Assembly (NCBI RefSeq): GCF_019801965.1
Contig: NZ_JAHVIA010000002.1
Location: 310,001 to 374,000, forward strand
Source: Salipiger bermudensis
Lineage (GTDB): Bacteria; Pseudomonadota; Alphaproteobacteria; Rhodobacterales; Rhodobacteraceae
Length of the DNA stretch: 64,000 nt
Direction: 5' to 3'
The notes beneath the pieces were generated by a model. That model did no database searches and was not told where the DNA came from. It saw nothing but the letters and a program-made list of their open reading frames with translations. Position numbers and translations under genes: made by a program. The stretch's first letter is position 1. Each line of letters opens with the position of its first letter. Positions 1 to 64,000 of this stretch are shown here, piece after piece.

Positions 1-293
1 ACGCCAAGCTGCCCGCGCCCTTGCGCCGCTTCGGCGGCAGCGCGGCACTGGCGCCGTCCTTGCAGGTGACCTTCCCGCCCGAGGGGGCGCGGCTGTTGGC
101 GGAGCCGCGCGGCGTGCCGGTGAAGCTGCGCGGGGGCGTCCCGCCCTTCACGCTGCTGGCCGACGGCGAGGTGCTGGGCACGCGGCTGCGCGGCCCGGAG
201 ATCCTCGCGCCGCTCGCGGGGCCGGGCTTCATCACGCTCTCGGTGATCGACGCCACCGGGCAGGCCGGGCGGGTCTCGATCGAGCTGCGCTGA
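1..293 (+). CDS. pbpC: Penicillin-binding protein 1C, C-terminal fragment
   Basis: Only the last 97 or so codons lie in the window; the gene enters from the left and stops with TGA at 291-293. The visible part reads as an all-beta, Ig-like tail with segments such as VTFPPEGARL and GFITLSVIDATGQ. This resembles the BiPBP_C domain that closes PBP1C-type transglycosylase/transpeptidases, which polymerise and crosslink periplasmic peptidoglycan. The catalytic domains are outside the window, so the assignment rests on the tail alone. Another secreted protein with the same terminal domain is possible. Confidence 0.6.
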   Translation, partial: AKLPAPLRRFGGSAALAPSLQVTFPPEGARLLAEPRGVPVKLRGGVPPFTLLADGEVLGTRLRGPEILAPLAGPGFITLSVIDATGQAGRVSIELR

Positions 294-410
294 GTTGCGC
301 GCCATGCCGGGGCCTCAGGCTGGGATCATGTGTACCAAAACGAAAAACCGGTCGACATCGCGGCCCGTGCGCGGTTGTCTGGCCCGGCAACCCGACAGCC
401 GGAGGCGCCC

Positions 411-1583
411 ATGAAACTGCTTTTCGACCATGATGAATACCGCGCGCGCGTGGCCCGCACGCAGGCCGCCATGCGGATCCGGGGCATCGACGTGCTGCTG
501 GTCTCGAACCCGGCGAACCAGTTCTACCTGACGGGCTATGACGGCTGGTCATTCTACACGCCGCAGATGGTGGTGGTCTCGGTCGACGCGGAGGAACCGT
601 TCTGGTTCGGTCGCAAGATGGACGCGGTGGGCGCTAAATTCACCGCCTATCTCAGCGAAGAGAACGTCATTCCCTATCCCGACAAATACGTCGGCAGCGA
701 CGAGCTGCACCCGATGGACTACCTCGTCGAGCTCTTGAAGGAGAAGGGCTGGGACAAGGGCCGCATCGCCGCCGAGCAGGACGATTACTACTACACCGCC
801 AAGTGGAACCGCATCCTGACGCAGGGCCTCGGGCAGGGAGAGTTCGACGACGGTTTCCTGCTGGTCAACCGCGTGCGCATGGTCAAGTCCCCGCGCGAGC
901 TCGAATACATGGCGCAGGCCGGCCAGATCGCCACGCTGGCGATGGACAGCGCCCGTCAGCTCTGCAAGCCCGGCGTGCGGCAATGCGACGTGATGGCCGA
1001 GCTCTACCGCGTCACCACCTCCGGCACGCCCGACTTCGGCGGCACCTTCCCCTGCAAGCCGCCCAATGCCATGGTCGGCGAGATCGCCTCGGCCCCGCAT
1101 CTGAGCTGGACCGACGCGCCGCTCGAGGAGGGCGAGATCTTCTATATCGAGATGGGCGGCATCCGGCACCGCTATCACTCGCCGCTGTCGCGCTGCGTCT
1201 ACGTGGGCGAGCCGCCCGCCGAACTGGTCGAAACCACCAAGGTGATCCGCGAGGGGCTCGAAGCGGCGCTGGGCGTGGTGAAGCCCGGCATCGAGTGCCA
1301 GGAGATGGCCCACGCCTGGGAGGCGGTGATCCGCCGCCATGGCATCGAGAAGGACAGCCGCATCGGCTATCCGGTGGGCATCGGCTTCCCGCCCACATGG
1401 GGCGAGCTGACCTGCTCGCTGCGCGCCGGGGACACCACGGTGATGGAAGAGAACATGACCTTCCATTGCATCCCGGCGCTTTGGCTCGACAAGTACGGCC
1501 TCGTGGTGAGCGAGACCTTCGCGGTGACGGACGGCGGGGCGCAGTGCTTCGCCGACTGCCCGCGAGAGCTTCTGACGGCCTGA
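411..1583 (+). CDS. M24-family hydrolase resembling ectoine hydrolase DoeA/EutD
   Basis: 390-aa cytosolic protein with a creatinase-type N-terminal domain (about 1-150) and a pita-bread C-terminal domain (about 160-385). Segments such as LTGYDGWSFY (40-49), DSRIGYPVG (315-323) and the final DCPREL match the layout I recall for DoeA/EutD, which open the ectoine ring. The usual M24 first metal-ligand stretch is altered to IEMGG (246-250) with a following RYHSPLSR, so a metal-independent, creatinase-like mechanism is more likely than a metalloaminopeptidase one. ATG 411 is chosen over an in-frame upstream start at 330 because GGAGG (401-405) sits 5 bases before it. Twelve bases separate it from the GGT-like gene. 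No doeB, doeC or doeD is adjacent, so ectoine as substrate is only a guess. Confidence 0.75.
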   Translation: MKLLFDHDEYRARVARTQAAMRIRGIDVLLVSNPANQFYLTGYDGWSFYTPQMVVVSVDAEEPFWFGRKMDAVGAKFTAYLSEENVIPYPDKYVGSDELHPMDYLVELLKEKGWDKGRIAAEQDDYYYTAKWNRILTQGLGQGEFDDGFLLVNRVRMVKSPRELEYMAQAGQIATLAMDSARQLCKPGVRQCDVMAELYRVTTSGTPDFGGTFPCKPPNAMVGEIASAPHLSWTDAPLEEGEIFYIEMGGIRHRYHSPLSRCVYVGEPPAELVETTKVIREGLEAALGVVKPGIECQEMAHAWEAVIRRHGIEKDSRIGYPVGIGFPPTWGELTCSLRAGDTTVMEENMTFHCIPALWLDKYGLVVSETFAVTDGGAQCFADCPRELLTA

Positions 1584-1595
1584 GGGAGGGCAGAG

Positions 1596-3389
1596 ATGGC
1601 AGGCTTCACGACACGCCCCGAGATCCGCGGCACCTTCGGCATGGTGGCCTCGACGCACTGGATCGCCTCGGCGGTCGGCATGGCGATCCTCGAGAAGGGC
1701 GGCAACGCCTTCGATGCGGCAGTGGCCACAGGGTTTGTCCTGCAGGTGGTCGAGCCGCATCTCAACGGCCCGGCGGGCGACTTGCCGGTGCTGTTCCACT
1801 CGGCTGAGAGCAGCGCGCCTGGCGTGCTCTGCGCGCAGGGGGTGGCCCCTGCCGCGGCGACCATCGAGGCGATGAAGGCGCAGGGCATCGAGGGGCTGAT
1901 CCCCGGCTCGGGCTTGCTCGCCACCGTGGTGCCCGGCGCCTTTGACGGCTGGCTGCTCCTGCTGCGCGATCATGGCAGCATGGAGCTTTCCGAGGTGCTG
2001 GAGCCGGCCATCGGCTACCTCTCCGACGGCCACCCGATGCTGGCCTCGGTGGCCGGGGCCATCGCCGGGCTCGAGCGCTTCTTCGCGGCGCAATGGCCAA
2101 GCTCGCACGCGGTCTGGTGCCCGGAGGGGCGTGCACCCGAGGCGCTGGCGCTGTTCCGCAACCCCGATCTCGCCGCCACCTACACGCGGCTGGTCGAGGC
2201 CGCGCAAGGCGAGACGCGCGAGGCCCGGATCGACGCCGCCCGCGCCGAATGGCGCGACGGCTTCGTGGCCGATGCCATCGCCGAGTATCTGAAGGATGCC
2301 AAGGTGATGGACGTGAGCGGCGAGCGCCACGGCGCCTTGCTCACCCGCGAGGATCTGGCCGGGTGGGAAGCGAGTTGCGAGGCCCCCGCCAGCATCGACT
2401 ACCACGGCTGGACGATCTGCAAGACCGGCCCGTGGGGGCAGGGGCCGGTGCTGCTGCAGGCGCTGCAGATCCTCAAGAATTTCGACCTTTCCGCGATGGA
2501 TCCGCTGGGCGAGGAGTTCGCCCACACTGTCATCGAGGCGATCAAGCTCGCCTGGGCCGACCGCGAGGCCTATTACGGCGACCCCGATCACTACGACATC
2601 CCGCTCGAGACCCTGCTGTCCGAGGAATATGGCCGCGAGCGCGCCGCGCTGATCACCGAGCGGGCCTCGCAGGAGCAGCGCCCGGGCCGGATCCCGGGCC
2701 ACGAGGCGCTGGCCGACGCCGCCATTGCCCGCGCCGCGCGGTGCATCGAGGTGATGGAAGACCCGGCCACCGGAGAGCCCACCATGGCGCACCTGACCGA
2801 CCGCAAGGGCGACACGGTGCATCTCGACATCATCGACCGCTGGGGCAACATGGTCTCGGCCACGCCCTCGGGCGGCTGGCTTCAGTCGAGCCCGGTGGTG
2901 CCGGGCCTCGGGTTCCCGCTCAACAGCCGGGCGCAGATGTTCTGGCTCGACGAGGGGCTACCCTCCTCGCTGACGCCGCGCGCACGTCCGCGCACCACGC
3001 TGACGCCTTCCATCGCCTACGGCCCGAGAGGTGAGCGGCTCTCCTTCGGCACGCCCGGCGGCGACCAGCAGGACCAGTGGCAGCTGGTGTGGTTCCTGCG
3101 CTTCGTGCATCACGGCTTCGACCTGCAGCAGGGCATCGACGCGCCGCTGTTCCATTCGCAGCATTTCCAAGCGTCGTTCTACCCGCGCGAGGCCAAGCCG
3201 GGGCGAATGATGATCGAGGAGACCATCGGCGCGCAGGTCATCGAGGGGCTGAAAGCGCGCGGGCATGATGTGGCCGTCGCCGCGCCCAACAGCGTCGGGC
3301 GCCTGACCGCGGCGCTGCGCCATCCCGACGGGCTCTTGCAGGCGGCGGCGACGCCGCGGCTGATGCAGGCCTATGCCATCGGACGCTGA
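1596..3389 (+). CDS. Gamma-glutamyltransferase-like Ntn hydrolase, no signal peptide
   Basis: 597-aa protein of the gamma-glutamyltranspeptidase family. Self-processing enzymes of this family cleave before a Thr nucleophile. Here the motif is DTVHLDIID, placing the candidate nucleophile at Thr407, followed by GNMVSATPS. The second conserved block GTPGGDQQ lies about 70 residues later. The N-terminal ILEKGGNAFDAAVA segment (31-44) is also typical. Unlike classical periplasmic GGT there is no signal peptide, so it probably acts in the cytoplasm. RBS GGGAGG at 1584-1590. It lies between the M24 hydrolase and a RidA protein on the same strand, suggesting one catabolic operon acting on an amide or gamma-glutamyl-type compound. 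The substrate is unknown. Confidence 0.8.
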   Translation: MAGFTTRPEIRGTFGMVASTHWIASAVGMAILEKGGNAFDAAVATGFVLQVVEPHLNGPAGDLPVLFHSAESSAPGVLCAQGVAPAAATIEAMKAQGIEGLIPGSGLLATVVPGAFDGWLLLLRDHGSMELSEVLEPAIGYLSDGHPMLASVAGAIAGLERFFAAQWPSSHAVWCPEGRAPEALALFRNPDLAATYTRLVEAAQGETREARIDAARAEWRDGFVADAIAEYLKDAKVMDVSGERHGALLTREDLAGWEASCEAPASIDYHGWTICKTGPWGQGPVLLQALQILKNFDLSAMDPLGEEFAHTVIEAIKLAWADREAYYGDPDHYDIPLETLLSEEYGRERAALITERASQEQRPGRIPGHEALADAAIARAARCIEVMEDPATGEPTMAHLTDRKGDTVHLDIIDRWGNMVSATPSGGWLQSSPVVPGLGFPLNSRAQMFWLDEGLPSSLTPRARPRTTLTPSIAYGPRGERLSFGTPGGDQQDQWQLVWFLRFVHHGFDLQQGIDAPLFHSQHFQASFYPREAKPGRMMIEETIGAQVIEGLKARGHDVAVAAPNSVGRLTAALRHPDGLLQAAATPRLMQAYAIGR

Positions 3390-3410
3390 GTTTTGCAGAG
3401 AGGACGAGAG

Positions 3411-3764
3411 ATGAGCGAGATCACCCGCGTACGCGGCCCCTACAAGGGGCGCAATTCCGGCACCGCCTTCAACGGCATGGGCTGGGCGGTGGCGACCACC
3501 CAGGTCGAGACCGACGACGTATATGACCAGACGGCCAGCACGCTGGCGCGGATCGACGAGATCCTTGCGGAAATGGGCACCGACAAGACCCGCATCCTCA
3601 ACGCCACGATCTACGTCACCGACATCGCCAGCAAGGACGAGATGGACCGCGCCTGGTGCGACTGGATCGGCGACGACCCGCAGCACTGGCCGCAGCGCGC
3701 CTGTGTCGAGACCGGACTGGCGGCGGGGCACCGCGTCGAGATCGTGGTGGTCGCGGCGCTCTGA
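3411..3764 (+). CDS. RidA/YjgF-family imine deaminase-like protein
   Basis: 117-aa protein of the RidA (YjgF/YER057c/UK114) family. These trimeric enzymes hydrolyse reactive enamine/imine intermediates from PLP enzymes or amine catabolism. It is full length for the family, with the typical DVYDQTASTLARIDEILAEMG helix region and an ATIYVTDI strand. The C-terminus ends VEIVVVAAL. ATG 3411 follows an AGAGGACGAG stretch; a TTG 18 bases upstream is less likely. It starts 21 bases after the GGT-like gene ends. The context suggests clearing an imine or aminoacrylate made by the neighbouring hydrolases. Confidence 0.85.
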   Translation: MSEITRVRGPYKGRNSGTAFNGMGWAVATTQVETDDVYDQTASTLARIDEILAEMGTDKTRILNATIYVTDIASKDEMDRAWCDWIGDDPQHWPQRACVETGLAAGHRVEIVVVAAL

Positions 3765-3862
3765 TCATCGCGAGGGCAGGAGAAAAGCGATTGGCGCTTG
3801 GTCCCGGGGGCCGCGCGCTCTACCGTCACGAGAAATCCTCCCCCACCTGACGGAGCCCCTGC

Positions 3863-4939
3863 ATGGCGTTCGACTTCATCCTGATGCTCACCGAGAACGA
3901 CCGCACGATCCCCGACGCCCGGGCGCGGATCGACGAGGCGCTCGAGGGCGGCGTGCGCAATATCGGCTTCAAGGATGTCGGCCTGCCGTTCTCCGAGTTG
4001 AAGGGGCTGGCGGAGGCCATCCGCGCCGCCGGCGGGCGCTCCTATCTCGAGGTGGTGAGCCTCGACGAGGAGAGTGAGCTGGCCTCGGCCCGCGCCGCGG
4101 TGGATCTCGATGTCGACTGCCTGCTCGGCGGCACCCGGCCGCAGGCGGTCACCACCGTGACCCGCGATCACCCGCTGCGCTATTATCCGTTCTGCGGCAG
4201 CATCACCGGCCATCCGAGCGTGCTCGAAGGGCCGGTCGAGGCCATCGTCGACTCCGCGAAACGGCTGGCGGATCTCGAGCATGTGCACGGGCTCGACCTC
4301 CTGGCCTACCGCTTCGCCGGCGACGTGCCGGAGCTGATGCGGGCGGTCTGCGGCGCCATCGGCAAGCCGGTGATCATGGCGGGCAGCATCGACAGCGAAA
4401 CCCGCATCACCGCCGCCGCCGAAGCGGGCGCTGCTGGCTTCACCGTGGGCACCGCGGCGCTTGCTGGCGCCTTCCCGGCGGAGGGGCCGGGCTTTGCCGC
4501 GCAGGTCCGCGCCATCCTCGGCTTCACCACCCGGGCCCGGATGCGCTCCACCGCGCCCCGACGCATCGCTCTGGCCGCGCATGACACCCGCAAGGCGCAT
4601 CTGCGGGCCTGGGTGTCGCGCCATGCCGCGGCGCTCGAGGGCCACCGGCTGGTCTGCACCGGCGGCACCGGGCAGATGATCGCCGAGGCCGCGCCGCAGC
4701 TCAGCCTGCGCCGGCTGCAACGCGGCTCGCGCGGCGGCGACCAGCAGCTCGGCGCGATGATCGCCACCGGCGAACTCGACGCAGTGATCTTCTTCGCCGA
4801 TCCCACCGTGCCGCATGGCGGCGAGGCCGACCTGCAGGCGCTCACCCGTCTCGCCGTGCTGCATGACACCCCCTTGGCGCTCGGGCCCTCCGCCGCCGAC
4901 ATGATCGCTACGGCCCTGCTGGTCTCGCCGCAGGGGTGA
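3863..4939 (+). CDS. TIM-barrel protein fused to methylglyoxal synthase domain
   Basis: 358-aa, apparently two-domain protein. Residues 1-225 look like a HisA/TrpF/NanE-type barrel, with alternating strands (FILML, NIGFKDVG, SYLEVVSL, DCLLGGTR, LDLLAYRF, PVIMAGSI) and a late phosphate-binding-like GFTVGTAAL. Residues 233-354 match methylglyoxal synthase (MgsA, DHAP to methylglyoxal). H240-D241 and K244 match E. coli H19-D20 and K23. TGGTG (266-270) matches the phosphate loop. GGDQQ (291-295) holds D293, matching catalytic D71, and H318 matches H98. Standalone MgsA is about 150 aa. GGAG (3852-3855) precedes ATG 3863. Same strand as the M24, GGT and RidA genes, 98 bases after RidA. The barrel's reaction is unknown; it might supply or consume a triose phosphate. 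Confidence 0.7.
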   Translation: MAFDFILMLTENDRTIPDARARIDEALEGGVRNIGFKDVGLPFSELKGLAEAIRAAGGRSYLEVVSLDEESELASARAAVDLDVDCLLGGTRPQAVTTVTRDHPLRYYPFCGSITGHPSVLEGPVEAIVDSAKRLADLEHVHGLDLLAYRFAGDVPELMRAVCGAIGKPVIMAGSIDSETRITAAAEAGAAGFTVGTAALAGAFPAEGPGFAAQVRAILGFTTRARMRSTAPRRIALAAHDTRKAHLRAWVSRHAAALEGHRLVCTGGTGQMIAEAAPQLSLRRLQRGSRGGDQQLGAMIATGELDAVIFFADPTVPHGGEADLQALTRLAVLHDTPLALGPSAADMIATALLVSPQG

Positions 4940-5014
4940 CAGCCTGCCGCGGCTGGACGGCCAGCGGCTCCGGGGCTTTGGCGCGAAACGCCCAACTGTC
5001 GCCGCAATCTTCTC

Positions 5015-5029
5015 TTAACGCTGCCTTTA
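5015..5029 (+). promoter_or_regulatory. CtrA-like half-degenerate box
   Basis: TTAA, seven bases, then TTTA: one mismatch from the CtrA full site TTAA-N7-TTAA. It lies 45 bases before the secreted cupredoxin-like gene. A single degenerate site carries little weight alone, but a perfect site exists at 17170-17184. Confidence 0.25.
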
Positions 5030-5074
5030 GCAAAGCGGTGGGGGCCGAGTTGTGCTGTTTGAAGGAGTGGTCTC

Positions 5075-5446
5075 ATGCTGCGCAAAACCGGTCTTTTGGC
5101 CCTGACGCTGGGCCTTTTCGCTGCGCCGCTTCAGGCGGAAGAACATTCGGTCCTGCTGATGGGGCAGGGGTATTTCCCGAGCCATGTCTACCCGGTCGTC
5201 GGCGATACCGTGATCTTCGAGAACAGCTCCATCGTGCCGATGTCGGCCACCGCCACCGATGCAAGCTGGGACACCGGCGTGCTGCAGCCGGGCGATCAAT
5301 ACGTGCTCGAGGTGACCGAGGGCATGACCCGGACCTTCGTTGACAGCGTCGCGGAAGAGAGCCTCGCGGAGGGCGTGATCGAATACGCCGCCGCGCCGCC
5401 GCTCGAGCTCGAGCGCAACAGCGAGCCGAACCACGCCAGCAACTGA
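5075..5446 (+). CDS. Small secreted cupredoxin-like protein lacking copper ligands
   Basis: 123-aa protein with a clear Sec signal peptide (about 1-21, ending PLQAEE). The mature part has the strand order of a plastocyanin/cupredoxin fold: FPSHVYPVVGDTVIFENSS, then WDTGVLQPGDQYVLEV. The positions where the His and Cys copper ligands would sit carry other residues (NSSIVPMSATA, no Cys-x-x-x-x-His). It is therefore unlikely to bind type 1 copper and may be a degenerate or structural relative. AAGGAG lies 8 bases before ATG 5075. It is monocistronic and convergent with the SRAP gene. Confidence 0.65.
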   Translation: MLRKTGLLALTLGLFAAPLQAEEHSVLLMGQGYFPSHVYPVVGDTVIFENSSIVPMSATATDASWDTGVLQPGDQYVLEVTEGMTRTFVDSVAEESLAEGVIEYAAAPPLELERNSEPNHASN

Positions 5447-5455
5447 CCGCAGGTC

Positions 5456-6115
5456 TCAGATCGGCCGGATGAGCTGCGGGCCGCTGGCGCGGTTAGAGTT
5501 CACTGCCGTATCGACCCGGTGAAAGCGCAGCGCGCCCTCGGGGGCGGGCTGCATCAGCGTGGCCGCGCCGCGCCCTTCCTCTCCCAGCCACAGCGCCCAG
5601 TCATCGGCCGCGATGATCACCGGCACCCGGTGATGGATCTTCGTCATCTCGCCCGCGGATGCGGTGGTCACGATGGCGCAGCTGCGCAGCATCTCGCCGT
5701 CGCGCTCCCAGTCCTGCCAGACGCCCGCGAAGGCCAGCACATCGCCCTCGGCGGGCTGGATGTACCACGGCAGGCGGGTGCCATCCTCGCCCTTGGTCCA
5801 TTCGTAGAAGCCGCTGGCCGGGATCAGGCAGCGGCGCTCGCGGCAGGCGGCGCGGAAGGCGGGCTTCTCGGCGATGGTCTCGGCGCGGGCATTGATCAGC
5901 AGCGGGCCGTCACCCGGCGTCTTGTACCAGTGCGGGAGGAAGCCCCAGCGCATCGCTGAGAGGCTGCGCGTGCCGTCGCTGCTGCGCACGGTGTGGACCG
6001 CGTTGGTCGGGCAGACGTTGAAGTTCGGCACTTCGGGCAGATCGTTGCCGGGCACCGCCTCGAAGATCTGCGCCATCGCCTCCTTGGCGAGGGTGATGGC
6101 GTAGCGCCCGCACAT
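5456..6115 (-). CDS. yedK: SRAP-domain abasic-site DNA-protein crosslinker (YedK/HMCES)
   Basis: 219-aa SRAP (SOS response-associated peptidase) protein. After removal of Met1, Cys2 of MCGRYA forms a thiazolidine crosslink to abasic sites in single-stranded DNA and shields them from breakage. Other family signatures visible are NARAETI, GFYEW with its active-site Glu, and KIHHRVPVII with the active-site His. Length is normal for the family (about 220). It stands 15 bases upstream (on the minus strand, downstream) of the enoyl-CoA hydratase gene with no clear functional link. Confidence 0.93.
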   Translation of the reverse strand: MCGRYAITLAKEAMAQIFEAVPGNDLPEVPNFNVCPTNAVHTVRSSDGTRSLSAMRWGFLPHWYKTPGDGPLLINARAETIAEKPAFRAACRERRCLIPASGFYEWTKGEDGTRLPWYIQPAEGDVLAFAGVWQDWERDGEMLRSCAIVTTASAGEMTKIHHRVPVIIAADDWALWLGEEGRGAATLMQPAPEGALRFHRVDTAVNSNRASGPQLIRPI

Positions 6116-6130
6116 CGCGCCCCGGCCCGC

Positions 6131-6739
6131 CTAGCGGATCAGCGCCTTGATGGCGCGGGAATGCGACGGCTCGGCGCCCATCGCGTCGGCGGCCAGCGCA
6201 CGGGCCTCGACCAGAAGCGCGTCTGGCGCGACGATGCGATCGATCAGCCCCCAGGCCAACGCCTCCTCGGCGGGGATCTTCTGCCCGGCCATCAGGATCA
6301 TCTTGGCCCGCGCCGGCCCCACCAGCGCAGTGAGCCGCGCCGGATCGGAGGGCTGGGGCAGGAAGCCCAGCTTCATCACCGGGTAGAAGAACTTGGCGGT
6401 CGGCACCGCGATGCGCAGGTCGCAGGCCAGCGCCATGCCCATCGCGCCGCCCGCCAGCGTGCCGTTCAGGGCGCAGATGGTCAGCCCCGGCAGCCGCGCG
6501 ATGGCGCCCGAGAGCCGCTCCCAGAGCGGCGAGGTGGCGAGGCCCGCGCGGGCGGCTTCGAGATCGGCCCCGGCGGAGAACACCTTGCCGACCCCGGTCA
6601 GCACCAGCACATGCGCGTCGCGCGCGGCCTCGGCGATCTCGCAGAGCCGTTCGAGCATTTCGGGGGTCAGCGAGTTGGCCTTGTCGGGCCGGTCGATCAC
6701 CGCGATCCAGTAGCCGCCGTCCTTCTCGAGCGAGATCAT
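6131..6739 (-). CDS. Enoyl-CoA hydratase/isomerase family protein (short)
   Basis: 202-aa crotonase-fold protein, shorter than the usual 255-260 aa mainly at the C-terminus. The oxyanion-hole regions are visible as FSAGADLEAAR and LNGTLAGGAMGMALACDLRIA. The two catalytic Glu positions of classical hydratases are not obvious, with LGFLPQPSDPARL in the second region. The reaction could therefore be isomerisation or hydrolysis rather than hydration. It overlaps the upstream SDR gene by four bases (ATGA, 6736-6739), so the two are translationally coupled and likely act on the same acyl-CoA substrate. Confidence 0.8.
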   Translation of the reverse strand: MISLEKDGGYWIAVIDRPDKANSLTPEMLERLCEIAEAARDAHVLVLTGVGKVFSAGADLEAARAGLATSPLWERLSGAIARLPGLTICALNGTLAGGAMGMALACDLRIAVPTAKFFYPVMKLGFLPQPSDPARLTALVGPARAKMILMAGQKIPAEEALAWGLIDRIVAPDALLVEARALAADAMGAEPSHSRAIKALIR

Positions 6740-7485
6740 ATCAGGCCCACCTTGCGGCGGATCTCTTCATCGCGCAGCGAGACCTCGCCGCCGAGGAAGC
6801 CGTCGGCCTCCGGGCCGCACATCCACAGCAGCGTCTTGGCGACCCATTCCGGCGGGATGTGATCGGACCAGTCGAGCTGGCTGACCGCGTTGACGCCGCT
6901 GGCCTTGATGGTGCGCTGCATCTCGGTCGCCACGGTACCGGGCGAGAGCGAGATCGAGCGGACGCCGCGGGCGCGGTATTCCTCGTCGGTGGCGCGGGTG
7001 ATCATCAGCGCGGCGGCCTTCGAGGTGCAATAGGCCGACCAGCCCTCGAGCGGGCGCTGCGCCGCGCCCGAGCCGATGGTCAGGATGGTGCCGCCGCCCG
7101 AAGCCAACATCCCCGGCAGCGCCGCGCGCATGCCGTGGAAGACGCCTTTCACGTTGATGTCGATGAGCGCGCCCCAGCTCTCGGGATCTGCCTCTGCCAG
7201 CGGCGCGATGGGCTCGATCACGCCGGCATTGTTGATCACGATGTCGAGCGACCCGAAGGCGGTGTGGCAGTTTTCCACCGCCTGCTCGACCTCCCAGTAA
7301 CGCGAGATCTCGCAGGGGATGGCGACGGCCTTGGGGCCGATCTCGCCGGCCAGTTCGGCGATGGCGTCGCGGCTTCGCGCCACTAGGGCGACATTGGCGC
7401 CGGCCTCGGCAAAGGCCTTGGCCGCAGCCGCGCCGATGCCGCGGCTGGCGCCGGTGATCAGGGCGGTTTTCCCTGTCAGATCCAT
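6736..7485 (-). CDS. Short-chain dehydrogenase/reductase
   Basis: 249-aa classical SDR. Cofactor motif TGASRGIGAAAA is near the N-terminus, NNAG follows in the middle, and the Ser-Tyr-Lys triad is carried by GSGAAQ and YCTSK. ATG 7485 is chosen over an in-frame start nine codons upstream because GAGG lies 6 bases before it. It is the first gene of a two-gene unit with the enoyl-CoA hydratase-like gene, which suggests beta-oxidation-like or hydroxyacyl chemistry. The exact substrate cannot be read from sequence. Confidence 0.88.
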   Translation of the reverse strand: MDLTGKTALITGASRGIGAAAAKAFAEAGANVALVARSRDAIAELAGEIGPKAVAIPCEISRYWEVEQAVENCHTAFGSLDIVINNAGVIEPIAPLAEADPESWGALIDINVKGVFHGMRAALPGMLASGGGTILTIGSGAAQRPLEGWSAYCTSKAAALMITRATDEEYRARGVRSISLSPGTVATEMQRTIKASGVNAVSQLDWSDHIPPEWVAKTLLWMCGPEADGFLGGEVSLRDEEIRRKVGLI

Positions 7486-7619
7486 GGGATGCCTCGTGTT
7501 TTCCGATTCCACTCATTGGTAAAGGCTGGAATACCCCCGGTCCAGCCTCTTGACCGCACGGACGCCGGTGCCGAAGTAGGCTACATTGATTAGACGATCT
7601 CGAACGAAAGGGTTGATCC

Positions 7620-9137
7620 ATGCGTGTCTCCAATCTTGCCGCCGCCGCCACGAGCGCGGCGCTGCTCGCCGCCCCGCCTGCCTGGGCCGACGTGACGCCG
7701 GATCAGGTCTGGTCGGATCTGCAGGCCTATCTCGCGGGCTTCGGCTACTCCGTGAGCGCCGAGGAAAGCCGGGCGGGCGACGCGCTGACCCTCACCGACA
7801 TGACGGTGACGATGACCTTCCCGGAAGACGACGGCGAGATGCGCTTCCAGCTCGAGGAGATGGTCCTCCGCGATCAGGGCGACGGCACGGTGGCGCTCGA
7901 CATGCCGACCACGATGCCGCTGACGATCACCGTCGCACCGACCGGGGGCGAAGAGGCCGAGGCGGTGATCGATTACACGCTGCAGGACATGGAGATGGTG
8001 ATTGCCGGTGATCCCGGCGACATGACCTACGTCTACAGCGCCGCGTCGATGGCGCTGGTGCTGAGCGAACTGGTGGTCGACGGCGAGGTTATCCCGCGCG
8101 ACAAAGTGGCGGTGCAGATCAGCGCCGCGCCGCTCGACGGCGAAACCCAGGTCTCGCTCGAAGACGGCATGCGGCGGGTGCGCCAGTCGTTCACCGTCGG
8201 CGAGCTGAGCTACGACCTGACCGGCAGCGACGACACCGGCGCGGGGCTTCTGGCGGGAATGCTGACCGGGGTCAGCACCGACAGCACCACGGTGGTGCCC
8301 GAGGCGATGGACGCGGCGGACATGAGCGCGATGCTGCGCAGTGGCATGACGATCGATGCCGAGATGCGCTACACCGCCGGCCAATCGCGCTTCTCGGTCA
8401 CCGAAGACGATCAGACCTCCTCCGGCGAGACCTCGAGCCAGGGCGGCAGCCTGACGCTGGCGATGTCGCAGGATGCGCTCACCTATGACCTGCGCGGGCT
8501 GGGAATGAACGTCACCCTGAGCTCGCCCGAGATGCCGTTCCCGATCGCGGCCGAGATGGACGAGATGCGCCTCGGGCTGACCATGCCGGTAGGCGCGTCC
8601 GAAGAGCCGGTCGATGCGAAGGCGCAGCTGACCATGGCCGGCTTCACCGCCAGCGACGAGGTCTGGTCGCTCTTCGATCCGATGGGCGTCCTGCCGCGCG
8701 ATCCGGCCACGGTGCTGCTCGACCTCGCGGCCAAGGTGACGCCGACGGTCGATCTGCTCGATCCGGCGCAGATCGAGGCGCTGGGCGGTGAGACGCCTCC
8801 CGGCGAGCTGAACGCGCTGACGCTCAACAACCTCACCATTGCGGCGGCGGGCGCTCAGATCGTCGGTGACGGAGACTTCACCTTCGACAATGACGATCTG
8901 GAGAGCTTCGACGGCCTGCCGCGTCCCGAGGGGGCGCTGAACCTGCAGGTGAGCGGGGCGAACGGGCTGATCGACAAGCTGATCCAGATGGGGCTGGTCC
9001 GCGAGCAGGATGCGATGGGCGCGCGGATGATGATGAGCATGTTCGCGGTGCCCGGATCGGCACCCGACACGATGAGCTCGACCATCGAGGTCAATGAGCA
9101 GGGCCAGGTCTTCGCCAACGGCCAGCGCATCAAGTAA
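7620..9137 (+). CDS. DUF2125 domain secreted protein
   Basis: 505-aa protein with a signal peptide (about 1-23, ending PAWADV). The body has many short beta-strands rich in Asp, Glu, Thr and Met, without catalytic signatures. It fits DUF2125, a family common in Rhodobacteraceae, probably periplasmic. A strong GC hairpin terminator follows at 9160-9190. It diverges from the SDR gene across about 134 bases. Function unknown. Confidence 0.75.
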   Translation: MRVSNLAAAATSAALLAAPPAWADVTPDQVWSDLQAYLAGFGYSVSAEESRAGDALTLTDMTVTMTFPEDDGEMRFQLEEMVLRDQGDGTVALDMPTTMPLTITVAPTGGEEAEAVIDYTLQDMEMVIAGDPGDMTYVYSAASMALVLSELVVDGEVIPRDKVAVQISAAPLDGETQVSLEDGMRRVRQSFTVGELSYDLTGSDDTGAGLLAGMLTGVSTDSTTVVPEAMDAADMSAMLRSGMTIDAEMRYTAGQSRFSVTEDDQTSSGETSSQGGSLTLAMSQDALTYDLRGLGMNVTLSSPEMPFPIAAEMDEMRLGLTMPVGASEEPVDAKAQLTMAGFTASDEVWSLFDPMGVLPRDPATVLLDLAAKVTPTVDLLDPAQIEALGGETPPGELNALTLNNLTIAAAGAQIVGDGDFTFDNDDLESFDGLPRPEGALNLQVSGANGLIDKLIQMGLVREQDAMGARMMMSMFAVPGSAPDTMSSTIEVNEQGQVFANGQRIK

Positions 9138-9159
9138 GCGCCGAGACGCTCAGGTCCGA

Positions 9160-9190
9160 GGGCCGGCCCGTTGTGCGGGCCGGCCCCTTT
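9160..9190 (+). terminator. Rho-independent terminator of the DUF2125 gene
   Basis: An 11-bp perfect stem GGGCCGGCCCG / CGGGCCGGCCC (9160-9170 and 9176-9186) with loop TTGTG is followed by CTTT. It is 22 bases after the DUF2125 stop and faces argC on the other strand, so it may serve both directions. Confidence 0.8.
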
Positions 9191-9208
9191 CATTCAGGGC
9201 GGCTCGGG

Positions 9209-10183
9209 TCAGGGCCAGACCGGCGCGCCCTCGAGCCCCGCGGTCTCCGGCAGGCCGCAGATCAGGTTGGCGTTCTGCACCGCCTGCCCGGCCGCGCCCT
9301 TGCCGAGATTGTCCACCGCGCCGAGCGCGATGATGAGGTTGCGCGCCGGGTCGGCTGCGTAGCTGACGAAGCTGAGGTTTGAGCCGCTGGCCCACTTGGT
9401 CTGTGGCGGCTGTTCGGTGACCCGCACGAAGGGCCGGTCGGCGTAGAAGCGCCGAGCCGCGTCGAGGCAGGCTTCGGTGGTGGCGCTGCCGCGGGCATAG
9501 ATCGTCACCAGCAGCCCGCGGGTCATCGGCACCAGATGCGGCGTGAAAACCAGCCCTGCGGCGCTCGCGCCGCCAAGCTGCGCGATGGCGGTCTCCATCT
9601 CGGGCATGTGGACATGGCGGAGCAGTCCATAGGGCTGCAGGTTCTCGTTGCTTTCCGCGTAGCCGAAGCTGCTGCTCCCACCGCGCCCGGCGCCGGAAAT
9701 CCCGGTCTTGGCATCGATGATGATGTTGTCGGTGGCGATCAGCCCGGCCGCCAGCAGAGGTGCCAGCGCGTTCAGCGTCGCGACCGGGAAGCAGCCGGGA
9801 TTGGCGATCCGACCGAGCCCCTTGATCCGCTCGGGCCAGACATCGGCGAGGCCGTAGCCCCAGCCCTCGACATGGCGGTGATCGCCGCCGATATCGACGA
9901 TCTTCACCGTCTCGGGGACCCGGGCCAGCGCCTCGGCAGAGCGCCCGGTGGGCAGCGAGGCGAAGAGCAGGTCGAGCTCGGGCAGGGCCTTGGGATCGAA
10001 CCTCTCGATGACCAGATCGGCCAGCGCCGGCGGTACGCCGGGGAAGCGTTCCACCAGCCGGCTGCCGGCGGTGCTCTCTCCGGCGGCGTAGACCAGCTCG
10101 AAAGCGGGATGCCCGGCGATCAGGCGCAGCGCTTCGCCGCCGCCGAAACCGCTGATGCCGACGATGCCTGTGCGAATGCTCAT
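9209..10183 (-). CDS. argC: N-acetyl-gamma-glutamyl-phosphate reductase
   Basis: 324-aa NADPH-dependent reductase of arginine biosynthesis, converting N-acetylglutamyl phosphate to the semialdehyde. The N-terminal Rossmann start is GIVGISGFGGGEALRL. The active-site Cys is in NPGCFPVA. The conserved HLVPMTRGLL and a late DNLGKGAAGQAVQN are present, as in the common (type 1) ArgC. AAGGAA precedes ATG 10183. It is transcribed alone, and the 200 bases upstream on the same strand contain a putative Arg-rich leader ORF and terminator (see the entries at 10212 and 10281). In many relatives a second argC lies by rpsI-rplM, so this could be a paralogue. Confidence 0.93.
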   Translation of the reverse strand: MSIRTGIVGISGFGGGEALRLIAGHPAFELVYAAGESTAGSRLVERFPGVPPALADLVIERFDPKALPELDLLFASLPTGRSAEALARVPETVKIVDIGGDHRHVEGWGYGLADVWPERIKGLGRIANPGCFPVATLNALAPLLAAGLIATDNIIIDAKTGISGAGRGGSSSFGYAESNENLQPYGLLRHVHMPEMETAIAQLGGASAAGLVFTPHLVPMTRGLLVTIYARGSATTEACLDAARRFYADRPFVRVTEQPPQTKWASGSNLSFVSYAADPARNLIIALGAVDNLGKGAAGQAVQNANLICGLPETAGLEGAPVWP

Positions 10184-10211
10184 GGGAAATTCCTTTTCAG
10201 AAGGGGAACGG

Positions 10212-10242
10212 AAAACGCCCCCGAAGCCGAGGGCTGCGGGGG
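10212..10242 (-). terminator. Intrinsic terminator in the argC leader (candidate attenuator)
   Basis: Read on the minus strand: CCCCCG, C, AGCC, loop CTC, GGCT, T, CGGGGG, then CG and TTTT. That is a 6+4 bp stem with one mismatch and a U4 tract, ending 28 bases before the argC start codon. No recognised gene ends just upstream except small ORFs, so it either closes a short RNA or attenuates argC. Its 3' arm is perfectly complementary over 8 bases to minus-strand CGCCCCCG at 10279-10272, which gives a mutually exclusive antiterminator. Confidence 0.6.
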
Positions 10243-10280
10243 TCCGAAACGCGGGTCGATGCGGATTCTGGCGGGGGCGG

Positions 10281-10391
10281 CTAGAAAGCGCCGCTGAGGA
10301 TGCCGAGGGTCACGGATCGACGCGCAGCCCGAAGAGCCGCCGCTGGGATGCGGCGTCGGCGTCGATCAGGGAAGGTCTGGTGTCCGGACAT
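10281..10391 (-). CDS. Putative Arg-rich leader peptide of argC
   Basis: 36-codon ORF on the minus strand with eight Arg residues, five of them consecutive (codons 10-14, at 10364-10350). The stop codon (10283-10281) sits directly before the candidate antiterminator segment. A possible promoter, TTGACC (10428-10423), 17 bases, CATGAC (10405-10400), would start the RNA within a few bases of the ATG, so the peptide could be leaderless like trpL in rhizobia. There is no Shine-Dalgarno. Arg-rich chance ORFs are common in GC-rich DNA, so only its position relative to the terminator and argC supports it. Confidence 0.4.
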   Translation of the reverse strand: MSGHQTFPDRRRRRIPAAALRAARRSVTLGILSGAF

Positions 10392-10518
10392 GAACAAGGG
10401 TCATGTCGCCAAGAGCGCTGTCGGTCAAGTCGTATCTCGCCTGACCGTGCGGTTCGCTTATTTGGGCCGGGGCGCGCGCGGCAAGATGCGCGGCAGGAGC
10501 GGCCCGGCATTTTTGCGC

Positions 10519-10620
10519 TCAGAACCCTACCAGGGATCTGGCCGTGATACCGGCGGCGCCGAGGATGGGCAGAAGGCACAGGATGGCGGCGCCAAGCAGG
10601 GTCAGTCGAAAGCGGTTCAT
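10519..10620 (-). CDS. 33-aa hydrophobic membrane peptide
   Basis: A small ORF that reads MNRFRLTLL followed by a hydrophobic stretch (about residues 6-24: leucine, alanine, glycine, isoleucine, one Cys) and a short basic tail ending RSLVGF. GGAG lies 6 bases before the ATG, a good RBS. This looks like a single-pass small membrane protein or a short exported peptide. It has no homologue I recognise. It sits alone between the TerB-like gene and the argC leader on the same strand, with no clear terminator of its own. Confidence 0.45.
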   Translation of the reverse strand: MNRFRLTLLGAAILCLLPILGAAGITARSLVGF

Positions 10621-10737
10621 GGGAAACTCCCGGATCAAAAGGCACTTGAAAGAAACGAACGGCGAAAATTGCCTCGTTCCAGAGTGCCCGATGCGGGATG
10701 TTATGTAAAGTTTGGCGTCTTGCGACCTTGGTCGGTC

Positions 10738-10764
10738 GGCGCGTCCCGGCCGGGGCGACGCGCC
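10738..10764 (-). terminator. GC-rich hairpin after the TerB-like gene
   Basis: An 8-bp perfect stem GGCGCGTC / GACGCGCC lies 13 bases downstream of the TerB-like stop on the minus strand. No T-tract follows, so it may be a pause or RNA-stabilising hairpin rather than a full intrinsic terminator. Confidence 0.4.
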
Positions 10765-10776
10765 GGTGGGCCGCCG

Positions 10777-11202
10777 TCAGCCGGGCAGGTGCCTGGCGCG
10801 GGCGCCGCGCTCGATAGCGGCGGCGTGCAGGCGGTCGATATCAAGCTCGTAGCGGATCTCTTCCAGCAGCCGCAGCTCTTCCTCGCGCAGGGTGCCGTCG
10901 GCGGCGGCCACGTCGCAGGCCAGCGCGTAGGCCGTCTCGAACAGGCGCTCGGGCAGATTATCGCGGATCAGGCCGAAGAGGGCGTCGAGCCCGTCTTCCT
11001 GATCGAAGAGCTGGAACACCAGGTCCGACATGTTGCGGATGCGGTCGATGTCATACTCCGCGAAGATCGGCAGGAGGTTCACCGAGGACTCGATCTTCAC
11101 GAGTTCGGCGGTGCGGATGTTCTGGTCCGAGGCCGAGACGGCGATCATCAGGGCGACGAGACAATCCTGGGACGTCAGCGGGTGCGGGGTGGCTTCGTTC
11201 AC
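10777..11202 (-). CDS. TerB-like (tellurite resistance fold) protein
   Basis: 141-aa all-helical acidic protein. The region around IAVSASDQNIRTAELVKI and the second half AYALACDVAAADGTLREEEL (a DGxxxxxE acidic loop) fit the TerB-like/COG3793 fold, often built from two helical repeats with metal-binding acidic residues. Despite the name, most single-gene homologues have no shown role in tellurite resistance. It is divergent from lysS across about 150 bases and has no ter neighbours. Confidence 0.65.
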   Translation of the reverse strand: MNEATPHPLTSQDCLVALMIAVSASDQNIRTAELVKIESSVNLLPIFAEYDIDRIRNMSDLVFQLFDQEDGLDALFGLIRDNLPERLFETAYALACDVAAADGTLREEELRLLEEIRYELDIDRLHAAAIERGARARHLPG

Positions 11203-11353
11203 GGCAGCTCTTTCTTCGATTGACCCTTTGGCGTCAATTTATTGACCGCGACCCCCGTCTGCAATAGGACGCGGGCGCAACCGCCACGGAGTCGCCGTGG
11301 GCGGTCCTTCCCCCGTGTTGCCAAATCACACGCGATCCAATGGAGTGTTTCAG

Positions 11354-12931
11354 ATGTCTGATCTGCGCGAAGCCGCGATGAGTTCGAAGGCCTGGCCCTT
11401 TGAAGAGGCGCGCCGCGTCCTGAAACGCTACGAGAAGAAGCCGCCCGAGAAGGGCTACGTGCTGTTCGAGACCGGCTACGGCCCTTCGGGCCTGCCGCAT
11501 ATCGGCACCTTCGGCGAGGTCGCGCGGACCACGATGATCCGCCGCGCCTTCGAGCTGATCTCCGATATCCCGACCCGTCTGATCTGCTTCTCGGACGACA
11601 TGGACGGCATGCGCAAGGTGCCGGAAAACGTGCCGAACCAGGAGCTGCTGCACGCCAACCTGCAGCGCCCGCTGACCTCGGTGCCGGACCCGTTCGAGGA
11701 GTTCGAGAGCTTCGGCCACCACAACAACGCCATGCTGCGCCGCTTCCTCGACACTTTCGGCTTCCAGTACGAATTCTACTCGGCGACCGAGTTCTACAAG
11801 ACCGGCCAGTTCGACGAGATCCTGCTGCGCTGCGCCGAGAAGTATGACGACCTGATGGCCATCATGCTGAAATCGCTGCGCGACGAGCGGGCGTCGACGT
11901 ACTCGATCTTCCTGCCGATCCATCCCGAGAGCGGCCGGGTGCTCTACGTGCCGATGAAGCACGTGGACGCCAAGGAAGGCACGATCACCTTCGACGACGA
12001 TGACGGCAAGGAATGGACCCTGCCGGTCACTGGCGGCAACGTGAAGCTGCAGTGGAAGCCCGATTTCGGCGCCCGCTGGGCGGCGCTCGAGGTCGATTTC
12101 GAGATGTACGGCAAGGACCACTCGACCAACACGCCGATCTATGACGGCATCTGCCGGACCCTCGGTGTGCGGGCGCCCGAGCACTTCACCTACGAGCTGT
12201 TCCTCGACGATCAGGGCCAGAAGATCTCGAAGTCGAAGGGCAACGGCCTGTCGATCGACGAGTGGCTGACCTATGCCTCGACCGAGTCGCTGTCGTACTT
12301 CATGTACCAGAAGCCCAAGACCGCGAAGCGGCTGTGGTGGGATGTCATCCCCAAGGCCGTGGACGAGTATCACCAGCAGCTCCGCGCCTTCCCGGGTCAG
12401 GACGCCAAGGGCCAGCTCAACAACCCGGTGTGGCACATCCACGGCGGCGACGTGCCCGAGTCGAAGATGGTGGTGCCGTTCTCGATGCTGCTCAACCTCG
12501 CCTCGGCCGCCGGGGCCGAGGACAAGGAGACCATGTGGGGCTTCATCCGCCGCTACGCCCCCGAGGCGAGCCCGGAGAGCCATCCCGACATGGATCAGGC
12601 GGCTGGCTTCGCGGTCCGCTACTACGACGATTTCGTCAAGCCCACCAAGCAGTTCCGCGCGCCCGACGAGAAGGAGCGGGCGGCGATGGAAGACCTCGCT
12701 GCGCAGTTGCGCGGCTATGATGGCGAGGTCTCCGACGAGGCGCTGCAGACGCTGGTCTTCGCGGTCGGCAAGGAGCACGGCTTCGAGAACCTGCGCGACT
12801 GGTTCAAGGCGCTCTACGAGGTGCTGCTGGGCCAGAGCCAGGGCCCGCGCTTCGGCGGCTTCATCGCGCTTTACGGCGTCGACGAGACCGTGGCGCTGAT
12901 CGAGAAAGGCCTCGCCGGCGCGCTCGGATAA
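11354..12931 (+). CDS. lysS: Lysyl-tRNA synthetase, class I
   Basis: 525-aa class I LysRS, the archaeal-type enzyme found in many Alphaproteobacteria in place of the class II form. The HIGH-type signature is PSGLPHIGT (44-52) and the KMSKS-type loop is KISKSKGN. The [13 protein letters not shown] region is also typical. ATG 11354 is chosen because GGAG lies 8 bases before it; an in-frame upstream start at 11297 has no RBS. It charges tRNA-Lys in the cytoplasm. A short intergenic space leads to the DUF4864 gene on the same strand. Confidence 0.95.
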
Positions 12932-12990
12932 GCCCGGTTTTGACCGTCTGACCGCCCGCGCTACCTTCTCCGGCAGGAGGAGGTGGCGCG

Positions 12991-13407
12991 ATGCGGACCA
13001 AATTACGGAACCTGACCTTGAGCCTGATCGTGGGGCTGGCGCTCGCCGGGCCCGCGATCGCACAGGACGACGCGGCGATTGAGGGCGTGATCCGCCAGCA
13101 GCTCGACGCGTTTCTCGCCGGGGACGTCGACGCGGCGTGGGGCTATGCCAGCCCCGAGATTCAGCGGCTCTTTGGCAATCCCGAGAATTTCGGCCGCATG
13201 GTCGAGCGCGGCTATCCCATGGTCTGGGCGCCCGGCGACGTGCGCTTTGGAGCGCTGTCGGAAAGCGATGGCGGGCTGTGGCAGACGGTGATCGTGCAGG
13301 ATGCCGAGGGCGCGCTGCATGCGCTGCAATACCAGATGGAACAGGTCGACGGCAGCTGGCGCATCGCCGGCGTGCGCTTCGCACCGGTGCCGCAGGTTTC
13401 GGCCTAG
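12991..13407 (+). CDS. DUF4864 secreted NTF2-like protein
   Basis: 138-aa protein with a signal peptide (about 1-24, ending PAIAQDD). The mature domain begins AAIEGVIRQQLDAFLAGDVDAAWGYASPEIQ, the helical start of an NTF2/SnoaL-like cone, and ends with a sheet containing YQMEQVDGSWRIAGVRF. This matches DUF4864. It is probably periplasmic and without known reaction. AGGAGG precedes ATG 12991. Confidence 0.75.
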   Translation: MRTKLRNLTLSLIVGLALAGPAIAQDDAAIEGVIRQQLDAFLAGDVDAAWGYASPEIQRLFGNPENFGRMVERGYPMVWAPGDVRFGALSESDGGLWQTVIVQDAEGALHALQYQMEQVDGSWRIAGVRFAPVPQVSA

Positions 13408-13586
13408 GCCCGCTCCGCGGCAGCAGCCTTCAGACCTCCGCCCTGCCGTTGCGCGGCGGGCGGGGAGCGGTGCGGTGACCGCAGATCCTCTTAACGCCTC
13501 AAAGTTATCTGCAATTTGCGCGGGATTTCACGCCGCCCGCGCGGCGGCGGTCTCTTGTGCATTGCAGGCAACAGAGGATCGAACGG

Positions 13587-15869
13587 ATGAACAAGGCGGT
13601 AACCGACGGCGTGGTCTTCATGCCGACACCCTTCTCCCAGGGGCTGGATGTCTGGTCGCGCAGCGACGGCACGCCGGGCTCCGACACCTATGACACCGAC
13701 GCCAACGCAGCCTTCGTGCCGGCGGATGCGGATTTTGCCGGCTGTCTCGAGCTTCTCAAGATTTCCGGCACCCAGCGCCTGCGCTATACGGGCGATACAC
13801 CGATCCTGCCGGGCTGCTACCTGCGCGTGACCGCGCGGGTGAAGGCGATCTCGGGGGTGATGCCGGCGGTGCGCATTGCTGCCTGGGCCGGACGCGAGAA
13901 CGGCACCGAGGTAACGGGGCTGCCCGTCACCGGGCCCTCGGTGCAGCTGACGAGCTATGGCGAGGTGGTCGAGGTCTCGGCCATCGTCGGCGTCGGCGAC
14001 CGGGGCGGGGTCGACATGGTGTGGGGCACCGAGCCCGATCTCGGCCATTTCGGACTCGACCTCACCGGCGCCAACGGTGGCGTGGTGCGGATCGATGACA
14101 TCGTCATCGAGGACATCACCAGCGTCTTCCTGCGCACCCTGATGAACTGGGTCGACGTGCGCGATTACGGCGCCATCGGCGACGGCAGCACCGATGACAG
14201 TGCCGCCTTCGAGGCCGCCGACGCGGCGGCCAATGGGCGCAAGGTGCTGGTCTCGGCGGGCAACTACCGGCTGGCGAGTTCGGTGACCTTCGAGAGCCAC
14301 GTGGAATTCGAGGGCCGCGTCACCATGCCAGACGCGGCGATCCTGTCGCTGACCAAGGATTTCGAACTGTCGACATACGTCGATGCCTTTGGAGGCGACG
14401 AGGAGACGGCGCTGAAGAAGGGCCTGCAATCGCTGCTCAACAATTCCGATCACGAGAGCTTCGACCTCTCGGGGCGGCGGGTCTCGCTGAGCGCGCCGAT
14501 CGACGTGCAGGCAGCGGTCGACAACCGCGACAGCTATGCCCAGCGTCGGGTGCTGCGCAACGGCCAGCTGCGCGCCGAGACCAGCTCCGCGTGGGACAGC
14601 ACCACCGTCACCAGCCAGGGGACCTATTCCGCCTCGAACCAGTGGCAGCTGACCGGCGTCACCAACATCGCCAATATCGAGGTCGGCAGCCTGGTCGAGG
14701 CGGCGGGCGTCGGGCGAGAGATCTACGTTCAGGCGGTCAATGTCGGAGCCCAGAGCCTGACCCTGTCGCAGCCGCTCTCGGACGCGGTGGGCACCCAGAG
14801 CTACAGCTTCACCCGCTTCCGCTACCTGCTCGATTTCAGCGGCTTCAGCCGGCTCGACAAGTTCGAGATCGAGGATGTCGAGTTCCAGTGCAACGAGCTT
14901 TGCAGCGGCGTGATGCTGGCGCGCACGGGGGTGGTCAACGTGGTGCGCAACTGCGTCTTCAACCGCCCCAAGGATCGCGGCATCACCTCACCGGGCGAGG
15001 GCTGCCAGGGCATGCTGATCGACCACAACCAGTTCAACAGCGCCGAGGGCGGGCTGACCACGCAGAACCGCCGCTCGGTGGCGATCAACACCAATGCCAA
15101 CGACGTCAAGATCCGCAACAACCGCGCCTCGCAGTTCCGCCATTTCGCGGTGGTCTCGGGCGGTAACGGGGTGATCGCCAACAATCATTTCTTTCAGGGC
15201 GACGAGAGCGGTATCCGCAGCGCCGGCATCGTGCTGTGCCTGAAGAACACCAACACCACCGTGTCGGGCAACTACGTCGACAACTGCTTCATCGAATGGA
15301 CCAACGAGCGCGATCCGGATCCGGATTTCGTCTCGGGCTTCGGCTTCTCGGGCCTGTCGATCACCGACAACGTCTTTCTCTGCTCGGACATGTCGGCGCA
15401 GTTTTCCTTCATCGTGGTCAAGCCCTATGGCCAGAACCACCGGATCAACGGGCTCAACGTCTCGGGCAATCTGTTCCGTGCCTCCGGCGGGACGATCGAC
15501 CGGGTCGAGCGCGTCGATACTTCCTTTGAGGGGCTGAACCTTGCGGCGATGCGGAAGGTGTATTTCACCAACAACACCTTCCTGAACGTCGAGATCGGCG
15601 TGGAGAATCCCCTGCTGGTCAGCCACGCGCAGAACACCCATGCCCAGACCTGGGTCATCGATACCGACGACCGTCTGCCCTTCGGCGGCTACGCCATGGA
15701 GATCGAGAGCCTGGTGCTGCGCTCGCGGCCGCGCGACACCAGCAATGTCAGCGTCTTTGCCACGCCCTATTGCTCGAGCCGCGAGGGCGGCGCGCAGGAT
15801 CAGGTTCACGCGGTCTGGCCCGAGCCTGTCCTGGGCGACATGACGCTGCGGGTGCGCATGGACAATTGA
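13587..15869 (+). CDS. Right-handed beta-helix protein (pectate lyase/GH28-related), possible GTA head-spike type
   Basis: 760-aa protein without a signal peptide. Residues 1-180 form a carbohydrate-binding-like sandwich. At about 185 comes VDVRDYGAIGDGSTDDS, the hallmark of the pectate_lyase_3/GH28-related beta-helix. Long Asn/Val-rich coils follow (VKIRNNRASQF, NTTVSGNYVDN, LSITDNVFLCS). The fold is that of polysaccharide-binding or cleaving tailspikes. I recall near-identical N-termini in one protein per genome across Rhodobacteraceae, and head-spike proteins of the gene transfer agent (GhsB type) are candidates. AGAGGA precedes ATG 13587; an upstream in-frame start at 13557 is weaker. No phage or GTA structural genes are adjacent. 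A terminator follows at 15893. Confidence 0.7.
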   Translation: MNKAVTDGVVFMPTPFSQGLDVWSRSDGTPGSDTYDTDANAAFVPADADFAGCLELLKISGTQRLRYTGDTPILPGCYLRVTARVKAISGVMPAVRIAAWAGRENGTEVTGLPVTGPSVQLTSYGEVVEVSAIVGVGDRGGVDMVWGTEPDLGHFGLDLTGANGGVVRIDDIVIEDITSVFLRTLMNWVDVRDYGAIGDGSTDDSAAFEAADAAANGRKVLVSAGNYRLASSVTFESHVEFEGRVTMPDAAILSLTKDFELSTYVDAFGGDEETALKKGLQSLLNNSDHESFDLSGRRVSLSAPIDVQAAVDNRDSYAQRRVLRNGQLRAETSSAWDSTTVTSQGTYSASNQWQLTGVTNIANIEVGSLVEAAGVGREIYVQAVNVGAQSLTLSQPLSDAVGTQSYSFTRFRYLLDFSGFSRLDKFEIEDVEFQCNELCSGVMLARTGVVNVVRNCVFNRPKDRGITSPGEGCQGMLIDHNQFNSAEGGLTTQNRRSVAINTNANDVKIRNNRASQFRHFAVVSGGNGVIANNHFFQGDESGIRSAGIVLCLKNTNTTVSGNYVDNCFIEWTNERDPDPDFVSGFGFSGLSITDNVFLCSDMSAQFSFIVVKPYGQNHRINGLNVSGNLFRASGGTIDRVERVDTSFEGLNLAAMRKVYFTNNTFLNVEIGVENPLLVSHAQNTHAQTWVIDTDDRLPFGGYAMEIESLVLRSRPRDTSNVSVFATPYCSSREGGAQDQVHAVWPEPVLGDMTLRVRMDN

Positions 15870-15892
15870 ACGCGCTGGCCTAGGCGCGTGGG

Positions 15893-15925
15893 GCGGCCGG
15901 TGTTCCTCGGAGCACCGGCCGCTTT
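15893..15925. terminator. Terminator between the beta-helix gene and the PNPOx-fold gene
   Basis: A 10-bp perfect stem GCGGCCGGTG / CACCGGCCGC (15893-15902, 15913-15922) with a 10-base loop is followed by TTT on the plus strand. It lies between two converging genes. Confidence 0.75.
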
Positions 15926-15930
15926 GCGTC

Positions 15931-16413
15931 TTACACTCCGAGATCCGCAGGCGTGAGCTTGAAGGCCTTGCCGAAACCGCCATTGAGCAGGCCGCGTGCG
16001 ATCTCGAAGCGCAGCAGCGAGAAATCCGCGAAACCGATATAGAGCTTCGCCTTGGGCTGGAGGCTCAGGTAGTGCTCCGCGAGGGCTGCGTGCTCGGGGG
16101 CGCCGTGGCGGATGAACCGCGCACTGGCCTGCAGGCTGAGGCGCGGATGGGTGAGCGGATCGCCCTTCGGGCCGGGTTCGCCCAGCAGCAACGCGCAGGC
16201 CGGGTCGGCCTTGAGCGCGGTGGCGTGGGCCGCGAGGTCCGAAACCAGGCTCAGCGGCAGCCCGTCGGGTCCGGGCACCACCACGACCCGGCTAATCATC
16301 GGCGACCGGATCTCGGGGTCGGTCACGGCCAGCGCCGCGAAGCGGGCGGTCGCGATCAGGTCTTGGGCGAGGGCGCGGGCCTCGTCGTCGGTGGGGCGGA
16401 TCGGGTCTGTCAT
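15931..16413 (-). CDS. Pyridoxamine 5'-phosphate oxidase-fold flavoprotein (HugZ-like N-domain)
   Basis: 160-aa split-barrel flavin-binding protein. ALAQDLIATARFAALAV, then a strand pair ending SRVVVVPGPDGLPLSLVSDLAAHA, and LTHPRLSLQASARFI fit the PNPOx-like family and the N-terminal part of HugZ-type haem-utilisation proteins. It lacks the C-terminal DUF2470 haem domain of full HugZ. It probably binds FMN. The substrate (pyridoxal compound, haem or other) is not shown. Confidence 0.75.
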   Translation of the reverse strand: MTDPIRPTDDEARALAQDLIATARFAALAVTDPEIRSPMISRVVVVPGPDGLPLSLVSDLAAHATALKADPACALLLGEPGPKGDPLTHPRLSLQASARFIRHGAPEHAALAEHYLSLQPKAKLYIGFADFSLLRFEIARGLLNGGFGKAFKLTPADLGV

Positions 16414-16454
16414 GGCGGCGAGAGTAGCGCGGCGCGGCGGCAGGCGGAAGCGGA

Positions 16455-17126
16455 TCAGAACTCGGCCCAGAGCCCGAAGGTGAGCCCCATCGAGCTGTCG
16501 CCAAGCAGCCCGTAGCTGCCGCCGATCTGGGTCTTCAGGCGCTTGGTCAGCGGCTGCACGAGGGTCGGCTCGACCCGGACGAAGGGCGGATCGCCGAATT
16601 GCTGGCCGGTCTGGAACTGCACGATCAGCTTGCGCTCATCCCAGAGATTGAGCCCCCAGGTGAGATCAAGCTTGAGATCGGTCTCGCCGCTGCCGAGCGA
16701 GATCTCGGCCAGACCGTCGGCTGCTAGCCAGCCGTGCCCCAGCCCCAGCCCCAGCGACAGGCCGGGGCGCAGGACCATGTCACCCTCGATCTGGCCCAGC
16801 CCGAGCTCGGCGGCGAGCCTGAGCCGCTGCTCCTGCCCTCCGATCGGCAGGCGGATGAAGGCCACGTCCTTGCCGCCGCCCGAGATTGCCCGGCCCAGAT
16901 CGAGCCCGACGGTGAGCCGCTCGGTCATCCCGTATTCGACATAGAGCGTATAATATTCGCCGGTCGGCTCGTAGGAGGTCCAGGTGGTGATGTCCTGCGG
17001 CCAGGACAGCCGGGCCAGGCTGCTGACGAACAGGCTGCCCTCCTCGCGCGGCCAAGCCCCGGCGGACGCGCTGCCGGCCAGCCCGGCCAGCGCCAGAGCC
17101 AGTGTCAGCCCCCTGATGATCCCCAT
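16455..17126 (-). CDS. Small outer-membrane beta-barrel protein
   Basis: 223-aa protein with a signal peptide (about 1-22, ending SASAGA). The mature part alternates amphipathic strands (YYTLYVEYGM, LTVGLDLGRAI, RLRLAAELGLGQ, LSLGLGLGHGW, TQIGGSYGLL) and ends in Phe (LWAEF), the classical C-terminal signal for BAM insertion. I do not recognise a specific family. It is divergent from the ParA-like gene, with a perfect CtrA box in the shared 120-base promoter region. Confidence 0.6.
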   Translation of the reverse strand: MGIIRGLTLALALAGLAGSASAGAWPREEGSLFVSSLARLSWPQDITTWTSYEPTGEYYTLYVEYGMTERLTVGLDLGRAISGGGKDVAFIRLPIGGQEQRLRLAAELGLGQIEGDMVLRPGLSLGLGLGHGWLAADGLAEISLGSGETDLKLDLTWGLNLWDERKLIVQFQTGQQFGDPPFVRVEPTLVQPLTKRLKTQIGGSYGLLGDSSMGLTFGLWAEF

Positions 17127-17169
17127 GGCGGTTTTCCCTTGCCAGGGGAAAACCTTGCGTCCAGCGTGG

Positions 17170-17184
17170 TTAACGCGCCGTTAA
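17170..17184. promoter_or_regulatory. Perfect CtrA binding site
   Basis: TTAA (17170-17173), seven bases, TTAA (17181-17184): an exact match to the alphaproteobacterial CtrA full site. It lies between divergent starts, 44 bases upstream of the barrel gene ATG and 63 bases upstream of the ParA-like ATG, so it could serve either. CtrA controls motility, GTA and surface genes in Rhodobacterales. Confidence 0.55.
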
Positions 17185-17246
17185 GCAGCGCTTTACCGGC
17201 GGCGGCAATCGCCTATGCTGCAGGGCAGAACCACGAGGGGGATGGA

Positions 17247-17888
17247 ATGGCAGGATCGGTGATCACGGTGGCGCAGCAGAAGGGCGGGTCGGGCAAGACA
17301 ACGCTCTCGGCCAATCTGGCGATCGGGCTGCGCCTGGCGGGGCATTCGGTCGCGCTGATCGACACCGATCCGCAGGGCAGCCTCGGGCGCTGGTTCATGA
17401 CCCGGCTCGAGCACAATCCCGATGCCGTCGAGGGGCTCGAGTTCGCCACCTCCTCGGCCTGGGGCATCACCTATGAATGCCGCAAGCTGGCGGAGCGCTT
17501 CGATGTCGTCATCGTCGACACCCCGCCCAAGGCCGACAGCGACCTGCGCCCGGCGCTGCGCGCCGCCGACCTGGTGCTGGTGCCGGTCTCGATGAGCCAT
17601 CTCGATCTCTGGGCCACGGAAAGCGTGCTCGATCTCGCCCGCCGCGAGAACCGCGAAGTGATGATGGTGATGAACCGCACCCGTCCGGGCACGCGGCTCT
17701 CGGGCGAGATCACCGCCGCGGCCAACAAGATGGCGGCGCGCATCGCCGAGGCGCAGCTGGGCAACCGGGTGGGCTATGCCGAGGCCTTCGGCCACGGGCT
17801 GAGCGCCGCCGAGGGCCGCAAGACCCCGGCCCGCGACGAGGTCGAGGCGTTGTCGGCAGAGGTGGCGCAGGTGCTGGCGAACGGGTAA
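17247..17888 (+). CDS. ParA-family ATPase
   Basis: 213-aa single-domain P-loop ATPase of the ParA/MinD family. The deviant Walker A is QKGGSGKTT (11-19), with the signature Lys at 12, DTDPQGS (39-45) and Walker B VVIVDTPP (87-94). It is shorter than chromosomal ParA and lacks an N-terminal HTH, like orphan ParA proteins that place cellular cargo. No parB or parS-like site is adjacent. GAGGGGG precedes ATG 17247. The next gene (17942), on the same strand, encodes a kinase-fold-like protein and may be co-transcribed. Confidence 0.85.
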   Translation: MAGSVITVAQQKGGSGKTTLSANLAIGLRLAGHSVALIDTDPQGSLGRWFMTRLEHNPDAVEGLEFATSSAWGITYECRKLAERFDVVIVDTPPKADSDLRPALRAADLVLVPVSMSHLDLWATESVLDLARRENREVMMVMNRTRPGTRLSGEITAAANKMAARIAEAQLGNRVGYAEAFGHGLSAAEGRKTPARDEVEALSAEVAQVLANG

Positions 17889-17941
17889 AGGGGGCGTCGG
17901 ACCCCGCCTTGCGAGACGGGGCGAGCCCCGGAGAAGACGCC

Positions 17942-18784
17942 ATGACCGATCACGCCGCCCTAGCCGAGACCATCCGCCGCCACGAGGCCGCGCAGGGCCA
18001 GCCGATCTCGCGGCTGGGCTATTTCTGTGCCCCGTTCCGGCCTGCCGAAGGGCCGTACTCGGATCGTGTCATCAAGGTTTATCGCGGGCTGCCGGACGCC
18101 GGTGCGCTCGACCGCCTCGCGGCGGCGCATGACGATTACGTCGCCGCCCTGCGCGAGACCGGCGTGCCGCTGCCCGAGACCGAGTTCCTGCTGCTCGAGA
18201 GCGACGGCGCGCGGGTACCGGTGATCGTTCAGGAAGCGCTGCCCGAGACGTCGCTGATGCGGCCGCGGATGCAGGCAGAGGGGCTCGAGGCGACGCTGGA
18301 GATGATGGAGGCTGCGGGCCAGGTCATCGCGCGGTTCTGGAATGCCGCCGACCGCTTCGACACTCGCATCGGCTTCCACCCCTCGATCCGCAATTTCGCC
18401 GTCGTCGACGGCACCGCGGTGTTCTACGACACCTTCCCGCCGCTGATCCATTACAGCCGCGACGAGATGGGCCGGATGCTGCTGCTGTTCTCGGAGAAGC
18501 GCCTGATGCGGCTGGTGGGCCCATTGATGCGCAAGCGGGTGACCGGGATCCAGGACGAGTGGTATTCCGCTCCCGAGACGCTGGTGGGACTGGTGGGTTC
18601 GGCCTGCCGCCTGCGCCCCGAGCATGGCGAACATTACCTGGCTTGGGGGCGGGACTTCGCCGCGCGCGAGATGCCGCGCTGGCGGGACGAGGCGATCGCG
18701 GGAATGCAGGAGATGCCGCGCCTGCCGGGCTACTGGACCGGTTTCCGCAAGCTGCTCGGACTTCAGGGCGAGCCCAACGTCTGA
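17942..18784 (+). CDS. Unknown protein with remote kinase-like features (DUF6206-like)
   Basis: 280-aa cytosolic protein. VIKVYRG (about 41-47) resembles the beta-3 Lys strand of protein-kinase/aminoglycoside-phosphotransferase folds. HPSIRNFAVVDGTAVFYDTFPPL resembles the catalytic H-x-x-x-x-N and DxxP-like metal region, but the canonical HGDLHPGN and IDF motifs are missing. I think it belongs to the DUF6206-type group seen in roseobacters and would not assign a reaction. GGAGAAG precedes ATG 17942. It starts 53 bases after the ParA-like gene and is followed by an AT-rich palindromic terminator. Confidence 0.5.
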   Translation: MTDHAALAETIRRHEAAQGQPISRLGYFCAPFRPAEGPYSDRVIKVYRGLPDAGALDRLAAAHDDYVAALRETGVPLPETEFLLLESDGARVPVIVQEALPETSLMRPRMQAEGLEATLEMMEAAGQVIARFWNAADRFDTRIGFHPSIRNFAVVDGTAVFYDTFPPLIHYSRDEMGRMLLLFSEKRLMRLVGPLMRKRVTGIQDEWYSAPETLVGLVGSACRLRPEHGEHYLAWGRDFAAREMPRWRDEAIAGMQEMPRLPGYWTGFRKLLGLQGEPNV

Positions 18785-18789
18785 GCCAG

Positions 18790-18812
18790 AAGAATTTTCA
18801 CTGAAAATTCTT
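18790..18812. terminator. Palindromic terminator, family copy 1
   Basis: AAGAATTTTCA, one base, TGAAAATTCTT: an 11-bp perfect stem, followed by GGGCG. It lies 5 bases after the stop of the 17942 gene. It is the same type as the copy at 56770-56792 with compensating stem changes. A second, imperfect GAAGCTTTA / GAAAAATCTTC pair lies at about 18831-18854, before the convergent gene. Confidence 0.65.
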
Positions 18813-18867
18813 GGGCGTCGCGCGGGGGAGGAAGCTTTATTGAGAAAAATCTTCGTGCCGCTGCGCC

Positions 18868-19209
18868 CTAGCTGTTCGGTTCGATCGACCCCATCACGGT
18901 GAGAAAGACCTCCTCGGGCAGCGCCGCGGCGAGGCACTCGCGCAGGATCGGCCACTCGTCCTCGTCATCCTCGGCGATCTCGCGCAGGTCCATAATGACG
19001 TCATGCACGCCGTGCGTCAGCACGCCAAGCCGGTCTCCGCCCGAAAGCGCGGTGTCGAGATATTCGTCGAAGGCGTCGCCGAAGACCTCCGGCGGCAGCC
19101 CGTGCATTTCAAGCTGGTAGGCTTGCCATGCGAGGATCACCGCCCGCTTGTCCAGCAGGCTCAGAGCAGCCTCTGCCTGCCGGACAGCGGGCGGGATCCG
19201 TCGCGTCAT
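18868..19209 (-). CDS. Hypothetical acidic helical protein
   Basis: 113-aa protein. The first half is helical (AEAALSLLDKRAVILAWQAYQLEMHGL) and the second half is rich in Asp/Glu (LREIAEDDEDEWPILRECLAAALPEEVF). I recognise no motif or family. ATG 19209 is two bases from the stop codon of the upstream fsa gene (19212), so it is almost surely in one operon with it. It could be an unrecognised regulator or accessory of that enzyme. Confidence 0.6.
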   Translation of the reverse strand: MTRRIPPAVRQAEAALSLLDKRAVILAWQAYQLEMHGLPPEVFGDAFDEYLDTALSGGDRLGVLTHGVHDVIMDLREIAEDDEDEWPILRECLAAALPEEVFLTVMGSIEPNS

Positions 19210-19211
19210 GA

Positions 19212-19865
19212 TCAGACGATCTTGATGCCGGCCTTCTCGGCATCCGCAAGGAACGCCGCGAGGCCCTTGTCGGTCAGCACGTGGTTGGCCATCGCCTTGA
19301 TCACCGCCGGCGGCGCGGTGGCCACGTCGGCGCCGATCTTGGCGCAATCGGACATGTGGTTGGCGCTGCGGATCGAGGCGGCGAGGATCTGGGTCTCGAA
19401 GCCGTAGTTGTCATAGATCTGGCGGATGTCGGCGATCAGCTCGAGACCGTCGATGTTGATGTCGTCGAGGCGGCCGACGAAGGGCGAGATGAAGGTCGCG
19501 CCGGCCTTGGCCGCCAGCAGCGCCTGGTTGGCCGAGAAGCAGAGCGTCACGTTCACCATCTTGCCTTCCGAGGTGAAGGTCTTGCAGGCGCGCAGGCCGT
19601 CGAGGGTCAGCGGCACCTTGATGGCGATGTTCGGCGCGATCTCGGCCAGCTTGCGGCCTTCCTCGACCATCGCCTCGTACTCGGTGGCAACCACCTCGGC
19701 CGAAACCGGGCCGTCGACCATGTCGCAGATTTCCTTGGTGACTTCGAGGATGTCACGGCCGGACTTGGCGATCAGCGAGGGGTTGGTGGTCACGCCATCG
19801 ACGAGGCCCAGATCGTTGAGCTCGCGGATCGCGTCCACGTCGGCGGTGTCTACGAAAAATTTCAT
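19212..19865 (-). CDS. fsa: Fructose-6-phosphate aldolase / TalC-type transaldolase
   Basis: 217-aa single-barrel class I aldolase of the small transaldolase group. [34 protein letters not shown] start, Schiff-base Lys in NIAIKVPLT (about residue 84), and [11 protein letters not shown] are all present. Such proteins either transfer dihydroxyacetone between sugar phosphates or cleave fructose 6-phosphate; the sequence does not separate the two safely. GGGAGGG precedes ATG 19865. An in-frame start 16 codons upstream is weaker. It is divergent from priA and co-transcribed with the 113-aa hypothetical gene. Confidence 0.88.
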
Positions 19866-19972
19866 CGGCGTCAGCCCTCCCGGCTTTGCTTGGCATTCGG
19901 TCGCGCGTGTCATACCCCATGCAGGGGCCCTCAGGAAGCCCCAGAAGTTTTGCGCTAACGGAAACCCTGCAG

Positions 19973-22162
19973 ATGGATGCGTTCTACGACGAAGGCACGC
20001 TGGTGGCCGTGCTGACCACGCAGCCGCTGGACCGGCTGCTCGACTACAAGGCGCCGGAGGGCGGCTGCTGGGAAGGCGCCTTCGTCGAGGTGCCGCTCGG
20101 GCCGCGCAAGGTGCTGGGCGTGGTCTGGGGGCCGGGCAAGGGCGATGTCGACTATGCCAAGGTGCGGCCCGTGACCCGGGTGCTCGACGTGGCGCCGATG
20201 CGTGCCGAGCTGCGCAGCTTTCTCGAGCGCGCCGGCGAGTACACCCTGACCCCGCTCACCGCGATGCTGCGGCTCGCCACCCGCGCGCCGGGGCTGGGCG
20301 AGGCACCCTCGATGCGCAAGATCTACCGGCTGGGCGATGCCGAGCCCGAGCGCATGACCGACGCGCGCCGCCGGGTGCTCGAGGTGCTCGCCGATATTGG
20401 CGGGCTGGCGCTGACACAGGGCGAGCTGGCCGAGGCGGCTGGGGTGACGCCCTCCGTCATCAAGGGGCTCGCCAAGATGGGCGCGGTGCGCGAGGAGGAA
20501 GCGCCGCGCGACACCGCCTTCCCGAGGCTCGATCCGGACTACGGCGGCAAGACGCTGGCCGAGGATCAGGCGCTTGCGGCGCAGAGCCTGCGCGAGGGCG
20601 TGGCCTCGGGGCGCTACGGCACGGTGCTGCTCAAGGGCGTGACCGGCTCGGGCAAGACCGAGGTCTATCTCGAGGCGGTGGCGGAATGCCTGGCGCAGGG
20701 CCGTCAGGCGCTGGTGCTGCTGCCCGAGATCGCGCTGACCTCGGAATTCCTCACCCGGGTCGAGGCGCGCTTCGGCGCCAAGCCCGCCGAGTGGCACTCG
20801 GGCGTCACGGTGACCGAGCGGCGCCGGGTCTGGAAACAGGTGGCGCAGGGCGGGGCGCAGCTCGTCGTGGGCGCGCGCTCGGCGCTGTTCCTGCCGTTCC
20901 GGGATCTCGGGCTGACGGTCGTCGACGAGGAGCACGACACCTCCTACAAGCAGGACGAGGGCGTGCTCTACAACGCCCGCGACATGGCGGTGCTGCGCGC
21001 CTCGATCTGCGCGGGCCGGGTGGTGCTGGCCTCGGCCACGCCCTCGCTCGAGAGCTGGGCCAATGCCGATGCCGGCAAGTACCAGCGGCTCGACCTCGTC
21101 TCGCGCTTCGGCGCCTCGGTGATGCCCGAGATGCGCTCGATCGACATGCGCGCCGAGACGCTGCCCTCGAACCGCTGGGTCTCGCCCTCGCTGCAATCGG
21201 AGGTGCTGGCGCGGATCGAGCGCGGCGAGCAGGCGATGCTGTTCCTCAACCGGCGCGGCTATGCGCCGGTGACGATCTGCCGGGCCTGCGGCCACCAGAT
21301 CGGCTGCCCGCATTGCGACGCCCGCATGGTCGAGCACCGCTTCCTGCAGCGCCTCGTCTGCCACCAGTGCGGAGAGACCGTCCCCAAGCCGGAGGTCTGC
21401 CCGTCCTGCGAGGCCGAGGACAAGCTGGCGGCGGTGGGGCCCGGGGTCGAGCGGCTGGCCGAGGAGGCGGCGGAGCTGTTCCCGCAGGCGCGGCTGGCGG
21501 TGCTGTCCTCGGATCTCTTCGGCTCGGCGCGGGCGCTGAAGGAGGAGATCGAGAAGATCGCCTCGGGCGGCGCCGACATCGTCATCGGCACGCAGCTGGT
21601 GGCCAAGGGCCACAACTTCCCGCTGCTGACGCTGGTCGGCGTGATCGACGCCGACCTCGGGCTTCAGGGCTCCGACCTGCGCGCCGCCGAGCGCACCTTC
21701 CAGCTGATGCGGCAGGTGGCGGGGCGGGCCGGGCGCGCCGAGCGGCCGGGAGTGGCGCTGTTGCAGACCTACCAGCCCGAGCACCCGGTGATCCGGGCGA
21801 TCCTCTCGGGCGACGAGGAAGGCTTCTGGCAGGCCGAGGCCGAGGAGCGCCGGGCTGCCGGCATGCCGCCCTATGGAAGGCTCGCCGGGGTGATCCTGTC
21901 CTCGACCGAGGCGCAGGAGGTGTTCGATCTCGGCAACGCCATGGCGCGGCAGGACGCGCCGCTGCGCCGCATCGGGGCGCAGGTCTACGGGCCGGCGCCG
22001 GCCCCCATCGCCAAGGTGCGCGGGCGGCACCGGGTGCGTCTGCTGGTCAAGGCGCCCAAGGGCGCGGCGCTGCAGCCGGCGCTGGCCGACTGGGCGGCGC
22101 AGTTCCGGCTGCGCGGCGAGCTGCGCATGGCGATCGACATCGATCCGCAGAATTTCTTCTGA
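19973..22162 (+). CDS. priA: Primosomal protein N' (PriA helicase)
   Basis: 729-aa superfamily 2 DNA helicase that restarts stalled replication forks. It has a DNA-binding N-domain (1-105), a winged-helix part, Walker [10 protein letters not shown] (222-230), DEEH box, and zinc-binding Cys clusters CRACG, CPHC, CHQCG and [16 protein letters not shown] and QVAGRAGR mark the second helicase lobe. Length matches E. coli PriA (732). The start is uncertain: ATG 19973 gives normal length but weak RBS; upstream in-frame starts at 19919 or 19886 are possible. Unlike the zinc-ribbon gene at 62587, this is the true PriA. Confidence 0.95.
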
Positions 22163-22237
22163 GGCTTGAGAAGGGGGCGGGGATCCTTGGCGCGGCGGAC
22201 GTCAGGGGCGCGGTCGTGCCTGTTGCAGGGATATCAA

Positions 22238-22305
22238 GGGGGCGCTGCCCCCTCTTGGCGCTGTGCGCCAATTCACCCCCGAGGTATTTGTCGAACCAGA
22301 GAAGG
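22238..22305 (-). repeat. REP-like structured repeat, copy 1 (intergenic 22163-22543)
   Basis: On the minus strand this copy reads: a conserved block CCTTCTCTGGTTCGACAAAT followed by ACCTCGGGGGTGAA, then hairpin TTGGCGC / GCGCCAA, then hairpin GGGGGC / GCCCCC. The same order occurs at 58502-58566 on the plus strand. The rest of this 381-base gap holds no gene I can support. A -10-like TATAAC at 22485-22490 lies 53 bases before lolA and is the likely lolA promoter, though its -35 is weak. Confidence 0.6.
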
Positions 22306-22543
22306 AGAGAGGGGCGCTCGGGGGCGGCGGTGGTTCGGCACCGGCGGTTGGGGGCCGGGGCGTTTGACCGGTGAGGGAACGGAGCGGCGCGCCGGACGTT
22401 GTGTCGGGCCCGGAGGAGGCAGGGCGCGCGGTCTTGATCGGCGGCGACCGGCTGCCGATATCGGGTTGAGCGGCCGTGCTATCGTATAACCGCGCCGGAC
22501 ATGCCATGTCGGGACCAGACCAGAGCAGACGAAGGACACACAT

Positions 22544-23125
22544 ATGCTCCGCATCCTCACCGCCGCGCTGACCGCGCTGATGCTGACCGCGCTGCCGGCG
22601 GCGGCGCAGAAGCTCTCGCTGAATGCGCTGTCGGGCTATCTCAACTCGATCCAGTCGGCCGAGAGCCCGTTTACCCAGATCAACAGCGACGGCTCGATCT
22701 CGACCGGCAAGATCCTGATCAAGCGTCCGGGCAAGGTCCGGTTCGAGTACAACCCGCCGGAGCAGGCACTGGTGCTGGCCTGGTCGGGGGCGGTCTATGT
22801 CTTCGACAAGAAGGTCGGCGGCCAGCCCGAGACCTACCCGCTGAGCCAGACGCCGCTGTCGATCATCCTCGACCGCAACGTCAACCTCGCGCAGGCGGGC
22901 ATGGTGATCGGGCATGATTACGACGGCACCGCCACCACCGTCACGGCGCAGGATCCGAAACGCCCTGAATACGGCTCGATCCAGATGAAATTCACCGGCA
23001 ACCCGGTGGAGCTGCGCCAGTGGATCATCCGCGACGGCAATGGCAGCACCACCACTGTGGTGCTGGGCGGGCTGCAGAAGACCAGCTTGCCCAACAGCGT
23101 GTTCGACGTGAACCGGGTCCGCTAG
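22544..23125 (+). CDS. lolA: Outer-membrane lipoprotein carrier protein LolA
   Basis: 193-aa periplasmic chaperone with a signal peptide (about 1-21, ending AAAQKL). It carries lipoproteins from the LolCDE complex to the outer membrane. The half-barrel strands FTQINSDGSISTGKILIKRPGKVRFEY and the late GGLQKTSLPNSVFDV match the family. GAAGGA precedes ATG 22544. Alphaproteobacteria usually lack LolB, so LolA may also deliver. It is convergent with the SLT lipoprotein gene. Confidence 0.92.
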   Translation: MLRILTAALTALMLTALPAAAQKLSLNALSGYLNSIQSAESPFTQINSDGSISTGKILIKRPGKVRFEYNPPEQALVLAWSGAVYVFDKKVGGQPETYPLSQTPLSIILDRNVNLAQAGMVIGHDYDGTATTVTAQDPKRPEYGSIQMKFTGNPVELRQWIIRDGNGSTTTVVLGGLQKTSLPNSVFDVNRVR

Positions 23126-23158
23126 GCGGCACCGGCGGCCTCTGGCCCCGCGTGGCGC

Positions 23159-23749
23159 TCAGCGCGCCGCGCGGCAATTGGCCAGCTGCACCTCGTAAAC
23201 CACGGCGCGGTTGCCGACATCGTCGGCGACCCGCAGCAGCCAGGCCTTGTTGTTGTAGGTGCCGCGCCGGAAGCCGCCGCGTCCCTCGTGATAGGCGAGG
23301 TACTGGTTGCGGGCGTCGCGCATGCTGATGCCGAGGCTGCGGGCGCTCTCGGCCATGTACCATCCCATGAAATCGGTCGCGTCGCGGATGTTGTCGCGGC
23401 GCGCGCGGCGCTTCCCGGTCGAGGCGAGGTATTCGTCCCAGGTGCCGTCGAGCGCCTGGCTGTAGCCGAAGGCCGAGCTCTGCCGGCCGTAGGGAATCAC
23501 CCCCAGCGAATAGCGGAACGGGGTCCGGGCGTCGGACTTGAACTTGCTTTCCTGGTAGATCGTCGCCATCTGGACGTGCACGGGCACGCCCCATTTGCGC
23601 TCTGCGGCGCGGAAGGCGCGGGTGTAATGCGGGCGCTCCTTGAGGATCGCGCAGGCGTCCTCGAGGTTATTGGGCGACCGCCCGCTGCCACCGCCCCCGC
23701 AGGACGCGGCCAACAATACGATCACCAACGCGCGAAGCCATCTGCTCAT
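23159..23749 (-). CDS. SLT-type lytic transglycosylase lipoprotein
   Basis: 196-aa lipoprotein: signal with lipobox LLAASC (Cys17) followed by a Gly-rich linker. A lysozyme-like SLT domain follows, with catalytic Glu in YQESKF, then SAFGYSQALDGTW and YLAYHEG, typical of goose-lysozyme/Slt cores. It should cleave peptidoglycan glycan strands from the outer-membrane inner face. The gene is divergent from hspQ across 262 bases of low-complexity promoter DNA in which I see no further gene. Confidence 0.88.
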   Translation of the reverse strand: MSRWLRALVIVLLAASCGGGGSGRSPNNLEDACAILKERPHYTRAFRAAERKWGVPVHVQMATIYQESKFKSDARTPFRYSLGVIPYGRQSSAFGYSQALDGTWDEYLASTGKRRARRDNIRDATDFMGWYMAESARSLGISMRDARNQYLAYHEGRGGFRRGTYNNKAWLLRVADDVGNRAVVYEVQLANCRAAR

Positions 23750-24011
23750 CTGCCTCTCGCTTTTTATCTGATTTTATGTTTCTTGCCTCCCGCCAGTTTA
23801 GCCGATCAGCGGGCGAGTGGGAATCACAATTCCGATGGGACGCGGGATCGCGCGGCAGCGCGGGCCCTGTTTCGAAACCGGAGGTGAGCCGGCCCGGTTT
23901 GCCGCAATTGTCCACTGTCGGACCCGGGTTCACAGAGTGTTTCCCGGTTAAAGCCCTCTGAAGTTGGACAACTTGCCACGAAAATGCCAAAACTTGGACC
24001 AAGAGGTCTTT

Positions 24012-24338
24012 ATGTACACACAGCGCGCCAAATATCATCTGGGCCAGGTTGTCCGGCACCGTAAGCACCCGTTCCGCGGCGTGGTGTTTGATGTCGACCC
24101 CGAGTTCAGCAACACCGAGGAATGGTACGAGGCGATCCCCGAGGACGCCCGCCCGGTGAAGGATCAGCCCTTCTACCACCTGCTCGCCGAGAACGAGCAG
24201 AGCTTCTACGTGGCCTATGTCTCGGAGCAGAACCTCGTTGCCGACTATTCCGGCGAGCCGGTCGACCATCCCGACATCCCCGATCTCTTCGGGGCGTTCG
24301 AGGATGGCAGCTACGCGCTGCATTTCCAGATGAACTGA
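24012..24338 (+). CDS. hspQ: Heat shock protein HspQ
   Basis: 108-aa protein matching HspQ, the hemimethylated-DNA-binding/YccV fold that modulates Lon specificity. Conserved parts: AKYHLGQVVRHRKHPFRGVVFDVDPEF and QPFYHLLAE with YVAYVSEQNLV. ATG 24012 is chosen because GAGG lies 5 bases before it and it gives normal length; the in-frame upstream start at 23964 adds an unlikely tail. A 14-base palindrome AAGTTGGACAACTT (about 23962-23975) lies upstream and might be an operator. No clear RpoH promoter was found. Confidence 0.92.
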   Translation: MYTQRAKYHLGQVVRHRKHPFRGVVFDVDPEFSNTEEWYEAIPEDARPVKDQPFYHLLAENEQSFYVAYVSEQNLVADYSGEPVDHPDIPDLFGAFEDGSYALHFQMN

Positions 24339-24355
24339 GCTGAGCGGGCGGGGTG

Positions 24356-24964
24356 ATGGATCTCCCGACCGCCCTCGCCCTTGTCGCCGCAACCCTCGCG
24401 CTCGTGGCGATCCCGGGCCCCAATGTCACACTGATCGTCGCCAACACCCTTACCCATGGCACCCGCCACGGCGTTGCCTCGGTGGCCGGCACCACGCTGG
24501 GCGTGGCGCTGCAGGTGGCGTTGCTGGCGCTCGGGCTGGCGGCGCTGATGCAGGTGGCGGCGGGGCTCTTCGAATGGCTGCGCTGGCTCGGCGCGGGCTA
24601 TCTCGTCTGGCTCGGCGTGACCGAGTGGCGCCGTGGGCCGGGCCGGCTTGAAGCTGTCGCGCCGCAGCGGCTCAGGCCGCTGGCGCTGCTGGGGCAGGGC
24701 ATGGCGGTGGCGGTCATCAATCCCAAGACATTGCTTTTCAACGCGGCCTTCCTGCCGCAATTCGCCGGGCCGCAGGGCGACGGGCTGATCCCGGTCGCGC
24801 TGCTCTACCTTGCGGTGGTGAGCGCCGGAGACCTGCTCTGGGTGTTGGCGGCGCGCAGCGCGCGCGGCTGGCTGGCCCGCGCCGGCGCCCTGCGGCACCG
24901 GCTGAGCGGGGCGCTTTACATGATCGCCGGGGCCGGGCTCGCGCTGGCGAAACTGCCGCGCTGA
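24356..24964 (+). CDS. LysE/RhtB-family amino acid exporter
   Basis: 202-aa integral membrane protein with about six hydrophobic segments. The family signature ALVAIPGPNVTLIVANTLTHGTRHGVASVAGTTLG is at the N-terminus and INPKTLLFNAAFLPQF is in the middle. Exports amino acids or similar small metabolites from the cytoplasm. GTG 24353 and ATG 24356 are adjacent; ATG is preferred. It starts 17 bases after hspQ and is convergent with the threonine aldolase gene. Substrate unknown. Confidence 0.88.
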   Translation: MDLPTALALVAATLALVAIPGPNVTLIVANTLTHGTRHGVASVAGTTLGVALQVALLALGLAALMQVAAGLFEWLRWLGAGYLVWLGVTEWRRGPGRLEAVAPQRLRPLALLGQGMAVAVINPKTLLFNAAFLPQFAGPQGDGLIPVALLYLAVVSAGDLLWVLAARSARGWLARAGALRHRLSGALYMIAGAGLALAKLPR

Positions 24965-24977
24965 GGCGGCGGGCGGC

Positions 24978-26057
24978 TCAGGCCGCCGCGCGCACCAGAT
25001 CGAGGAACTGCGCCACCTGCTCAGGGGTCAGCGACCAGTCGCAGACGAGGCGCGCGACGGCGGTCTCGTCGTCGGGGCCCTCGGGGGTGTCGAAGAGGTG
25101 ATAATCGGCGCCCTGCGCCATCACCGCCTTGTGGGCGCCGCGCGACATCTCGAAGAACACCATGTTGGCATGGGTGTCGTTGAGGGTGGTGAGCCCGGCG
25201 CCCTTAAGCCCCTGTACGAGCTGGTCGCAGCGCGCGTTGGCGCGGGTTGCGAGATCGTGCCAGAGGTTGTCCGTCAGGTAGGCGTCCATCTGCGCGGCGA
25301 GGTAGCGGTGCTTGGAGAACAGCATCGCGCCGCGCTTGCGGCGGTACTCGAATTCCGCAGCTTTCGCTTCAAGCGCGACCGCTTCGCTACTTGAGTGCGC
25401 GGTCGTGTCGAAGATCAGCACCGCCTCGACACCCATCAGCCCGTTCTTGGTTCCACCGAAGACGCAGATGTCGACGCCGGCTTTCCAGCTCATCTCGGCC
25501 GGCGTGACGCCGAGCTTCACCGCGGCGTTGGCGAAGCGGGCGCCGTCGAGATGCACCGGCAGGCCGTATTCCTTGGCCACCGCTGTCAGGGCGTGCAGTT
25601 CGTCCATGGAATAGACGTTGCCGCGCTCGGTGAGCTGGGTGATCGAGACGGGGCCGCGCTTTGGGCCATGGACGCCGCGCGTCTCCTCGCCCTCGATGGC
25701 GGCGCGCAGGGTCTCGGGTGTCAGACGGTCGCTCTGGCCCGCGAAAGTGAGCTTGGCGCCGCCGGTGAAGAACTCGGGCGCGTTGCACTCGTCCTCATGG
25801 ATATGCGCGGTCGGCGAGCAGAACACGGTGGCATAGGGCGGGCAGAGGCAGGCCAGCGACAGCACGTTGGCCGCAGTGCCGGTCGGCACGAGGTAAACCG
25901 CCGCCTCGGGGGCCTCGAAGAGCTCGCGCAGGCGCTGGGTGACCGAGAGCGTCAGGTCATCGGCGCCGTAGCCGGCCACGTGGCCCGCGTTGGCGCGGGT
26001 CATGGCCTCGAGCACCTGCGGCGGCACAGGGCCGGAATTGTCGGAGGCAAAGAACAT
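24978..26057 (-). CDS. ltaE: Low-specificity L-threonine aldolase
   Basis: 359-aa PLP enzyme of the beta-eliminating lyase group, splitting threonine (and allo-threonine) to glycine and acetaldehyde. N-terminal FFASDNSGPVPPQVLEAM, AHIHEDECNAPEFF, LDGARFANAA and the Schiff-base Lys in CVFGGTKNG are typical. AGGAG precedes ATG 26057. The start overlaps the upstream stop by one base (TGATG), so it is translationally coupled to the UPF0260 and ribF genes. Confidence 0.9.
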   Translation of the reverse strand: MFFASDNSGPVPPQVLEAMTRANAGHVAGYGADDLTLSVTQRLRELFEAPEAAVYLVPTGTAANVLSLACLCPPYATVFCSPTAHIHEDECNAPEFFTGGAKLTFAGQSDRLTPETLRAAIEGEETRGVHGPKRGPVSITQLTERGNVYSMDELHALTAVAKEYGLPVHLDGARFANAAVKLGVTPAEMSWKAGVDICVFGGTKNGLMGVEAVLIFDTTAHSSSEAVALEAKAAEFEYRRKRGAMLFSKHRYLAAQMDAYLTDNLWHDLATRANARCDQLVQGLKGAGLTTLNDTHANMVFFEMSRGAHKAVMAQGADYHLFDTPEGPDDETAVARLVCDWSLTPEQVAQFLDLVRAAA

Positions 26058-26527
26058 CAGACGGGCTCCTCGATGATGTGGTCTTCCCAATCGTCCTCGT
26101 CGATCTCGAATTCGGGCACGGTGCGGTCGCGCATCGAGACGCCGGCCTGATGCACGGTCTCGGGATCGCCCGAGATCAGCGGGTGCCAGTCGAACAGCTT
26201 CTCGCCGGCCCAGAGCAGGCGGTAGGCGCAGGTCTGGGGCATCCAGTAGGCGTGCTCGTCGATGTTCGAGGGTTTCAGGACGATGCATTCCGGCACGAAC
26301 TGGTGCCGGATCGGGTATTGGGCGCAGCGACAGGTGCCATCGTCGAACAGGCGGCAGGCGACATCGGTGAGTGCAACCTCGCCGGTCTCCTCGTCCTCGA
26401 GCTTGTTGAGGCAGCACTTGCCGCAGCCGTCGCACAGCGCCTCCCATTCGCGCTCGGAGAGGTCCTTGAGCGACTTGCTCTCCCAGAAGCGCGGGGCGAG
26501 GCCGCTGCGGTCGATCGGATCGCTCAT
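26057..26527 (-). CDS. UPF0260/YcgN-family Cys-rich protein
   Basis: 156-aa protein with the family's Cys cluster CDGCGKCC near residue 33-40, then ACRLFDDGTCRCAQYP and a later PQTCAYRLL. The conserved cysteines suggest a metal (zinc or iron-sulfur) site as in YkgJ/CxxCxxCC proteins. The function is not known. It overlaps ribF by four bases (ATGA, 26524-26527) and leads into ltaE, forming a three-gene unit. Confidence 0.88.
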   Translation of the reverse strand: MSDPIDRSGLAPRFWESKSLKDLSEREWEALCDGCGKCCLNKLEDEETGEVALTDVACRLFDDGTCRCAQYPIRHQFVPECIVLKPSNIDEHAYWMPQTCAYRLLWAGEKLFDWHPLISGDPETVHQAGVSMRDRTVPEFEIDEDDWEDHIIEEPV

Positions 26528-27456
26528 AGCGCCTCCAGGATGTCGCGGGCGCGGGCGCAATCGGCGTCCATCTGTTCGATCAGCGCCTCGAGGCTGTCGA
26601 ACTTCACCTCCGGGCGCAGGTATTCCACGAGGCCAATGGAGAGGGTGGCGCCGTAGAGGTCGCCCTTGAAGTCGAAGATGAAGGTTTCGAGGTTGGGTCG
26701 GTTCTCGCCGAACATCGGGCGCACGCCGATCGAGGCGGCGCCGTGGTAATGGCCCTTGTGTTCGCCGGTGAGCACCTCGACCAGCACGGCGTAGACGCCG
26801 AGCCGCGGCGGGTGCAGCCCGTCGATCGACATGTTGGTGGTGGGATAGCCCAGCTCGCGGCCGCGCTGCTCGCCGCCGATCACCGTGCCCTCGATGCGGT
26901 GCCAGTGGCCGAGCTGGGCGGCGGCGTCGCGGGGGCGGCCCTCGGTCAGCGCCGCGCGGATCGCGGTCGAGCTGACCTGCCCGCCCTCGTGCTCGAGAAT
27001 CTCGGCCACGGTGACTCCGAAGCCCATCTCTTCGCCGAAGCGCTTGAGGTGCTCGACCGTGCCGGCGCGCCTGTTGCCAAAGCAGAAATCGGCGCCGACC
27101 ACGACATGCTTGAGGCCGAGCCCGTCCTTGATCACCTTGCGGGCAAATTCCTCGGGGGTGAGCGCGGCGAGGGCTGCATTGAAATTGATCTCGTAGAGCC
27201 GCTCGATGCCGAGCTTCTCGAGCCGCGAGGCGCGCGCCTTGGCCGACATCAGCCGGAAGGGGGCCGAGTCGGGGGCGAAATACTCGCGCGGGTGGGGCTC
27301 GAAGGTGAGCACGCCAAGCGGCGCGTCGCCGCCGGCCGCGCGCGCGAGGCCGATCACCGCCTGGTGGCCGCGATGCACGCCATCGAAGTTCCCGATGGCC
27401 ACGCTGGCGCCCCGGTCCTGGGGCTCGACATACTGGTAATCCCGGATGATCCGCAT
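26524..27456 (-). CDS. ribF: Bifunctional riboflavin kinase/FAD synthetase
   Basis: 310-aa cytosolic enzyme making FMN and FAD. The N-terminal adenylyltransferase half has SVAIGNFDGVHRGHQ and a VVGADFCFG loop with STAIRAAL. The C-terminal riboflavin kinase half has GTVIGGEQRGRELGYPTTNM and the conserved ENRPNLETFIFDFKGDLYG. ATG 27456 is preferred over an in-frame start 12 codons upstream that lengthens the N-terminus without homology. First gene of the ribF-UPF0260-ltaE unit; a repeat-rich gap lies upstream. Confidence 0.95.
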   Translation of the reverse strand: MRIIRDYQYVEPQDRGASVAIGNFDGVHRGHQAVIGLARAAGGDAPLGVLTFEPHPREYFAPDSAPFRLMSAKARASRLEKLGIERLYEINFNAALAALTPEEFARKVIKDGLGLKHVVVGADFCFGNRRAGTVEHLKRFGEEMGFGVTVAEILEHEGGQVSSTAIRAALTEGRPRDAAAQLGHWHRIEGTVIGGEQRGRELGYPTTNMSIDGLHPPRLGVYAVLVEVLTGEHKGHYHGAASIGVRPMFGENRPNLETFIFDFKGDLYGATLSIGLVEYLRPEVKFDSLEALIEQMDADCARARDILEAL

Positions 27457-27576
27457 GAGCGAAGGCCTAGCCCCGTCCGCCGGCAGGCGCAAGACGGGGC
27501 GGTGCGGGGAGGGGGCGTGAGGGCGGTGATGGCTGCGAGGTTGGGCGCCGCCGCGCCATCGCAGGTGGTTGAGCGT

Positions 27577-27912
27577 TGCGGCGCGGAATCAAGGCGAAGC
27601 CGCCGCGCCATCGCCGGCCCGCCCGGACGGGCTGGTGATTTGGTGACGCTTGGCGCTGCGTGTCGAGGTCTTTCGGATGTCCGCTGGATAAATCGAGAGG
27701 TTCAAAGCGCCGCTTCGCCACCCCGCGGGCCGCCGATGGCGCGGCGTCACCCGGCGTTCCGCGGGGTGGCCGTGCAGTGCGGCGCGAAATCAAGGCCGCA
27801 GGCCGCCGCGCATCGCCGGACCGCCCCCCCCCCGGGCCGGCGATTTGGTGACGCCAACGCTGAGTGTCGAGGTGTTTCGGATTTGGCAGGGATAAATCGA
27901 GAGGTTCAGAGC
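27577..27912. repeat. Two-copy tandem repeat in the ribF-yggS gap (27457-27988)
   Basis: Copy A 27577-27709 and copy B 27778-27912, period 201 bases, clearly similar throughout. The most conserved parts are TGCGGCGCG near the left end, GATTTGGTGACGC in the middle and GATAAATCGAGAGGTTCA near the right end. Hairpins flank the copies: CCACCCCGCGG / CCGCGGGGTGG in the spacer (27718-27770) and CGCCGGCTCC / GGAGCCGGCG after copy B (about 27945-27973). The period is divisible by three and one plus-strand frame stays open across both, but that frame also runs antisense through ribF, so I do not call a gene. The 532-base gap holds no other feature except a C10 run at 27824-27833. Confidence 0.75.
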
Positions 27913-27988
27913 CTTGGATCGCAGCCCCGCGGTCCGGCGAAGCGCGCCGGCTCCCCCCGAGGCGGAGCCGGCGAACCCCGCTGGCACC

Positions 27989-28642
27989 TCACCCGTAATC
28001 GCGTTCCCCGAAGATCGCCGAGCCGACACGCACGTGAGTCGCCCCGAGCGAGATCGCCTGCTCGAAATCCGACGACATGCCCATCGACAGCCCCTCGAGA
28101 CCGTTGCGCTCGGCGATCTTGGCCAGCAGCGCGAAATGCAGCGAGGGCGTCTCGTCGACGGGCGGAATGCACATCAGCCCCTTGAGCGGCAGGTCGAGCC
28201 CGCGCACCTCCGCGATGAAGGCATCCGCATCGGCGGGCAGGATGCCCGCCTTCTGCGGCTCTTCGCCGGTGTTGACCTGCACGAAGAGATCCGGGCAGTG
28301 CCCCAGCTCCTGCGCCAGCCGCGCCAGCGTGTTGGCGAGCTTGGGGCGGTCGACCGCGTGGATCGCCGAGAACAGCTCCATCGCCTGCCGCGCCTTGTTG
28401 GTCTGCAACGGCCCGATCAGGTGCACGTCGATCCCCGCGAAGCGCTCCTTCAGCGCCGGCCACTTGCCCTGCGCCTCCTGCACCTTGTTCTCGCCGAAAA
28501 GCCGGTGGCCCTGCTCGAGCACAGCCTCGACGCGCTCGATCGGCTGCACCTTGCTCACCGCGATCAGCTGCACCGCGCCCTCGGGCCGTCCGGCCTTTGC
28601 CTCGGCCTTGGCCACGCGCTCGCGGATGTCGGTCAGTCCCAT
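27989..28642 (-). CDS. yggS: PLP homeostasis protein (YggS/PROSC)
   Basis: 217-aa single-domain PLP-binding barrel. QLIAVSKVQP carries the PLP Lys, FGENKVQEA and HLIGPLQTNKARQAM follow, and MGMSSDFEQAISLGATHVRVGSAIFG forms the phosphate-binding end. It buffers pyridoxal phosphate and affects amino acid pools; no catalytic reaction is known. ATG 28642 lies inside the last codons of the upstream sulfotransferase gene (overlap 10 bases), so it is translationally coupled. Confidence 0.93.
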   Translation of the reverse strand: MGLTDIRERVAKAEAKAGRPEGAVQLIAVSKVQPIERVEAVLEQGHRLFGENKVQEAQGKWPALKERFAGIDVHLIGPLQTNKARQAMELFSAIHAVDRPKLANTLARLAQELGHCPDLFVQVNTGEEPQKAGILPADADAFIAEVRGLDLPLKGLMCIPPVDETPSLHFALLAKIAERNGLEGLSMGMSSDFEQAISLGATHVRVGSAIFGERDYG

Positions 28643-30102
28643 GGTTCGTCTCCCCACGCCTCGATGAAGGGTTGCAACTCGCGCTCGTGTTTCTTCCAGG
28701 CCTGCGCCGAGCCAGTGTAAATCGGCTGGCGCGCCTGGCTGACGCTGAGCGTCTTCACGGCGCCGCTCTTGTTCTTGTGGAAATCGAGGCAGGCGTCCTG
28801 CCAGTCAAGCCCCGCCGCGGCGATCAGCGCCCGCGACTGTGGCTCGGGATCGGACACCAGCGCCTCGTAGCGGATCTCGTGCACCACGCCGGGCAGCGCC
28901 TCTTTCCAATGCGCGACGAATCCCCGGAAGCGCTTGATGGCATGGGCGATGTCGGCGAGGTCGTTGCCGTAGCGGTGGCTGCCGGTGTTGAAATAGTTCT
29001 TGTAGATCGACAGCGCGATGTCGCGCGGATCGCGCTGCACGACGATGAAGCGCGCCTGCGGCAGGGCGCGGTGCAGCAACCCGATGATCAGATAGGAGAG
29101 AATCGACTTGTCGGTGATCACCGGACTGTCGCCGGGCACATCGCGCCGGGCCAGCGTGGTGTAGCGCTTGCCGAAGGCCTCGATTCTGGCAGTGTCGGTG
29201 ATCGGGCGCATCTGCTCGCCGGCGCCGAAGGTGCCGTAGGCGAGCTTGAGCGCCAGCCCGAGCTCGTTGCCGGCGCTGACCTCGCCATGGGCGGCGAGGA
29301 TACGCTCGACCAGCGTGGTGCCCGAGCGCGGCATGCCGGTGACGAAGACCGGGCGGGGGCTCAGGGCAGGCTCCGCAGAGGGCAGGGCGGGGAGGTCGGC
29401 CTGCGCGGCGCGCACGGCGGCGAACTCTCGATCCTGCGCGGCATTGTCGAAAGGCGCGGCCTTGCGCTGCAGGGCGTTGGCGCGGGCGACGCAGGCAAAG
29501 CCTTTCTCGGGCTGGCCGGTCTCGTCGAGCGCCTTGCCGAGCGCATAGCCAAGCTGGATGCGGGCGGGCTCGGGCAGATCCTTGCGGGTCCAGAGCTTTT
29601 CCATCGCGGGCAGCAGCGGATCGCCTTGGCTGAGTTTCTTGCCGCCAAGGAAGATGCGGTAGAGCTGCGCCTCGTTCGGGTGCTGCCTGAGGAGCTTGCG
29701 GAAAATCTTCTCGGCCTCGTCGAAGCGGCCGAGATGTTGCAGGTAATGGGCCTTGTCGGCTTGTGCGCCAAGCGTGCTGCCGGGTGCGGCGATCAGCCGG
29801 TCATAGGCGGCGAGCGCCTCATCGCTGGCGCCGAGATGGCGGAAGCGCTCGGCGGCGTGTTGGGTGAGCTGGAGATTGCCGGGGGCGAGTTTGACCGCCT
29901 TGCGCAGCTGGGCGAGGCAGGTCTCGCGGTCACCCTCCTCGAAGGCGATGCGTGACAGCTGGTAGGGGATGTCCGCCCGCTTGGGCTCGGCGAGGGCGAG
30001 CTGCTGCAGGGCGCTGCGGGCCTTGCTCAGACGGCCCTGTGCCATGTCGCTTGCGGCCTGTTTCATCAGCCGGGTCTTGGTGTCGGCGGAAAGCGGCAGC
30101 AT
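28633..30102 (-). CDS. TPR-repeat sulfotransferase
   Basis: 489-aa two-part protein. Residues 1-230 are helical TPR-like repeats (ASDMAQGRLSKARSALQQLAL, LRKAVKLAPGN, YLQHLGRFDEAEKIFRKLL). The C-terminal half is a PAPS-dependent sulfotransferase: 5'-phosphosulfate loop FVTGMPRSGTTLVERIL and 3'-phosphate motif RDPRDIALSIYKNYF. This architecture is frequent in roseobacters; targets may be tyrosines, glycans or small molecules. AAGAGGGG precedes ATG 30102. It reads into yggS and lies just downstream of the porin terminator. Confidence 0.88.
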   Translation of the reverse strand: MLPLSADTKTRLMKQAASDMAQGRLSKARSALQQLALAEPKRADIPYQLSRIAFEEGDRETCLAQLRKAVKLAPGNLQLTQHAAERFRHLGASDEALAAYDRLIAAPGSTLGAQADKAHYLQHLGRFDEAEKIFRKLLRQHPNEAQLYRIFLGGKKLSQGDPLLPAMEKLWTRKDLPEPARIQLGYALGKALDETGQPEKGFACVARANALQRKAAPFDNAAQDREFAAVRAAQADLPALPSAEPALSPRPVFVTGMPRSGTTLVERILAAHGEVSAGNELGLALKLAYGTFGAGEQMRPITDTARIEAFGKRYTTLARRDVPGDSPVITDKSILSYLIIGLLHRALPQARFIVVQRDPRDIALSIYKNYFNTGSHRYGNDLADIAHAIKRFRGFVAHWKEALPGVVHEIRYEALVSDPEPQSRALIAAAGLDWQDACLDFHKNKSGAVKTLSVSQARQPIYTGSAQAWKKHERELQPFIEAWGDEPWD

Positions 30103-30135
30103 GGCGGATGGCCCCTCTTGATCGGACAAAAAGAA

Positions 30136-30159
30136 AAGAGCGGGCAAATGCCCGCTCTT
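30136..30159 (-). terminator. Porin gene terminator
   Basis: On the minus strand an AAGAGCGGGCA / TGCCCGCTCTT stem is followed by TTCTTTTTG. It lies 25 bases after the porin stop and 34 bases before the sulfotransferase start, so it insulates the sulfotransferase gene from strong porin transcription. Confidence 0.85.
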
Positions 30160-30183
30160 CCCTTACCTCAATCTCCGGGGAGA

Positions 30184-31203
30184 TTAGAAGTTCATGCGCA
30201 GACCCAGCGAGTAGGTGTCGTAGTCGTCGTCGATGCCGCCAAGGTCGAACTCGGAGTAGCCGTAGCCGAAGCGGGCTTCGAGACCGCCACCCAGGTCGTA
30301 CAGAGCTGCGAAGCCCCAACCGGACAGGCTGTCGCCGCCGTCGATGTCGTACTCACCGTAGTTCAGGCCGAGGGCCAGAGCGTTCATCTCGTAGCCGAGG
30401 CCGATGCCCCAGTGCTCGACGCTGTCGGTGTCGCCGAAGGAGTCGCTGGCGAGGTCGGCGTTGGTGTAGGTCAGACCGGCAGAGAAGCCGCTGCCGAAGC
30501 CACCGGTCACTGCGACGGTGGTGATGTCAGCATAGTCTTCCAGGGTCTGGTAGCCGAGGCCGACGTTCAGGTCGACAGTGGACACCTGGCCGGCGTACGA
30601 AACGCCGAGGCCCCAGATGGTGTTGCCGGTGACGTCCGCGTCTGCGCCGTCGTCAACCTGCTCAGCCGACAGCGAGAAGGTGAAGGCGTCGTAGGCGTAG
30701 TCGAAACGAGCGATCTGGCCGTCGCCGAGGCCGTCGAGCGAGAGGCCAACGCCGTCGGAGTCGAGGTCGAAGCCGTCGGAGTGGTTGAAGCCGAGGTGAA
30801 CGGTTTCGTCGTCGTTCAGCGAGCCGCCTGCAAGCGCCAGTTCCGGGACGCGGGCGTCGAGTGCGCCGTCGGTGTCACCCATGGTGAAGGTCGCGCCACC
30901 GTAGGAGATGAAGATCGTTTCACCACCTTGCTGCGACCCGGTCTCGAACGCGCCGGTGTTCGATTCGTCGAGGTCGATCGACGCGCCGAAGGTCAGGCCG
31001 TTGTCGGCTTCGCCGGACATGGTGAAGGTGACGTCGATGTCGGTGAAGAACTGTGCTTCGCCGTCGATCACTTCGCCGTCTGCCTTGGTCTGGACGCCCG
31101 GCTGGAAGATACCCATCTCGGCCATGCCGGTCAGAGCGATTTCTGCGGAGGCGACGCCAGCGGTTGCAACCAGCGCGGTGGTAGCAAACAGAATGCTTTT
31201 CAT
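30184..31203 (-). CDS. Rhodobacter-type general porin
   Basis: 339-aa outer-membrane protein with signal peptide (1-20, ending GVASAE). The barrel is very acidic (many Asp/Gly/Thr strands) and ends in Phe (LGLRMNF), the insertion signal. It resembles Rhodobacter capsulatus-type 16-strand trimeric porins that pass small hydrophilic solutes. The acidic composition fits a marine organism. GAGGG lies 6 bases before ATG 31203. A possible promoter TTGCAA, 18 bases, CATAGA lies upstream. Confidence 0.9.
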   Translation of the reverse strand: MKSILFATTALVATAGVASAEIALTGMAEMGIFQPGVQTKADGEVIDGEAQFFTDIDVTFTMSGEADNGLTFGASIDLDESNTGAFETGSQQGGETIFISYGGATFTMGDTDGALDARVPELALAGGSLNDDETVHLGFNHSDGFDLDSDGVGLSLDGLGDGQIARFDYAYDAFTFSLSAEQVDDGADADVTGNTIWGLGVSYAGQVSTVDLNVGLGYQTLEDYADITTVAVTGGFGSGFSAGLTYTNADLASDSFGDTDSVEHWGIGLGYEMNALALGLNYGEYDIDGGDSLSGWGFAALYDLGGGLEARFGYGYSEFDLGGIDDDYDTYSLGLRMNF

Positions 31204-31409
31204 TGTTTCCCTCATGTGTTCGTAAGGCACGTACCAATCCGGGTAGCCCGGCCTTGATGGGCTTTCTATGCGCCCTCGGAGCCTTCGTTTGCAACTGCGG
31301 GCTGGAAGGGGCGGGCAACAAGCAAATCAGTGATGCGCAATTGTCACAACGCCGCCCAAGGGCCCCGCGCGCCGGCCGGCATCGGCGGTTTTCCTGCGGC
31401 AATCCCGAC

Positions 31410-31438
31410 TTGTCGCGCGTCCAGCGCACGAGTATGCA
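31410..31438 (+). promoter_or_regulatory. Sigma-70-type promoter of the DUF3576 gene
   Basis: TTGTCG (31410-31415), 17 bases, TATGCA (31433-31438), 37 bases upstream of ATG 31475. Spacing is ideal and both hexamers match at four positions. Confidence 0.5.
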
Positions 31439-31474
31439 GGAGCAGAATTAAGAGACGGGCAGGAGCGCGAGCGG

Positions 31475-32005
31475 ATGAGTTTTATGCGGACGGCGAAGGT
31501 TGCCATCTTCACGGGCGGGCTGCTGCTGCTCTCTGGCTGCGGAACGGTGAACAGCTGGTTCGACGGGCAGGGCGCCGACACCCGCAACGTGCCGCCGGGC
31601 AATGCCGAGACGTCGCAGGAGATCATCGAGCAGGAAATCTACGGTCGCGACGGGAAGCCCGACTCGACGATCTGGGATATCTTCGGCGCACGGGAGGATG
31701 CCGGCAAGGTCGGCGCGGTGAACCGCTACATCTGGAATGCCTCGCTCGACGTGCTGGATTTCCTGCCGGTCGACTCGGTCGATCCCTTCACCGGCGTGAT
31801 CACCACCGGCTACGGCACCCCGCCGGGCGGCGGCGGCGCCTACCGCGCGACGATTTACATTTCCGACCCGGCGCTCGACGCGCGCTCGCTCAACGTCGCG
31901 CTGATGACCCGCGGCGGCCCGGTCGATGGAGCCACGACACGGGCTGTGGAGGATGCCATCCTGACCCGTGCCCGTCAGCTGCGGGCCCGCGACAGCAACC
32001 TCTAA
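31475..32005 (+). CDS. DUF3576 lipoprotein
   Basis: 176-aa lipoprotein: lipobox LLLLSGC puts the lipidated Cys at about residue 22. The mature domain contains SIWD-like TIWDIFGAREDAGKVGAVNRYIWNASLDVLDFLP and ITTGYGTPPG, the DUF3576 core. It probably sits on the periplasmic side of the outer membrane. Function unknown. GGAG precedes ATG 31475. A good terminator follows at 32053. Confidence 0.85.
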   Translation: MSFMRTAKVAIFTGGLLLLSGCGTVNSWFDGQGADTRNVPPGNAETSQEIIEQEIYGRDGKPDSTIWDIFGAREDAGKVGAVNRYIWNASLDVLDFLPVDSVDPFTGVITTGYGTPPGGGGAYRATIYISDPALDARSLNVALMTRGGPVDGATTRAVEDAILTRARQLRARDSNL

Positions 32006-32052
32006 CAACGCGGCCTTCTGGTCCGTCCCGGGCGTAACCATCTGGCAGAATA

Positions 32053-32085
32053 AAAGGCGCGGACCACGGGGCCGCGCCTTTCTCG
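32053..32085 (+). terminator. Terminator of the DUF3576 gene
   Basis: AAAGGCGCGG / CCGCGCCTTT (32053-32062, 32072-32081) with a 9-base loop, followed by CTCG; the A-rich and T-rich stem ends make it work both ways. It also faces the DUF1244 gene. Confidence 0.8.
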
Positions 32086-32145
32086 TTCCGGGCTGATTTC
32101 GGGCGCGTTTCGGGGCGGGGCTCGGCAGCGGCCCCGCGCGCCGGT

Positions 32146-32460
32146 TCAGCTCTTCTTGCCGACATTCTCCGCGAAGGCCGTCTCGAAGGCGGCTTTCTTG
32201 GCGTCATCCGCCGGCGTCTGGTTCAGCGATTTCCATTCGTCATAGGGCATGCCGTAGAAGATCTCGCGCGCCACTTCCTTGCCCATCTCGATGCCGCGCT
32301 CGGCAGCGGCTTCCTGGTACCAGCGCGAGAGGCAGTTGCGGCAGAAGCCGGCGAGATTCATCAGGTCGATGTTCTGCACGTCCTGCCGGTCCTGCATCAG
32401 GTGCTTTTGCAGCCGGCGGAAGGCGGCGGCCTCGAGTTCGATTCGGGTCTGGTCGTCCAT
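32146..32460 (-). CDS. DUF1244 protein
   Basis: 104-aa helical protein. AAFRRLQKHLM, NIDLMNLAGFCRNCLSRWY (two Cys) and IFYGMPYDEWKSLNQ are the DUF1244 hallmarks. It is full length for this small family, which is widespread in Alpha- and Gammaproteobacteria. No activity is established. It begins 50 bases after the N-formylglutamate amidohydrolase gene on the same strand, probably co-transcribed. Confidence 0.88.
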   Translation of the reverse strand: MDDQTRIELEAAAFRRLQKHLMQDRQDVQNIDLMNLAGFCRNCLSRWYQEAAAERGIEMGKEVAREIFYGMPYDEWKSLNQTPADDAKKAAFETAFAENVGKKS

Positions 32461-32510
32461 GATGTCCTCCGTCGTCGTCTTGGGATGGGTGTCTGCCCGG
32501 TTATGTGGGG

Positions 32511-33248
32511 CTACTCGGGCACCGAGTCGAGAGCCGCCTGAAGATGCGGCGCGAGCCGCGCGCCCCAGTGGCGCTGCTGCTCTTCGGTCTCGATCAGGTC
32601 GTTGCGCAGCTCGATCAGCGTGTTCACCCGGCCATGGCGCAGCGCGTGGCGGTCGATGGCGTCGCCGGGCAGGTGGCCGGGATAGGGCTGGTTGCGTCCC
32701 ACGGTCAGGTCGGGCTCCTGCTCGAGCCGGGCGATCAGCGGATCCGAGAGCCGCGCGTCCCAGGCGTGCAGGATACCGACATGCCAAGGCCGGGTGGGGC
32801 GGCCGCGCAGCTGCCGTGTGAAGGAGTGCACCGACACGATCGCCACCTCGCCCCGCGACGCGGCCAGCAACTCGAGCGCGGCGTGGTAGGGGCGATGATA
32901 GGCGTTGAGCCGGCGCGCCTTCTCTTCCTCGTCGGCATGGCGGTTGCCGGGAATGATCGAGCCGTCATAGAGTCGCATCAGCAGGGTGGGGTCGTCCTCG
33001 CCGCGGTTGGGATCGATCACCAGGCGCGAGAAGTCGGCCCAGACCAGCGGCGAGTCGAGCGCCTCGGCCAGGGCGCGCGCGGTTCCCAGAGCGCCTACAT
33101 CATAGGCAATGTGGCGCGCCATGTCGGGCTCGGGCAGACCAAGGGTTCCCCCCAGATCGGGCGGCACGGTATTGGTCGCATGATCGCAGGTGACCAGAAA
33201 GCGCCCTTTCCGGCCCTCTCCCTCTATCTGGTATGGTGTGTAGGTCAT
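32511..33248 (-). CDS. N-formylglutamate amidohydrolase family protein
   Basis: 245-aa zinc-hydrolase-like protein. LVTCDHATNTVPPDLGG, HIAYDVGA, RLVIDPNRGEDDP, and IVSVHSFTR with the C-terminal VNTLIELRNDLI match the FGase (HutG-type) family that frees formate or amide from N-formylglutamate. No other hut gene is nearby, so histidine catabolism is not proven and the natural substrate may differ. It diverges from pyk. Confidence 0.85.
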   Translation of the reverse strand: MTYTPYQIEGEGRKGRFLVTCDHATNTVPPDLGGTLGLPEPDMARHIAYDVGALGTARALAEALDSPLVWADFSRLVIDPNRGEDDPTLLMRLYDGSIIPGNRHADEEEKARRLNAYHRPYHAALELLAASRGEVAIVSVHSFTRQLRGRPTRPWHVGILHAWDARLSDPLIARLEQEPDLTVGRNQPYPGHLPGDAIDRHALRHGRVNTLIELRNDLIETEEQQRHWGARLAPHLQAALDSVPE

Positions 33249-33328
33249 GGCAGCCGTCTTGTTCGCACCCGCCGGTTTAGAGCAGTTGCGCCATGAAGGG
33301 AATTGCGCAATACCCCGGGTAAGAGGGC

Positions 33329-33340
33329 GTTAGCGGTAAC
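33329..33340. promoter_or_regulatory. LacI-type operator-like palindrome upstream of pyk
   Basis: GTTAGCGGTAAC: a near-perfect palindrome with central CG (GTTA-n-CG-n-TAAC), 59 bases before the pyk start. Related elements lie before pckA (53446-53477) and the fructokinase gene (62221-62229). In Rhodobacter the LacI-family regulator CceR/AkgR controls central carbon genes; the link here is inference. Confidence 0.4.
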
Positions 33341-33399
33341 TGGTTTAAACGCTGAACGAAATGCGGCGCCGGTCCGGCGTAGCAGCAGGGAGACGGAAA

Positions 33400-34845
33400 A
33401 TGAGACGTTTGCGCAAAGTGAAAATCGTGGCCACGCTTGGCCCGGCGAGCAACACCTACGAGATGATCCGCACCCTGCACGAGGCGGGGGCGGACGTGTT
33501 CCGCCTCAACATGAGCCACGGCACCCACGAGGACATCACCAAGCTGCACCGGGCCATCCGGCAGGTCGAGAAGGATCTCGACAGCCCGATCGCCATCCTC
33601 GCCGACCTGCAGGGTCCGAAGCTCCGCGTCGGCGAGTTCGAGAACGGCGAGGAAGAGCTGGAATGGGGCGAGACCTTCCGCCTCGATCTCGACAAGGCAC
33701 CGGGCACCAAGAAGCGCGTCTGCCTGCCGCACCCGGAGATCTTCCAGGCGCTCGGCGTGGGCGCGCACCTTCTGGTCAATGACGGCAAGATCCGCCTGCG
33801 GGTCGAGGAATGCGGCGAGGATTTCGCCAACTGCATCGTCGAGGCGGGCGGCACGATCTCCAACCGCAAGGGCGTCAACGTGCCCGACGTGGTGCTGCCG
33901 CTGGCGGCGCTTTCCGAGAAGGACCGCAAGGATCTCGAGTTTGCCGCGGCGCTCGGCGTCGACTGGCTGGCGCTCAGCTTCGTGCAGCGCCCCGAGGACG
34001 TGGAAGAGGCGCGCAAGCTCTGCGACGGCCGCGCCGCGATCCTGTCGAAGATCGAGAAACCCTCGGCGGTGAAGAGCTTCGACGCCATCCTTGAGGCCTC
34101 CGACGGCATCATGGTGGCGCGCGGTGATCTCGGCGTCGAGCTGCCTGTGCAGGCGGTGCCGCCGATCCAGAAGCGCCTGATCCGCAAGTGCCGCGCTGCC
34201 GGCAAGCCGGTGATCGTCGCCACCCAGATGCTCGAATCGATGATCGAGAGCCCGATGCCCACCCGCGCCGAGGTCTCCGACGTGGCGACGGCGATCTACG
34301 AGGGAGCCGACGCGGTGATGCTCTCGGCGGAATCGGCTGCCGGCCAGTACCCGGTCGAGGCGGTGACGACGATGAACAACGTCGCCGTCGGCGTCGAGAA
34401 GGACAGCACCTATACCGAGGTGATCGAGGCCAGCCGCAACATCGAGAAGACTGGCGTGGCCGACGGCATCGTCGCCGCCGCCCGCGAGATCGCAGAGTCG
34501 GCCAACATCAAGGTGATCTGCTGCTTCACCTCCTCGGGCACCACGGTGGCCAAGGTGGCGCGCGAGCGTCCGCGGGTGCCGATCATCGCCATGACCTCGC
34601 TGCGCGGCACCGCCCGCCGGCTGTCGCTGACCTGGGGCGTGAACTGCGTGATGACCGGCGAGCTCGAGCGCTTCAAGCAGGCGGTGGTCAACGCCGCCCG
34701 CGCCGCACGGGCGCAGGGCTATGCCGGCTCCGAGGACCAGATCGTGGTCACTGCCGGTGTGCCGTTCAACATGCCCGGCACCACCAACATCCTGCGCGTC
34801 GCCCCCTGCGACGAGCGGCTGATCTACTCCACCGACCCGGAGTGA
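33400..34845 (+). CDS. pyk: Pyruvate kinase
   Basis: 481-aa glycolytic enzyme making pyruvate and ATP from PEP and ADP. VKIVATLGPASNTYEMI at the N-terminus, RLNMSHG, ILADLQGPKLRVG, the Lys-containing ILSKIEKPSA, MVARGDLGVE (metal and PEP site) and ATQMLESMIESPMPTRAEVSDVA are all intact. The C-terminal domain has FTSSGTTVAKVARERP. AGGGAGAC precedes ATG 33400; the in-frame start at 33361 is less likely. A LacI-type palindrome lies upstream and a terminator at 34866-34900 follows. Confidence 0.97.
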   Translation: MRRLRKVKIVATLGPASNTYEMIRTLHEAGADVFRLNMSHGTHEDITKLHRAIRQVEKDLDSPIAILADLQGPKLRVGEFENGEEELEWGETFRLDLDKAPGTKKRVCLPHPEIFQALGVGAHLLVNDGKIRLRVEECGEDFANCIVEAGGTISNRKGVNVPDVVLPLAALSEKDRKDLEFAAALGVDWLALSFVQRPEDVEEARKLCDGRAAILSKIEKPSAVKSFDAILEASDGIMVARGDLGVELPVQAVPPIQKRLIRKCRAAGKPVIVATQMLESMIESPMPTRAEVSDVATAIYEGADAVMLSAESAAGQYPVEAVTTMNNVAVGVEKDSTYTEVIEASRNIEKTGVADGIVAAAREIAESANIKVICCFTSSGTTVAKVARERPRVPIIAMTSLRGTARRLSLTWGVNCVMTGELERFKQAVVNAARAARAQGYAGSEDQIVVTAGVPFNMPGTTNILRVAPCDERLIYSTDPE

Positions 34846-34865
34846 TCCGGTTGTAGGCCGAATCG

Positions 34866-34900
34866 AAGGGCCCCCGCGTCACAAGGCGCGGAGGCCCTTT
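34866..34900 (+). terminator. pyk terminator
   Basis: A 13-bp stem with one mismatch (AAGGGCCCCCGCG / CGCGGAGGCCCTT) followed by TCTGCTTTT, 20 bases after the pyk stop. Confidence 0.8.
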
Positions 34901-34963
34901 CTGCTTTTCGGCCTCGTGTATCCTGCCAAGACAGCGCCCGAGCCCCGTGTTAGCCTCCGCCGC

Positions 34964-35188
34964 ATGACACCCGATCAGCTGCTTGTTCTTGGCCTGTTTC
35001 TCGCCTGCTGCGCCGTTCTGGCGCTGTTCTCGGCCTATGCCGACAGCCGCAGGCCCTATATCGGCGGCGGGCTCGCGGTGGCGGCGCTGGCGGTGCTGCT
35101 GCACGGCAACACGAGCGCGCCCGGAGGCTATGCCTTTCAGGATGTGCCGGATGCGGTCTATGGCGTCATCGCCGATGTCGTGCGATAG
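34964..35188 (+). CDS. Small two-segment membrane protein
   Basis: 74-aa hypothetical protein. Two hydrophobic segments are visible (about 5-24, LLVLGLFLACCAVLALFSAY, and 31-46, YIGGGLAVAALAVLL), followed by a short acidic tail. The RBS before ATG 34964 is poor; an in-frame start at 34916 exists but overlaps the pyk terminator region. It resembles small conserved roseobacter membrane proteins of unknown role next to rpmI. I do not recognise the family. Confidence 0.55.
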   Translation: MTPDQLLVLGLFLACCAVLALFSAYADSRRPYIGGGLAVAALAVLLHGNTSAPGGYAFQDVPDAVYGVIADVVR

Positions 35189-35233
35189 CCGCCCCTGGGG
35201 GGCGTCGCTGCCCGTCCGCACCCGGATTCCCGC

Positions 35234-35262
35234 TTGCATCAAAGCCCCGTCGCGCCTATAGG
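35234..35262 (+). promoter_or_regulatory. Strong promoter of rpmI-rplT
   Basis: TTGCAT (35234-35239), 17 bases, TATAGG (35257-35262). The -10 is overlapped by an inverted repeat TAGGAG / CTCCTA (35259-35273) that spans the expected start point and could fold at the 5' end of the RNA or act as an operator. Confidence 0.6.
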
Positions 35263-35339
35263 AGCGCCTCCTACCGCGCGTCCGGCCCTCAGTGGCATGC
35301 CGAGTCGCGCGTTCACCGCAGAACGTCAAGGAGACGGAA

Positions 35340-35540
35340 ATGCCCAAGATGAAGACAAAATCGAGCGCCAAGAAGCGCTTCAAGGTGACCGGCACCGGTA
35401 AGGTCGTCGCAGGTCAGGCTGGCAAGCGCCACGGCATGATCAAGCGCACCACGAAGTTCATCCGCGACGCTCGCGGCACCACCACGCTGTCGGCTCCCGA
35501 CGCAAAAATCGTCAAGGGCTACATGCCCTACGACCGCTGA
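35340..35540 (+). CDS. rpmI: 50S ribosomal protein L35
   Basis: 66-aa basic protein of the large ribosomal subunit. It begins [20 protein letters not shown] and ends PYDR, standard for L35. AAGGAGAC precedes ATG 35340. It leads into rplT after 15 bases. infC, often first in this operon in other bacteria, is not adjacent; a promoter directly upstream fits a two-gene operon. Confidence 0.97.
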
Positions 35541-35555
35541 TAGGAGGCTAGACAC

Positions 35556-35921
35556 ATGGCACGAGTCAAAGGTGGTACCGTCACCCACGCCCGTCACAAG
35601 AAGGTTCTCGATCAGGCGAAAGGCTACTACGGCCGTCGCAAGAACACCTTCAAGGTTGCCGCACAGGCCGTCGACAAGGCGAACCAGTACGCGACCCGCG
35701 ACCGCAAGAACCGCAAGCGCAACTTCCGCGCCCTGTGGATCCAGCGTATCAACGCAGCCGTCCGCGCGCATGACGAGGCTCTGACCTACTCGAAGTTCAT
35801 CAACGGTCTGACCAAGGCCGGCATCGAGGTCGACCGCAAGGTCCTCGCAGACCTCGCCGTTCACGAGCCCGAAGCCTTCGGTGCGATCGTGGATCAGGCC
35901 AAGGGTGCGCTGGCCGCGTAA
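35556..35921 (+). CDS. rplT: 50S ribosomal protein L20
   Basis: 121-aa protein that binds 23S rRNA early in assembly. [30 protein letters not shown] start and the [23 protein letters not shown] core are typical. GGAGG lies before ATG 35556. An intrinsic terminator with seven Ts follows at 35949. L20 represses its own operon in several bacteria, but no leader mimic was identified here. Confidence 0.97.
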
Positions 35922-35948
35922 GCGACCGACCCTTCGAGATCGAAAAAC

Positions 35949-35980
35949 ACCGCGTCCGGGGCTCCGGGCGCGGTTTTTTT
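35949..35980 (+). terminator. rpmI-rplT terminator
   Basis: ACCGCGTCCGG / CCGGGCGCGGT (35949-35959, 35964-35974; one T-G wobble) followed by TTTTTT. Confidence 0.9.
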
Positions 35981-36005
35981 ATGTCCGGCGGTCAGGCAAG
36001 GCGGC

Positions 36006-36743
36006 TTAGGTGGAGCGGGGGTCGGAGGGGGCCTCGGACGCCTCTGGCTCGATCTGGCCGCGCCGCGCCAGCCAACGGGCCAGCAGCGCCACGCCGAAGG
36101 CCCAGGCAGCGCCAAGGCTCCAGCCTGCCAACACGTCGGACGGCCAGTGCACCCCGAGATAGACCCGGCTTGTGCCGACGAGCATGGCCAGCAGCGCCGC
36201 CATCAGGACGAGGAAGACCCGGATCCGGCGGCGCCTCTCGGTGCGCGCCAGCATCACCGCGAGCGTCAGGTAGGTCACCGCCGCCATCATCGAATGCCCC
36301 GACGGGAACGAGGCGGTGGCGACATCGACACCATGCGGAACAAGGTCGGGGCGCGGGCGCGAGAAGGCGAACTTGGCGAAATGCGACAGCAGCTGGCCGC
36401 CCAGTACGGCGCAGAACACGAAGAGCGCCGAGGCGCGCTTGCCGCGCAACACGAGGTAGATCAGCACCGCCGCCGTCATCAGCGTCAGGATGGTGACACC
36501 GCCGAGCGCCGTGAGATCGCGCATCGCAACCTCGATCTGCGGCCCGCCGATCGGGTTGGCCGGCTCGCCGGGCGTGCGCAGCGCCAGCAGCACCGCCTCG
36601 TCGAAGGCGTGCAGGTCGCCCTCGAGCATCTCCGCCGCTAGCGCCACGAAACCCCAGAGCGCCCCGGCAACGACGACGATGCCGAGCAGGGTCATCGCTT
36701 CGATGCGGCGGGTGAGGGCGGTGATCGGGGCGGGCAGGTGCAT
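36006..36743 (-). CDS. PAP2-family membrane phosphatase
   Basis: 245-aa membrane protein with about six hydrophobic segments. The three phosphatase motifs are KFAFSRPRP, ASFPSGHS and SRVYLGVHWPSDVLAG, the type 2 phosphatidic acid phosphatase signature with catalytic His residues facing the periplasm. Likely substrates are undecaprenyl pyrophosphate, phosphatidate or lipid A phosphate. GGAGACC precedes ATG 36743; an in-frame start 13 codons up lacks an RBS. Confidence 0.9.
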   Translation of the reverse strand: MHLPAPITALTRRIEAMTLLGIVVVAGALWGFVALAAEMLEGDLHAFDEAVLLALRTPGEPANPIGGPQIEVAMRDLTALGGVTILTLMTAAVLIYLVLRGKRASALFVFCAVLGGQLLSHFAKFAFSRPRPDLVPHGVDVATASFPSGHSMMAAVTYLTLAVMLARTERRRRIRVFLVLMAALLAMLVGTSRVYLGVHWPSDVLAGWSLGAAWAFGVALLARWLARRGQIEPEASEAPSDPRST

Positions 36744-36869
36744 TCTTGGTCTCCTTCGCGGCCTTCGGGCTGCCGCCGACAAGGTGGGGCGCGCGCGGCG
36801 GGAGGCAAGCGGAGAGCGCCCGGGAGATCGGTTTCGAGATCGGCGTCGGAAGGGCGGGGAGAAGCGCGC

Positions 36870-36946
36870 TGGCGACCCGTCGAGGACTCGAACCCCGAAC
36901 CTGCTGATTAGAAGTCAGCTGCTCTATCCAGTTGAGCTAACGGGCC
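36870..36946 (-). tRNA. tRNA-Arg (anticodon UCU)
   Basis: A 77-base cloverleaf on the minus strand: acceptor GGCCCGT / ACGGGTC (one G-U), D-stem GCTC / GAGC, anticodon stem GCTGA / TCAGC with loop CTTCTAA, T-stem CGGGG / CCTCG with loop TTCGAGT, discriminator G and encoded CCA. The anticodon (plus 36910-36912) reads UCU, for AGA/AGG codons, which are rare in this GC-rich genome. Confidence 0.97.
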
Positions 36947-37080
36947 GTGCGCCCGCCCGTTCTAGCCGCAAGAGAGGGGCCACGCAATCGGCCTTGGCGC
37001 GCGGGTTTTGCCCCTGCGACTTGCGTCTTTCCACCGGCCCCGCTAGGTGACGGACAACTCCTGGATACGAGGGTGCCGAG

Positions 37081-38151
37081 ATGGATGATCTGCGCGGAAA
37101 ATACATCGAGCTGATTGGGGCTGCTGCCGACGAGGCGGCGCTCGAAGACCTGCGGGTGCAGGCGGTTGGCAAGAAGGGCGAGATCAGCCTGCAGATGCGC
37201 AGCCTCGGCAAGATGAGCCCGGAAGAGCGTCAGGTCATGGGCCCGAAGCTCAACGCGCTCAAGGACGAGATCAACAGCGCGCTCGCCGCCAAGAAGGCGG
37301 CGCTGGCCGATGCCGCTCTCAACGAACGCCTCGCCTCGGAATGGCTCGACGTGACGCTCCCGGGCCGCACTCGCCGCCAGGGCTCGATCCACCCGGTGAG
37401 CCAGGTCTGGGAAGAGTGCACCGCGATCTTCGCCGATATGGGCTTCTCGGTGGCCGAGGGCCCGCAGATCGAGCAGGACTGGTACAATTTCGACGCGCTC
37501 AACATCCCGGGCCACCACCCGGCGCGCGCCGAGATGGACACCTTCTACATGCACCGCGCCGAGGGCGACGAGCGCCCGCCGCACGTGCTGCGCACCCATA
37601 CCTCGCCGGTGCAGATCCGCTCGATGGAGGCGCAGGGCGCGCCGCTGCGGATCATCTGCCCGGGCCGCGTCTACCGCGCCGATTACGACCAGACCCACAC
37701 GCCGATGTTCCACCAGGTCGAGGGCCTCGCCATCGACAAGAACATCTCCATGGCCAACCTCAAGTGGGTGCTGGAAGAGTTCTTCTCGGCCTATTTCGGC
37801 ACCACGGTGAAGACCCGCTTCCGCGCCTCGCACTTCCCCTTCACCGAGCCGTCGGCCGAGGTCGACATCCAGTGCCAGTGGAAGGACGGCTCGGTCGTGG
37901 TGGGCGAGGGCGACGACTGGCTCGAGGTTCTGGGCTCCGGCATGGTGCACCCCAAGGTGCTGGCCGCCGGCGGCATCGATCCGAACGAATGGCAGGGCTT
38001 TGCCTTCGGCATGGGCATCGACCGTATCGCGATGCTGAAATACGGCATCCCCGACCTGCGCGCCTTCTTCGACAGCGACCTGCGTTGGCTGCGCCATTAC
38101 GGCTTCGCCTCGCTAGACGTGCCGACGATCCGGGGCGGCCTCTCGCGCTGA
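37081..38151 (+). CDS. pheS: Phenylalanyl-tRNA synthetase alpha subunit
   Basis: 356-aa catalytic subunit. N-terminal coiled-coil (about 1-80), then the class II core: [57 protein letters not shown], and [18 protein letters not shown] (motif 3). pheT is not in the next positions; the next gene is a YrhK-like membrane protein, so pheT may lie elsewhere or further away. A weak promoter TTGCGT, 17 bases, TAGGTG (37021-37049) lies upstream. Confidence 0.96.
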
Positions 38152-38219
38152 TCGCTGGTCTTCGCGGGCAGTAGACCTAAGGTCGGGGCAACGTCTCCCG
38201 ACCGAAGGAACCTCCCGCG

Positions 38220-38504
38220 ATGAAGCTCTTCAACCACGCCAACCGCCAGCGCAACGCCGACACGCGGCGGGTCTATGCGCTGTTCGAGATCGCCCACACG
38301 CTTGTCGATTTCGGTGCCGCCGTCTGCTTCACCATCGGCTCGGTGCTGTTCTTCTGGCCGGAATACGAGACCCCGGCGATCTGGCTCTTCACCGTTGGCT
38401 CGGTGCTGTTCATGGCCAAGCCGACGCTTCGGCTGGCGCGCGAGATCAAGCTTTACCGCATGGGCCAGCTCGACCGGCTGGCCGAGCGCGCCCAGAACGA
38501 CTGA
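38220..38504 (+). CDS. YrhK-domain small membrane protein
   Basis: 94-aa protein with two hydrophobic segments (about 26-44 and 51-65) separated by a PEYETP turn, and a charged C-terminal helix. FEIAHTLVDFGAAVCFTIGSVLFF and the repeated TIGSVLFF/TVGSVLFM fit the YrhK-like domain. Function unknown. It follows pheS by 68 bases; GAAGGAACC precedes ATG 38220. Confidence 0.75.
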   Translation: MKLFNHANRQRNADTRRVYALFEIAHTLVDFGAAVCFTIGSVLFFWPEYETPAIWLFTVGSVLFMAKPTLRLAREIKLYRMGQLDRLAERAQND

Positions 38505-38512
38505 CCCCGGGC

Positions 38513-38554
38513 CTGACCGGGATCAAGGCGGCGACTCTCCCAAGCTGGTACAAT
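38513..38554 (+). promoter_or_regulatory. Class II FNR/CRP-type promoter of the phasin gene
   Basis: CTGACCGGGATCAA (38513-38526) is one base from TTGAC-N4-ATCAA. TACAAT (38549-38554) follows after 22 bases. The predicted start near 38561 would put the box centre at exactly -41.5, the classical class II activator position, and the start 20 bases before ATG 38581. Regulator identity is inferred only from the box. Confidence 0.55.
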
Positions 38555-38580
38555 CCACGACTATGAGCGTGGAGGAGACC

Positions 38581-38934
38581 ATGAACAGCATCGTCACGAC
38601 AGACCGACTGCAGACCGATCCGGCGCCCGTCCCGGTGCCGCAGGAGTTCCGCATCCGTTGGAGCCTCGAGCCCTTTGCCGCCACCGGCGTGTTCGACGCC
38701 TGGCTCGATCTCGGCAGCGAGATGCAGAGCTTCTACGCCGACCGGATCCGCGCCGAGGTGGAAACCCAGCACGAGATCCTGCACAGCCGCAGCCCGGCCG
38801 AGCTCGCGCGGATCCAGGCGGCGTTCTTCCGCCGGGCGGTGTCGGATTACCGGGCGCATCTCGGCCGGATGACCGAGATGCTCGAGCAGATCTGGTTCCC
38901 GCAGCAGGGCACACGGGATCAGCCGAAGACCTAG
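38581..38934 (+). CDS. Phasin-like PHB granule protein
   Basis: 117-aa helical protein. The core WSLEPFAATGVFDAWLDLGSEMQSFYADRIRAEVETQHEILHSR and the following AAFFRRAVSDYRAHLGRMTEMLEQI look like the amphipathic helices of phasin-family proteins that coat polyhydroxyalkanoate granules. GGAGG lies 5 bases before ATG 38581, better than an in-frame ATG at 38563. It is convergent with phaC, with a shared terminator between, which supports a PHB role. Confidence 0.7.
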   Translation: MNSIVTTDRLQTDPAPVPVPQEFRIRWSLEPFAATGVFDAWLDLGSEMQSFYADRIRAEVETQHEILHSRSPAELARIQAAFFRRAVSDYRAHLGRMTEMLEQIWFPQQGTRDQPKT

Positions 38935-38961
38935 CGCGCAGGCGCGTAGATCCGCTAGGAC

Positions 38962-38988
38962 GAGGGCGCTCCCCAAAGGGGCGCCCTC
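38962..38988. terminator. Terminator between the phasin gene and phaC
   Basis: GAGGGCG-ct-CCCC, loop AAA, GGGG-CGCCCTC forms an 11-bp stem with a two-base bulge, overlapping the phaC stop codon. It serves two converging genes. Confidence 0.6.
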
Positions 38989-40726
38989 AGCCGAAGACGT
39001 AGCTCCCCGGGGCCGCGCCCAGCGAGGGCAGGGGGGCGTTCTTGGCCGGGCGGCGGTCGGAGGAGTGTGTCGTCAGCCAGTCGCTCCATTCCGGCCACCA
39101 CGAGCCCTCGCGCAGCGGATGCGCCTTGATCCAGAGATCGGGATCGGTGGCATGGCCGGGCACGGGGCCGACGCGATAATGCCGCCGCGGGTGGCCGGGC
39201 TCGGAGACGATGCCGGCATTGTGCCCGCCGCTGGTCAGCACGAAGGTGTTGGTCCCGTCGGCGAAGCGGGTGATCTTCCACGCCGAGCGCCACGGGGCCA
39301 CGTGGTCGCGCTCGGTGCCCACGGCGAAGACCGGCACCTCGATATCCTCGAGCGAGATCGGACGGCCGCCGACGCTGTATTGCCCCAGCGCCAGCCGGTT
39401 CTCGAGGAAGAGCTTGCGCAGGTATTCCGCATGCATCCGCGCCGGCATCCGCGTGGCATCGGCGTTCCACGCCATCAGGTCGTTCATGTTGCCGCGCTCG
39501 CCGAGGAGATACTCGCGAATGGTGCGCGACCAGATCAGGTCGTTCGAGCGCAGCATCTGGAAGGCGCCGGCCATCTGGTCGGATTTCAGGTAGCCCTGCT
39601 CGGCCATGATGTCTTCGAGGAAGGCGACCTGGCTGTCATCGATGAACAGGGTGATCTCGCCAGCCTCGGTGAAATCGACCTGCGCCGCGAGCAAGGTCAG
39701 CGAGGCGAGCCGCGTGTCGCCATCGCGCGCCATCGCGGCGGCGGCGATCGACAGCAGCGTGCCGCCGAGGCAGTAGCCGGCCGCGTGGATCTTCTCGCCC
39801 GGCACGGCCTTCTCGATCACCTCGAGCGCGTCGAAGATACCGAGCCGCACGTAATCCTCAAGCCCGAGATCGGCATCCTCCTCGCCCGGGTTAAGCCAGG
39901 AGATCATGTAGACCTCGATGCCTTGGTCGAGCAGGAAGCGCACCATCGAGTTATGCGCCGACAGGTCGAGAATGTAGTATTTCATGATCCAGGCCGGGAC
40001 GATCAGCAGCGGCTCGGCCTGCACCGTCTCGGTGGTCGGGCGGTAGCGGATCAGCTCGATTAGCCGGTTGCGATAGACCACCTCTCCGGGCGTGGTCGCG
40101 AGAGTCTCGCCGACCTTGAAGCCGCCGGTCTCGGGCGGGGCGCCCTCGGCGTCGCGGGCGAAATCCTCCATCCAGTTCTGTAGGCCGCGCAGCAGGTTGG
40201 CACCGCGCTCCTCGCGTGTGCGGTCGAGCACCACCGGGTTGGTCGCCGCGTAATTCGACGGCGCCAGCATGTCGAGGGTCTGGCGGGTGGCGAAGTTGAC
40301 GATCTGCGCGTGGCGCGGGGCCATGCCCTGCACGCCGCTGGTGGCGGCGTTCCACCAGTCCTCGGTGAGCAGGAACCATTGCGCGACGAGGTTGTAGGGC
40401 GCGCGCTGCCATTCCTCGTCGCGGAAGCGCTTGTCGGCGGCCATTGCGGCGCAGCTCTCTGAGCTCGGACGCCACGGGCAGCTCACCGCCGCCTGCATTG
40501 CCTTCGCGGCATTGGACACGGCGCGTTCCTGCAGCTCGGCCTGCTTGGCGGGAGAGCCCGCCAGATGCGCCGCCCAGTCGAACCACGCGGTGGCGAGCCC
40601 CATCGGCGACAGGCCACCGGTCAGGCTGCCGAGCGCCGCGTGATAGGAGCGGTCGATGGCGGCGTGCGGGGGCGTGTCCCGTGAGGGGACGGCTTCTGCG
40701 GGGGTGATGGGGCCAGCATGTTCCAT
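38987..40726 (-). CDS. phaC: Class I poly(3-hydroxyalkanoate) synthase
   Basis: 579-aa polymerase joining 3-hydroxyacyl-CoA into PHA. The N-terminal PhaC domain (about 85-250) is followed by an alpha/beta-hydrolase core. The lipase-like box is GYCLGG with catalytic Cys319; Asp474 (GTERDHVAPW) and His502 (SGGHNAGI) complete the triad. Length and sequence fit class I. The RBS is unusual: GGAG is only 2 bases from ATG 40726, so the true start or initiation mode is uncertain. An FNR-like box lies 35 bases upstream. No phaA/phaB is adjacent. Confidence 0.95.
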   Translation of the reverse strand: MEHAGPITPAEAVPSRDTPPHAAIDRSYHAALGSLTGGLSPMGLATAWFDWAAHLAGSPAKQAELQERAVSNAAKAMQAAVSCPWRPSSESCAAMAADKRFRDEEWQRAPYNLVAQWFLLTEDWWNAATSGVQGMAPRHAQIVNFATRQTLDMLAPSNYAATNPVVLDRTREERGANLLRGLQNWMEDFARDAEGAPPETGGFKVGETLATTPGEVVYRNRLIELIRYRPTTETVQAEPLLIVPAWIMKYYILDLSAHNSMVRFLLDQGIEVYMISWLNPGEEDADLGLEDYVRLGIFDALEVIEKAVPGEKIHAAGYCLGGTLLSIAAAAMARDGDTRLASLTLLAAQVDFTEAGEITLFIDDSQVAFLEDIMAEQGYLKSDQMAGAFQMLRSNDLIWSRTIREYLLGERGNMNDLMAWNADATRMPARMHAEYLRKLFLENRLALGQYSVGGRPISLEDIEVPVFAVGTERDHVAPWRSAWKITRFADGTNTFVLTSGGHNAGIVSEPGHPRRHYRVGPVPGHATDPDLWIKAHPLREGSWWPEWSDWLTTHSSDRRPAKNAPLPSLGAAPGSYVFG

Positions 40727-40760
40727 GGCTCCGGGGTCTCACGATCCGCCGCAAGCCGCC

Positions 40761-40774
40761 TTGATCCGGCGCAA
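40761..40774. promoter_or_regulatory. FNR-like box upstream of phaC
   Basis: TTGATCCGGCGCAA, with five-base flank CCGCC; the same 19 bases (reverse complement) occur at 62270-62288. It matches one full TTGAT half-site and a degenerate second half. No matching -10 element lies at class II distance for phaC, so it may repress or act with another promoter. Confidence 0.35.
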
Positions 40775-40847
40775 GGTCTTTGGTGACGTTGCGTCGTTTT
40801 TCGAGAGTTTTCCAGATGTTGGCGGAAACAATCCGGGCGCGGGGGGC

Positions 40848-42116
40848 TCAGGCCGCCCGTGCCGCCGGGTGCGGGCGCAGCCGGCCGGCCCCCCAGGCGC
40901 TCAGCGCGACCATGATGGCGGCGGTGCCAAGGCAGAGCGGCAGCCCGCCAAGCTGGTAGCTCGCGCCCGAGAGCACCGTGCCCAGCAGCCGCCCGGTGGC
41001 GTTGGCCATGTAGTAGAAGCCCACGTCCATCGTCACCCGGCTGTCTTCGGAGAAGGCGAGGATAAGGTAGGAATGCAGCGAGGAATTCACCGCGAAGATC
41101 GCCCCGAAGACGAGCAACCCGAGCACCAGCGTGGCCGTCAGCCAAGGCGCGGGCGCGCCCGCGAACGCCACCAGCAGCGCCAGCAGCGCCGGCACCACGA
41201 AGAGCGCCAGCGCCCAGTGCCGCGCATCGCCGACCAGCGCCGCCTCGCCACGCTGCTTCGCCTTGAGCAGCCGCGGCGCCGCCGCCTGCACCGCGCCGTA
41301 GAGGATGATCCACAGCGCCATGAAGCTGCCGATGGTGAAGAAGGCCACGCGGTTGCCCGCCTCGCTGCCGTCGGACAGCACGGCGTAGAAATAGATCGGG
41401 ATGCCGACGACGAACCAGACGTCGCGGGCACCGAACAGGAAGACCCGCGCGAAGCTCAGCCAGTTGACGTTGCGATTCTTCGAAAGCACCTCGCGGAACT
41501 TGGCATCCTTGCGGCCCGTGGGCAGGCCCTTGGGCATGCGCAGCGCCACCGCCACGAGGATCCCCGCCAGCACCCCCGCCATGGCGAGCACCGACGGCAC
41601 GAAGCCTGCCAGCCCCAAAAGCGCCGCGCCGAGCAGGAAGCCAAGCCCCTTCACCGCGTTCTTCGAGCCGGTGAGCGCCGCGACCCAGCGGAAGAGCCCA
41701 TCCTCGCCCTTCGGAGCGAGCAGCTTCACCGCCGATTTCGACGACATCTTGGCCAAGTCCTTGGCGACGCCAGAGGCGCCCTGCACCAGCATCACGAAGG
41801 CCACCGAGGCCCCGATCGCCCATTCCGGATCGAGCTGCGCCAGCGCCAGCAGCGCCAGCACTTGCAGGCCGAGGCCGGCATAGAGCGTCGTGGTCAGACC
41901 GAACCGCGCCGCGATCCAGCCCGCCGAGAGGTTGGTCACCACGCCCGCGATCTCGTAGAGCACGAAGAGATAGGCGAGCTGCACCGGCGAAAAGCCGAGC
42001 GTGTGGAAATGCAGCAGCACCAGCATGCGCAGCGCGCCGTCGGTGAGCATGAAGGCCCAGTAGGCGGCGGTGACGGCGATATAGGCCGCGAGCGGCTTCT
42101 CGGGGGCGTCGGTCAT
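40848..42116 (-). CDS. arsJ: ArsJ, organoarsenical (1-arseno-3-phosphoglycerate) efflux permease
   Basis: 422-aa MFS transporter with about 12 membrane segments. The start AAYIAVTAAYWAFMLTDGALRMLVLLHFHTLGFSP and VQGASGVAKDLAKMSSKSAVKLL are ArsJ hallmarks. ArsJ exports 1-arseno-3-phosphoglycerate made by a partner GAPDH; the product breaks down outside to arsenate. The gene lies 62 bases after a gapdh gene, with an arsR-arsC fusion first, the expected neighbourhood. No strong Shine-Dalgarno was seen before ATG 42116. Confidence 0.93.
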   Translation of the reverse strand: MTDAPEKPLAAYIAVTAAYWAFMLTDGALRMLVLLHFHTLGFSPVQLAYLFVLYEIAGVVTNLSAGWIAARFGLTTTLYAGLGLQVLALLALAQLDPEWAIGASVAFVMLVQGASGVAKDLAKMSSKSAVKLLAPKGEDGLFRWVAALTGSKNAVKGLGFLLGAALLGLAGFVPSVLAMAGVLAGILVAVALRMPKGLPTGRKDAKFREVLSKNRNVNWLSFARVFLFGARDVWFVVGIPIYFYAVLSDGSEAGNRVAFFTIGSFMALWIILYGAVQAAAPRLLKAKQRGEAALVGDARHWALALFVVPALLALLVAFAGAPAPWLTATLVLGLLVFGAIFAVNSSLHSYLILAFSEDSRVTMDVGFYYMANATGRLLGTVLSGASYQLGGLPLCLGTAAIMVALSAWGAGRLRPHPAARAA

Positions 42117-42178
42117 GGCGGCTTTCGTCGCTTTCTACGGTCTTGGATGGCCTAGCGGCAGAGCGTGACGCGCGCGTG

Positions 42179-43177
42179 TCAGAGCGACGCGCCGACCATC
42201 AGCGCCACGTCGGCGAGACGGTTGGCGTAGCCCCATTCATTGTCATACCAGGCGTAGACCTTGAGCTGGGTGCCGTTGACCACCGTCGTCGATTGCGCAT
42301 CCACGATGCTCGAGCGCGGATCGTTGACATAGTCGCAGCTCACCAGAGGGCGGGTCTCGTAGCCGAGAATGCCTTTGAGCGGGCCGTTCGCTGCCGCTTC
42401 GAAGAGCGCGTTGACCTCCTCTGCCGTGGTCTCGCGCTCAAGTTCGAAGACACAGTCGGTCAGCGAGGCGTTGAGCAGGGGGACCCGCACCGCGTGGCCG
42501 TTCAGCTTGCCGGTCAGTTCCGGATAGATCAGCGTGATCGCGGTGGCGCTGCCTGTGGTGGTGGGGATCAGCGAGTTCAGAGCCGAGCGGGCGCGGCGCA
42601 GATCCTTGGCAGGGCGGTCGACGATGGTCTGGGTGTTGGTGACGTCGTGGATCGTGGTGATCATGCCGTGCTTGATGCCCAGGGCTTCGTGCACCACCTT
42701 GACCACCGGCGCGAGGCAGTTGGTCGTGCAGCTCGCCGCCGTCACGATGCTGTGCTGCGCGGGATCGTAGGCGTCGTTGTTGACGCCAAAGACGATATTG
42801 GCGCTCGGGCCGTCCTTGACCGGGGCAGAGACCACGACCTTCTTCACGCCGGCGTCGAAATAGGGGGCGAGCTTTGCTTCGGTCTTGAACACGCCGGTGC
42901 AGTCGATGACCACGTCGACGCCCGCGAGCGGCAGATCCTCGAGGCGCCTCTCGCAATGCACCGGCAGGCGGGTTCCGTCGATGGAGAGGCTGTCGGCGTC
43001 GTGCGAGAATTCGGCCTCCCAGCGACCGTGCACGGTGTCGAACTCCAGAAGATGCGCATGCATCTCCGGGTCGCCCACGGCGTCGTTGATCCAGGCGATC
43101 TTGGCGCCCTTCTCCAGCAGCGGGCGGAGGGCGAGCTTGCCCATGCGGCCAAGCCCGTTCAGTGCGTAGGTGGTCAT
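42179..43177 (-). CDS. gapdh: ArsJ-associated glyceraldehyde-3-phosphate dehydrogenase
   Basis: 332-aa type I GAPDH. Rossmann start [18 protein letters not shown], active-site Cys in [23 protein letters not shown], and [15 protein letters not shown] at the end. The first motif differs from housekeeping NGFGRIGR, as in the dedicated ars-operon copies. In this setting it uses arsenate in place of phosphate to form 1-arseno-3-phosphoglycerate for ArsJ. The start overlaps the arsR-arsC stop by four bases (ATGA, 43174-43177), so expression is coupled. Confidence 0.93.
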
Positions 43178-44022
43178 CCGGCGAGGTCCTCGGTCTCGGT
43201 CTGGCCGATCTTGTCGACGGCCTGTTGCAGGGAAATCCGGTCGAGCGCCTCGATCGGAAGGGCGGTGAAGGCCGAGAGGCGGTGCTTGAGCATGCCGTAG
43301 ACCTGCTGGAAGGCGAGGCTCTTCTCGGCCTCGGTGCCGGTGGCCTTCACCGGATCGGGCAGACCCCAATGGGCGCTGATCGGCTGGCCTGCCCAGGCGG
43401 GGCAGTCCTCGTTGGCGGCGCGGTCGCAGACGGTGAAGACGAAATCCATCTTCGGCGCGTCATGAGCCTGGAATTCGGATATGTTCTTGGCCCGCAGCCC
43501 CCCGGTCTTGAAGCCCTTATCACGCAGGGTTGCGAGTGCGATCGGGTTGAGCTCGGAATAGGGCCTGGTGCCGGCCGAGAAAGCGTTGAAACGGTCGCCT
43601 GCGAGTTCGCGCAGCAGCGTCTCGGCGATGATCGAGCGCGCGGAATTGCCGGTGCAGATGAACAGCACGTTGTATTTCCCGTCGGACATGGCCGGTCCTC
43701 CTTGCTGGCTGGCGAGCGCCTCGGGCGGGCAGAGATCCGGCCGCCCCCGGCAACAATCGTTGAACAGGAAGCCCACGAGACCGCGCAGCGCCGCGATATT
43801 CGCCCGGTAGAGCAGCGAGCGCCCGACCCGGGTCTGGGTGATCAGGCCGGCTTCGCGCAGAGTGGAGAGATAGACCGAGGCCGTGCTGGGCTTGAGCCCG
43901 AGGACTTCGGTGATCTCGCCGGCGGGCAGCGCATCGGGATAGCGCCGCATGAGCAGGCGAAACAGCTCCATGCGCTGCGGGTGGCTGAGAGTGCCGAGCT
44001 GTTCGAATCGTAAAGCTTCCAT
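43174..44022 (-). CDS. arsR-arsC: ArsR repressor fused to thioredoxin-type arsenate reductase ArsC
   Basis: 282-aa fusion. Residues 1-100 are an ArsR winged helix ([29 protein letters not shown] as recognition region). Cys90, Cys91 and Cys98 ([10 protein letters not shown]) form a C-terminal As(III)-sensing cluster like that described for A. ferrooxidans ArsR, rather than the E. coli ELCVCDL type. Residues 115-270 are a low-molecular-weight-phosphatase-fold reductase: P-loop CTGNSARS (Cys123, Arg129), with Cys199 and Cys207 as the resolving pair. ATG 44022 lies inside a 28-bp palindrome and has no Shine-Dalgarno, so the mRNA may be leaderless. An out-of-frame ATG at 44029 was rejected. Confidence 0.93.
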
Positions 44023-44042
44023 ATTTCATGAAATATGGAAGC
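44015..44042. promoter_or_regulatory. 28-bp perfect palindrome, likely ArsR operator, over the ars promoter
   Basis: The palindrome is centred on CATG at 44027-44030, with half-site GCTTCCATATTTCA. A promoter on the minus strand, TTGCCC (44058-44053), 17 bases, TATTTC (44035-44030), has its -10 inside it. The predicted start falls at about 44022-44024, at the ATG. Binding would block RNA polymerase, as expected for ArsR. Confidence 0.75.
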
Positions 44043-44261
44043 GTCTGGATTTGGGCAAGTGAAGAGTTGATGACAGCGCCCGGAAGGCCGATCAGCGGGC
44101 AGGGCGTCTGACGGTCATGCGCGGGACGCGATGGCGCGCTCGGGTCGGAGCATGGCCTTGCGCGGAATAGAGGCCGATGGCCGTCCCGCCACGCGCGAGG
44201 CCATCACCTTCAGCACGATGCAGCTTGACGCACGCCCGACCAGCGGGGCGCGTCTTGCGCC

Positions 44262-45653
44262 TCAGCCCAGTTTGCCGCTCATCCGCGCGTGGTGCAGCGC
44301 GGCCACCGCGCAGGAAGCGAGGCGGCTCATGTCGTCGTCGGAGCGGCTGTTGAGGATGATCGGCACCCGCGCGCCCAGCACCAGCCCCGCCGCCTCGGCG
44401 TGGGAAATATAGGTCAGTTGCTTGGCCAGCATGTTGCCGGCGTCGAGGTTCGGCGCCACGAGGATCTCGGCGTGGCCGGCCACCGCCGAGGTGATGCCCT
44501 TGGTGCGCGCCGCGGCGATGTCGACGGCGTTGTCCATCGCCAGAGGACCATCGACGAGCCCGCCGGTGATCTGGCCGCGATCGGCCATCTTCGACAGCAA
44601 CGCCGCGTCGATCGAAGAGGGGATATCCGGGTTCACCGTCTCGGTGGCGGAAAGCACGCCGACCTTGGGCTGCTCGATGCCGAGCGAGATCGCGAGGTCG
44701 ATGGCGTTCTGGGTGATGTCGACCTTGGTCTTGAGATCGGGAGCGATGTTGATCGCCGCGTCGGTGACCAGAAGCGGGTGTGGCTGGCCGGGCACGTCCA
44801 TCACGAAGATATGGGTGAAGCGCCGGCCCATGCGCAGCCCGGTCTGCTTGTCGAGGATCGGGCGCAGCAGCATGTCGGTGTGCAGATGGCCCTTCATGAT
44901 CGCCTCGGCGCGGCCTTCGTGGACCAGCTCCACGGCCCTGCGCGCGGCGTTGCGATGCAGCGGTTCGTGCAGGATCTCGACGCCGTCGAGGGTCACTCCC
45001 ATGGCCGAGGCGACCTCGGCGATCTTGTCGGTATCGCCGATAAGGATCGGCTCGATCAGCGTGTGATCGCGGGCCTTGAGCGCGCCGCCGAGCGAGTTGG
45101 GCTCCTCGGGGCAGACCACGGCGGTCTTCAGCGCGGCGAGCGGCTCGGCGCGCTTCAGCAGCTTCTCGAAATGGCGGTGACGCTGCACCACCAGCCCGGG
45201 CAGGTCGTGGCTGTTGTAGCTGACCTTGCGGCGCGGGGTCAGCACCTCGGCCATGCCGGAGAGCACCAGCGCACCGTCGGAGAGGCGGCGCACCTCGGTC
45301 GCGAGCGTCACCGTGGTCTCGCGCTCGTTCTTGTCGGTCACGGTGACGCGGATCACCAGCTCGTCGCCGGCGAAGACGCGGGCGTGGAACTGGGCGTTCT
45401 GGGAGCGGTAGAGGGTGCCCGCGCCGGGCAGCACGTTGCCCAGCACCGCGCCGAGCAGCGCGCCGATGAACGAGCCCGGCGCCATCGCCTCGGGGCGACC
45501 ATCGCCATCGCCATCCTGATCGAAGATGTGCAACGGATTGTGGTTGCCCGACACGTTGGCATAGACCAGCAGGTCGTCGGCAGTGATGAGGCGGTTCAGC
45601 TCTGCCTTGTCGCCCACCTTGAGTTCGTCGAAGGTGCGGTTCTCGATCAGCAT
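44262..45653 (-). CDS. Bifunctional enoyl-CoA hydratase (MaoC)/phosphate acyltransferase (Pta)
   Basis: 463-aa fusion. Residues 1-140 are a hot-dog MaoC/R-hydratase domain (VYANVSGNHNPLHIF with the Asn-His active site, and MAPGSFIGALLGAVLG). From about 165 to the end is a phosphate acetyl/butyryltransferase domain (TDAAINIAPDLKTKVDITQNAI, GGLVDGPLAMDNAV, LVAPNLDAGNMLAKQL). The combination hydrates enoyl-CoA and exchanges acyl groups with phosphate, linking to PHB and short-chain acyl-CoA pools. It is common in roseobacters. An acetate kinase gene is not adjacent. About 220 bases without a gene separate it from the ars operon. Confidence 0.9.
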   Translation of the reverse strand: MLIENRTFDELKVGDKAELNRLITADDLLVYANVSGNHNPLHIFDQDGDGDGRPEAMAPGSFIGALLGAVLGNVLPGAGTLYRSQNAQFHARVFAGDELVIRVTVTDKNERETTVTLATEVRRLSDGALVLSGMAEVLTPRRKVSYNSHDLPGLVVQRHRHFEKLLKRAEPLAALKTAVVCPEEPNSLGGALKARDHTLIEPILIGDTDKIAEVASAMGVTLDGVEILHEPLHRNAARRAVELVHEGRAEAIMKGHLHTDMLLRPILDKQTGLRMGRRFTHIFVMDVPGQPHPLLVTDAAINIAPDLKTKVDITQNAIDLAISLGIEQPKVGVLSATETVNPDIPSSIDAALLSKMADRGQITGGLVDGPLAMDNAVDIAAARTKGITSAVAGHAEILVAPNLDAGNMLAKQLTYISHAEAAGLVLGARVPIILNSRSDDDMSRLASCAVAALHHARMSGKLG

Positions 45654-45847
45654 GTAGGTCTCCGGCTGTTCACGGGCCTGCCGCCGGATGGCGGGCAGGG
45701 CAAGCTCCGGTCACAGCTATAGACGCTTTGCCTGCCGCGTCCACGTCCCCCGCATGCGTCCGCTCGCCGCACTGCGGCAAGCGATGTGGATCAATGCGTT
45801 GCGGGCGCGTGAGCGCTGAAAAACCGGGCAGCGCGGCTGCTTGGGCG

Positions 45848-46678
45848 TCAGCCGAGATACTCGGCGATGAGCGGCGTCAGTGCGGCGGCGGTCTCTTCAT
45901 GGGCTAGCGGGCCCATGAGCTCGCCGGCGGCGCTGGCCTCGAAATCGCTGAACACCATCCCCGGCGCGCCGGGATGGCGGGCGGCCTCGCTCTGCGGCAT
46001 CTCGATCAGCCCGACGGTGCGCGGGCGCAGGGCGTCGAGCATGGTGCGGTCGATGAGCAGCGGGCCGCCGCTGTCGAGTGCGCTGTCGGGCGCGTCGGGC
46101 GGCTGCTGCTCGGAGAGCCAGAGCAGCAGAACGCGGCCCCGAAGCAGGGTCAGCAGATGCTTCATCCGGGCCAGCCAGGCCTGCCGCAGCTCGCCGGCGA
46201 TCTCGTCGAAACGCTCTTCCGAGAGGGCGCGCAGCCGGCCAAGCAGGTGGCGATTGAAGTGAAACTCGGTGAAATCGACCTCAGGATAGAGCGTCTGGAG
46301 CCGCTCGGAGGCGCGCAGGAACCGGTCATTGCGGCGCGGATGCACGCCGTAATAGCGGTTGGACATGTTCTGCGCGCCCATGATCTGCATGACGCAGAGC
46401 TCGGCCTGCTCGGCCACGTGCAGCACGCCGGGATCGTTGAGATAGAGATCCAGCCCGGCATTGGCGACGCCGAGATTGACGCAGGTCTTGCCGGATTGCC
46501 GCTCCACCAGCGCCGGAAAGGGCTCTTCGATGAAGCGGCCATAGGTTTCAGTCCCGCCGAGGAAGGCGAGGTAGGGTGCGTCGAGCGACCGCCTCGGCCC
46601 CCGGAACAGCACCCGCGATCGGCCATAGCGGCACGGAAAATAGTCCAGCGCCCCCGGCGCTGTCATGGCGAAGGTCAT
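45848..46678 (-). CDS. DUF6473-type protein
   Basis: 276-aa cytosolic protein. LAFLGGTETYGRFIEEPFPALVE, NLGVANAGLDLYLNDPGVL and VMQIMGAQNMSNRYYGVHPRRNDRF suggest an SGNH-hydrolase-like start (GGTETYG, N-x-G-x-x-N-A) that I associate with DUF6473 proteins of Rhodobacteraceae, often near sulfotransferase or polysaccharide genes. I do not assign a reaction. ATG 46678 is taken, with AAGG 8 bases upstream; a GTG three codons earlier is possible. It diverges from the hydroxybutyryl-CoA dehydrogenase gene. Confidence 0.6.
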   Translation of the reverse strand: MTFAMTAPGALDYFPCRYGRSRVLFRGPRRSLDAPYLAFLGGTETYGRFIEEPFPALVERQSGKTCVNLGVANAGLDLYLNDPGVLHVAEQAELCVMQIMGAQNMSNRYYGVHPRRNDRFLRASERLQTLYPEVDFTEFHFNRHLLGRLRALSEERFDEIAGELRQAWLARMKHLLTLLRGRVLLLWLSEQQPPDAPDSALDSGGPLLIDRTMLDALRPRTVGLIEMPQSEAARHPGAPGMVFSDFEASAAGELMGPLAHEETAAALTPLIAEYLG

Positions 46679-46836
46679 GGCTCCCACCTTGGTTCATTCT
46701 CACCCGATGGGGAGCCTCCGACAGTCGGGTTGAGATTCTGCTAATGCGAAAAAGCCCGACAAATCCGCCGTGCCCCGCTTGCGGCGGGTCGCGGCGCGTG
46801 ACTATGTTTGGCGCGCAAACGGAAGGGTTATGGGCG

Positions 46837-47712
46837 ATGGATATCAGCAAGATCGGTGTTGTGGGTGCGGGCCAGATGGGCAACGGCATCGCGCACGTGA
46901 TGGCTCTGGCGGGCTACGAGGTCCGGCTGTCGGATGTCAGCCCGGATGCGCTCGACAAGGCCATGACCCTGATCGCCGCCAACATGGATCGCCAGGTCAG
47001 CCGCGGCAAGATCGCCCAGGAAGACCGGGACGGCGCGCTGGGCCGGATCTCGGCCACGCTCGACATCGCCGAGATCGGCCAGACCGACCTGGTGATCGAG
47101 GCCGCGACCGAGCAGGAAACGGTCAAGCAGAAGATCTTCGACAGCCTCGCGCCGCACCTGCTGCCGCATACCATCCTGACCTCGAACACCTCGTCGATCT
47201 CGATCACCCGGCTGGCCTCGCGCACCGATCGCCCGGAGAAGTTTCTCGGCTTCCACTTCATGAATCCAGTGCCGGTGATGCAGCTGGTGGAGCTGATCCG
47301 CGGCATCGCCACCGACCAGGAGACCTACGAGGCCTGCATGAAGGTGGTCGAGAATCTCGGCAAGACCGCCGCCAGCGCCGAGGATTTCCCGGCCTTCATC
47401 GTCAACCGCATCCTGGTGCCGATGATCAACGAGGCGGTCTACACGCTCTACGAGGGCGTCGGCAACGTGCGCTCGATCGACATGGCGATGAAGCTGGGCG
47501 CCAATCACCCGATGGGGCCGCTGGAACTGGCCGATTTCATCGGGCTCGACACCTGCCTCGCGATCATGAACGTGCTGCATGACGGGCTGGCGGACACCAA
47601 GTACCGGCCCTGTCCGCTGCTGACCAAGTATGTCGAGGCGGGTTGGCTTGGCCGCAAGACCAAGCGCGGCTTCTACGATTATCGCGGTGAGGAGCCGGTG
47701 CCGACGCGCTGA
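46837..47712 (+). CDS. hbd: 3-hydroxybutyryl-CoA dehydrogenase
   Basis: 291-aa NAD(P)-dependent L-3-hydroxyacyl-CoA dehydrogenase. Rossmann motif IGVVGAGQMGNGIAHVMALAGY, TSNTSSISITRLA, the catalytic His in GFHFMNPVPVMQLVE and the Glu about twelve residues on are intact. FPAFIVNRILVPMINEAVYTLYEGVG and NHPMGPLELADFIGLDTCL form the C-domain. It oxidises 3-hydroxybutyryl-CoA in short-chain fatty-acid or PHB breakdown. GGAAGGG lies before ATG 46837. Two palindromic terminators follow. Confidence 0.94.
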   Translation: MDISKIGVVGAGQMGNGIAHVMALAGYEVRLSDVSPDALDKAMTLIAANMDRQVSRGKIAQEDRDGALGRISATLDIAEIGQTDLVIEAATEQETVKQKIFDSLAPHLLPHTILTSNTSSISITRLASRTDRPEKFLGFHFMNPVPVMQLVELIRGIATDQETYEACMKVVENLGKTAASAEDFPAFIVNRILVPMINEAVYTLYEGVGNVRSIDMAMKLGANHPMGPLELADFIGLDTCLAIMNVLHDGLADTKYRPCPLLTKYVEAGWLGRKTKRGFYDYRGEEPVPTR

Positions 47713-47721
47713 CGCCGGCCA

Positions 47722-47801
47722 AGATTTTTCGTCCGAAAAATCTGTTTCGGGCGGAAGATCGGTCTGCGCAGGGGGATCAGAAAATTCGTATGAATTTTCT
47801 G
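47722..47801. terminator. Two adjacent AT-rich palindromic terminators
   Basis: First: AGATTTTTCG, two bases, CGAAAAATCT (47722-47743). Second: CAGAAAATTC, four bases, GAATTTTCTG (47778-47801). Both are perfect and face converging genes. The first belongs to the same family as 18790 and 56770. Confidence 0.75.
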
Positions 47802-47809
47802 CGGCCGGT

Positions 47810-48691
47810 TCAGAGCTCGGCGCGCAGGCCCAGCGTGGCCTCGCGCAGCCAGGCGACGAACTCGCGCTGCTTGCCGTTCCAGGCGCGCACCGTCTCGGGC
47901 GTGATCGGCGCGCCAACCACCGGCTTCTGCGGACGACCGCAGGCATGCATCACCTCGTGGATCAGCAGCCCCTGCCGCAGCGTCGGCGAGACCCGGTTGG
48001 CGATCTGGTAGGCCCGACTGTTCTGGCCTGGGAAGTAGATCGGCACAACCGTGGCGCCGGAGCGCTGGATCATCTTCGCGGTGAACGGGTTCCACACCGC
48101 CTCGATCGCCGGGCCCAGCAGCGATTGCGACGCCGCCACCACGCCCGACGGAAACAGCGCGATGACGCCGCCGCCCTTGAGGTGGTCCATGGCGCGGGCG
48201 CGCATCTCGAGGCTCTGTTCGCGGGCGGTCTCCTCGTGCGGGAAAGGCACGGGGATCATGAATTCCTCGATCTCCTTCACCCCGGTCAGCAGCGAGCGGG
48301 TGAGGATGCGGTAATCGGTGCGCACCCGGCCGATCAGGTCGGCGAGGATCATGCCGTCGACCAGCCCGTGCGGGTGATTGGCGACAACGACCACCGGGCC
48401 GTCCTTGGGGATGCGTGCGATCTGCTCGGCGGGGGTGTCGAGACGGATGCGCATGTGGCCAAGCGCGTGGCGCCAGAATTCCTGACCGTCGGGAATGCCG
48501 GCGCGCTCGACCCGGCGCACCAGCCGGATCAGGGGGATCTTGCCGGTGGCCCATTCCAGCGCGCGGATGGTGTTGGCCTTCCACGGGTTGGTGAAGGTGT
48601 TGGCATAGCTGAGCTTGCGTTTGTCGTAGGGGGCATGCTGGGGGCGTGTGACGCCGCCCTGACCGGCCGTGGCCTGATAGCTCTCAACCAT
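47810..48691 (-). CDS. PlsC-like lysophospholipid acyltransferase
   Basis: 293-aa acyltransferase. The catalytic motif is VVVANHPHGLVDG, the NHP-x4-DG variant seen in the haemolysin-like/1-acylglycerol-phosphate subgroup, followed by FPSGVVAASQS (acceptor-binding FPxG) and VVPIYFPGQNSR. It is longer than PlsC itself and may make ornithine lipid or other acyl lipids. It starts at ATG 48691, 31 bases after non-coding sequence from the HPr gene region on the same strand side, with no clear operon link. Confidence 0.85.
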   Translation of the reverse strand: MVESYQATAGQGGVTRPQHAPYDKRKLSYANTFTNPWKANTIRALEWATGKIPLIRLVRRVERAGIPDGQEFWRHALGHMRIRLDTPAEQIARIPKDGPVVVVANHPHGLVDGMILADLIGRVRTDYRILTRSLLTGVKEIEEFMIPVPFPHEETAREQSLEMRARAMDHLKGGGVIALFPSGVVAASQSLLGPAIEAVWNPFTAKMIQRSGATVVPIYFPGQNSRAYQIANRVSPTLRQGLLIHEVMHACGRPQKPVVGAPITPETVRAWNGKQREFVAWLREATLGLRAEL

Positions 48692-48738
48692 GTGCCCGCC
48701 TTGTTCCGTCTTCCTGCGCCGGTGGGGTTTCCCGGCGG

Positions 48739-49017
48739 TCAGTTCTCTTCTCCGAAGCGGTTCGCGACCAGCGCTTCCAGCGCATCGGCCAGCGCGACCG
48801 CGTCCGGCCCCGAGGTTTCAACCTCAATAGAGCTTCCTTTGGAAGCTGCCAACATCAAAAGCCCCATGATGCTGTCGCCGCCGGCGCTCATGCCATCCTT
48901 GCTGACCTCGGCGCGGGCGTCGAAGCCCTCGACCACCTCGACGAGCTTGGCGGAGGCGCGCGCGTGCAGCCCCTTTTCGTTCACGATCTTCAGCTCGCGG
49001 TGCACGGTGTCGGACAT
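48739..49017 (-). CDS. ptsH: HPr phosphocarrier protein (nitrogen-type PTS)
   Basis: 92-aa HPr. The phosphorylation His is His18 in NEKGLHARAS. The regulatory Ser is Ser49 in GGDSIMGLLML, the target of HPr kinase encoded at 50386. In Alphaproteobacteria this incomplete PTS is regulatory and does not transport sugars. The gene order EIIA-HPr after rapZ is typical. Enzyme I (ptsP) is not in the window. Confidence 0.95.
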   Translation of the reverse strand: MSDTVHRELKIVNEKGLHARASAKLVEVVEGFDARAEVSKDGMSAGGDSIMGLLMLAASKGSSIEVETSGPDAVALADALEALVANRFGEEN

Positions 49018-49057
49018 AAACTACGATTTCCCTTGGGCAGATCCTGCGCGGTCCCGG

Positions 49058-49456
49058 TCACAGAGGCTCGGGTTTGACGTTGACGCTGTCGATGTATTTG
49101 CGTCCGGCTTCAAGTGCGCCTTTTACCGCATCCGGAACCGCTTTCTGGCGGCTCTTGGCCAGTTTGATCAGCATCGGCAGGTTCATGCCGTAGAGGATCC
49201 GGCGGTTCTCGGGCTGGCAGGCCAGAAGCGACAGGTTGGACGGCGAGCCGCCATAGAGATCGGTTACCACCACGACGCCGTCGCCGGTATCGACATCGTC
49301 GGCGGCGGTGCAGATCTCGGCCTGTTTGCCGCCGCGGTCATGATCGGCCTCGATGGTGACGGCGACGATCCCGGGCTGCTTGCCCACCACATGTTCGACC
49401 GCCGAGAGATACTCTCTCGCCAGTCCGCCATGGGCCACGATCACGATGCCGATCAC
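49058..49456 (-). CDS. PTS EIIA component, mannose type
   Basis: 132-aa EIIA of the mannose/fructose/sorbose family. Phosphorylatable His9 in IVIVAHGGLA, then VVVVTDLYGGSPSNL. No EIIB or EIIC follows, so it is a regulatory orphan that takes phosphate from HPr. The start overlaps rapZ by four bases (ATGA, 49453-49456). Confidence 0.93.
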   Translation of the reverse strand: MIGIVIVAHGGLAREYLSAVEHVVGKQPGIVAVTIEADHDRGGKQAEICTAADDVDTGDGVVVVTDLYGGSPSNLSLLACQPENRRILYGMNLPMLIKLAKSRQKAVPDAVKGALEAGRKYIDSVNVKPEPL

Positions 49457-50379
49457 CCGTTCTGTCCTCCGATGGTCCTGCGCTGGCCGGTCGCGTCGGC
49501 CAATCCGCGACGTTCGAGCTCGCGGTGTCTAATTGACACCTGCCAGCCGGTCTCTGCAAGGGCACGTGCGACCCTTTCCGTCACGGCAACGGAACGGTGT
49601 TGCCCGCCGGTGCAGCCGATGCCGAAGGTCAGGTGCGCCTTGCCCTCGTCCTTGCAGGCGGGCAGCACGAAGAGCGCCAGCTCGGTGAGCTTGTCGACGA
49701 AGGGCGCGAAGCGTGTATCGGTTTCGATGTAATCGACCACGGCGGCGTCGAGCCCGGTGAGGCCGCGCAGCTCGGGCTGCCAGTGCGGGTTGTCGAGGAA
49801 ACGGCAGTCGAAGGCCCAGTCGAGCCCCTGCGGCAGGCCGCGCTTGTAGGAAAACGAGTGCAGCGCCACCGCAAGGCGCTGGCCGGTCTGGTCGGCAAAC
49901 AGCCCCTCCAGCTGCGCCCGCAGGTCATGCGGCGACAGATCGCTGCTGTCGATCAGGATATCGGCGGCGATGCGCGCCTCCTCGAGCAGCGCCAGCTCGC
50001 GCTCGATGCCTTGGGTGTAGCTTTCGTCGGGGGCCATCGGGTGGCGGCGGCGGGTCTCGGAATATCGCCGGGCCAGCACCTCGGCGCTGCAATCGAGATA
50101 GAACAGCTGCGCGTCGAGCGCCGGCTCGGAGGCGAGGCGTCGGTGCAGGTCGAGCAGTCGCTGTACCGAGAAGTCGCGGTTGCGGATGTCGACACCGAGC
50201 GCCACCGGGCGGGTCAGCGCGCCGCCGTCGAGCAGCAGGCGCGGGATTAGGCTGAGCGGGATGTTGTCGATCGCCTCGTAGCCGAAATCCTCCAGCGCGT
50301 TGATCGCGGTCGAGCGCCCGGCGCCCGACGGCCCGGTGACCAGCACCACGCGCTGCTGTCCTTTCGACTGATCCTGCAT
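49453..50379 (-). CDS. rapZ: RNase adapter RapZ-family nucleotide-binding protein
   Basis: 308-aa protein. Walker A GPSGAGRSTA (about 16-25), then AINALEDFGYEAIDNIPLSLI, FLDC-like YLDCSAEVLARRYSETRRRHP, and C-terminal TFGIGCTGGQHRSVAVTERVA match RapZ/YvcJ. In E. coli it guides RNase E to the GlmZ sRNA. The role in Alphaproteobacteria is less clear. It lies between hprK and EIIA, seven bases from hprK. Confidence 0.94.
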   Translation of the reverse strand: MQDQSKGQQRVVLVTGPSGAGRSTAINALEDFGYEAIDNIPLSLIPRLLLDGGALTRPVALGVDIRNRDFSVQRLLDLHRRLASEPALDAQLFYLDCSAEVLARRYSETRRRHPMAPDESYTQGIERELALLEEARIAADILIDSSDLSPHDLRAQLEGLFADQTGQRLAVALHSFSYKRGLPQGLDWAFDCRFLDNPHWQPELRGLTGLDAAVVDYIETDTRFAPFVDKLTELALFVLPACKDEGKAHLTFGIGCTGGQHRSVAVTERVARALAETGWQVSIRHRELERRGLADATGQRRTIGGQNG

Positions 50380-50385
50380 CCTCGA

Positions 50386-50814
50386 CTATTCCCTTCGATC
50401 GCCCCTGAGATATTGCATCAGGGCTGCGGGAAAATAGGGATGCGCGGTTTTGTGAAGCAAGGGAATTCTTTGCCCTTGCAGCATGGTTTCGCGGCGCTGC
50501 GGCAGGCGCGCCTCCTCTTCGCGGTCGAGATCGAGCACCGCGAAGAGCCGAACGGGGCCGCTGGTCTCGGCCCCCAGCAGTCCGATCCCGCGCGCCTCGA
50601 TGAGCCCCTCGAGCGGGGCAGGAGCCTCGAGCCAGAGCGCGCCGTCGCGGGCACGGACGATGACGCGGTCATCGGCGACGAGCTGCGCGCCATGCGCCAT
50701 CATCGCGAGCGCGAGGGAGGATTTGCCGCTGCCGGAGGCGCCGCGGATCAGCAGGCCACGCCCCGAGACCGCCACCGCGGTGGCGTGCTGGGTCTCGGGG
50801 GTGTCGGCGGACAT
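50386..50814 (-). CDS. hprK: HPr kinase/phosphorylase, short alphaproteobacterial form
   Basis: 142-aa protein corresponding to the C-terminal kinase domain only: P-loop RGASGSGKSSLALAMM, VADDRVIV, and GLIEARGIGLLG. It lacks the N-terminal half of Gram-positive HprK, as is normal in this class. It phosphorylates Ser49 of HPr and so tunes the regulatory PTS. ATG 50814 is preferred; an in-frame start at 50859 overlaps chvG. The chvG stop is 13 bases upstream. Confidence 0.9.
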   Translation of the reverse strand: MSADTPETQHATAVAVSGRGLLIRGASGSGKSSLALAMMAHGAQLVADDRVIVRARDGALWLEAPAPLEGLIEARGIGLLGAETSGPVRLFAVLDLDREEEARLPQRRETMLQGQRIPLLHKTAHPYFPAALMQYLRGDRRE

Positions 50815-50827
50815 GCGTGGGCGAAGA

Positions 50828-52558
50828 TCAGATCGGCAGGCCGACCACGAAGCGCGCACCCAGCGGCTCGGAGGTCACGTCGGCCTCGGTGGGACGGATG
50901 TTCTCGGCCCAGATCACGCCGCCATGGGCTTCGACGATCTGTTTCGAGATCGCCAGGCCGAGGCCGGAATTGTTGCCGAAATCGTTTTCCGGGCGCTGCG
51001 AGTAGAAGCGCTTGAAGATCTTCTGCAGCGCCTCTTCCGGGATGCCTGGGCCGGTATCCTCGACCACGACGAGCACGCGGTTGTCGCGGCGGCGGGCCCA
51101 GACGCGGATCGCATCGCCATCCTCGCAGAAGCTGATGGCGTTGGTGATCAGGTTGACGAAGACCTGCGCCAGCCGCGGCTCGAGGCCGCTGATGTTGATC
51201 GGCTTGGCGGGCAGGTCGGTGATGAACTCGACCCCCTTGCCGCGGGCATCCTCGCCGAGGAACTGGGTGATGTTGCCGATCATCTCGAGCAGGTCGAACT
51301 CCTGCTCCTCTTCCTTGACCAGCTCGCTGTCGAGCCGCGAGGCGTTGGAGATGTCGCTCACCAGGCGGTCGAGGCGGCGCACGTCATGCTCGATCACGTC
51401 GAGCAGCTTGTCGCGGTGCTCTTCCTTCTTGACGATGCGCAGCGAGCCGATGGCCGAGCGCAAGCTGGCCAGCGGGTTCTTGATCTCGTGCGCCACGTCG
51501 GCGGCGAACTGTTCGTTGCTGTCGATGCGGTCGTAGAGCGCCGAGACCATGCCGCGCAGCGCTCCAGAGAGGCGGCCGATCTCGTCGGGCCGCGCGGTCA
51601 GGTCGGGGATGCGGATGCGGCGCGAGCTGCCCTTGTTGCGGTTGTTGCGGTCGCGGCCGATCTCGGCCGCGTCGGCGAGATCTGAGATCGGGTTGGCGAT
51701 GGTCGAGGCCAGCACCAGGCTCAGGCCGATCGAGACCAGCGTCGCGATGACGAACATCTGCAGCACGCGCTCGCGCTCGGCGCTGACCACGGCGTCGATC
51801 TCTGCCTCGGTCGACAGCAGCGCCACGGTGCCGATCACCGCGCCGTCCTGTCGGATCGGCGAGAAGCCGGCAAACAGGGTCTCACCGGAATCGCCCTTGC
51901 CGGACTGGACCCGGGTGATGGTGGGGTCGCCGGTTTCGATCATCCGGCGCAGGCGGTCTTCGACGGTGAGCTGCGGGGCGCTTTCGAAATACGAGAAGAT
52001 ACCAGCGACGCCGCGCCAGATACCGTCAAGGAAATCGGAGATCAGGGTTGGGCGGGTGCCGTCACGGGGGCCGGACCGCAGCAGGGGCGGGCGGCTGCCG
52101 CTGGTCTCGCCGACGAGGAAGTTGCCGGCATCGAAGACCAGCAGGTCGGTGCCGTTGCGCAGGTCGAGCTGCTGCAGGAGCCCGTTGATATCGGCGGCGG
52201 CGCCGGTGCCGAGCGCGGCGGGGCCGCCCTCGGGCAGCCAGGCTTCGATCACGTCTGCGATCAGCTCGACCTCTGAGGCCACGGCATTGCCGCGCTGCAC
52301 CACGAGCGTGTCGCGCGACGAATTGAGCCAGAGAATGCCCGCGACCAACACGTTCAACGCGATCAGGTTGAACGTGATGATCTTGCGGGTCAGCGGCGAG
52401 CGGTTGAGCGAGAACAGGCTGCGCCGCGCGCGGCTGTCGCGCAGCTCTTTTTCGATCGTGCTGTCGGGGGCGACGAAATCGTCACCCAGCACGACATCTG
52501 CATCCTGCCGTTCGCCCGGCTGGTCGTCGCGCATCGAGATCCTCTCGGCCAGCGCCAT
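50828..52558 (-). CDS. chvG: Sensor histidine kinase ChvG
   Basis: 576-aa inner-membrane kinase. A 55-residue cytoplasmic start, TM1 (about 60-79, IITFNLIALNVLVAGILWLN), a periplasmic sensor of about 190 residues, TM2 (about 267-287), HAMP, then H-box FAADVAHEIKNPLASLRSAI. The ATPase shows NLITNAISFCEDG, GPGIPEEAL and NNSGLGLAISK. It senses acid or envelope stress with ChvI and the regulator ExoR in relatives. It starts 3 bases after chvI. Confidence 0.94.
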   Translation of the reverse strand: MALAERISMRDDQPGERQDADVVLGDDFVAPDSTIEKELRDSRARRSLFSLNRSPLTRKIITFNLIALNVLVAGILWLNSSRDTLVVQRGNAVASEVELIADVIEAWLPEGGPAALGTGAAADINGLLQQLDLRNGTDLLVFDAGNFLVGETSGSRPPLLRSGPRDGTRPTLISDFLDGIWRGVAGIFSYFESAPQLTVEDRLRRMIETGDPTITRVQSGKGDSGETLFAGFSPIRQDGAVIGTVALLSTEAEIDAVVSAERERVLQMFVIATLVSIGLSLVLASTIANPISDLADAAEIGRDRNNRNKGSSRRIRIPDLTARPDEIGRLSGALRGMVSALYDRIDSNEQFAADVAHEIKNPLASLRSAIGSLRIVKKEEHRDKLLDVIEHDVRRLDRLVSDISNASRLDSELVKEEEQEFDLLEMIGNITQFLGEDARGKGVEFITDLPAKPINISGLEPRLAQVFVNLITNAISFCEDGDAIRVWARRRDNRVLVVVEDTGPGIPEEALQKIFKRFYSQRPENDFGNNSGLGLAISKQIVEAHGGVIWAENIRPTEADVTSEPLGARFVVGLPI

Positions 52559-52561
52559 GTC

Positions 52562-53263
52562 TTACTCTTCGTTGTAACGGTACCCGATACCATAAAGCGT
52601 TTCGATGGCGGAAAAATCGGGATCCACCGATCGCATCTTCTTGCGCAGGCGCTTGATGTGGCTGTCGATGGTGCGGTCATCTACATAGACCTGATCGTCA
52701 TAGGCCACGTCCATCAGCTGGTCGCGCGACTTCACGAAGCCCGGGCGCTGCGCCAGCGCCTGCAGCAGCAGGAACTCGGTCACGGTCAGCGAGACGTCCT
52801 GGCCCTTCCAGGTCACCGAGTGGCGCAGCGGGTCCATCGTCAGCGAGCCGCGGGTCATCAGCTTGGTGTCTTCAGTGTCGCCCACGACCTCGCCGGCGAC
52901 CGCTTCCTGGCGGCGCAGCAGGGCGCGGATGCGCTCGACCAGCAGGCGCTGGGAGAACGGTTTCTTGACGTAGTCATCGGCCCCCATGCGCAGGCCGAGC
53001 ACCTCGTCGATCTCATCATCCTTGGAGGTCAGGAAGATCACCGGCATCTTGGACTTCTGGCGCACGCGCTGCAGCAGGTCCATGCCATCCATGCGGGGCA
53101 TCTTGATATCGAAGACGGCCATGTCGGGCATCTTCTTGTTGAAGGCGTCCAGCGCGGCCTGGCCGTCATTGTAGGTTTCGACCTCGAATCCCTCGGCCTC
53201 CAGAGTCATCGACACCGATGTCAGGATGTTCCTGTCATCGTCCACGAGGGCGATCTTCGACAT
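52562..53263 (-). CDS. chvI: Response regulator ChvI
   Basis: 233-aa OmpR-type regulator. Receiver (1-120) with acidic DDDR and the phospho-Asp in [11 protein letters not shown], Lys in KKPFS; winged-helix DNA-binding part (about 140-230) with [21 protein letters not shown]. First gene of the chvI-chvG-hprK-rapZ-EIIA-HPr run, a conserved alphaproteobacterial linkage. A 364-base promoter region separates it from pckA. Confidence 0.95.
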
Positions 53264-53445
53264 GGGATTGTTTCCTTGTTCTGCTCGTAATGCCTGATTT
53301 TTTCGTCACTATGCGGGAATTTGCACTTTACAACAATCCCAAACTACGAATCAGGCCCGCTCGCCGCCTTATTCCGGACGAATATCCATAAGGAATGGCT
53401 AAAATGTCTCAGCGCGGGGCCCCTGCGCAGCAAGCTTTCGCCAGT

Positions 53446-53477
53446 GCTAACGCTAAACGATATTTGGTTGCGCTAAC
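53446..53477. promoter_or_regulatory. GCTAAC repeats in the chvI-pckA intergenic region (53264-53627)
   Basis: GCTAACGCTAAA (53446-53457) and GGTTGCGCTAAC (53466-53477) both resemble the GTTA-n-CG-n-TAAC form seen before pyk. TTGACA (53479-53484) follows directly and may be the pckA -35, though no good -10 is visible. For chvI, TTGTAA with TAGTGA at 16 bases (about 53302-53329, minus) is possible. No gene is supported in the 364 bases. Confidence 0.35.
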
Positions 53478-53627
53478 TTTGACATGTGTCCTGTTCCGAC
53501 CCGGAAACGCCGTGTTAAAGCAGATTTTGCCGGTGGTGGTCATCACCGGTCGGCTGAGGTGGATTCAAGACCTTTTCGCCGTGACTTAACGACCGCCGCG
53601 GTTGGTGCGGCTACAGGAGCTTGGCAG

Positions 53628-55226
<1,599 letters not shown>

Positions 55227-55253
55227 GCCTGACCGCTCTCGCAAGATCTGCAG

Positions 55254-55281
55254 CGCCCGTCGCACAAGCGGCGGGCGTTTG
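55254..55281 (+). terminator. pckA terminator
   Basis: A 10-bp stem CGCCCGTCGC / GCGGCGGGCG (one G-T wobble), loop ACAA, followed by TTTG. Confidence 0.7.
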
Positions 55282-55412
55282 CATGTCCGGAGGCCGGAGG
55301 GCTGCGCGATCGGGCGGATTGTCACCAGTTGCGCCGATGGCAGGGGGCGGGGGCTTTGCGTGCTGCAGCGAAGCCGCTATGGCAGGGGCGCATCCTCGCA
55401 CCGGAGATCCCG

Positions 55413-55958
55413 ATGGTTCGTCTGCTTTCTGCCCTCTGCGCCGCCCTGGCGCTTGCCCCGATGGCCGACGCGGCGCCGGGCGAGTCCTACGCCCGCGAGC
55501 CGGTGATCCTCATCGACCACGGCGTCATCTGTCAGGTCACGCCGGAGGGGTCGCGCGCGGCGCCGGATACGCTGGTCGGCGCGATCAACCTCATCGAGCA
55601 GACCCGCGACATGGATGTGACGACCCGCGTGGTGCCGGCCAAGGCGGGCATCAGCTTCGGGGTGAAGTTCACCCTGCGCCCGGGCGCGGGCGATCGCGAC
55701 GTGACGATCCTCGTCACCCACCCGCCGATGGGCCCTGAGGGGGTGACCACCGAAACCTGGACCTCGCCGCTCTCTGAGGGCCGCGCCAGCCTCAACCTCT
55801 TCACCTTCGAGTTCCCCTACGAGATGGTCCCGGGCCCCTGGGTCATGGCGATCGAGGCGGATGGCGAGCGGTTGATGGAGCAGCATTTCGAAGTGGTCTC
55901 GGAGCTCGCGGCGCCGGCAGTGCTTTCGGTGTGCTACGGGCAGGATTTCGTCTCCTGA
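55413..55958 (+). CDS. DUF3859 secreted protein
   Basis: 181-aa protein with signal peptide (about 1-20, ending MADAAP). The mature all-beta domain includes GVICQVTPEGSRAAPDT, GISFGVKFTLRPG, HPPMGPEGVTTETWTSPLSEG and a C-terminal FEFPYEMVPGPWVMAIEADGERLMEQHFEV that fits DUF3859. Function unknown; probably periplasmic. GGAG lies 7 bases before ATG 55413. Confidence 0.75.
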   Translation: MVRLLSALCAALALAPMADAAPGESYAREPVILIDHGVICQVTPEGSRAAPDTLVGAINLIEQTRDMDVTTRVVPAKAGISFGVKFTLRPGAGDRDVTILVTHPPMGPEGVTTETWTSPLSEGRASLNLFTFEFPYEMVPGPWVMAIEADGERLMEQHFEVVSELAAPAVLSVCYGQDFVS

Positions 55959-56101
55959 CTGTCCACAGATCCGACGGGCTCTGCAGCGGCGCTTCCGGGC
56001 CCGGCAGGGTAGGCGCTTGCGCGCTCGAGGGCGCGATCGCTCCCCAGAACGCTCCACATATCCACAGCGTTTATCTTGGGCGGAGGCGTCAGCCATCCAC
56101 A
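55959..56101 (+). promoter_or_regulatory. Cluster of DnaA-box-like TCCACA motifs (intergenic 55959-56261)
   Basis: Four TCCACA cores on the same strand at 55962, 56053, 56061 and 56096. The best, ATATCCACA (56058-56066), matches the DnaA box TTATCCACA at 8 of 9; two others match at 7 of 9. An AT-richer stretch follows (56101-56140). The rest of this 303-base gap holds a GGGAG / CTCCC hairpin near 56175 and the YbjN promoter region. It may be DnaA-responsive DNA or chance. Confidence 0.3.
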
Positions 56102-56261
56102 ACTTATTGAGTGTGTCTCAAATATTTCGCTTTACAGTACATGCATGCCACAGGCACGATATCTGGTAAGGGGAGGGAAACAACTCCCAGCCCCTAGAGC
56201 AGTCAGCTAGCGCTTGGGGCGCTGCCCGTTCCCCGGCGCTACAGCAAAAATGAGGTGGCGC

Positions 56262-56762
56262 ATGGCACTGTCCGAAGAGTTTCTGAGCGACGAGATTCAC
56301 CCGATCGACATCGTCGAGACGCTGGCCGAACACCACGACTGGGATTTCGACCGTGTCGGTGAAGACCAGATCGCGATGGCCGTCGAGGGCCAGTGGCGCA
56401 CCTATTCGATCACCCTTGCCTGGTCGCCCTATGACGAGACCCTGCGTCTGATCTGCAGCTTCGAGATGGAGCCGCCGCAGGAGACCCTGCCGGAGCTCTT
56501 CGCGGCGCTCAACACAGTCAACGATCAGTGCTGGGCGGGGTCGTTCAGCTTCTGGGCCGAGCCCAAGCTGATGGTCTACCGCTACGGCCTGGTGCTGGCC
56601 GGCGGCCAGAGCGCCTGCCCCGAGCAGATCGACACGATGATCTCGGCGGCGGTGCTGGCCTGCGAGCGCTACTACCCGGCCTTCCAGCTGGTGGCCTGGG
56701 CCAACAAGCCGGCATCCGAGGCGGTTCAGATCGCCATCGCGGAAGCCTATGGCCGGGCCTGA
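56262..56762 (+). CDS. YbjN-domain protein
   Basis: 166-aa cytosolic protein resembling the type III secretion chaperone-like YbjN fold: DIVETLAEHHDWDFDRVGEDQIAMAVEGQW, LRLICSFEM, and CWAGSFSFWAEPKLMVYRYGLVL. The family is linked to stress and motility changes in E. coli but has no assigned reaction. GAGG lies 6 bases before ATG 56262; an in-frame start at 56214 is less likely. A palindromic terminator follows. Confidence 0.8.
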   Translation: MALSEEFLSDEIHPIDIVETLAEHHDWDFDRVGEDQIAMAVEGQWRTYSITLAWSPYDETLRLICSFEMEPPQETLPELFAALNTVNDQCWAGSFSFWAEPKLMVYRYGLVLAGGQSACPEQIDTMISAAVLACERYYPAFQLVAWANKPASEAVQIAIAEAYGRA

Positions 56763-56769
56763 GGCGCGG

Positions 56770-56792
56770 AAGATTTTTCGTCGAAAAATCTT
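56770..56792. terminator. Palindromic terminator, family copy 2
   Basis: AAGATTTTTCG, one base, CGAAAAATCTT: 11-bp perfect stem followed by GGGCGG, 8 bases after the YbjN stop. Compare 18790-18812 (AAGAATTTTCA stem) and 47722-47743. Confidence 0.7.
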
Positions 56793-56884
56793 GGGCGGTG
56801 CGGCGGCCGACGTGAAGTCAGAGCTTGCCGGGTCGCCAGTTTGACGCGATCCTTCCTTCAGAGGACAACTTTGGGAGGAAAGAC

Positions 56885-58327
56885 ATGAGATACCTCGTAC
56901 CGGCCATGGCGCTTGCCATGGCCGCTGCCGTTCCGGCGCAAGCGCAGCAGGATCAGCCCGCGGCGAGCGAGAGCCAGTGCAGCGCTCTGCGCGACACGGT
57001 GATCGACGCCGCCTTCGTCACCTCGGCGCGGGTGATGCCCGCCGCCGACACGCTGCCGGCCTATTGCGAGATCCGCGCCACCGCGCGCCCGGCGATCTCG
57101 ATCGAAGTGCGGCTGCCGATGGAAGGGTGGAACGGCAAGTATTACCAGGCGGGCTGCGGCGGGCTCTGCGGCATTCTCGGCCGCGCCGATGCCGGCGGCG
57201 GCTGGGTCAACGCGATGCGCCCGGGGCTCGAACGGGGCTACGCCACGGCGACCTCCGACAGCGGCCACCATGGGCTCTCGGTCACCGATGGCAGCTGGGC
57301 GATGAACAACCCCAACGGTGAGCGCGACTGGGGCTGGCGCTCGATCGGCGAGACGCATCGCGTCGCCCAGGCGCTGATCGGGGCGTTCTACGAGGGGGCG
57401 TCCGAGCAGGCGATCTTCCAGGGCTGTTCGACCGGCGGGCGCATGGCGCATGTGGCGGCGCAGCGCTATCCCGAGATGTTTGACGGCATCATCTCCGGGG
57501 CGCCGGCGATGGATTACACCGGGCTGGTGGCAACCAAGATGGCGTGGCTGACGCAGGCCAATACCGCCGAGGATGGCAGCCAGATCCTCGGCCCGGGCGA
57601 GGCCACGCTGATCGGCGAGGCCGTGATGGCGCAATGCGACGGGGTTGATGGCAGCGAGGACGGTCTGATTGCCGATCCCCGCGCCTGCGAGATCGACCTG
57701 TCGGCGCTGGCCTGCCAGGCCGAGGACACGGCCTCGTGCCTGAGCGAAGAGGAGAGCGTGACGCTCACCAAGTGGCGGCAGGGGCCGCAGAGCCCGGACG
57801 GCACCCAGCTTTACCCGGGCGGCATTCCGGAGGGCTCCGAGCCGTTCTGGTGGCTCTGGCTCACCGGCAACGAGCAGGGCGCGGGTCGCCTCGTGCCGGC
57901 GTTCAACACCGATTTCGGCCGCTATATGGCTTTCCCCACCGATCCCGGCCCGGACTGGACCCCGGCGGCCTTCGATTTCGAGACCGATCCGGCGCGGCTC
58001 GAAACCATGGCCGAGGTTTATAACGGCGACAGCCCGGATCTCTCGGCCTTCCGGGCGGCGGGCGGAAAGATGATCGTCTGGCATGGCTGGGCGGATGCCA
58101 TCGTCACGCCCTACAAGACCGTCGAGTGGTATGAGAAGGCCGCGGCTCTGGCGGGCTCCGAGGAGGCGCTGAAGGAGAACGTGGCGCTCTTCATGGTGCC
58201 GGGGCTCGACCATTGCGGGATCCTTCCCGGCCCCGGTGGCATCAATGCCGCGGCGCTCGATCCTATGACGCCGCTCGAGACATGGCTCAGCGAGGGCACG
58301 GCCCCCACCTCGATTATGGCGCAATGA
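56885..58327 (+). CDS. Tannase/feruloyl esterase family hydrolase, secreted
   Basis: 480-aa protein with signal peptide (1-20, ending AQAQQ). Alpha/beta hydrolase with the tannase CS-D-HC signature: Cys181-Ser182 in GCSTGGR, Asp404 in HGWADAI, His443-Cys444 in LDHCG; the two Cys should form the linking disulfide. The lid holds a calcium-loop-like CDGVDGSEDGLIADPR (251-266). It probably cleaves plant phenolic or other aromatic esters in the periplasm or outside. GGGAGG precedes ATG 56885. No related catabolic genes are adjacent. Confidence 0.92.
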   Translation: MRYLVPAMALAMAAAVPAQAQQDQPAASESQCSALRDTVIDAAFVTSARVMPAADTLPAYCEIRATARPAISIEVRLPMEGWNGKYYQAGCGGLCGILGRADAGGGWVNAMRPGLERGYATATSDSGHHGLSVTDGSWAMNNPNGERDWGWRSIGETHRVAQALIGAFYEGASEQAIFQGCSTGGRMAHVAAQRYPEMFDGIISGAPAMDYTGLVATKMAWLTQANTAEDGSQILGPGEATLIGEAVMAQCDGVDGSEDGLIADPRACEIDLSALACQAEDTASCLSEEESVTLTKWRQGPQSPDGTQLYPGGIPEGSEPFWWLWLTGNEQGAGRLVPAFNTDFGRYMAFPTDPGPDWTPAAFDFETDPARLETMAEVYNGDSPDLSAFRAAGGKMIVWHGWADAIVTPYKTVEWYEKAAALAGSEEALKENVALFMVPGLDHCGILPGPGGINAAALDPMTPLETWLSEGTAPTSIMAQ

Positions 58328-58449
58328 CCCTGCGCGGCGCCGGCCCCCCGAGCCCGGCGCCGCTCCTCCGCCCTGGCGGGCGTCCTCGCCGACATCACGG
58401 CGCCGCCTCGCCTATGCCAGACATCCGGCACGCGGCATCCTTCGACCTG

Positions 58450-58566
58450 CCTCCGGCGGGAGTATTTTTGACGAAGAGAAGCCAGGCGCGCGCGCCTCAT
58501 GTCTTCTCTGGTTCAAAAATACCTCGGGGGTGAATTTGCGCTTGCGCAAAGAGGGGGCTGGCCCCC
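58450..58566 (+). repeat. REP-like structured repeat, copy 2 (intergenic 58328-58682)
   Basis: Left arm 58450-58481 (around GGGAGTATTTTTGACGAAGA) and right arm 58503-58532 (around CTCTGGTTCAAAAATACCTC) form an imperfect inverted pair. After the right arm come hairpins TTTGCGC / GCGCAAA (58535-58550) and GGGGGC / GCCCCC (58553-58566). The right part matches copy 1 at 22238-22305. No gene is supported in the 355-base gap; ORFs through it are frames over the repeat. Confidence 0.65.
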
Positions 58567-58682
58567 CCACCCCGGCCCCCCAGGTGAACCGCTCGAGTAT
58601 CGCGCCGGCATCCATGCCCCGCCGGCTTGCAACCTGCTGGCTCTCGCGACAGATTGGCGCCGAGAACGGGAGAGTGACGAAG

Positions 58683-59498
58683 ATGGAACACGGTGAAATC
58701 GCGCGGCGCGGGCTGGTCCTGCTGGGCTGCGGCAAGATGGGTTCGGCTATGCTCGAGGGCTGGCTGAAGCGCGGGCTGCCCGCGGGATCGGTCTGGGTGA
58801 TGGATCCGCGACCGTCGGACTGGCTGCAGGCGCAGGGGGTCAAGCTCAACGCCGAACTGCCCGCGGATCCGGCCATCGTTCTGGTGGCGGTGAAGCCGCA
58901 GATGATGGCCGAGGCGCTGCCGGTGCTGCAGCCGCTCGGCAACGGCACCACGCTGTTCCTGTCGGTCGCTGCCGGTGTCACCATCGCCAGCTACGAGGCA
59001 GCGCTTGGCAAGGAGACCCCGATCATCCGCGCCATGCCCAACACGCCCGCCGCGGTGGGGCAGGGGATCACCGCGATCATCGGCAACGCGCATGCCTCAG
59101 AGGCGCAGTTGGCGCAGGCCGAGGAGCTGCTCTCGGCGGTGGGCGATGTGGTGCGGCTCGAGGGCGAGGCGCAGATGGACGCGGTGACCGGGGTGAGCGG
59201 CTCGGGTCCGGCCTACGTGTTTCACATGATCGAGTGCCTGGCTGCGGCGGGCGAGGCGCAGGGGCTGGCCCCCGAGCTCGCCATGCAGCTGGCCAAGGCG
59301 ACCGTCGCCGGCGCCGGGGCGCTGGCCATGCAGGCCGCGGAGGATCCCGCCCAGCTGCGCCGCAACGTGACCTCGCCCAACGGCACGACGCAGGCTGGGC
59401 TCGAGGTGCTGATGAACGCGCAGACCGGCCTGCCGCCGTTGGTGAAGGCCACCGTGGCCGCCGCTGCCGATCGCTCGCGGGAGCTGGCCAATGGCTGA
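58683..59498 (+). CDS. proC: Pyrroline-5-carboxylate reductase
   Basis: 271-aa NADPH-dependent enzyme of the last proline step. LVLLGCGKMGSAMLEGWLKRG, VAVKPQMM, IRAMPNTPAAVGQGITAI, and the C-terminal AVTGVSGSGPAYVFHMIECLA with LRRNVTSPNGTTQAGLEVL are complete. ATG 58683 is taken (GGGAGA upstream); the longer in-frame ORF starts inside the repeat. It overlaps csaA by 8 bases and begins a three-gene unit. Confidence 0.95.
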   Translation: MEHGEIARRGLVLLGCGKMGSAMLEGWLKRGLPAGSVWVMDPRPSDWLQAQGVKLNAELPADPAIVLVAVKPQMMAEALPVLQPLGNGTTLFLSVAAGVTIASYEAALGKETPIIRAMPNTPAAVGQGITAIIGNAHASEAQLAQAEELLSAVGDVVRLEGEAQMDAVTGVSGSGPAYVFHMIECLAAAGEAQGLAPELAMQLAKATVAGAGALAMQAAEDPAQLRRNVTSPNGTTQAGLEVLMNAQTGLPPLVKATVAAAADRSRELANG

Positions 59499-59829
59499 GA
59501 TCAGCTATGACGATTTCCTCGAGGTCGACATCCGCGTCGGCAAGGTGATCCGGGCCGAGCCCTTCCCCGAGGCGCGCAAACCCGCGATCAAGCTCTGGAT
59601 CGATTTCGGGCCCGAGATCGGCGAGAAGAAGAGCTCGGCGCAGATCACCGAGCATTATACCCCCGAGGCGCTCGTGGGCCGGCAGGTGATGGCGGTGGTG
59701 AACTTCCCGCCGCGCCAGATCGGCCCCTTCATGTCGCAATGCCTGACGCTGGGCTTCACCGACGCCGCCGGTGCGATCGTGCTGGCCGGTCCCGACGGGG
59801 AGGTGCCCCTCGGGGCACGGCTGCATTGA
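59491..59829 (+). CDS. csaA: CsaA-type tRNA-binding chaperone
   Basis: 112-aa OB-fold protein of the tRNA-binding (Trbp111/CsaA) family. FLEVDIRVGKVIRAEPFPEARKPAIKLWIDFGPEIG and the ending VPLGARLH are standard. It is a dimeric tRNA-binding or secretion-related chaperone in other bacteria; its role here is not shown. It starts inside proC (59491) and its stop is overlapped by the next start. Confidence 0.92.
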   Translation: MAEISYDDFLEVDIRVGKVIRAEPFPEARKPAIKLWIDFGPEIGEKKSSAQITEHYTPEALVGRQVMAVVNFPPRQIGPFMSQCLTLGFTDAAGAIVLAGPDGEVPLGARLH

Positions 59830-60785
59830 GCAGGGTTCTGATCGGTCGCAACCTGCCCGAAAGCGTGGTGGCAGAGGCGCGCGCGCTGTTCGACGTCACC
59901 TACCGTGACAGCCCCTACCCGCTGAGCCGCGACGAGATGCTCGAGGCGCTCGCGGGCTATGACGGCGTGTTGGTGACGCTGGGCGACGGCTTCTCGGCGG
60001 AGATCTTCGCGCAGGCGGGCGCGCCGCGGGCGAAGATCCTCGCGAACTTCGGCGTGGGCTTCAACCATATCGACGTGGCCGCTGCCAAGGCCGCCGGGAT
60101 CACCGTGACCAACACCCCCGGCGCCGTCACCGACGCCACCGCCGATATCGCCATGACGCTGATGCTGATGTCCTGCCGCCGTGCCGCCGAGGGCGAGCGG
60201 CTGGTGCGGTCGGGGCGATGGGAGGGCTGGCACCCTGTGCAGATGCTGGGTCTGCACATGACCGGCAAGCGCGTCGGCATCCTCGGCATGGGCCGCATCG
60301 GGCAGGCCATTGCGCGGCGCTGCCATTTCGGCTTCGGCATGTCGGTGGCCTATGCCTCGCGCTCCGAGAAGAGCCTCGATTTCCCGGCCGAGCGCTACGG
60401 CTCGCCCGAGGCGCTGGCGGCGGAGGTCGACGTGCTGGTGGTGTCGGTCCCGGCGAGCCCCGAAACCCATCATATGGTCGATAAAGGCGTTTTGGCGGCG
60501 ATGAAGCCCACGGCGCATCTGGTCAACATCGCCCGCGGTGACATCGTCGACGAGGCGGCGCTGATCGCGGCGCTGGAGGCACGGCAGATCGGCGGGGCGG
60601 GGCTCGACGTCTACGAGTTCGAGCCCAAGGTGCCCGAGGCGCTCAGGGCGCTCAACAACGTGGTGCTGCTGCCGCACCTGGGAACCTCGACGCTGGAAGT
60701 GCGCGAGGACATGGGGCGGATGGCGGTCGAGAACCTGCGGGTCTTCTTCGCGGGAGAAGAGGTGCCGAACCGGGTCGGAGCGTAG
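59826..60785 (+). CDS. D-2-hydroxyacid dehydrogenase (glyoxylate/hydroxypyruvate reductase type)
   Basis: 319-aa NAD(P)-dependent enzyme. NFGVGFNHIDVAAAKAAGI, Rossmann GILGMGRIGQAIARR, catalytic Arg in NIARGDIVDEAAL, the Glu in the next helix, and His in LLPHLGTST are present. The start appears to be TTG 59826, overlapping the csaA TGA (TTGA), because no ATG or GTG gives a normal N-terminus (SRVLIGRNLPESV). Translational coupling may compensate for a weak start. Likely reduces glyoxylate or hydroxypyruvate. Confidence 0.88.
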   Translation: MSRVLIGRNLPESVVAEARALFDVTYRDSPYPLSRDEMLEALAGYDGVLVTLGDGFSAEIFAQAGAPRAKILANFGVGFNHIDVAAAKAAGITVTNTPGAVTDATADIAMTLMLMSCRRAAEGERLVRSGRWEGWHPVQMLGLHMTGKRVGILGMGRIGQAIARRCHFGFGMSVAYASRSEKSLDFPAERYGSPEALAAEVDVLVVSVPASPETHHMVDKGVLAAMKPTAHLVNIARGDIVDEAALIAALEARQIGGAGLDVYEFEPKVPEALRALNNVVLLPHLGTSTLEVREDMGRMAVENLRVFFAGEEVPNRVGA

Positions 60786-60867
60786 CCGCCCGGGCTGCGG
60801 CGTTGTGACGCTTGGGAAAGAGGCTGGCGCGGCGCTCCTTGCGGATGGGCGGGAGCCGCGCCGGCGC

Positions 60868-61308
60868 TCAGCTGTCGGTGTCGAGCCAGATCGTCACCGG
60901 GCCGTCATTGACCAGCGCCACCTTCATGTCGGCGCCGAAACGGCCGGTGGCCACGGGCACGCCCTCGGCCTGCAGCCTGGCGCCGAAATGCTCGTAGAGC
61001 CGCTTGCCCTCGTCCGGGGCGGCGGCGGTGGAAAAGCCCGGACGGTTGCCCTTGGTCTCGGCGGCGAGGGTAAACTGGCTCACCACCAGCGCCGCGCCCG
61101 AGACATCGCGCACCGAGAGGTTCATGCGGTCGGCGTCGTCCTTGAAGATCCGCAGCTTGGCGATCTTGGCGGCGAGCTTGTCGGCCTGCGCTTCGCTGTC
61201 GCCCTGCATGGCGCAGACCAGCACCAGAAGCCCGGGGCCGATCTCGCCCAGCACCGCGCCCTCGACCGTCACGCGGGCCTCGGAGACTCGCTGGATCAGC
61301 GCTCTCAC
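60868..61308 (-). CDS. dtd: D-aminoacyl-tRNA deacylase
   Basis: 146-aa DTD that removes D-amino acids from mischarged t[20 protein letters not shown] at the start, [19 protein letters not shown] with the catalytic Thr region, and the C-terminal [11 protein letters not shown] (NxGPVT motif) are intact. It overlaps the upstream fructokinase gene by four bases (ATGA, 61305-61308). Confidence 0.95.
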
Positions 61309-62204
61309 AGCTCGGTCTCCCAGGGCGGGTTGGCGCCGGCGCGGCTGACGGTGACCGCCGCCGCCCTGGCGCCGAGCGCGATCGCCGCGCGCAGGTCTTC
61401 CAGCGCCGCGCCGCGCACCGAGCCACGCGACAGCAGCCCGTCGCGCCAGAGCCCGGCCAGGAGGCCGGCGTTAAACGTGTCACCCGCGCCCACGGTGTCG
61501 ACCACCTCGGCGCGCTCCGCCGGGACAGAGATCTCGCCGGCGGCGGAATAGGCCACCACGCCCTCGGCGCCACGGGTCTCGAGCACCAGCGCCACGCCGC
61601 CTGCGATCAGCGCCGCGGGGGTGGTGCCGAGCCAGGCCATGTCCTCGTCGGAGATCTTGACGATATCGGCGCGGGCCAGCATCGCCTCGAGCCGGGCGCG
61701 GTAGCGCGGCTCGTCGGTGATGAAGCCGGGGCGGATGTTGGGATCGATCATCACCAGCCGCTCGCCGGCCCGCGCGCAGAGCGCCGCGTAGCTGTCGGCG
61801 GCCGGCTCGGAGACCAGGCTGATGCCGCCGAAGAACAGCGCCTCGGTCTCGTCGCCAAGCGCGGGCAGGTCGTCTTCCGACAGCATCCGCCCGGCGGTGT
61901 TCTCGTCGTAGAAGGCGTATTGCGCATGGCCGTCGGTCAGGGTGACGAAGGCCAGGGTGGTCGGGCGGTCGGAACGCGGGGAGAGCGCGAAATCCACCCG
62001 AGAGGCGCTGAGCGCATCGGCCAGCACGGTGCCGAAGAGATCGGTCGAGATGCCGCCGAGATAGCCGCTCGGGGCGCCGAGTCGGCCGATCGCGATGGCG
62101 GTGTTGAACACTGCGCCGCCGGCGACGGGGGCAAAGCTCGGCTCGCCGGTGGTGGCGGTCCGGGGCAGCATGTCGATCAGCGATTCGCCGCAGCACAGGA
62201 TCAT
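61305..62204 (-). CDS. frk: PfkB-family fructokinase-like sugar kinase
   Basis: 299-aa ribokinase-fold kinase. N-terminal [37 protein letters not shown], and the C-terminal anion-hole motif [17 protein letters not shown] with catalytic Asp. Resembles bacterial fructokinases, but substrate choice in this family is hard to read. GGGAGGA lies 6 bases before ATG 62204. A GTTAGCGCT element directly upstream resembles the pyk and pckA operators. Co-transcribed with dtd. Confidence 0.88.
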
Positions 62205-62220
62205 CTTCGGTCCTCCCTCT

Positions 62221-62229
62221 GTTAGCGCT
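62221..62229. promoter_or_regulatory. GTTAGCGCT operator-like element before frk
   Basis: GTTAGCGCTGCAAC (62221-62234) carries one perfect GTTAGC half and a degenerate partner, 17 bases upstream of the frk start codon. Related to elements at 33329 and 53446. Confidence 0.3.
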
Positions 62230-62269
62230 GCAACTTGCCGCGTTGCGGGGCCGGAAACAAGGCCCGGAT

Positions 62270-62311
62270 TTGCGCCGGATCAAGGCGGTGCGGGCGAAAC
62301 AGTCGCAAAAT
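62270..62311 (+). promoter_or_regulatory. FNR-type box plus -10, promoter of a candidate sRNA
   Basis: TTGCGCCGGATCAA (62270-62283), 22 bases, CAAAAT (62306-62311). The 22-base gap equals that in the phasin promoter (38513-38554), giving a box centre at -41.5 from a start near 62318. The box is the exact reverse complement of the one before phaC. Confidence 0.4.
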
Positions 62312-62317
62312 GGCATA

Positions 62318-62580
62318 TGTTGGGAGGACAGTGTGTTAGGGCCGATACGATGAAGCGGCCGGTGCCCATGTCTGGGCCGGTTTGCGCCGCTGGCGCGATG
62401 ATCGGCAACAGGCGGGCCTGAGATCACTGCCCCGAGGATAGCGCCGGAGGAGAGCCGGGGCAGGACGATCACGGTGACCAAGGGATAGGTCGACCAAGGC
62501 GGAGATCCCCGTCCCGCCTTCCCCCGAGACCGGTCCCGGATGCCGTGACGTAGGGCGGGCAGCGATGCCCGCCCTATTTC
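62318..62580 (+). ncRNA. Candidate structured small RNA between frk and the zinc-ribbon gene
   Basis: The 382-base gap has no convincing ORF. From the predicted start (about 62318) the plus strand can fold into a closed domain GCCGAT / ATCGGC (62341-62346, 62401-62406) enclosing hairpins near 62359-62380 and GCGCC / GGCGC (62384-62396). It is followed by CTGCCCCG / CGGGGCAG (62427-62434, 62456-62463), AAGGCGG / CCGCCTT (62496-62502, 62514-62520) and the terminator hairpin at 62551-62576. No known RNA family was recognised (not RNase P, tmRNA, SRP or an obvious 6S). Orphan terminator plus promoter make transcription plausible; it is unproven. Confidence 0.4.
62551..62579 (+). terminator. Orphan plus-strand terminator
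   Basis: TAGGGCGGGCA, loop GCGA, TGCCCGCCCTA followed by TTTC. The T-tract is on the plus strand, where no annotated gene ends; on the minus strand it follows the zinc-ribbon gene without a T-tract. Confidence 0.75.
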
Positions 62581-62586
62581 ATCGGG

Positions 62587-63672
62587 CTATTGCCCCTGGG
62601 CGAAGATGAACCCGGCGATCCCGGCAACGATCAGCCCCAGCACCACCGCGGCCGCGATCTTCCAGGCCGACCATGGCCGTTCGCCCTGCACCCGCCCGGT
62701 GGTGCCGTTGACCACGAAGCGGTAAGTCTCGCCGCGGTACTTGTAGGCCGCGAGCCAGACCGGCAGTAGCACGTGTTTGAAGGTGACCGCCGAAACCTGG
62801 GTGTCGACGCCCTCGATGCGCTGGCGGTCGCCGCCGATGTCGAACTTCACGTCGCGCTCGATCTGCCGGTCCATGATGGCGCGGGCCTCGCGGAAGCCCT
62901 CGTCGAGATCGACCTGGTAGCCCTCGGCGCGGAAGCCCGCGAGAAACTCCGGCTGGTAGGGTTCGAGCCTAGTCAGATCCCAGGGCTCGAGCGCGTCGGT
63001 GAACTTTTTCGGCAGCGAGCGCGAGGCCAGCACCAGCACGTCGTCGAAGAACCGCGCCACGCGGCCCGAGACCGAGCGCCAGCGCACCTTGGCGACCTGC
63101 ACGGTCTGGCGCTTGCCGTCGCGCATCACCGTGCGGCGCTCGTGATAGACCGTGCCGCGCTGGCCGCGATAGGCCGAGTGGGTCTGCGCGTCGAAGGTCC
63201 AGTAGGGCACGTAAATGCCCTGCATCTTGCGCCCCTTGCGGGCGTATTCCTTCAATCCGTTCGGCGCGAACCAGAGCCGACCGAGCCAGCCCGTCATGGC
63301 ATCATGGGCGGCGCGTTCATCGAGGATGAAGGGCAGCACGCCGCGCGGCTTGATCTGCCGGTGGGTGCCGGTGTCGGTGACCACGGGGGTGGCGCAGAAC
63401 GGGCATTCGGTGGCGTGGGTGTCGGGGTCGAACTCGACCTCGGCGCCGCAATTGGGGCATTGGGTGACCCGCAGTTCCTCCATCTCCTGCAGCGGCAGCA
63501 GATCGTCGATGGCAGCGCGGAAATCGAGCTCGCGGATCGAATTGGACCACGGCCCGCTCTCGGCGATCTCCTGCACGTCGCCGCAATGGTCACAGACCAG
63601 CTGCCCCTTGGCGGGATCGTAGCGGTAATCGGCGCCGCATTGCTGGCAGGGAAAACGGTGTTCCTCGGTCAT
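62587..63672 (-). CDS. Double zinc-ribbon membrane protein (TFIIB-type ribbon)
   Basis: 361-aa protein. Two N-terminal zinc ribbons: CQQCGADY...CDHCGD (about 8-30) and CPNCGAEV...CPFCATPV (about 72-95). A long middle domain with basic, Tyr-rich parts (YVPYWTFDAQTHSAYRGQRG, VLASRSLPKKFTDAL) follows, then a C-terminal membrane segment (about 337-358, AAAVVLGLIVAGIAGFIFAQ). Automated names such as primosomal N' helicase-like come from the ribbons only; there are no helicase motifs. ATG 63672 is preferred over adjacent GTG 63675. Function unknown, probably membrane-anchored. Confidence 0.75.
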   Translation of the reverse strand: MTEEHRFPCQQCGADYRYDPAKGQLVCDHCGDVQEIAESGPWSNSIRELDFRAAIDDLLPLQEMEELRVTQCPNCGAEVEFDPDTHATECPFCATPVVTDTGTHRQIKPRGVLPFILDERAAHDAMTGWLGRLWFAPNGLKEYARKGRKMQGIYVPYWTFDAQTHSAYRGQRGTVYHERRTVMRDGKRQTVQVAKVRWRSVSGRVARFFDDVLVLASRSLPKKFTDALEPWDLTRLEPYQPEFLAGFRAEGYQVDLDEGFREARAIMDRQIERDVKFDIGGDRQRIEGVDTQVSAVTFKHVLLPVWLAAYKYRGETYRFVVNGTTGRVQGERPWSAWKIAAAVVLGLIVAGIAGFIFAQGQ

Positions 63673-63822
63673 CACGGCCCCATTGTTTCCGGCAGGCCGA
63701 CCCTAGGTCGGATGCCGGGGCGATGGAACCCGGTTTTCCTTTCCGGAACGGCTGTCTAGGGTGGCCCCGGACGGGCCCGCAGCGCGGGCCGCGAAACGAC
63801 ACGGGAACGCTGCAGGCTCGCC

Positions 63823-64000
63823 ATGAGACACCGCATGAACGCCGCGCTGGCAGGGGGGCTGCTCTGCCTTTCCGCCGGGGCCACCAGCGCCGAGGAGGCA
63901 CGCTACCGCTTCGAGTGGCAGGGCGGGGGCGGCTACGTGATGCGCGGCGGCATGTCTTTCGATGCCGACCTGCTCAGCGGCGGCATCGTCATGGCCAGCG
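63823..64000 (+). CDS. Secreted protein, N-terminal fragment
   Basis: The gene runs off the window. The visible 59 codons give a signal peptide (about 1-23, LAGGLLCLSAGATSAEE) and the start of a mature domain (YRFEWQGGGGYVMRGGMSF). ATG 63823 and in-frame ATG 63835 are both possible starts. I do not recognise the family from this part. It diverges from the zinc-ribbon gene across about 150 bases. Confidence 0.5.
   Translation, partial: MRHRMNAALAGGLLCLSAGATSAEEARYRFEWQGGGGYVMRGGMSFDADLLSGGIVMAS

Follow-up and report, generated by a model that had tools for sequence, protein, structure and literature searches.

We have identified, upstream of argC on the minus strand of the window (the whole 64-kb stretch of Salipiger bermudensis DNA that was analysed), a conserved leader that very probably acts as a ribosome-mediated transcription attenuator, tying argC expression to arginyl-tRNA. 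It shares with classical attenuators the consecutive codons for one amino acid (here Arg), an intrinsic terminator before the gene and a gene of the same amino-acid pathway. The main elements had been proposed in a sequence-only reading of this DNA, and re-reading the minus strand placed them where that reading had put them (Table 1). The downstream gene matches TIGR01850 with 278.9 bits against a cut-off of 233.6, and its product is an enzyme of the arginine pathway.

Transcription would begin at or beside the leader AUG, with a ribosome trailing the RNA polymerase. When arginine is ample, the ribosome would clear the Arg run and finish near the stop codon; behind it, the hairpin P1 and the long-range helix P0 could form and the antiterminator would not, and without an antiterminator the terminator would halt transcription ahead of argC. 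When charged tRNA-Arg is scarce, the ribosome would stall on the Arg run and cover the 5' arm of P1. The stretch of the ORF freed in this way would pair with the pre-terminator segment and the terminator 5' arm as these are transcribed, and with the antiterminator formed the polymerase would continue into argC.

Table 1. Elements of the argC leader and their positions in the window
Feature	Position	Strand	Basis or remark
TTGACC, within the conserved promoter region	10428-10423 (region 10392..10428)	minus	sequence and conservation
Leader ORF MSGHQTFPDRRRRRIPAAALRAARRSVTLGILSGAF, 36 codons plus stop	10281..10391	minus	homologous ORFs in relatives
Stop codon of the leader ORF	10283-10281	minus	sequence
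Five consecutive Arg codons, CGA CGC CGA CGC CGC, putatively regulatory	10350..10364	minus	also lie within the P1 5' arm
Hairpin P1 (OFF fold)	10315..10367	minus	fold prediction, ribosome at the stop codon
P1 pairing, GAUCGACGC with GCGUCGAUC	10367-10359 with 10323-10315	minus
P1 pairing, CGCCGC with GCGGCG	10355-10350 with 10343-10338	minus
Helix P0, 5' strand GUCCGGA, first base the G of the start codon	10383..10389	minus	predicted in the free full transcript
Helix P0, 3' strand UUCGGAC	10242..10248	minus	most bases shared with the antiterminator in the ON fold
Antiterminator, 5' strand GCGG.GG....UUCGGG.UGCG.GUCGAU	10316..10343	minus	inside the leader ORF, 3' of the Arg codons
Antiterminator, 3' strand	10236..10260	minus	contains the terminator 5' arm
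CGCCCCCG, antiterminator of the sequence-only reading	10272..10279	minus	poorly conserved
Intrinsic terminator, stem CCCCCG-C-AGCC-CUC-GGCU-U-CGGGGG	10212..10242 (stem 10242-10218)	minus	99.8% of cells paired in 58 leaders
Terminator tail CGUUUU (UUUU)	10215-10212	minus	sequence
argC, N-acetyl-gamma-glutamyl-phosphate reductase, 324 aa, putative regulated gene	9209..10183 (ATG at 10183)	minus	TIGR01850

Taken alone, the Arg run is unremarkable in G+C-rich DNA: runs of at least five Arg codons occur 31 times in the window when all six frames are counted. ATG ORFs that reach a stop within 60 codons and begin 36-38 nt after TTGAC number two in the window, the leader ORF being one of them. A consensus scan of 9900-10700 returned two terminator-like sites against 0.6 expected in shuffles, one of them the leader terminator in a short form (10234-10217). 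Of the promoter-like pair proposed earlier, TTGACC is present and conserved, about 37 nt before the AUG at 10391, but no sigma-70-type consensus promoter was found between 9900 and 10700, so the promoter call rests on conservation. The free leader fold is not unusually stable (z of -1.26, with 20 of 200 shuffles equally good). Because the Arg run, the fold stability and the promoter scan are unremarkable, comparison among relatives had to decide. Further upstream, at 10519-10620 on the minus strand, lies a small ORF, MNRFRLTLLGAAILCLLPILGAAGITARSLVGF, with a membrane-like stretch and no NCBIfam match.

Leader homologues and the argC clade

From a scan of species genomes, which gave 247 argC loci, the best 80 were taken forward. 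Together with L001 and L003 to L018, and minus five duplicates (L003 = L044, L004 = L048, L009 = L045, L011 = L120 and L013 = L096), these make up 92 distinct loci. A first screen required an Arg-rich ATG ORF preceded by TTGA at 36-38 nt; 63 of 96 loci passed it, L018 being inspected separately. Removal of the duplicates L044, L045 and L048, of L103 (spurious) and of L017 (non-homologous) left 58 leaders for the alignment (A3), from which a covariance model (R1) was built. R1 added six leaders outside the screen (L073, L086, L088, L110, L117 and L118). Mean column identity across the 58 aligned leaders is 72%, and conservation, judged from this alignment, lifts the leader above chance.

Homologous leaders are present at 64 of the 92 loci of the argC clade and come from several Alphaproteobacterial orders. 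The sequence-only reading had named a lack of conservation of the Arg run or of either stem in related genomes beforehand as what would refute it; its Arg-codon leader ORF, its terminator before argC and the existence of alternative RNA folds are all conserved in relatives, and on this main point it was not refuted. Twenty-seven of the 92 loci, including two of the 14 in the genus of the window, are without a leader, which counts against the attenuator reading, and the remaining one, L017, is a look-alike. Locus L060 has just 370 nt of upstream DNA, so a leader farther away would be missed there.

In the genome of the window, R1 scores 133.8 bits at the leader and 21.8 bits at the next place. 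Under stricter filters, a class sample of 385 genomes gave a strong match in three (the window's own genome, G688 and G765) and some match at E up to 0.01 in 41. An order sample gave a match at E up to 1e-6 in 14 of 390 genomes, nine at 95 bits or more and five at 38-45 bits, and all nine of the former precede argC. The strong leaders examined immediately precede argC or a short operon containing it. The matches of 45 bits or less that were opened (L134, L135, L137, L140 and L177-L181) are, by eye, mostly lone terminator-like hairpins, with no adjacent argC start. Genome G765 also carries a second, partial leader copy (L161:2585-2682, 65.9 bits, model positions 11-146) that has no terminator; no gene was seen downstream of it on its own strand, and it looks like a relic.

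One gene lies between leader and argC at L110 (2250-2434), L117 (2247-2425), L118 (2256-2434) and L073 (2351-2537), so the leader would control a two-gene operon at these loci. The intervening gene encodes a GNAT acetyltransferase in the first three (PF00583 in L110 and L117; L118 by similarity) and a SnoaL-like protein in L073. Neither was retained as a regular partner, as they occupy this position in just three leader loci and one, respectively; the leaderless loci L087 and L102 have a GNAT gene as well, there downstream of argC. Upstream of argC in L017 (G427, another genus) is a sequence that R1 does not match and yet has the same plan, with TTGAC 36 nt before an AUG, the peptide MSRTIFIRRRLCLAFARRR and then a terminator-like hairpin with a long U-tract. 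This could be an Arg attenuator that arose independently or has diverged strongly. Of the 25 loci L019-L043, none showed a convincing leaderless Arg ORF upstream of the normal, about 40% identical argC.

The argC of the window belongs to a separate clade. The same genome carries a second argC-type gene (L002, G000:C7:240714-241622), which was counted against the attenuator reading; it is 35% identical over the matched part and adjoins an ORF that, judged from translations, resembles tryptophan synthase alpha. The window type of argC occurs in 14 of 20 genomes of the genus and, at E up to 1e-80, in none of 41 genomes outside it. In a family sample of 394 genomes, 257 had an argC match at E up to 1e-45 and 137 had none at that threshold; identity reached at least 77% in five (the window genome, G007, G203, G427 and G065), and the other matches listed are 36-46% identical to the window argC. 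The best 80 of the 247 loci come from Salipiger, Paracoccus, Bosea, Methylobacterium, Reyranella, relatives of Roseomonas, Bradyrhizobium and a few Betaproteobacteria, at 76-85% identity.

In a tree of 90 argC proteins, with good support for only 26 of 87 inner branches and a bootstrap not yet settled, families are intermixed (Methylobacterium, for example, appears in several places), which points to horizontal transfer of the clade. Leader presence requires at least 12 changes on this tree (four forced by well-supported branches) against 22.1 in shuffles, with L059 and L018 left out of the tree and L017 scored as leader-bearing. The gene was also found on six of 72,556 plasmid records, including an Agrobacterium Ti plasmid, and the leader is present on three of these six plasmids. 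The three are L166 (NZ_CP120216.1, the Ti plasmid of Agrobacterium leguminum), L164 and L167; the Ti-plasmid leader has just two adjacent Arg codons.

Reading frame and Arg codons of the leader ORF

Measured from the AUG through the last Arg codon of the run, the length is 36, 42 or 45 nt in each of the 58 leaders, and the differences are multiples of three. The spacer that follows is 9, 8, 6 or 5 nt long and does not keep the frame, so the conserved RNA beyond the Arg run is read in another frame in 14 of the 58. Judged by this signature of length changes, the leader ORF is translated. The predicted peptides are 31-41 aa long, and no NCBIfam family matched the leader peptide. A functional small protein was considered and thought unlikely because the C-terminal half is read in differing frames.

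An in-frame AUG and the distance to TTGA were conditions of the first screen, and leaders found by R1 alone were therefore also checked. There were 17 of these, of which L170 duplicates L109, leaving 16. The AUG is in frame with the Arg codons in 15 (L086 lacks a start), TTGA lies 36-37 nt upstream of the AUG in 14, and at least three Arg codons follow one another in 14, L166 having two. As the distance between TTGA and AUG is constant, the leader transcript was taken to be leaderless; the spacing suggests a transcription start at the leader AUG or beside it, in parallel with the trp leader RNA of Sinorhizobium meliloti.

The longest Arg run is five codons in 32 of the 58 leaders, four in 22 and three in 4, and just CGA, CGC and CGU are used. 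CGA accounts for 102 of the 260 codons in these runs; across 11 window ORFs it makes up 13 of 336 Arg codons. The enrichment could be caused by RNA pairing or by codon-specific stalling. The Arg codons also lie within P1, so RNA pairing could conserve part of them. The richness in CGA would likewise suit an attenuator whose signal is a general slow-down of translation, by antibiotic or stress, rather than arginine, as any stall near codons 10-14 would yield the same fold. We consider this very unlikely, given that the codons are specifically Arg (runs of three to five in 58 of 58 screened leaders and of at least three in 14 of the 16 unscreened ones) and that argC belongs to the arginine pathway. 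The conserved run, confined to CGA, CGC and CGU, makes codon-specific stalling directly testable.

Helices and ribosome position

Pairing was assessed on A3 by comparison with slid versions of each fold and with shuffles; the shuffle controls correct for relatedness incompletely, and the folds were derived from the same 58 sequences. In the OFF fold, 88.0% of cells are paired against 32-49% in slid versions, and 47 cells are changed on both sides against 28.4 in shuffles, a number that none of 500 shuffles reached; the 12 pairs with two-sided changes were equalled by 29 of 500. Helix P0, which joins the start-codon region to the pre-terminator segment and was absent from the sequence-only reading, is paired in 79.0% of cells (slid versions 19-55%) and has 23 cells with two-sided changes against 12.1 in shuffles, again with none of 500 as high. 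Its covarying pairs are less striking (six of seven, reached by 31 of 500 shuffles), and it is poor in nine Roseomonas-like leaders, with a mean of 3.3 of 7 pairs versus 5.9 in the other 49. The antiterminator hardly varies, with 91.4% of cells paired against 42-60% in slid versions. Its covariation score was reached by 5 of 500 shuffles, and it shows little covariation as such (three pairs and four cells, with 186 and 149 of 500 shuffles as high). An RNAalifold consensus of the 58 leaders, also considered, gave two hairpins with no pair changed on both sides, one of them an alternative hairpin within the antiterminator strand.

Base-pair probabilities were averaged over the 58 leaders with the region of the ribosome held unpaired, and consensus folds were derived from them. 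The stalled state was modelled either with the RNA covered all the way from the AUG to the leading edge of the ribosome ("all covered") or with the ribosome footprint alone covered and the 5' end free; sequestration of the terminator 5' arm was computed on transcripts without the terminator 3' arm. In the free RNA, or with the ribosome at the stop codon, P0 (columns 5-12 with 160-171) has a mean probability of 0.40-0.46 and P1 of only about 0.3, and the terminator of the complete transcript stands at about 0.85. With the ribosome stalled at the third Arg codon and the 3' arm still unmade, a long nested helix appears with a mean of 0.35-0.63 by part (columns 55-61 with 173-179, 65-70 with 164-172 and 72-80 with 149-160), which takes up the terminator 5' arm together with the segment used by P0.

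In the all-covered model, mean sequestration of the 5' arm over the 58 leaders is alike in free RNA (0.28) and with the ribosome at the stop codon (0.29) and higher at Arg codons 1 (0.65), 3 (0.76) and 5 (0.67); a control with shuffled middles gave 0.49 free, 0.52 at codon 3 and 0.47 at the stop. The rise exceeds 0.2 in 53 of the 58 leaders and in 12 of 14 further ones (L164 and L174 fall below; L086 and L166 lie outside the computation). Antiterminator pairs go from 0.06 in free RNA and 0.01 at the stop codon to 0.55 in the stalled state. In the leader of the window the terminator has a probability of 0.91 in free RNA and 0.96 with the ribosome at the stop codon, falling to 0.37, 0.19 and 0.35 at Arg codons 1, 3 and 5. 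When the footprint alone is covered, mean sequestration is 0.46, 0.53 and 0.47 at the same three codons, with a rise above 0.2 at codon 3 in 32 of 58 leaders and a fall in one, antiterminator pairs at 0.35 and P0 re-forming to 0.22; the window at codon 3 reaches 0.74 (free 0.36). Outcomes thus differ with and without a free 5' end (0.53 versus 0.76 sequestration at codon 3). Within the model, the direction of switching holds, and its size depends on the 5' end being kept busy, for example by a following ribosome.

At equilibrium and with the ribosome stalled, the terminator of the full transcript keeps a mean of about 0.65 when all is covered and 0.88 with the footprint only (window 0.69). As the terminator is favoured at equilibrium on the complete transcript, the switch must be kinetic, and the choice would be made while the RNA is synthesised, as in the usual account of other attenuators. 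The stalled fold of the window keeps a shorter 7-bp hairpin before the U-tract, which might cause weak termination.

The pairing partners are not those first proposed. The sequence-only reading had CGCCCCCG pair with the terminator 3' arm, but within columns 96-160 a match of at least 8 nt to that arm occurs in one of the 58 leaders, the window itself; the match is 7 nt in three other leaders and at least 6 nt in 20 of 58. We therefore rejected CGCCCCCG as a conserved antiterminator. The conserved antiterminator captures the terminator 5' arm, not the 3' arm, and together with the covarying P0 it fits better; the principle of that reading, in which a stall leads to readthrough and passage to termination, is kept. 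A short antiterminator of GGGCUGCG with CGCAGCCC exceeded 0.5 in at most 11 of 58 leaders in any stalled state and was superseded by the long helix.

Two other accounts of the terminator bear on these results. A ligand-binding riboswitch or a protein-bound leader could control it, the Arg-rich ORF being incidental. In favour of this, conservation of the RNA is high and P0, P1 and the terminator give it helices, the stretch beyond the Arg run is conserved as RNA and not as peptide, and the modelled switching is weaker when the footprint alone is covered. This account is nevertheless unlikely, as the AUG, the TTGA distance and the Arg frame are kept in 15, 14 and 15 of the 16 unscreened leaders, lengths up to the last Arg codon of the run differ by multiples of three, and the Arg codons are placed where a stalled ribosome would switch the fold. 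No Rfam family matched the leader, either in the window at the gathering threshold or in L064, L054, L012 and L119 at E up to 1, and no T-box was found in the window. It is extremely unlikely that the leader works in trans, as a small RNA made constitutively and terminated, with a minor effect on argC. Termination would release a discrete leader RNA of about 180 nt, and the trp attenuator RNA of S. meliloti acts in trans according to excerpts of PMC7298713; however, the strong leaders examined sit immediately ahead of argC or its operon, and the antiterminator pairing, which a small RNA would not need, is kept. Ribosome-mediated attenuation is our preferred reading.

Relation to known systems

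Leader-peptide attenuators are textbook systems for Trp, His, Leu, Ile/Val, Thr and Phe. In T-boxes, the tRNA binds the RNA directly and there is no leader peptide. The argC leader is very probably an arginine attenuator, conserved, horizontally spread and probably leaderless, with a known mechanism, a new amino acid and an extra helix at the start codon. Among the matches listed in a search of the open-licence PMC literature, we recognised no description of an arginine attenuator of this kind, which agrees with the remark of the sequence-only reading that attenuation is not commonly described for arg genes of Alphaproteobacteria; a word search of PMC2965389 found neither arginine nor argC. 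If true, an arginine attenuator would fill a gap among the amino-acid attenuators. It would also suggest how Alphaproteobacteria without ArgR sense arginine: ArgR (PF01316) was matched in none of 41 genomes (that of the window and relatives in its genus, family and class), while the same search gave matches in 9 of 14 control genomes, eight of them over the cut-off.

A further-reaching reading, which we put forward tentatively and as somewhat less probable than its alternatives taken together, is that this arginine-biosynthesis attenuator is the first of its kind, that its leaderless start codon is part of the switch, and that the leader and a lone argC form a cassette serving as an arginine-responsive backup without ArgR. 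The first bases after the AUG would pair, as P0, with a segment that goes into the antiterminator in the other fold, and the outcome would be decided jointly by the stall and by whether the 5' end is free or occupied by stalled and following ribosomes. The terminated leader RNA would have its own start codon closed, and leader and lone argC seem to move together between orders and on plasmids. P0 suggests how attenuation in a leaderless RNA could be coupled to the state of its 5' end.

The closest parallels to a ribosome-mediated argC attenuator are other leaders with regulatory codons. Like it, the trpLE(G) attenuator of S. meliloti (rnTrpL/peTrpL) is alphaproteobacterial and ribosome-dependent, and its leader RNA starts with the trpL AUG (excerpts of PMC7298713 and PMC10117765); unlike it, that system has Trp codons, trpE(G) and a leader peptide of 14 aa, compared with Arg codons, argC and the longer peptides here. 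The uORFC-8-2 upstream of cysS in Rhodobacterales, the order of the window, has a conserved AUG, tandem regulatory codons at positions 14 and 15 and features of ribosome-mediated attenuation, as excerpted from PMC8632094. Its codons are for Cys and its gene encodes a tRNA synthetase, whereas the leader described here has Arg codons, precedes a biosynthetic gene and occurs in several orders.

Arginine itself is sensed through RNA in other ways. In Salmonella orf34-speF, consecutive Arg codons of the upstream ORF sense arginine by ribosome pausing, as in the mechanism proposed here; unlike the argC leader, that system uses Rho-dependent termination, access to the speF ribosome-binding site and RNase G, and it controls ornithine decarboxylase rather than arginine synthesis (excerpts of PMC6386406). 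The carA leader of Pseudomonas responds to arginine via ArgR and to pyrimidines via possible attenuation, according to the excerpt of PMC4997734. An excerpt of PMC1262725 lists histidine, threonine and phenylalanine as amino acids with attenuators, and tyrosine and arginine as ones with T-boxes; the arginine T-boxes resemble the argC leader in controlling arginine genes at the level of RNA.
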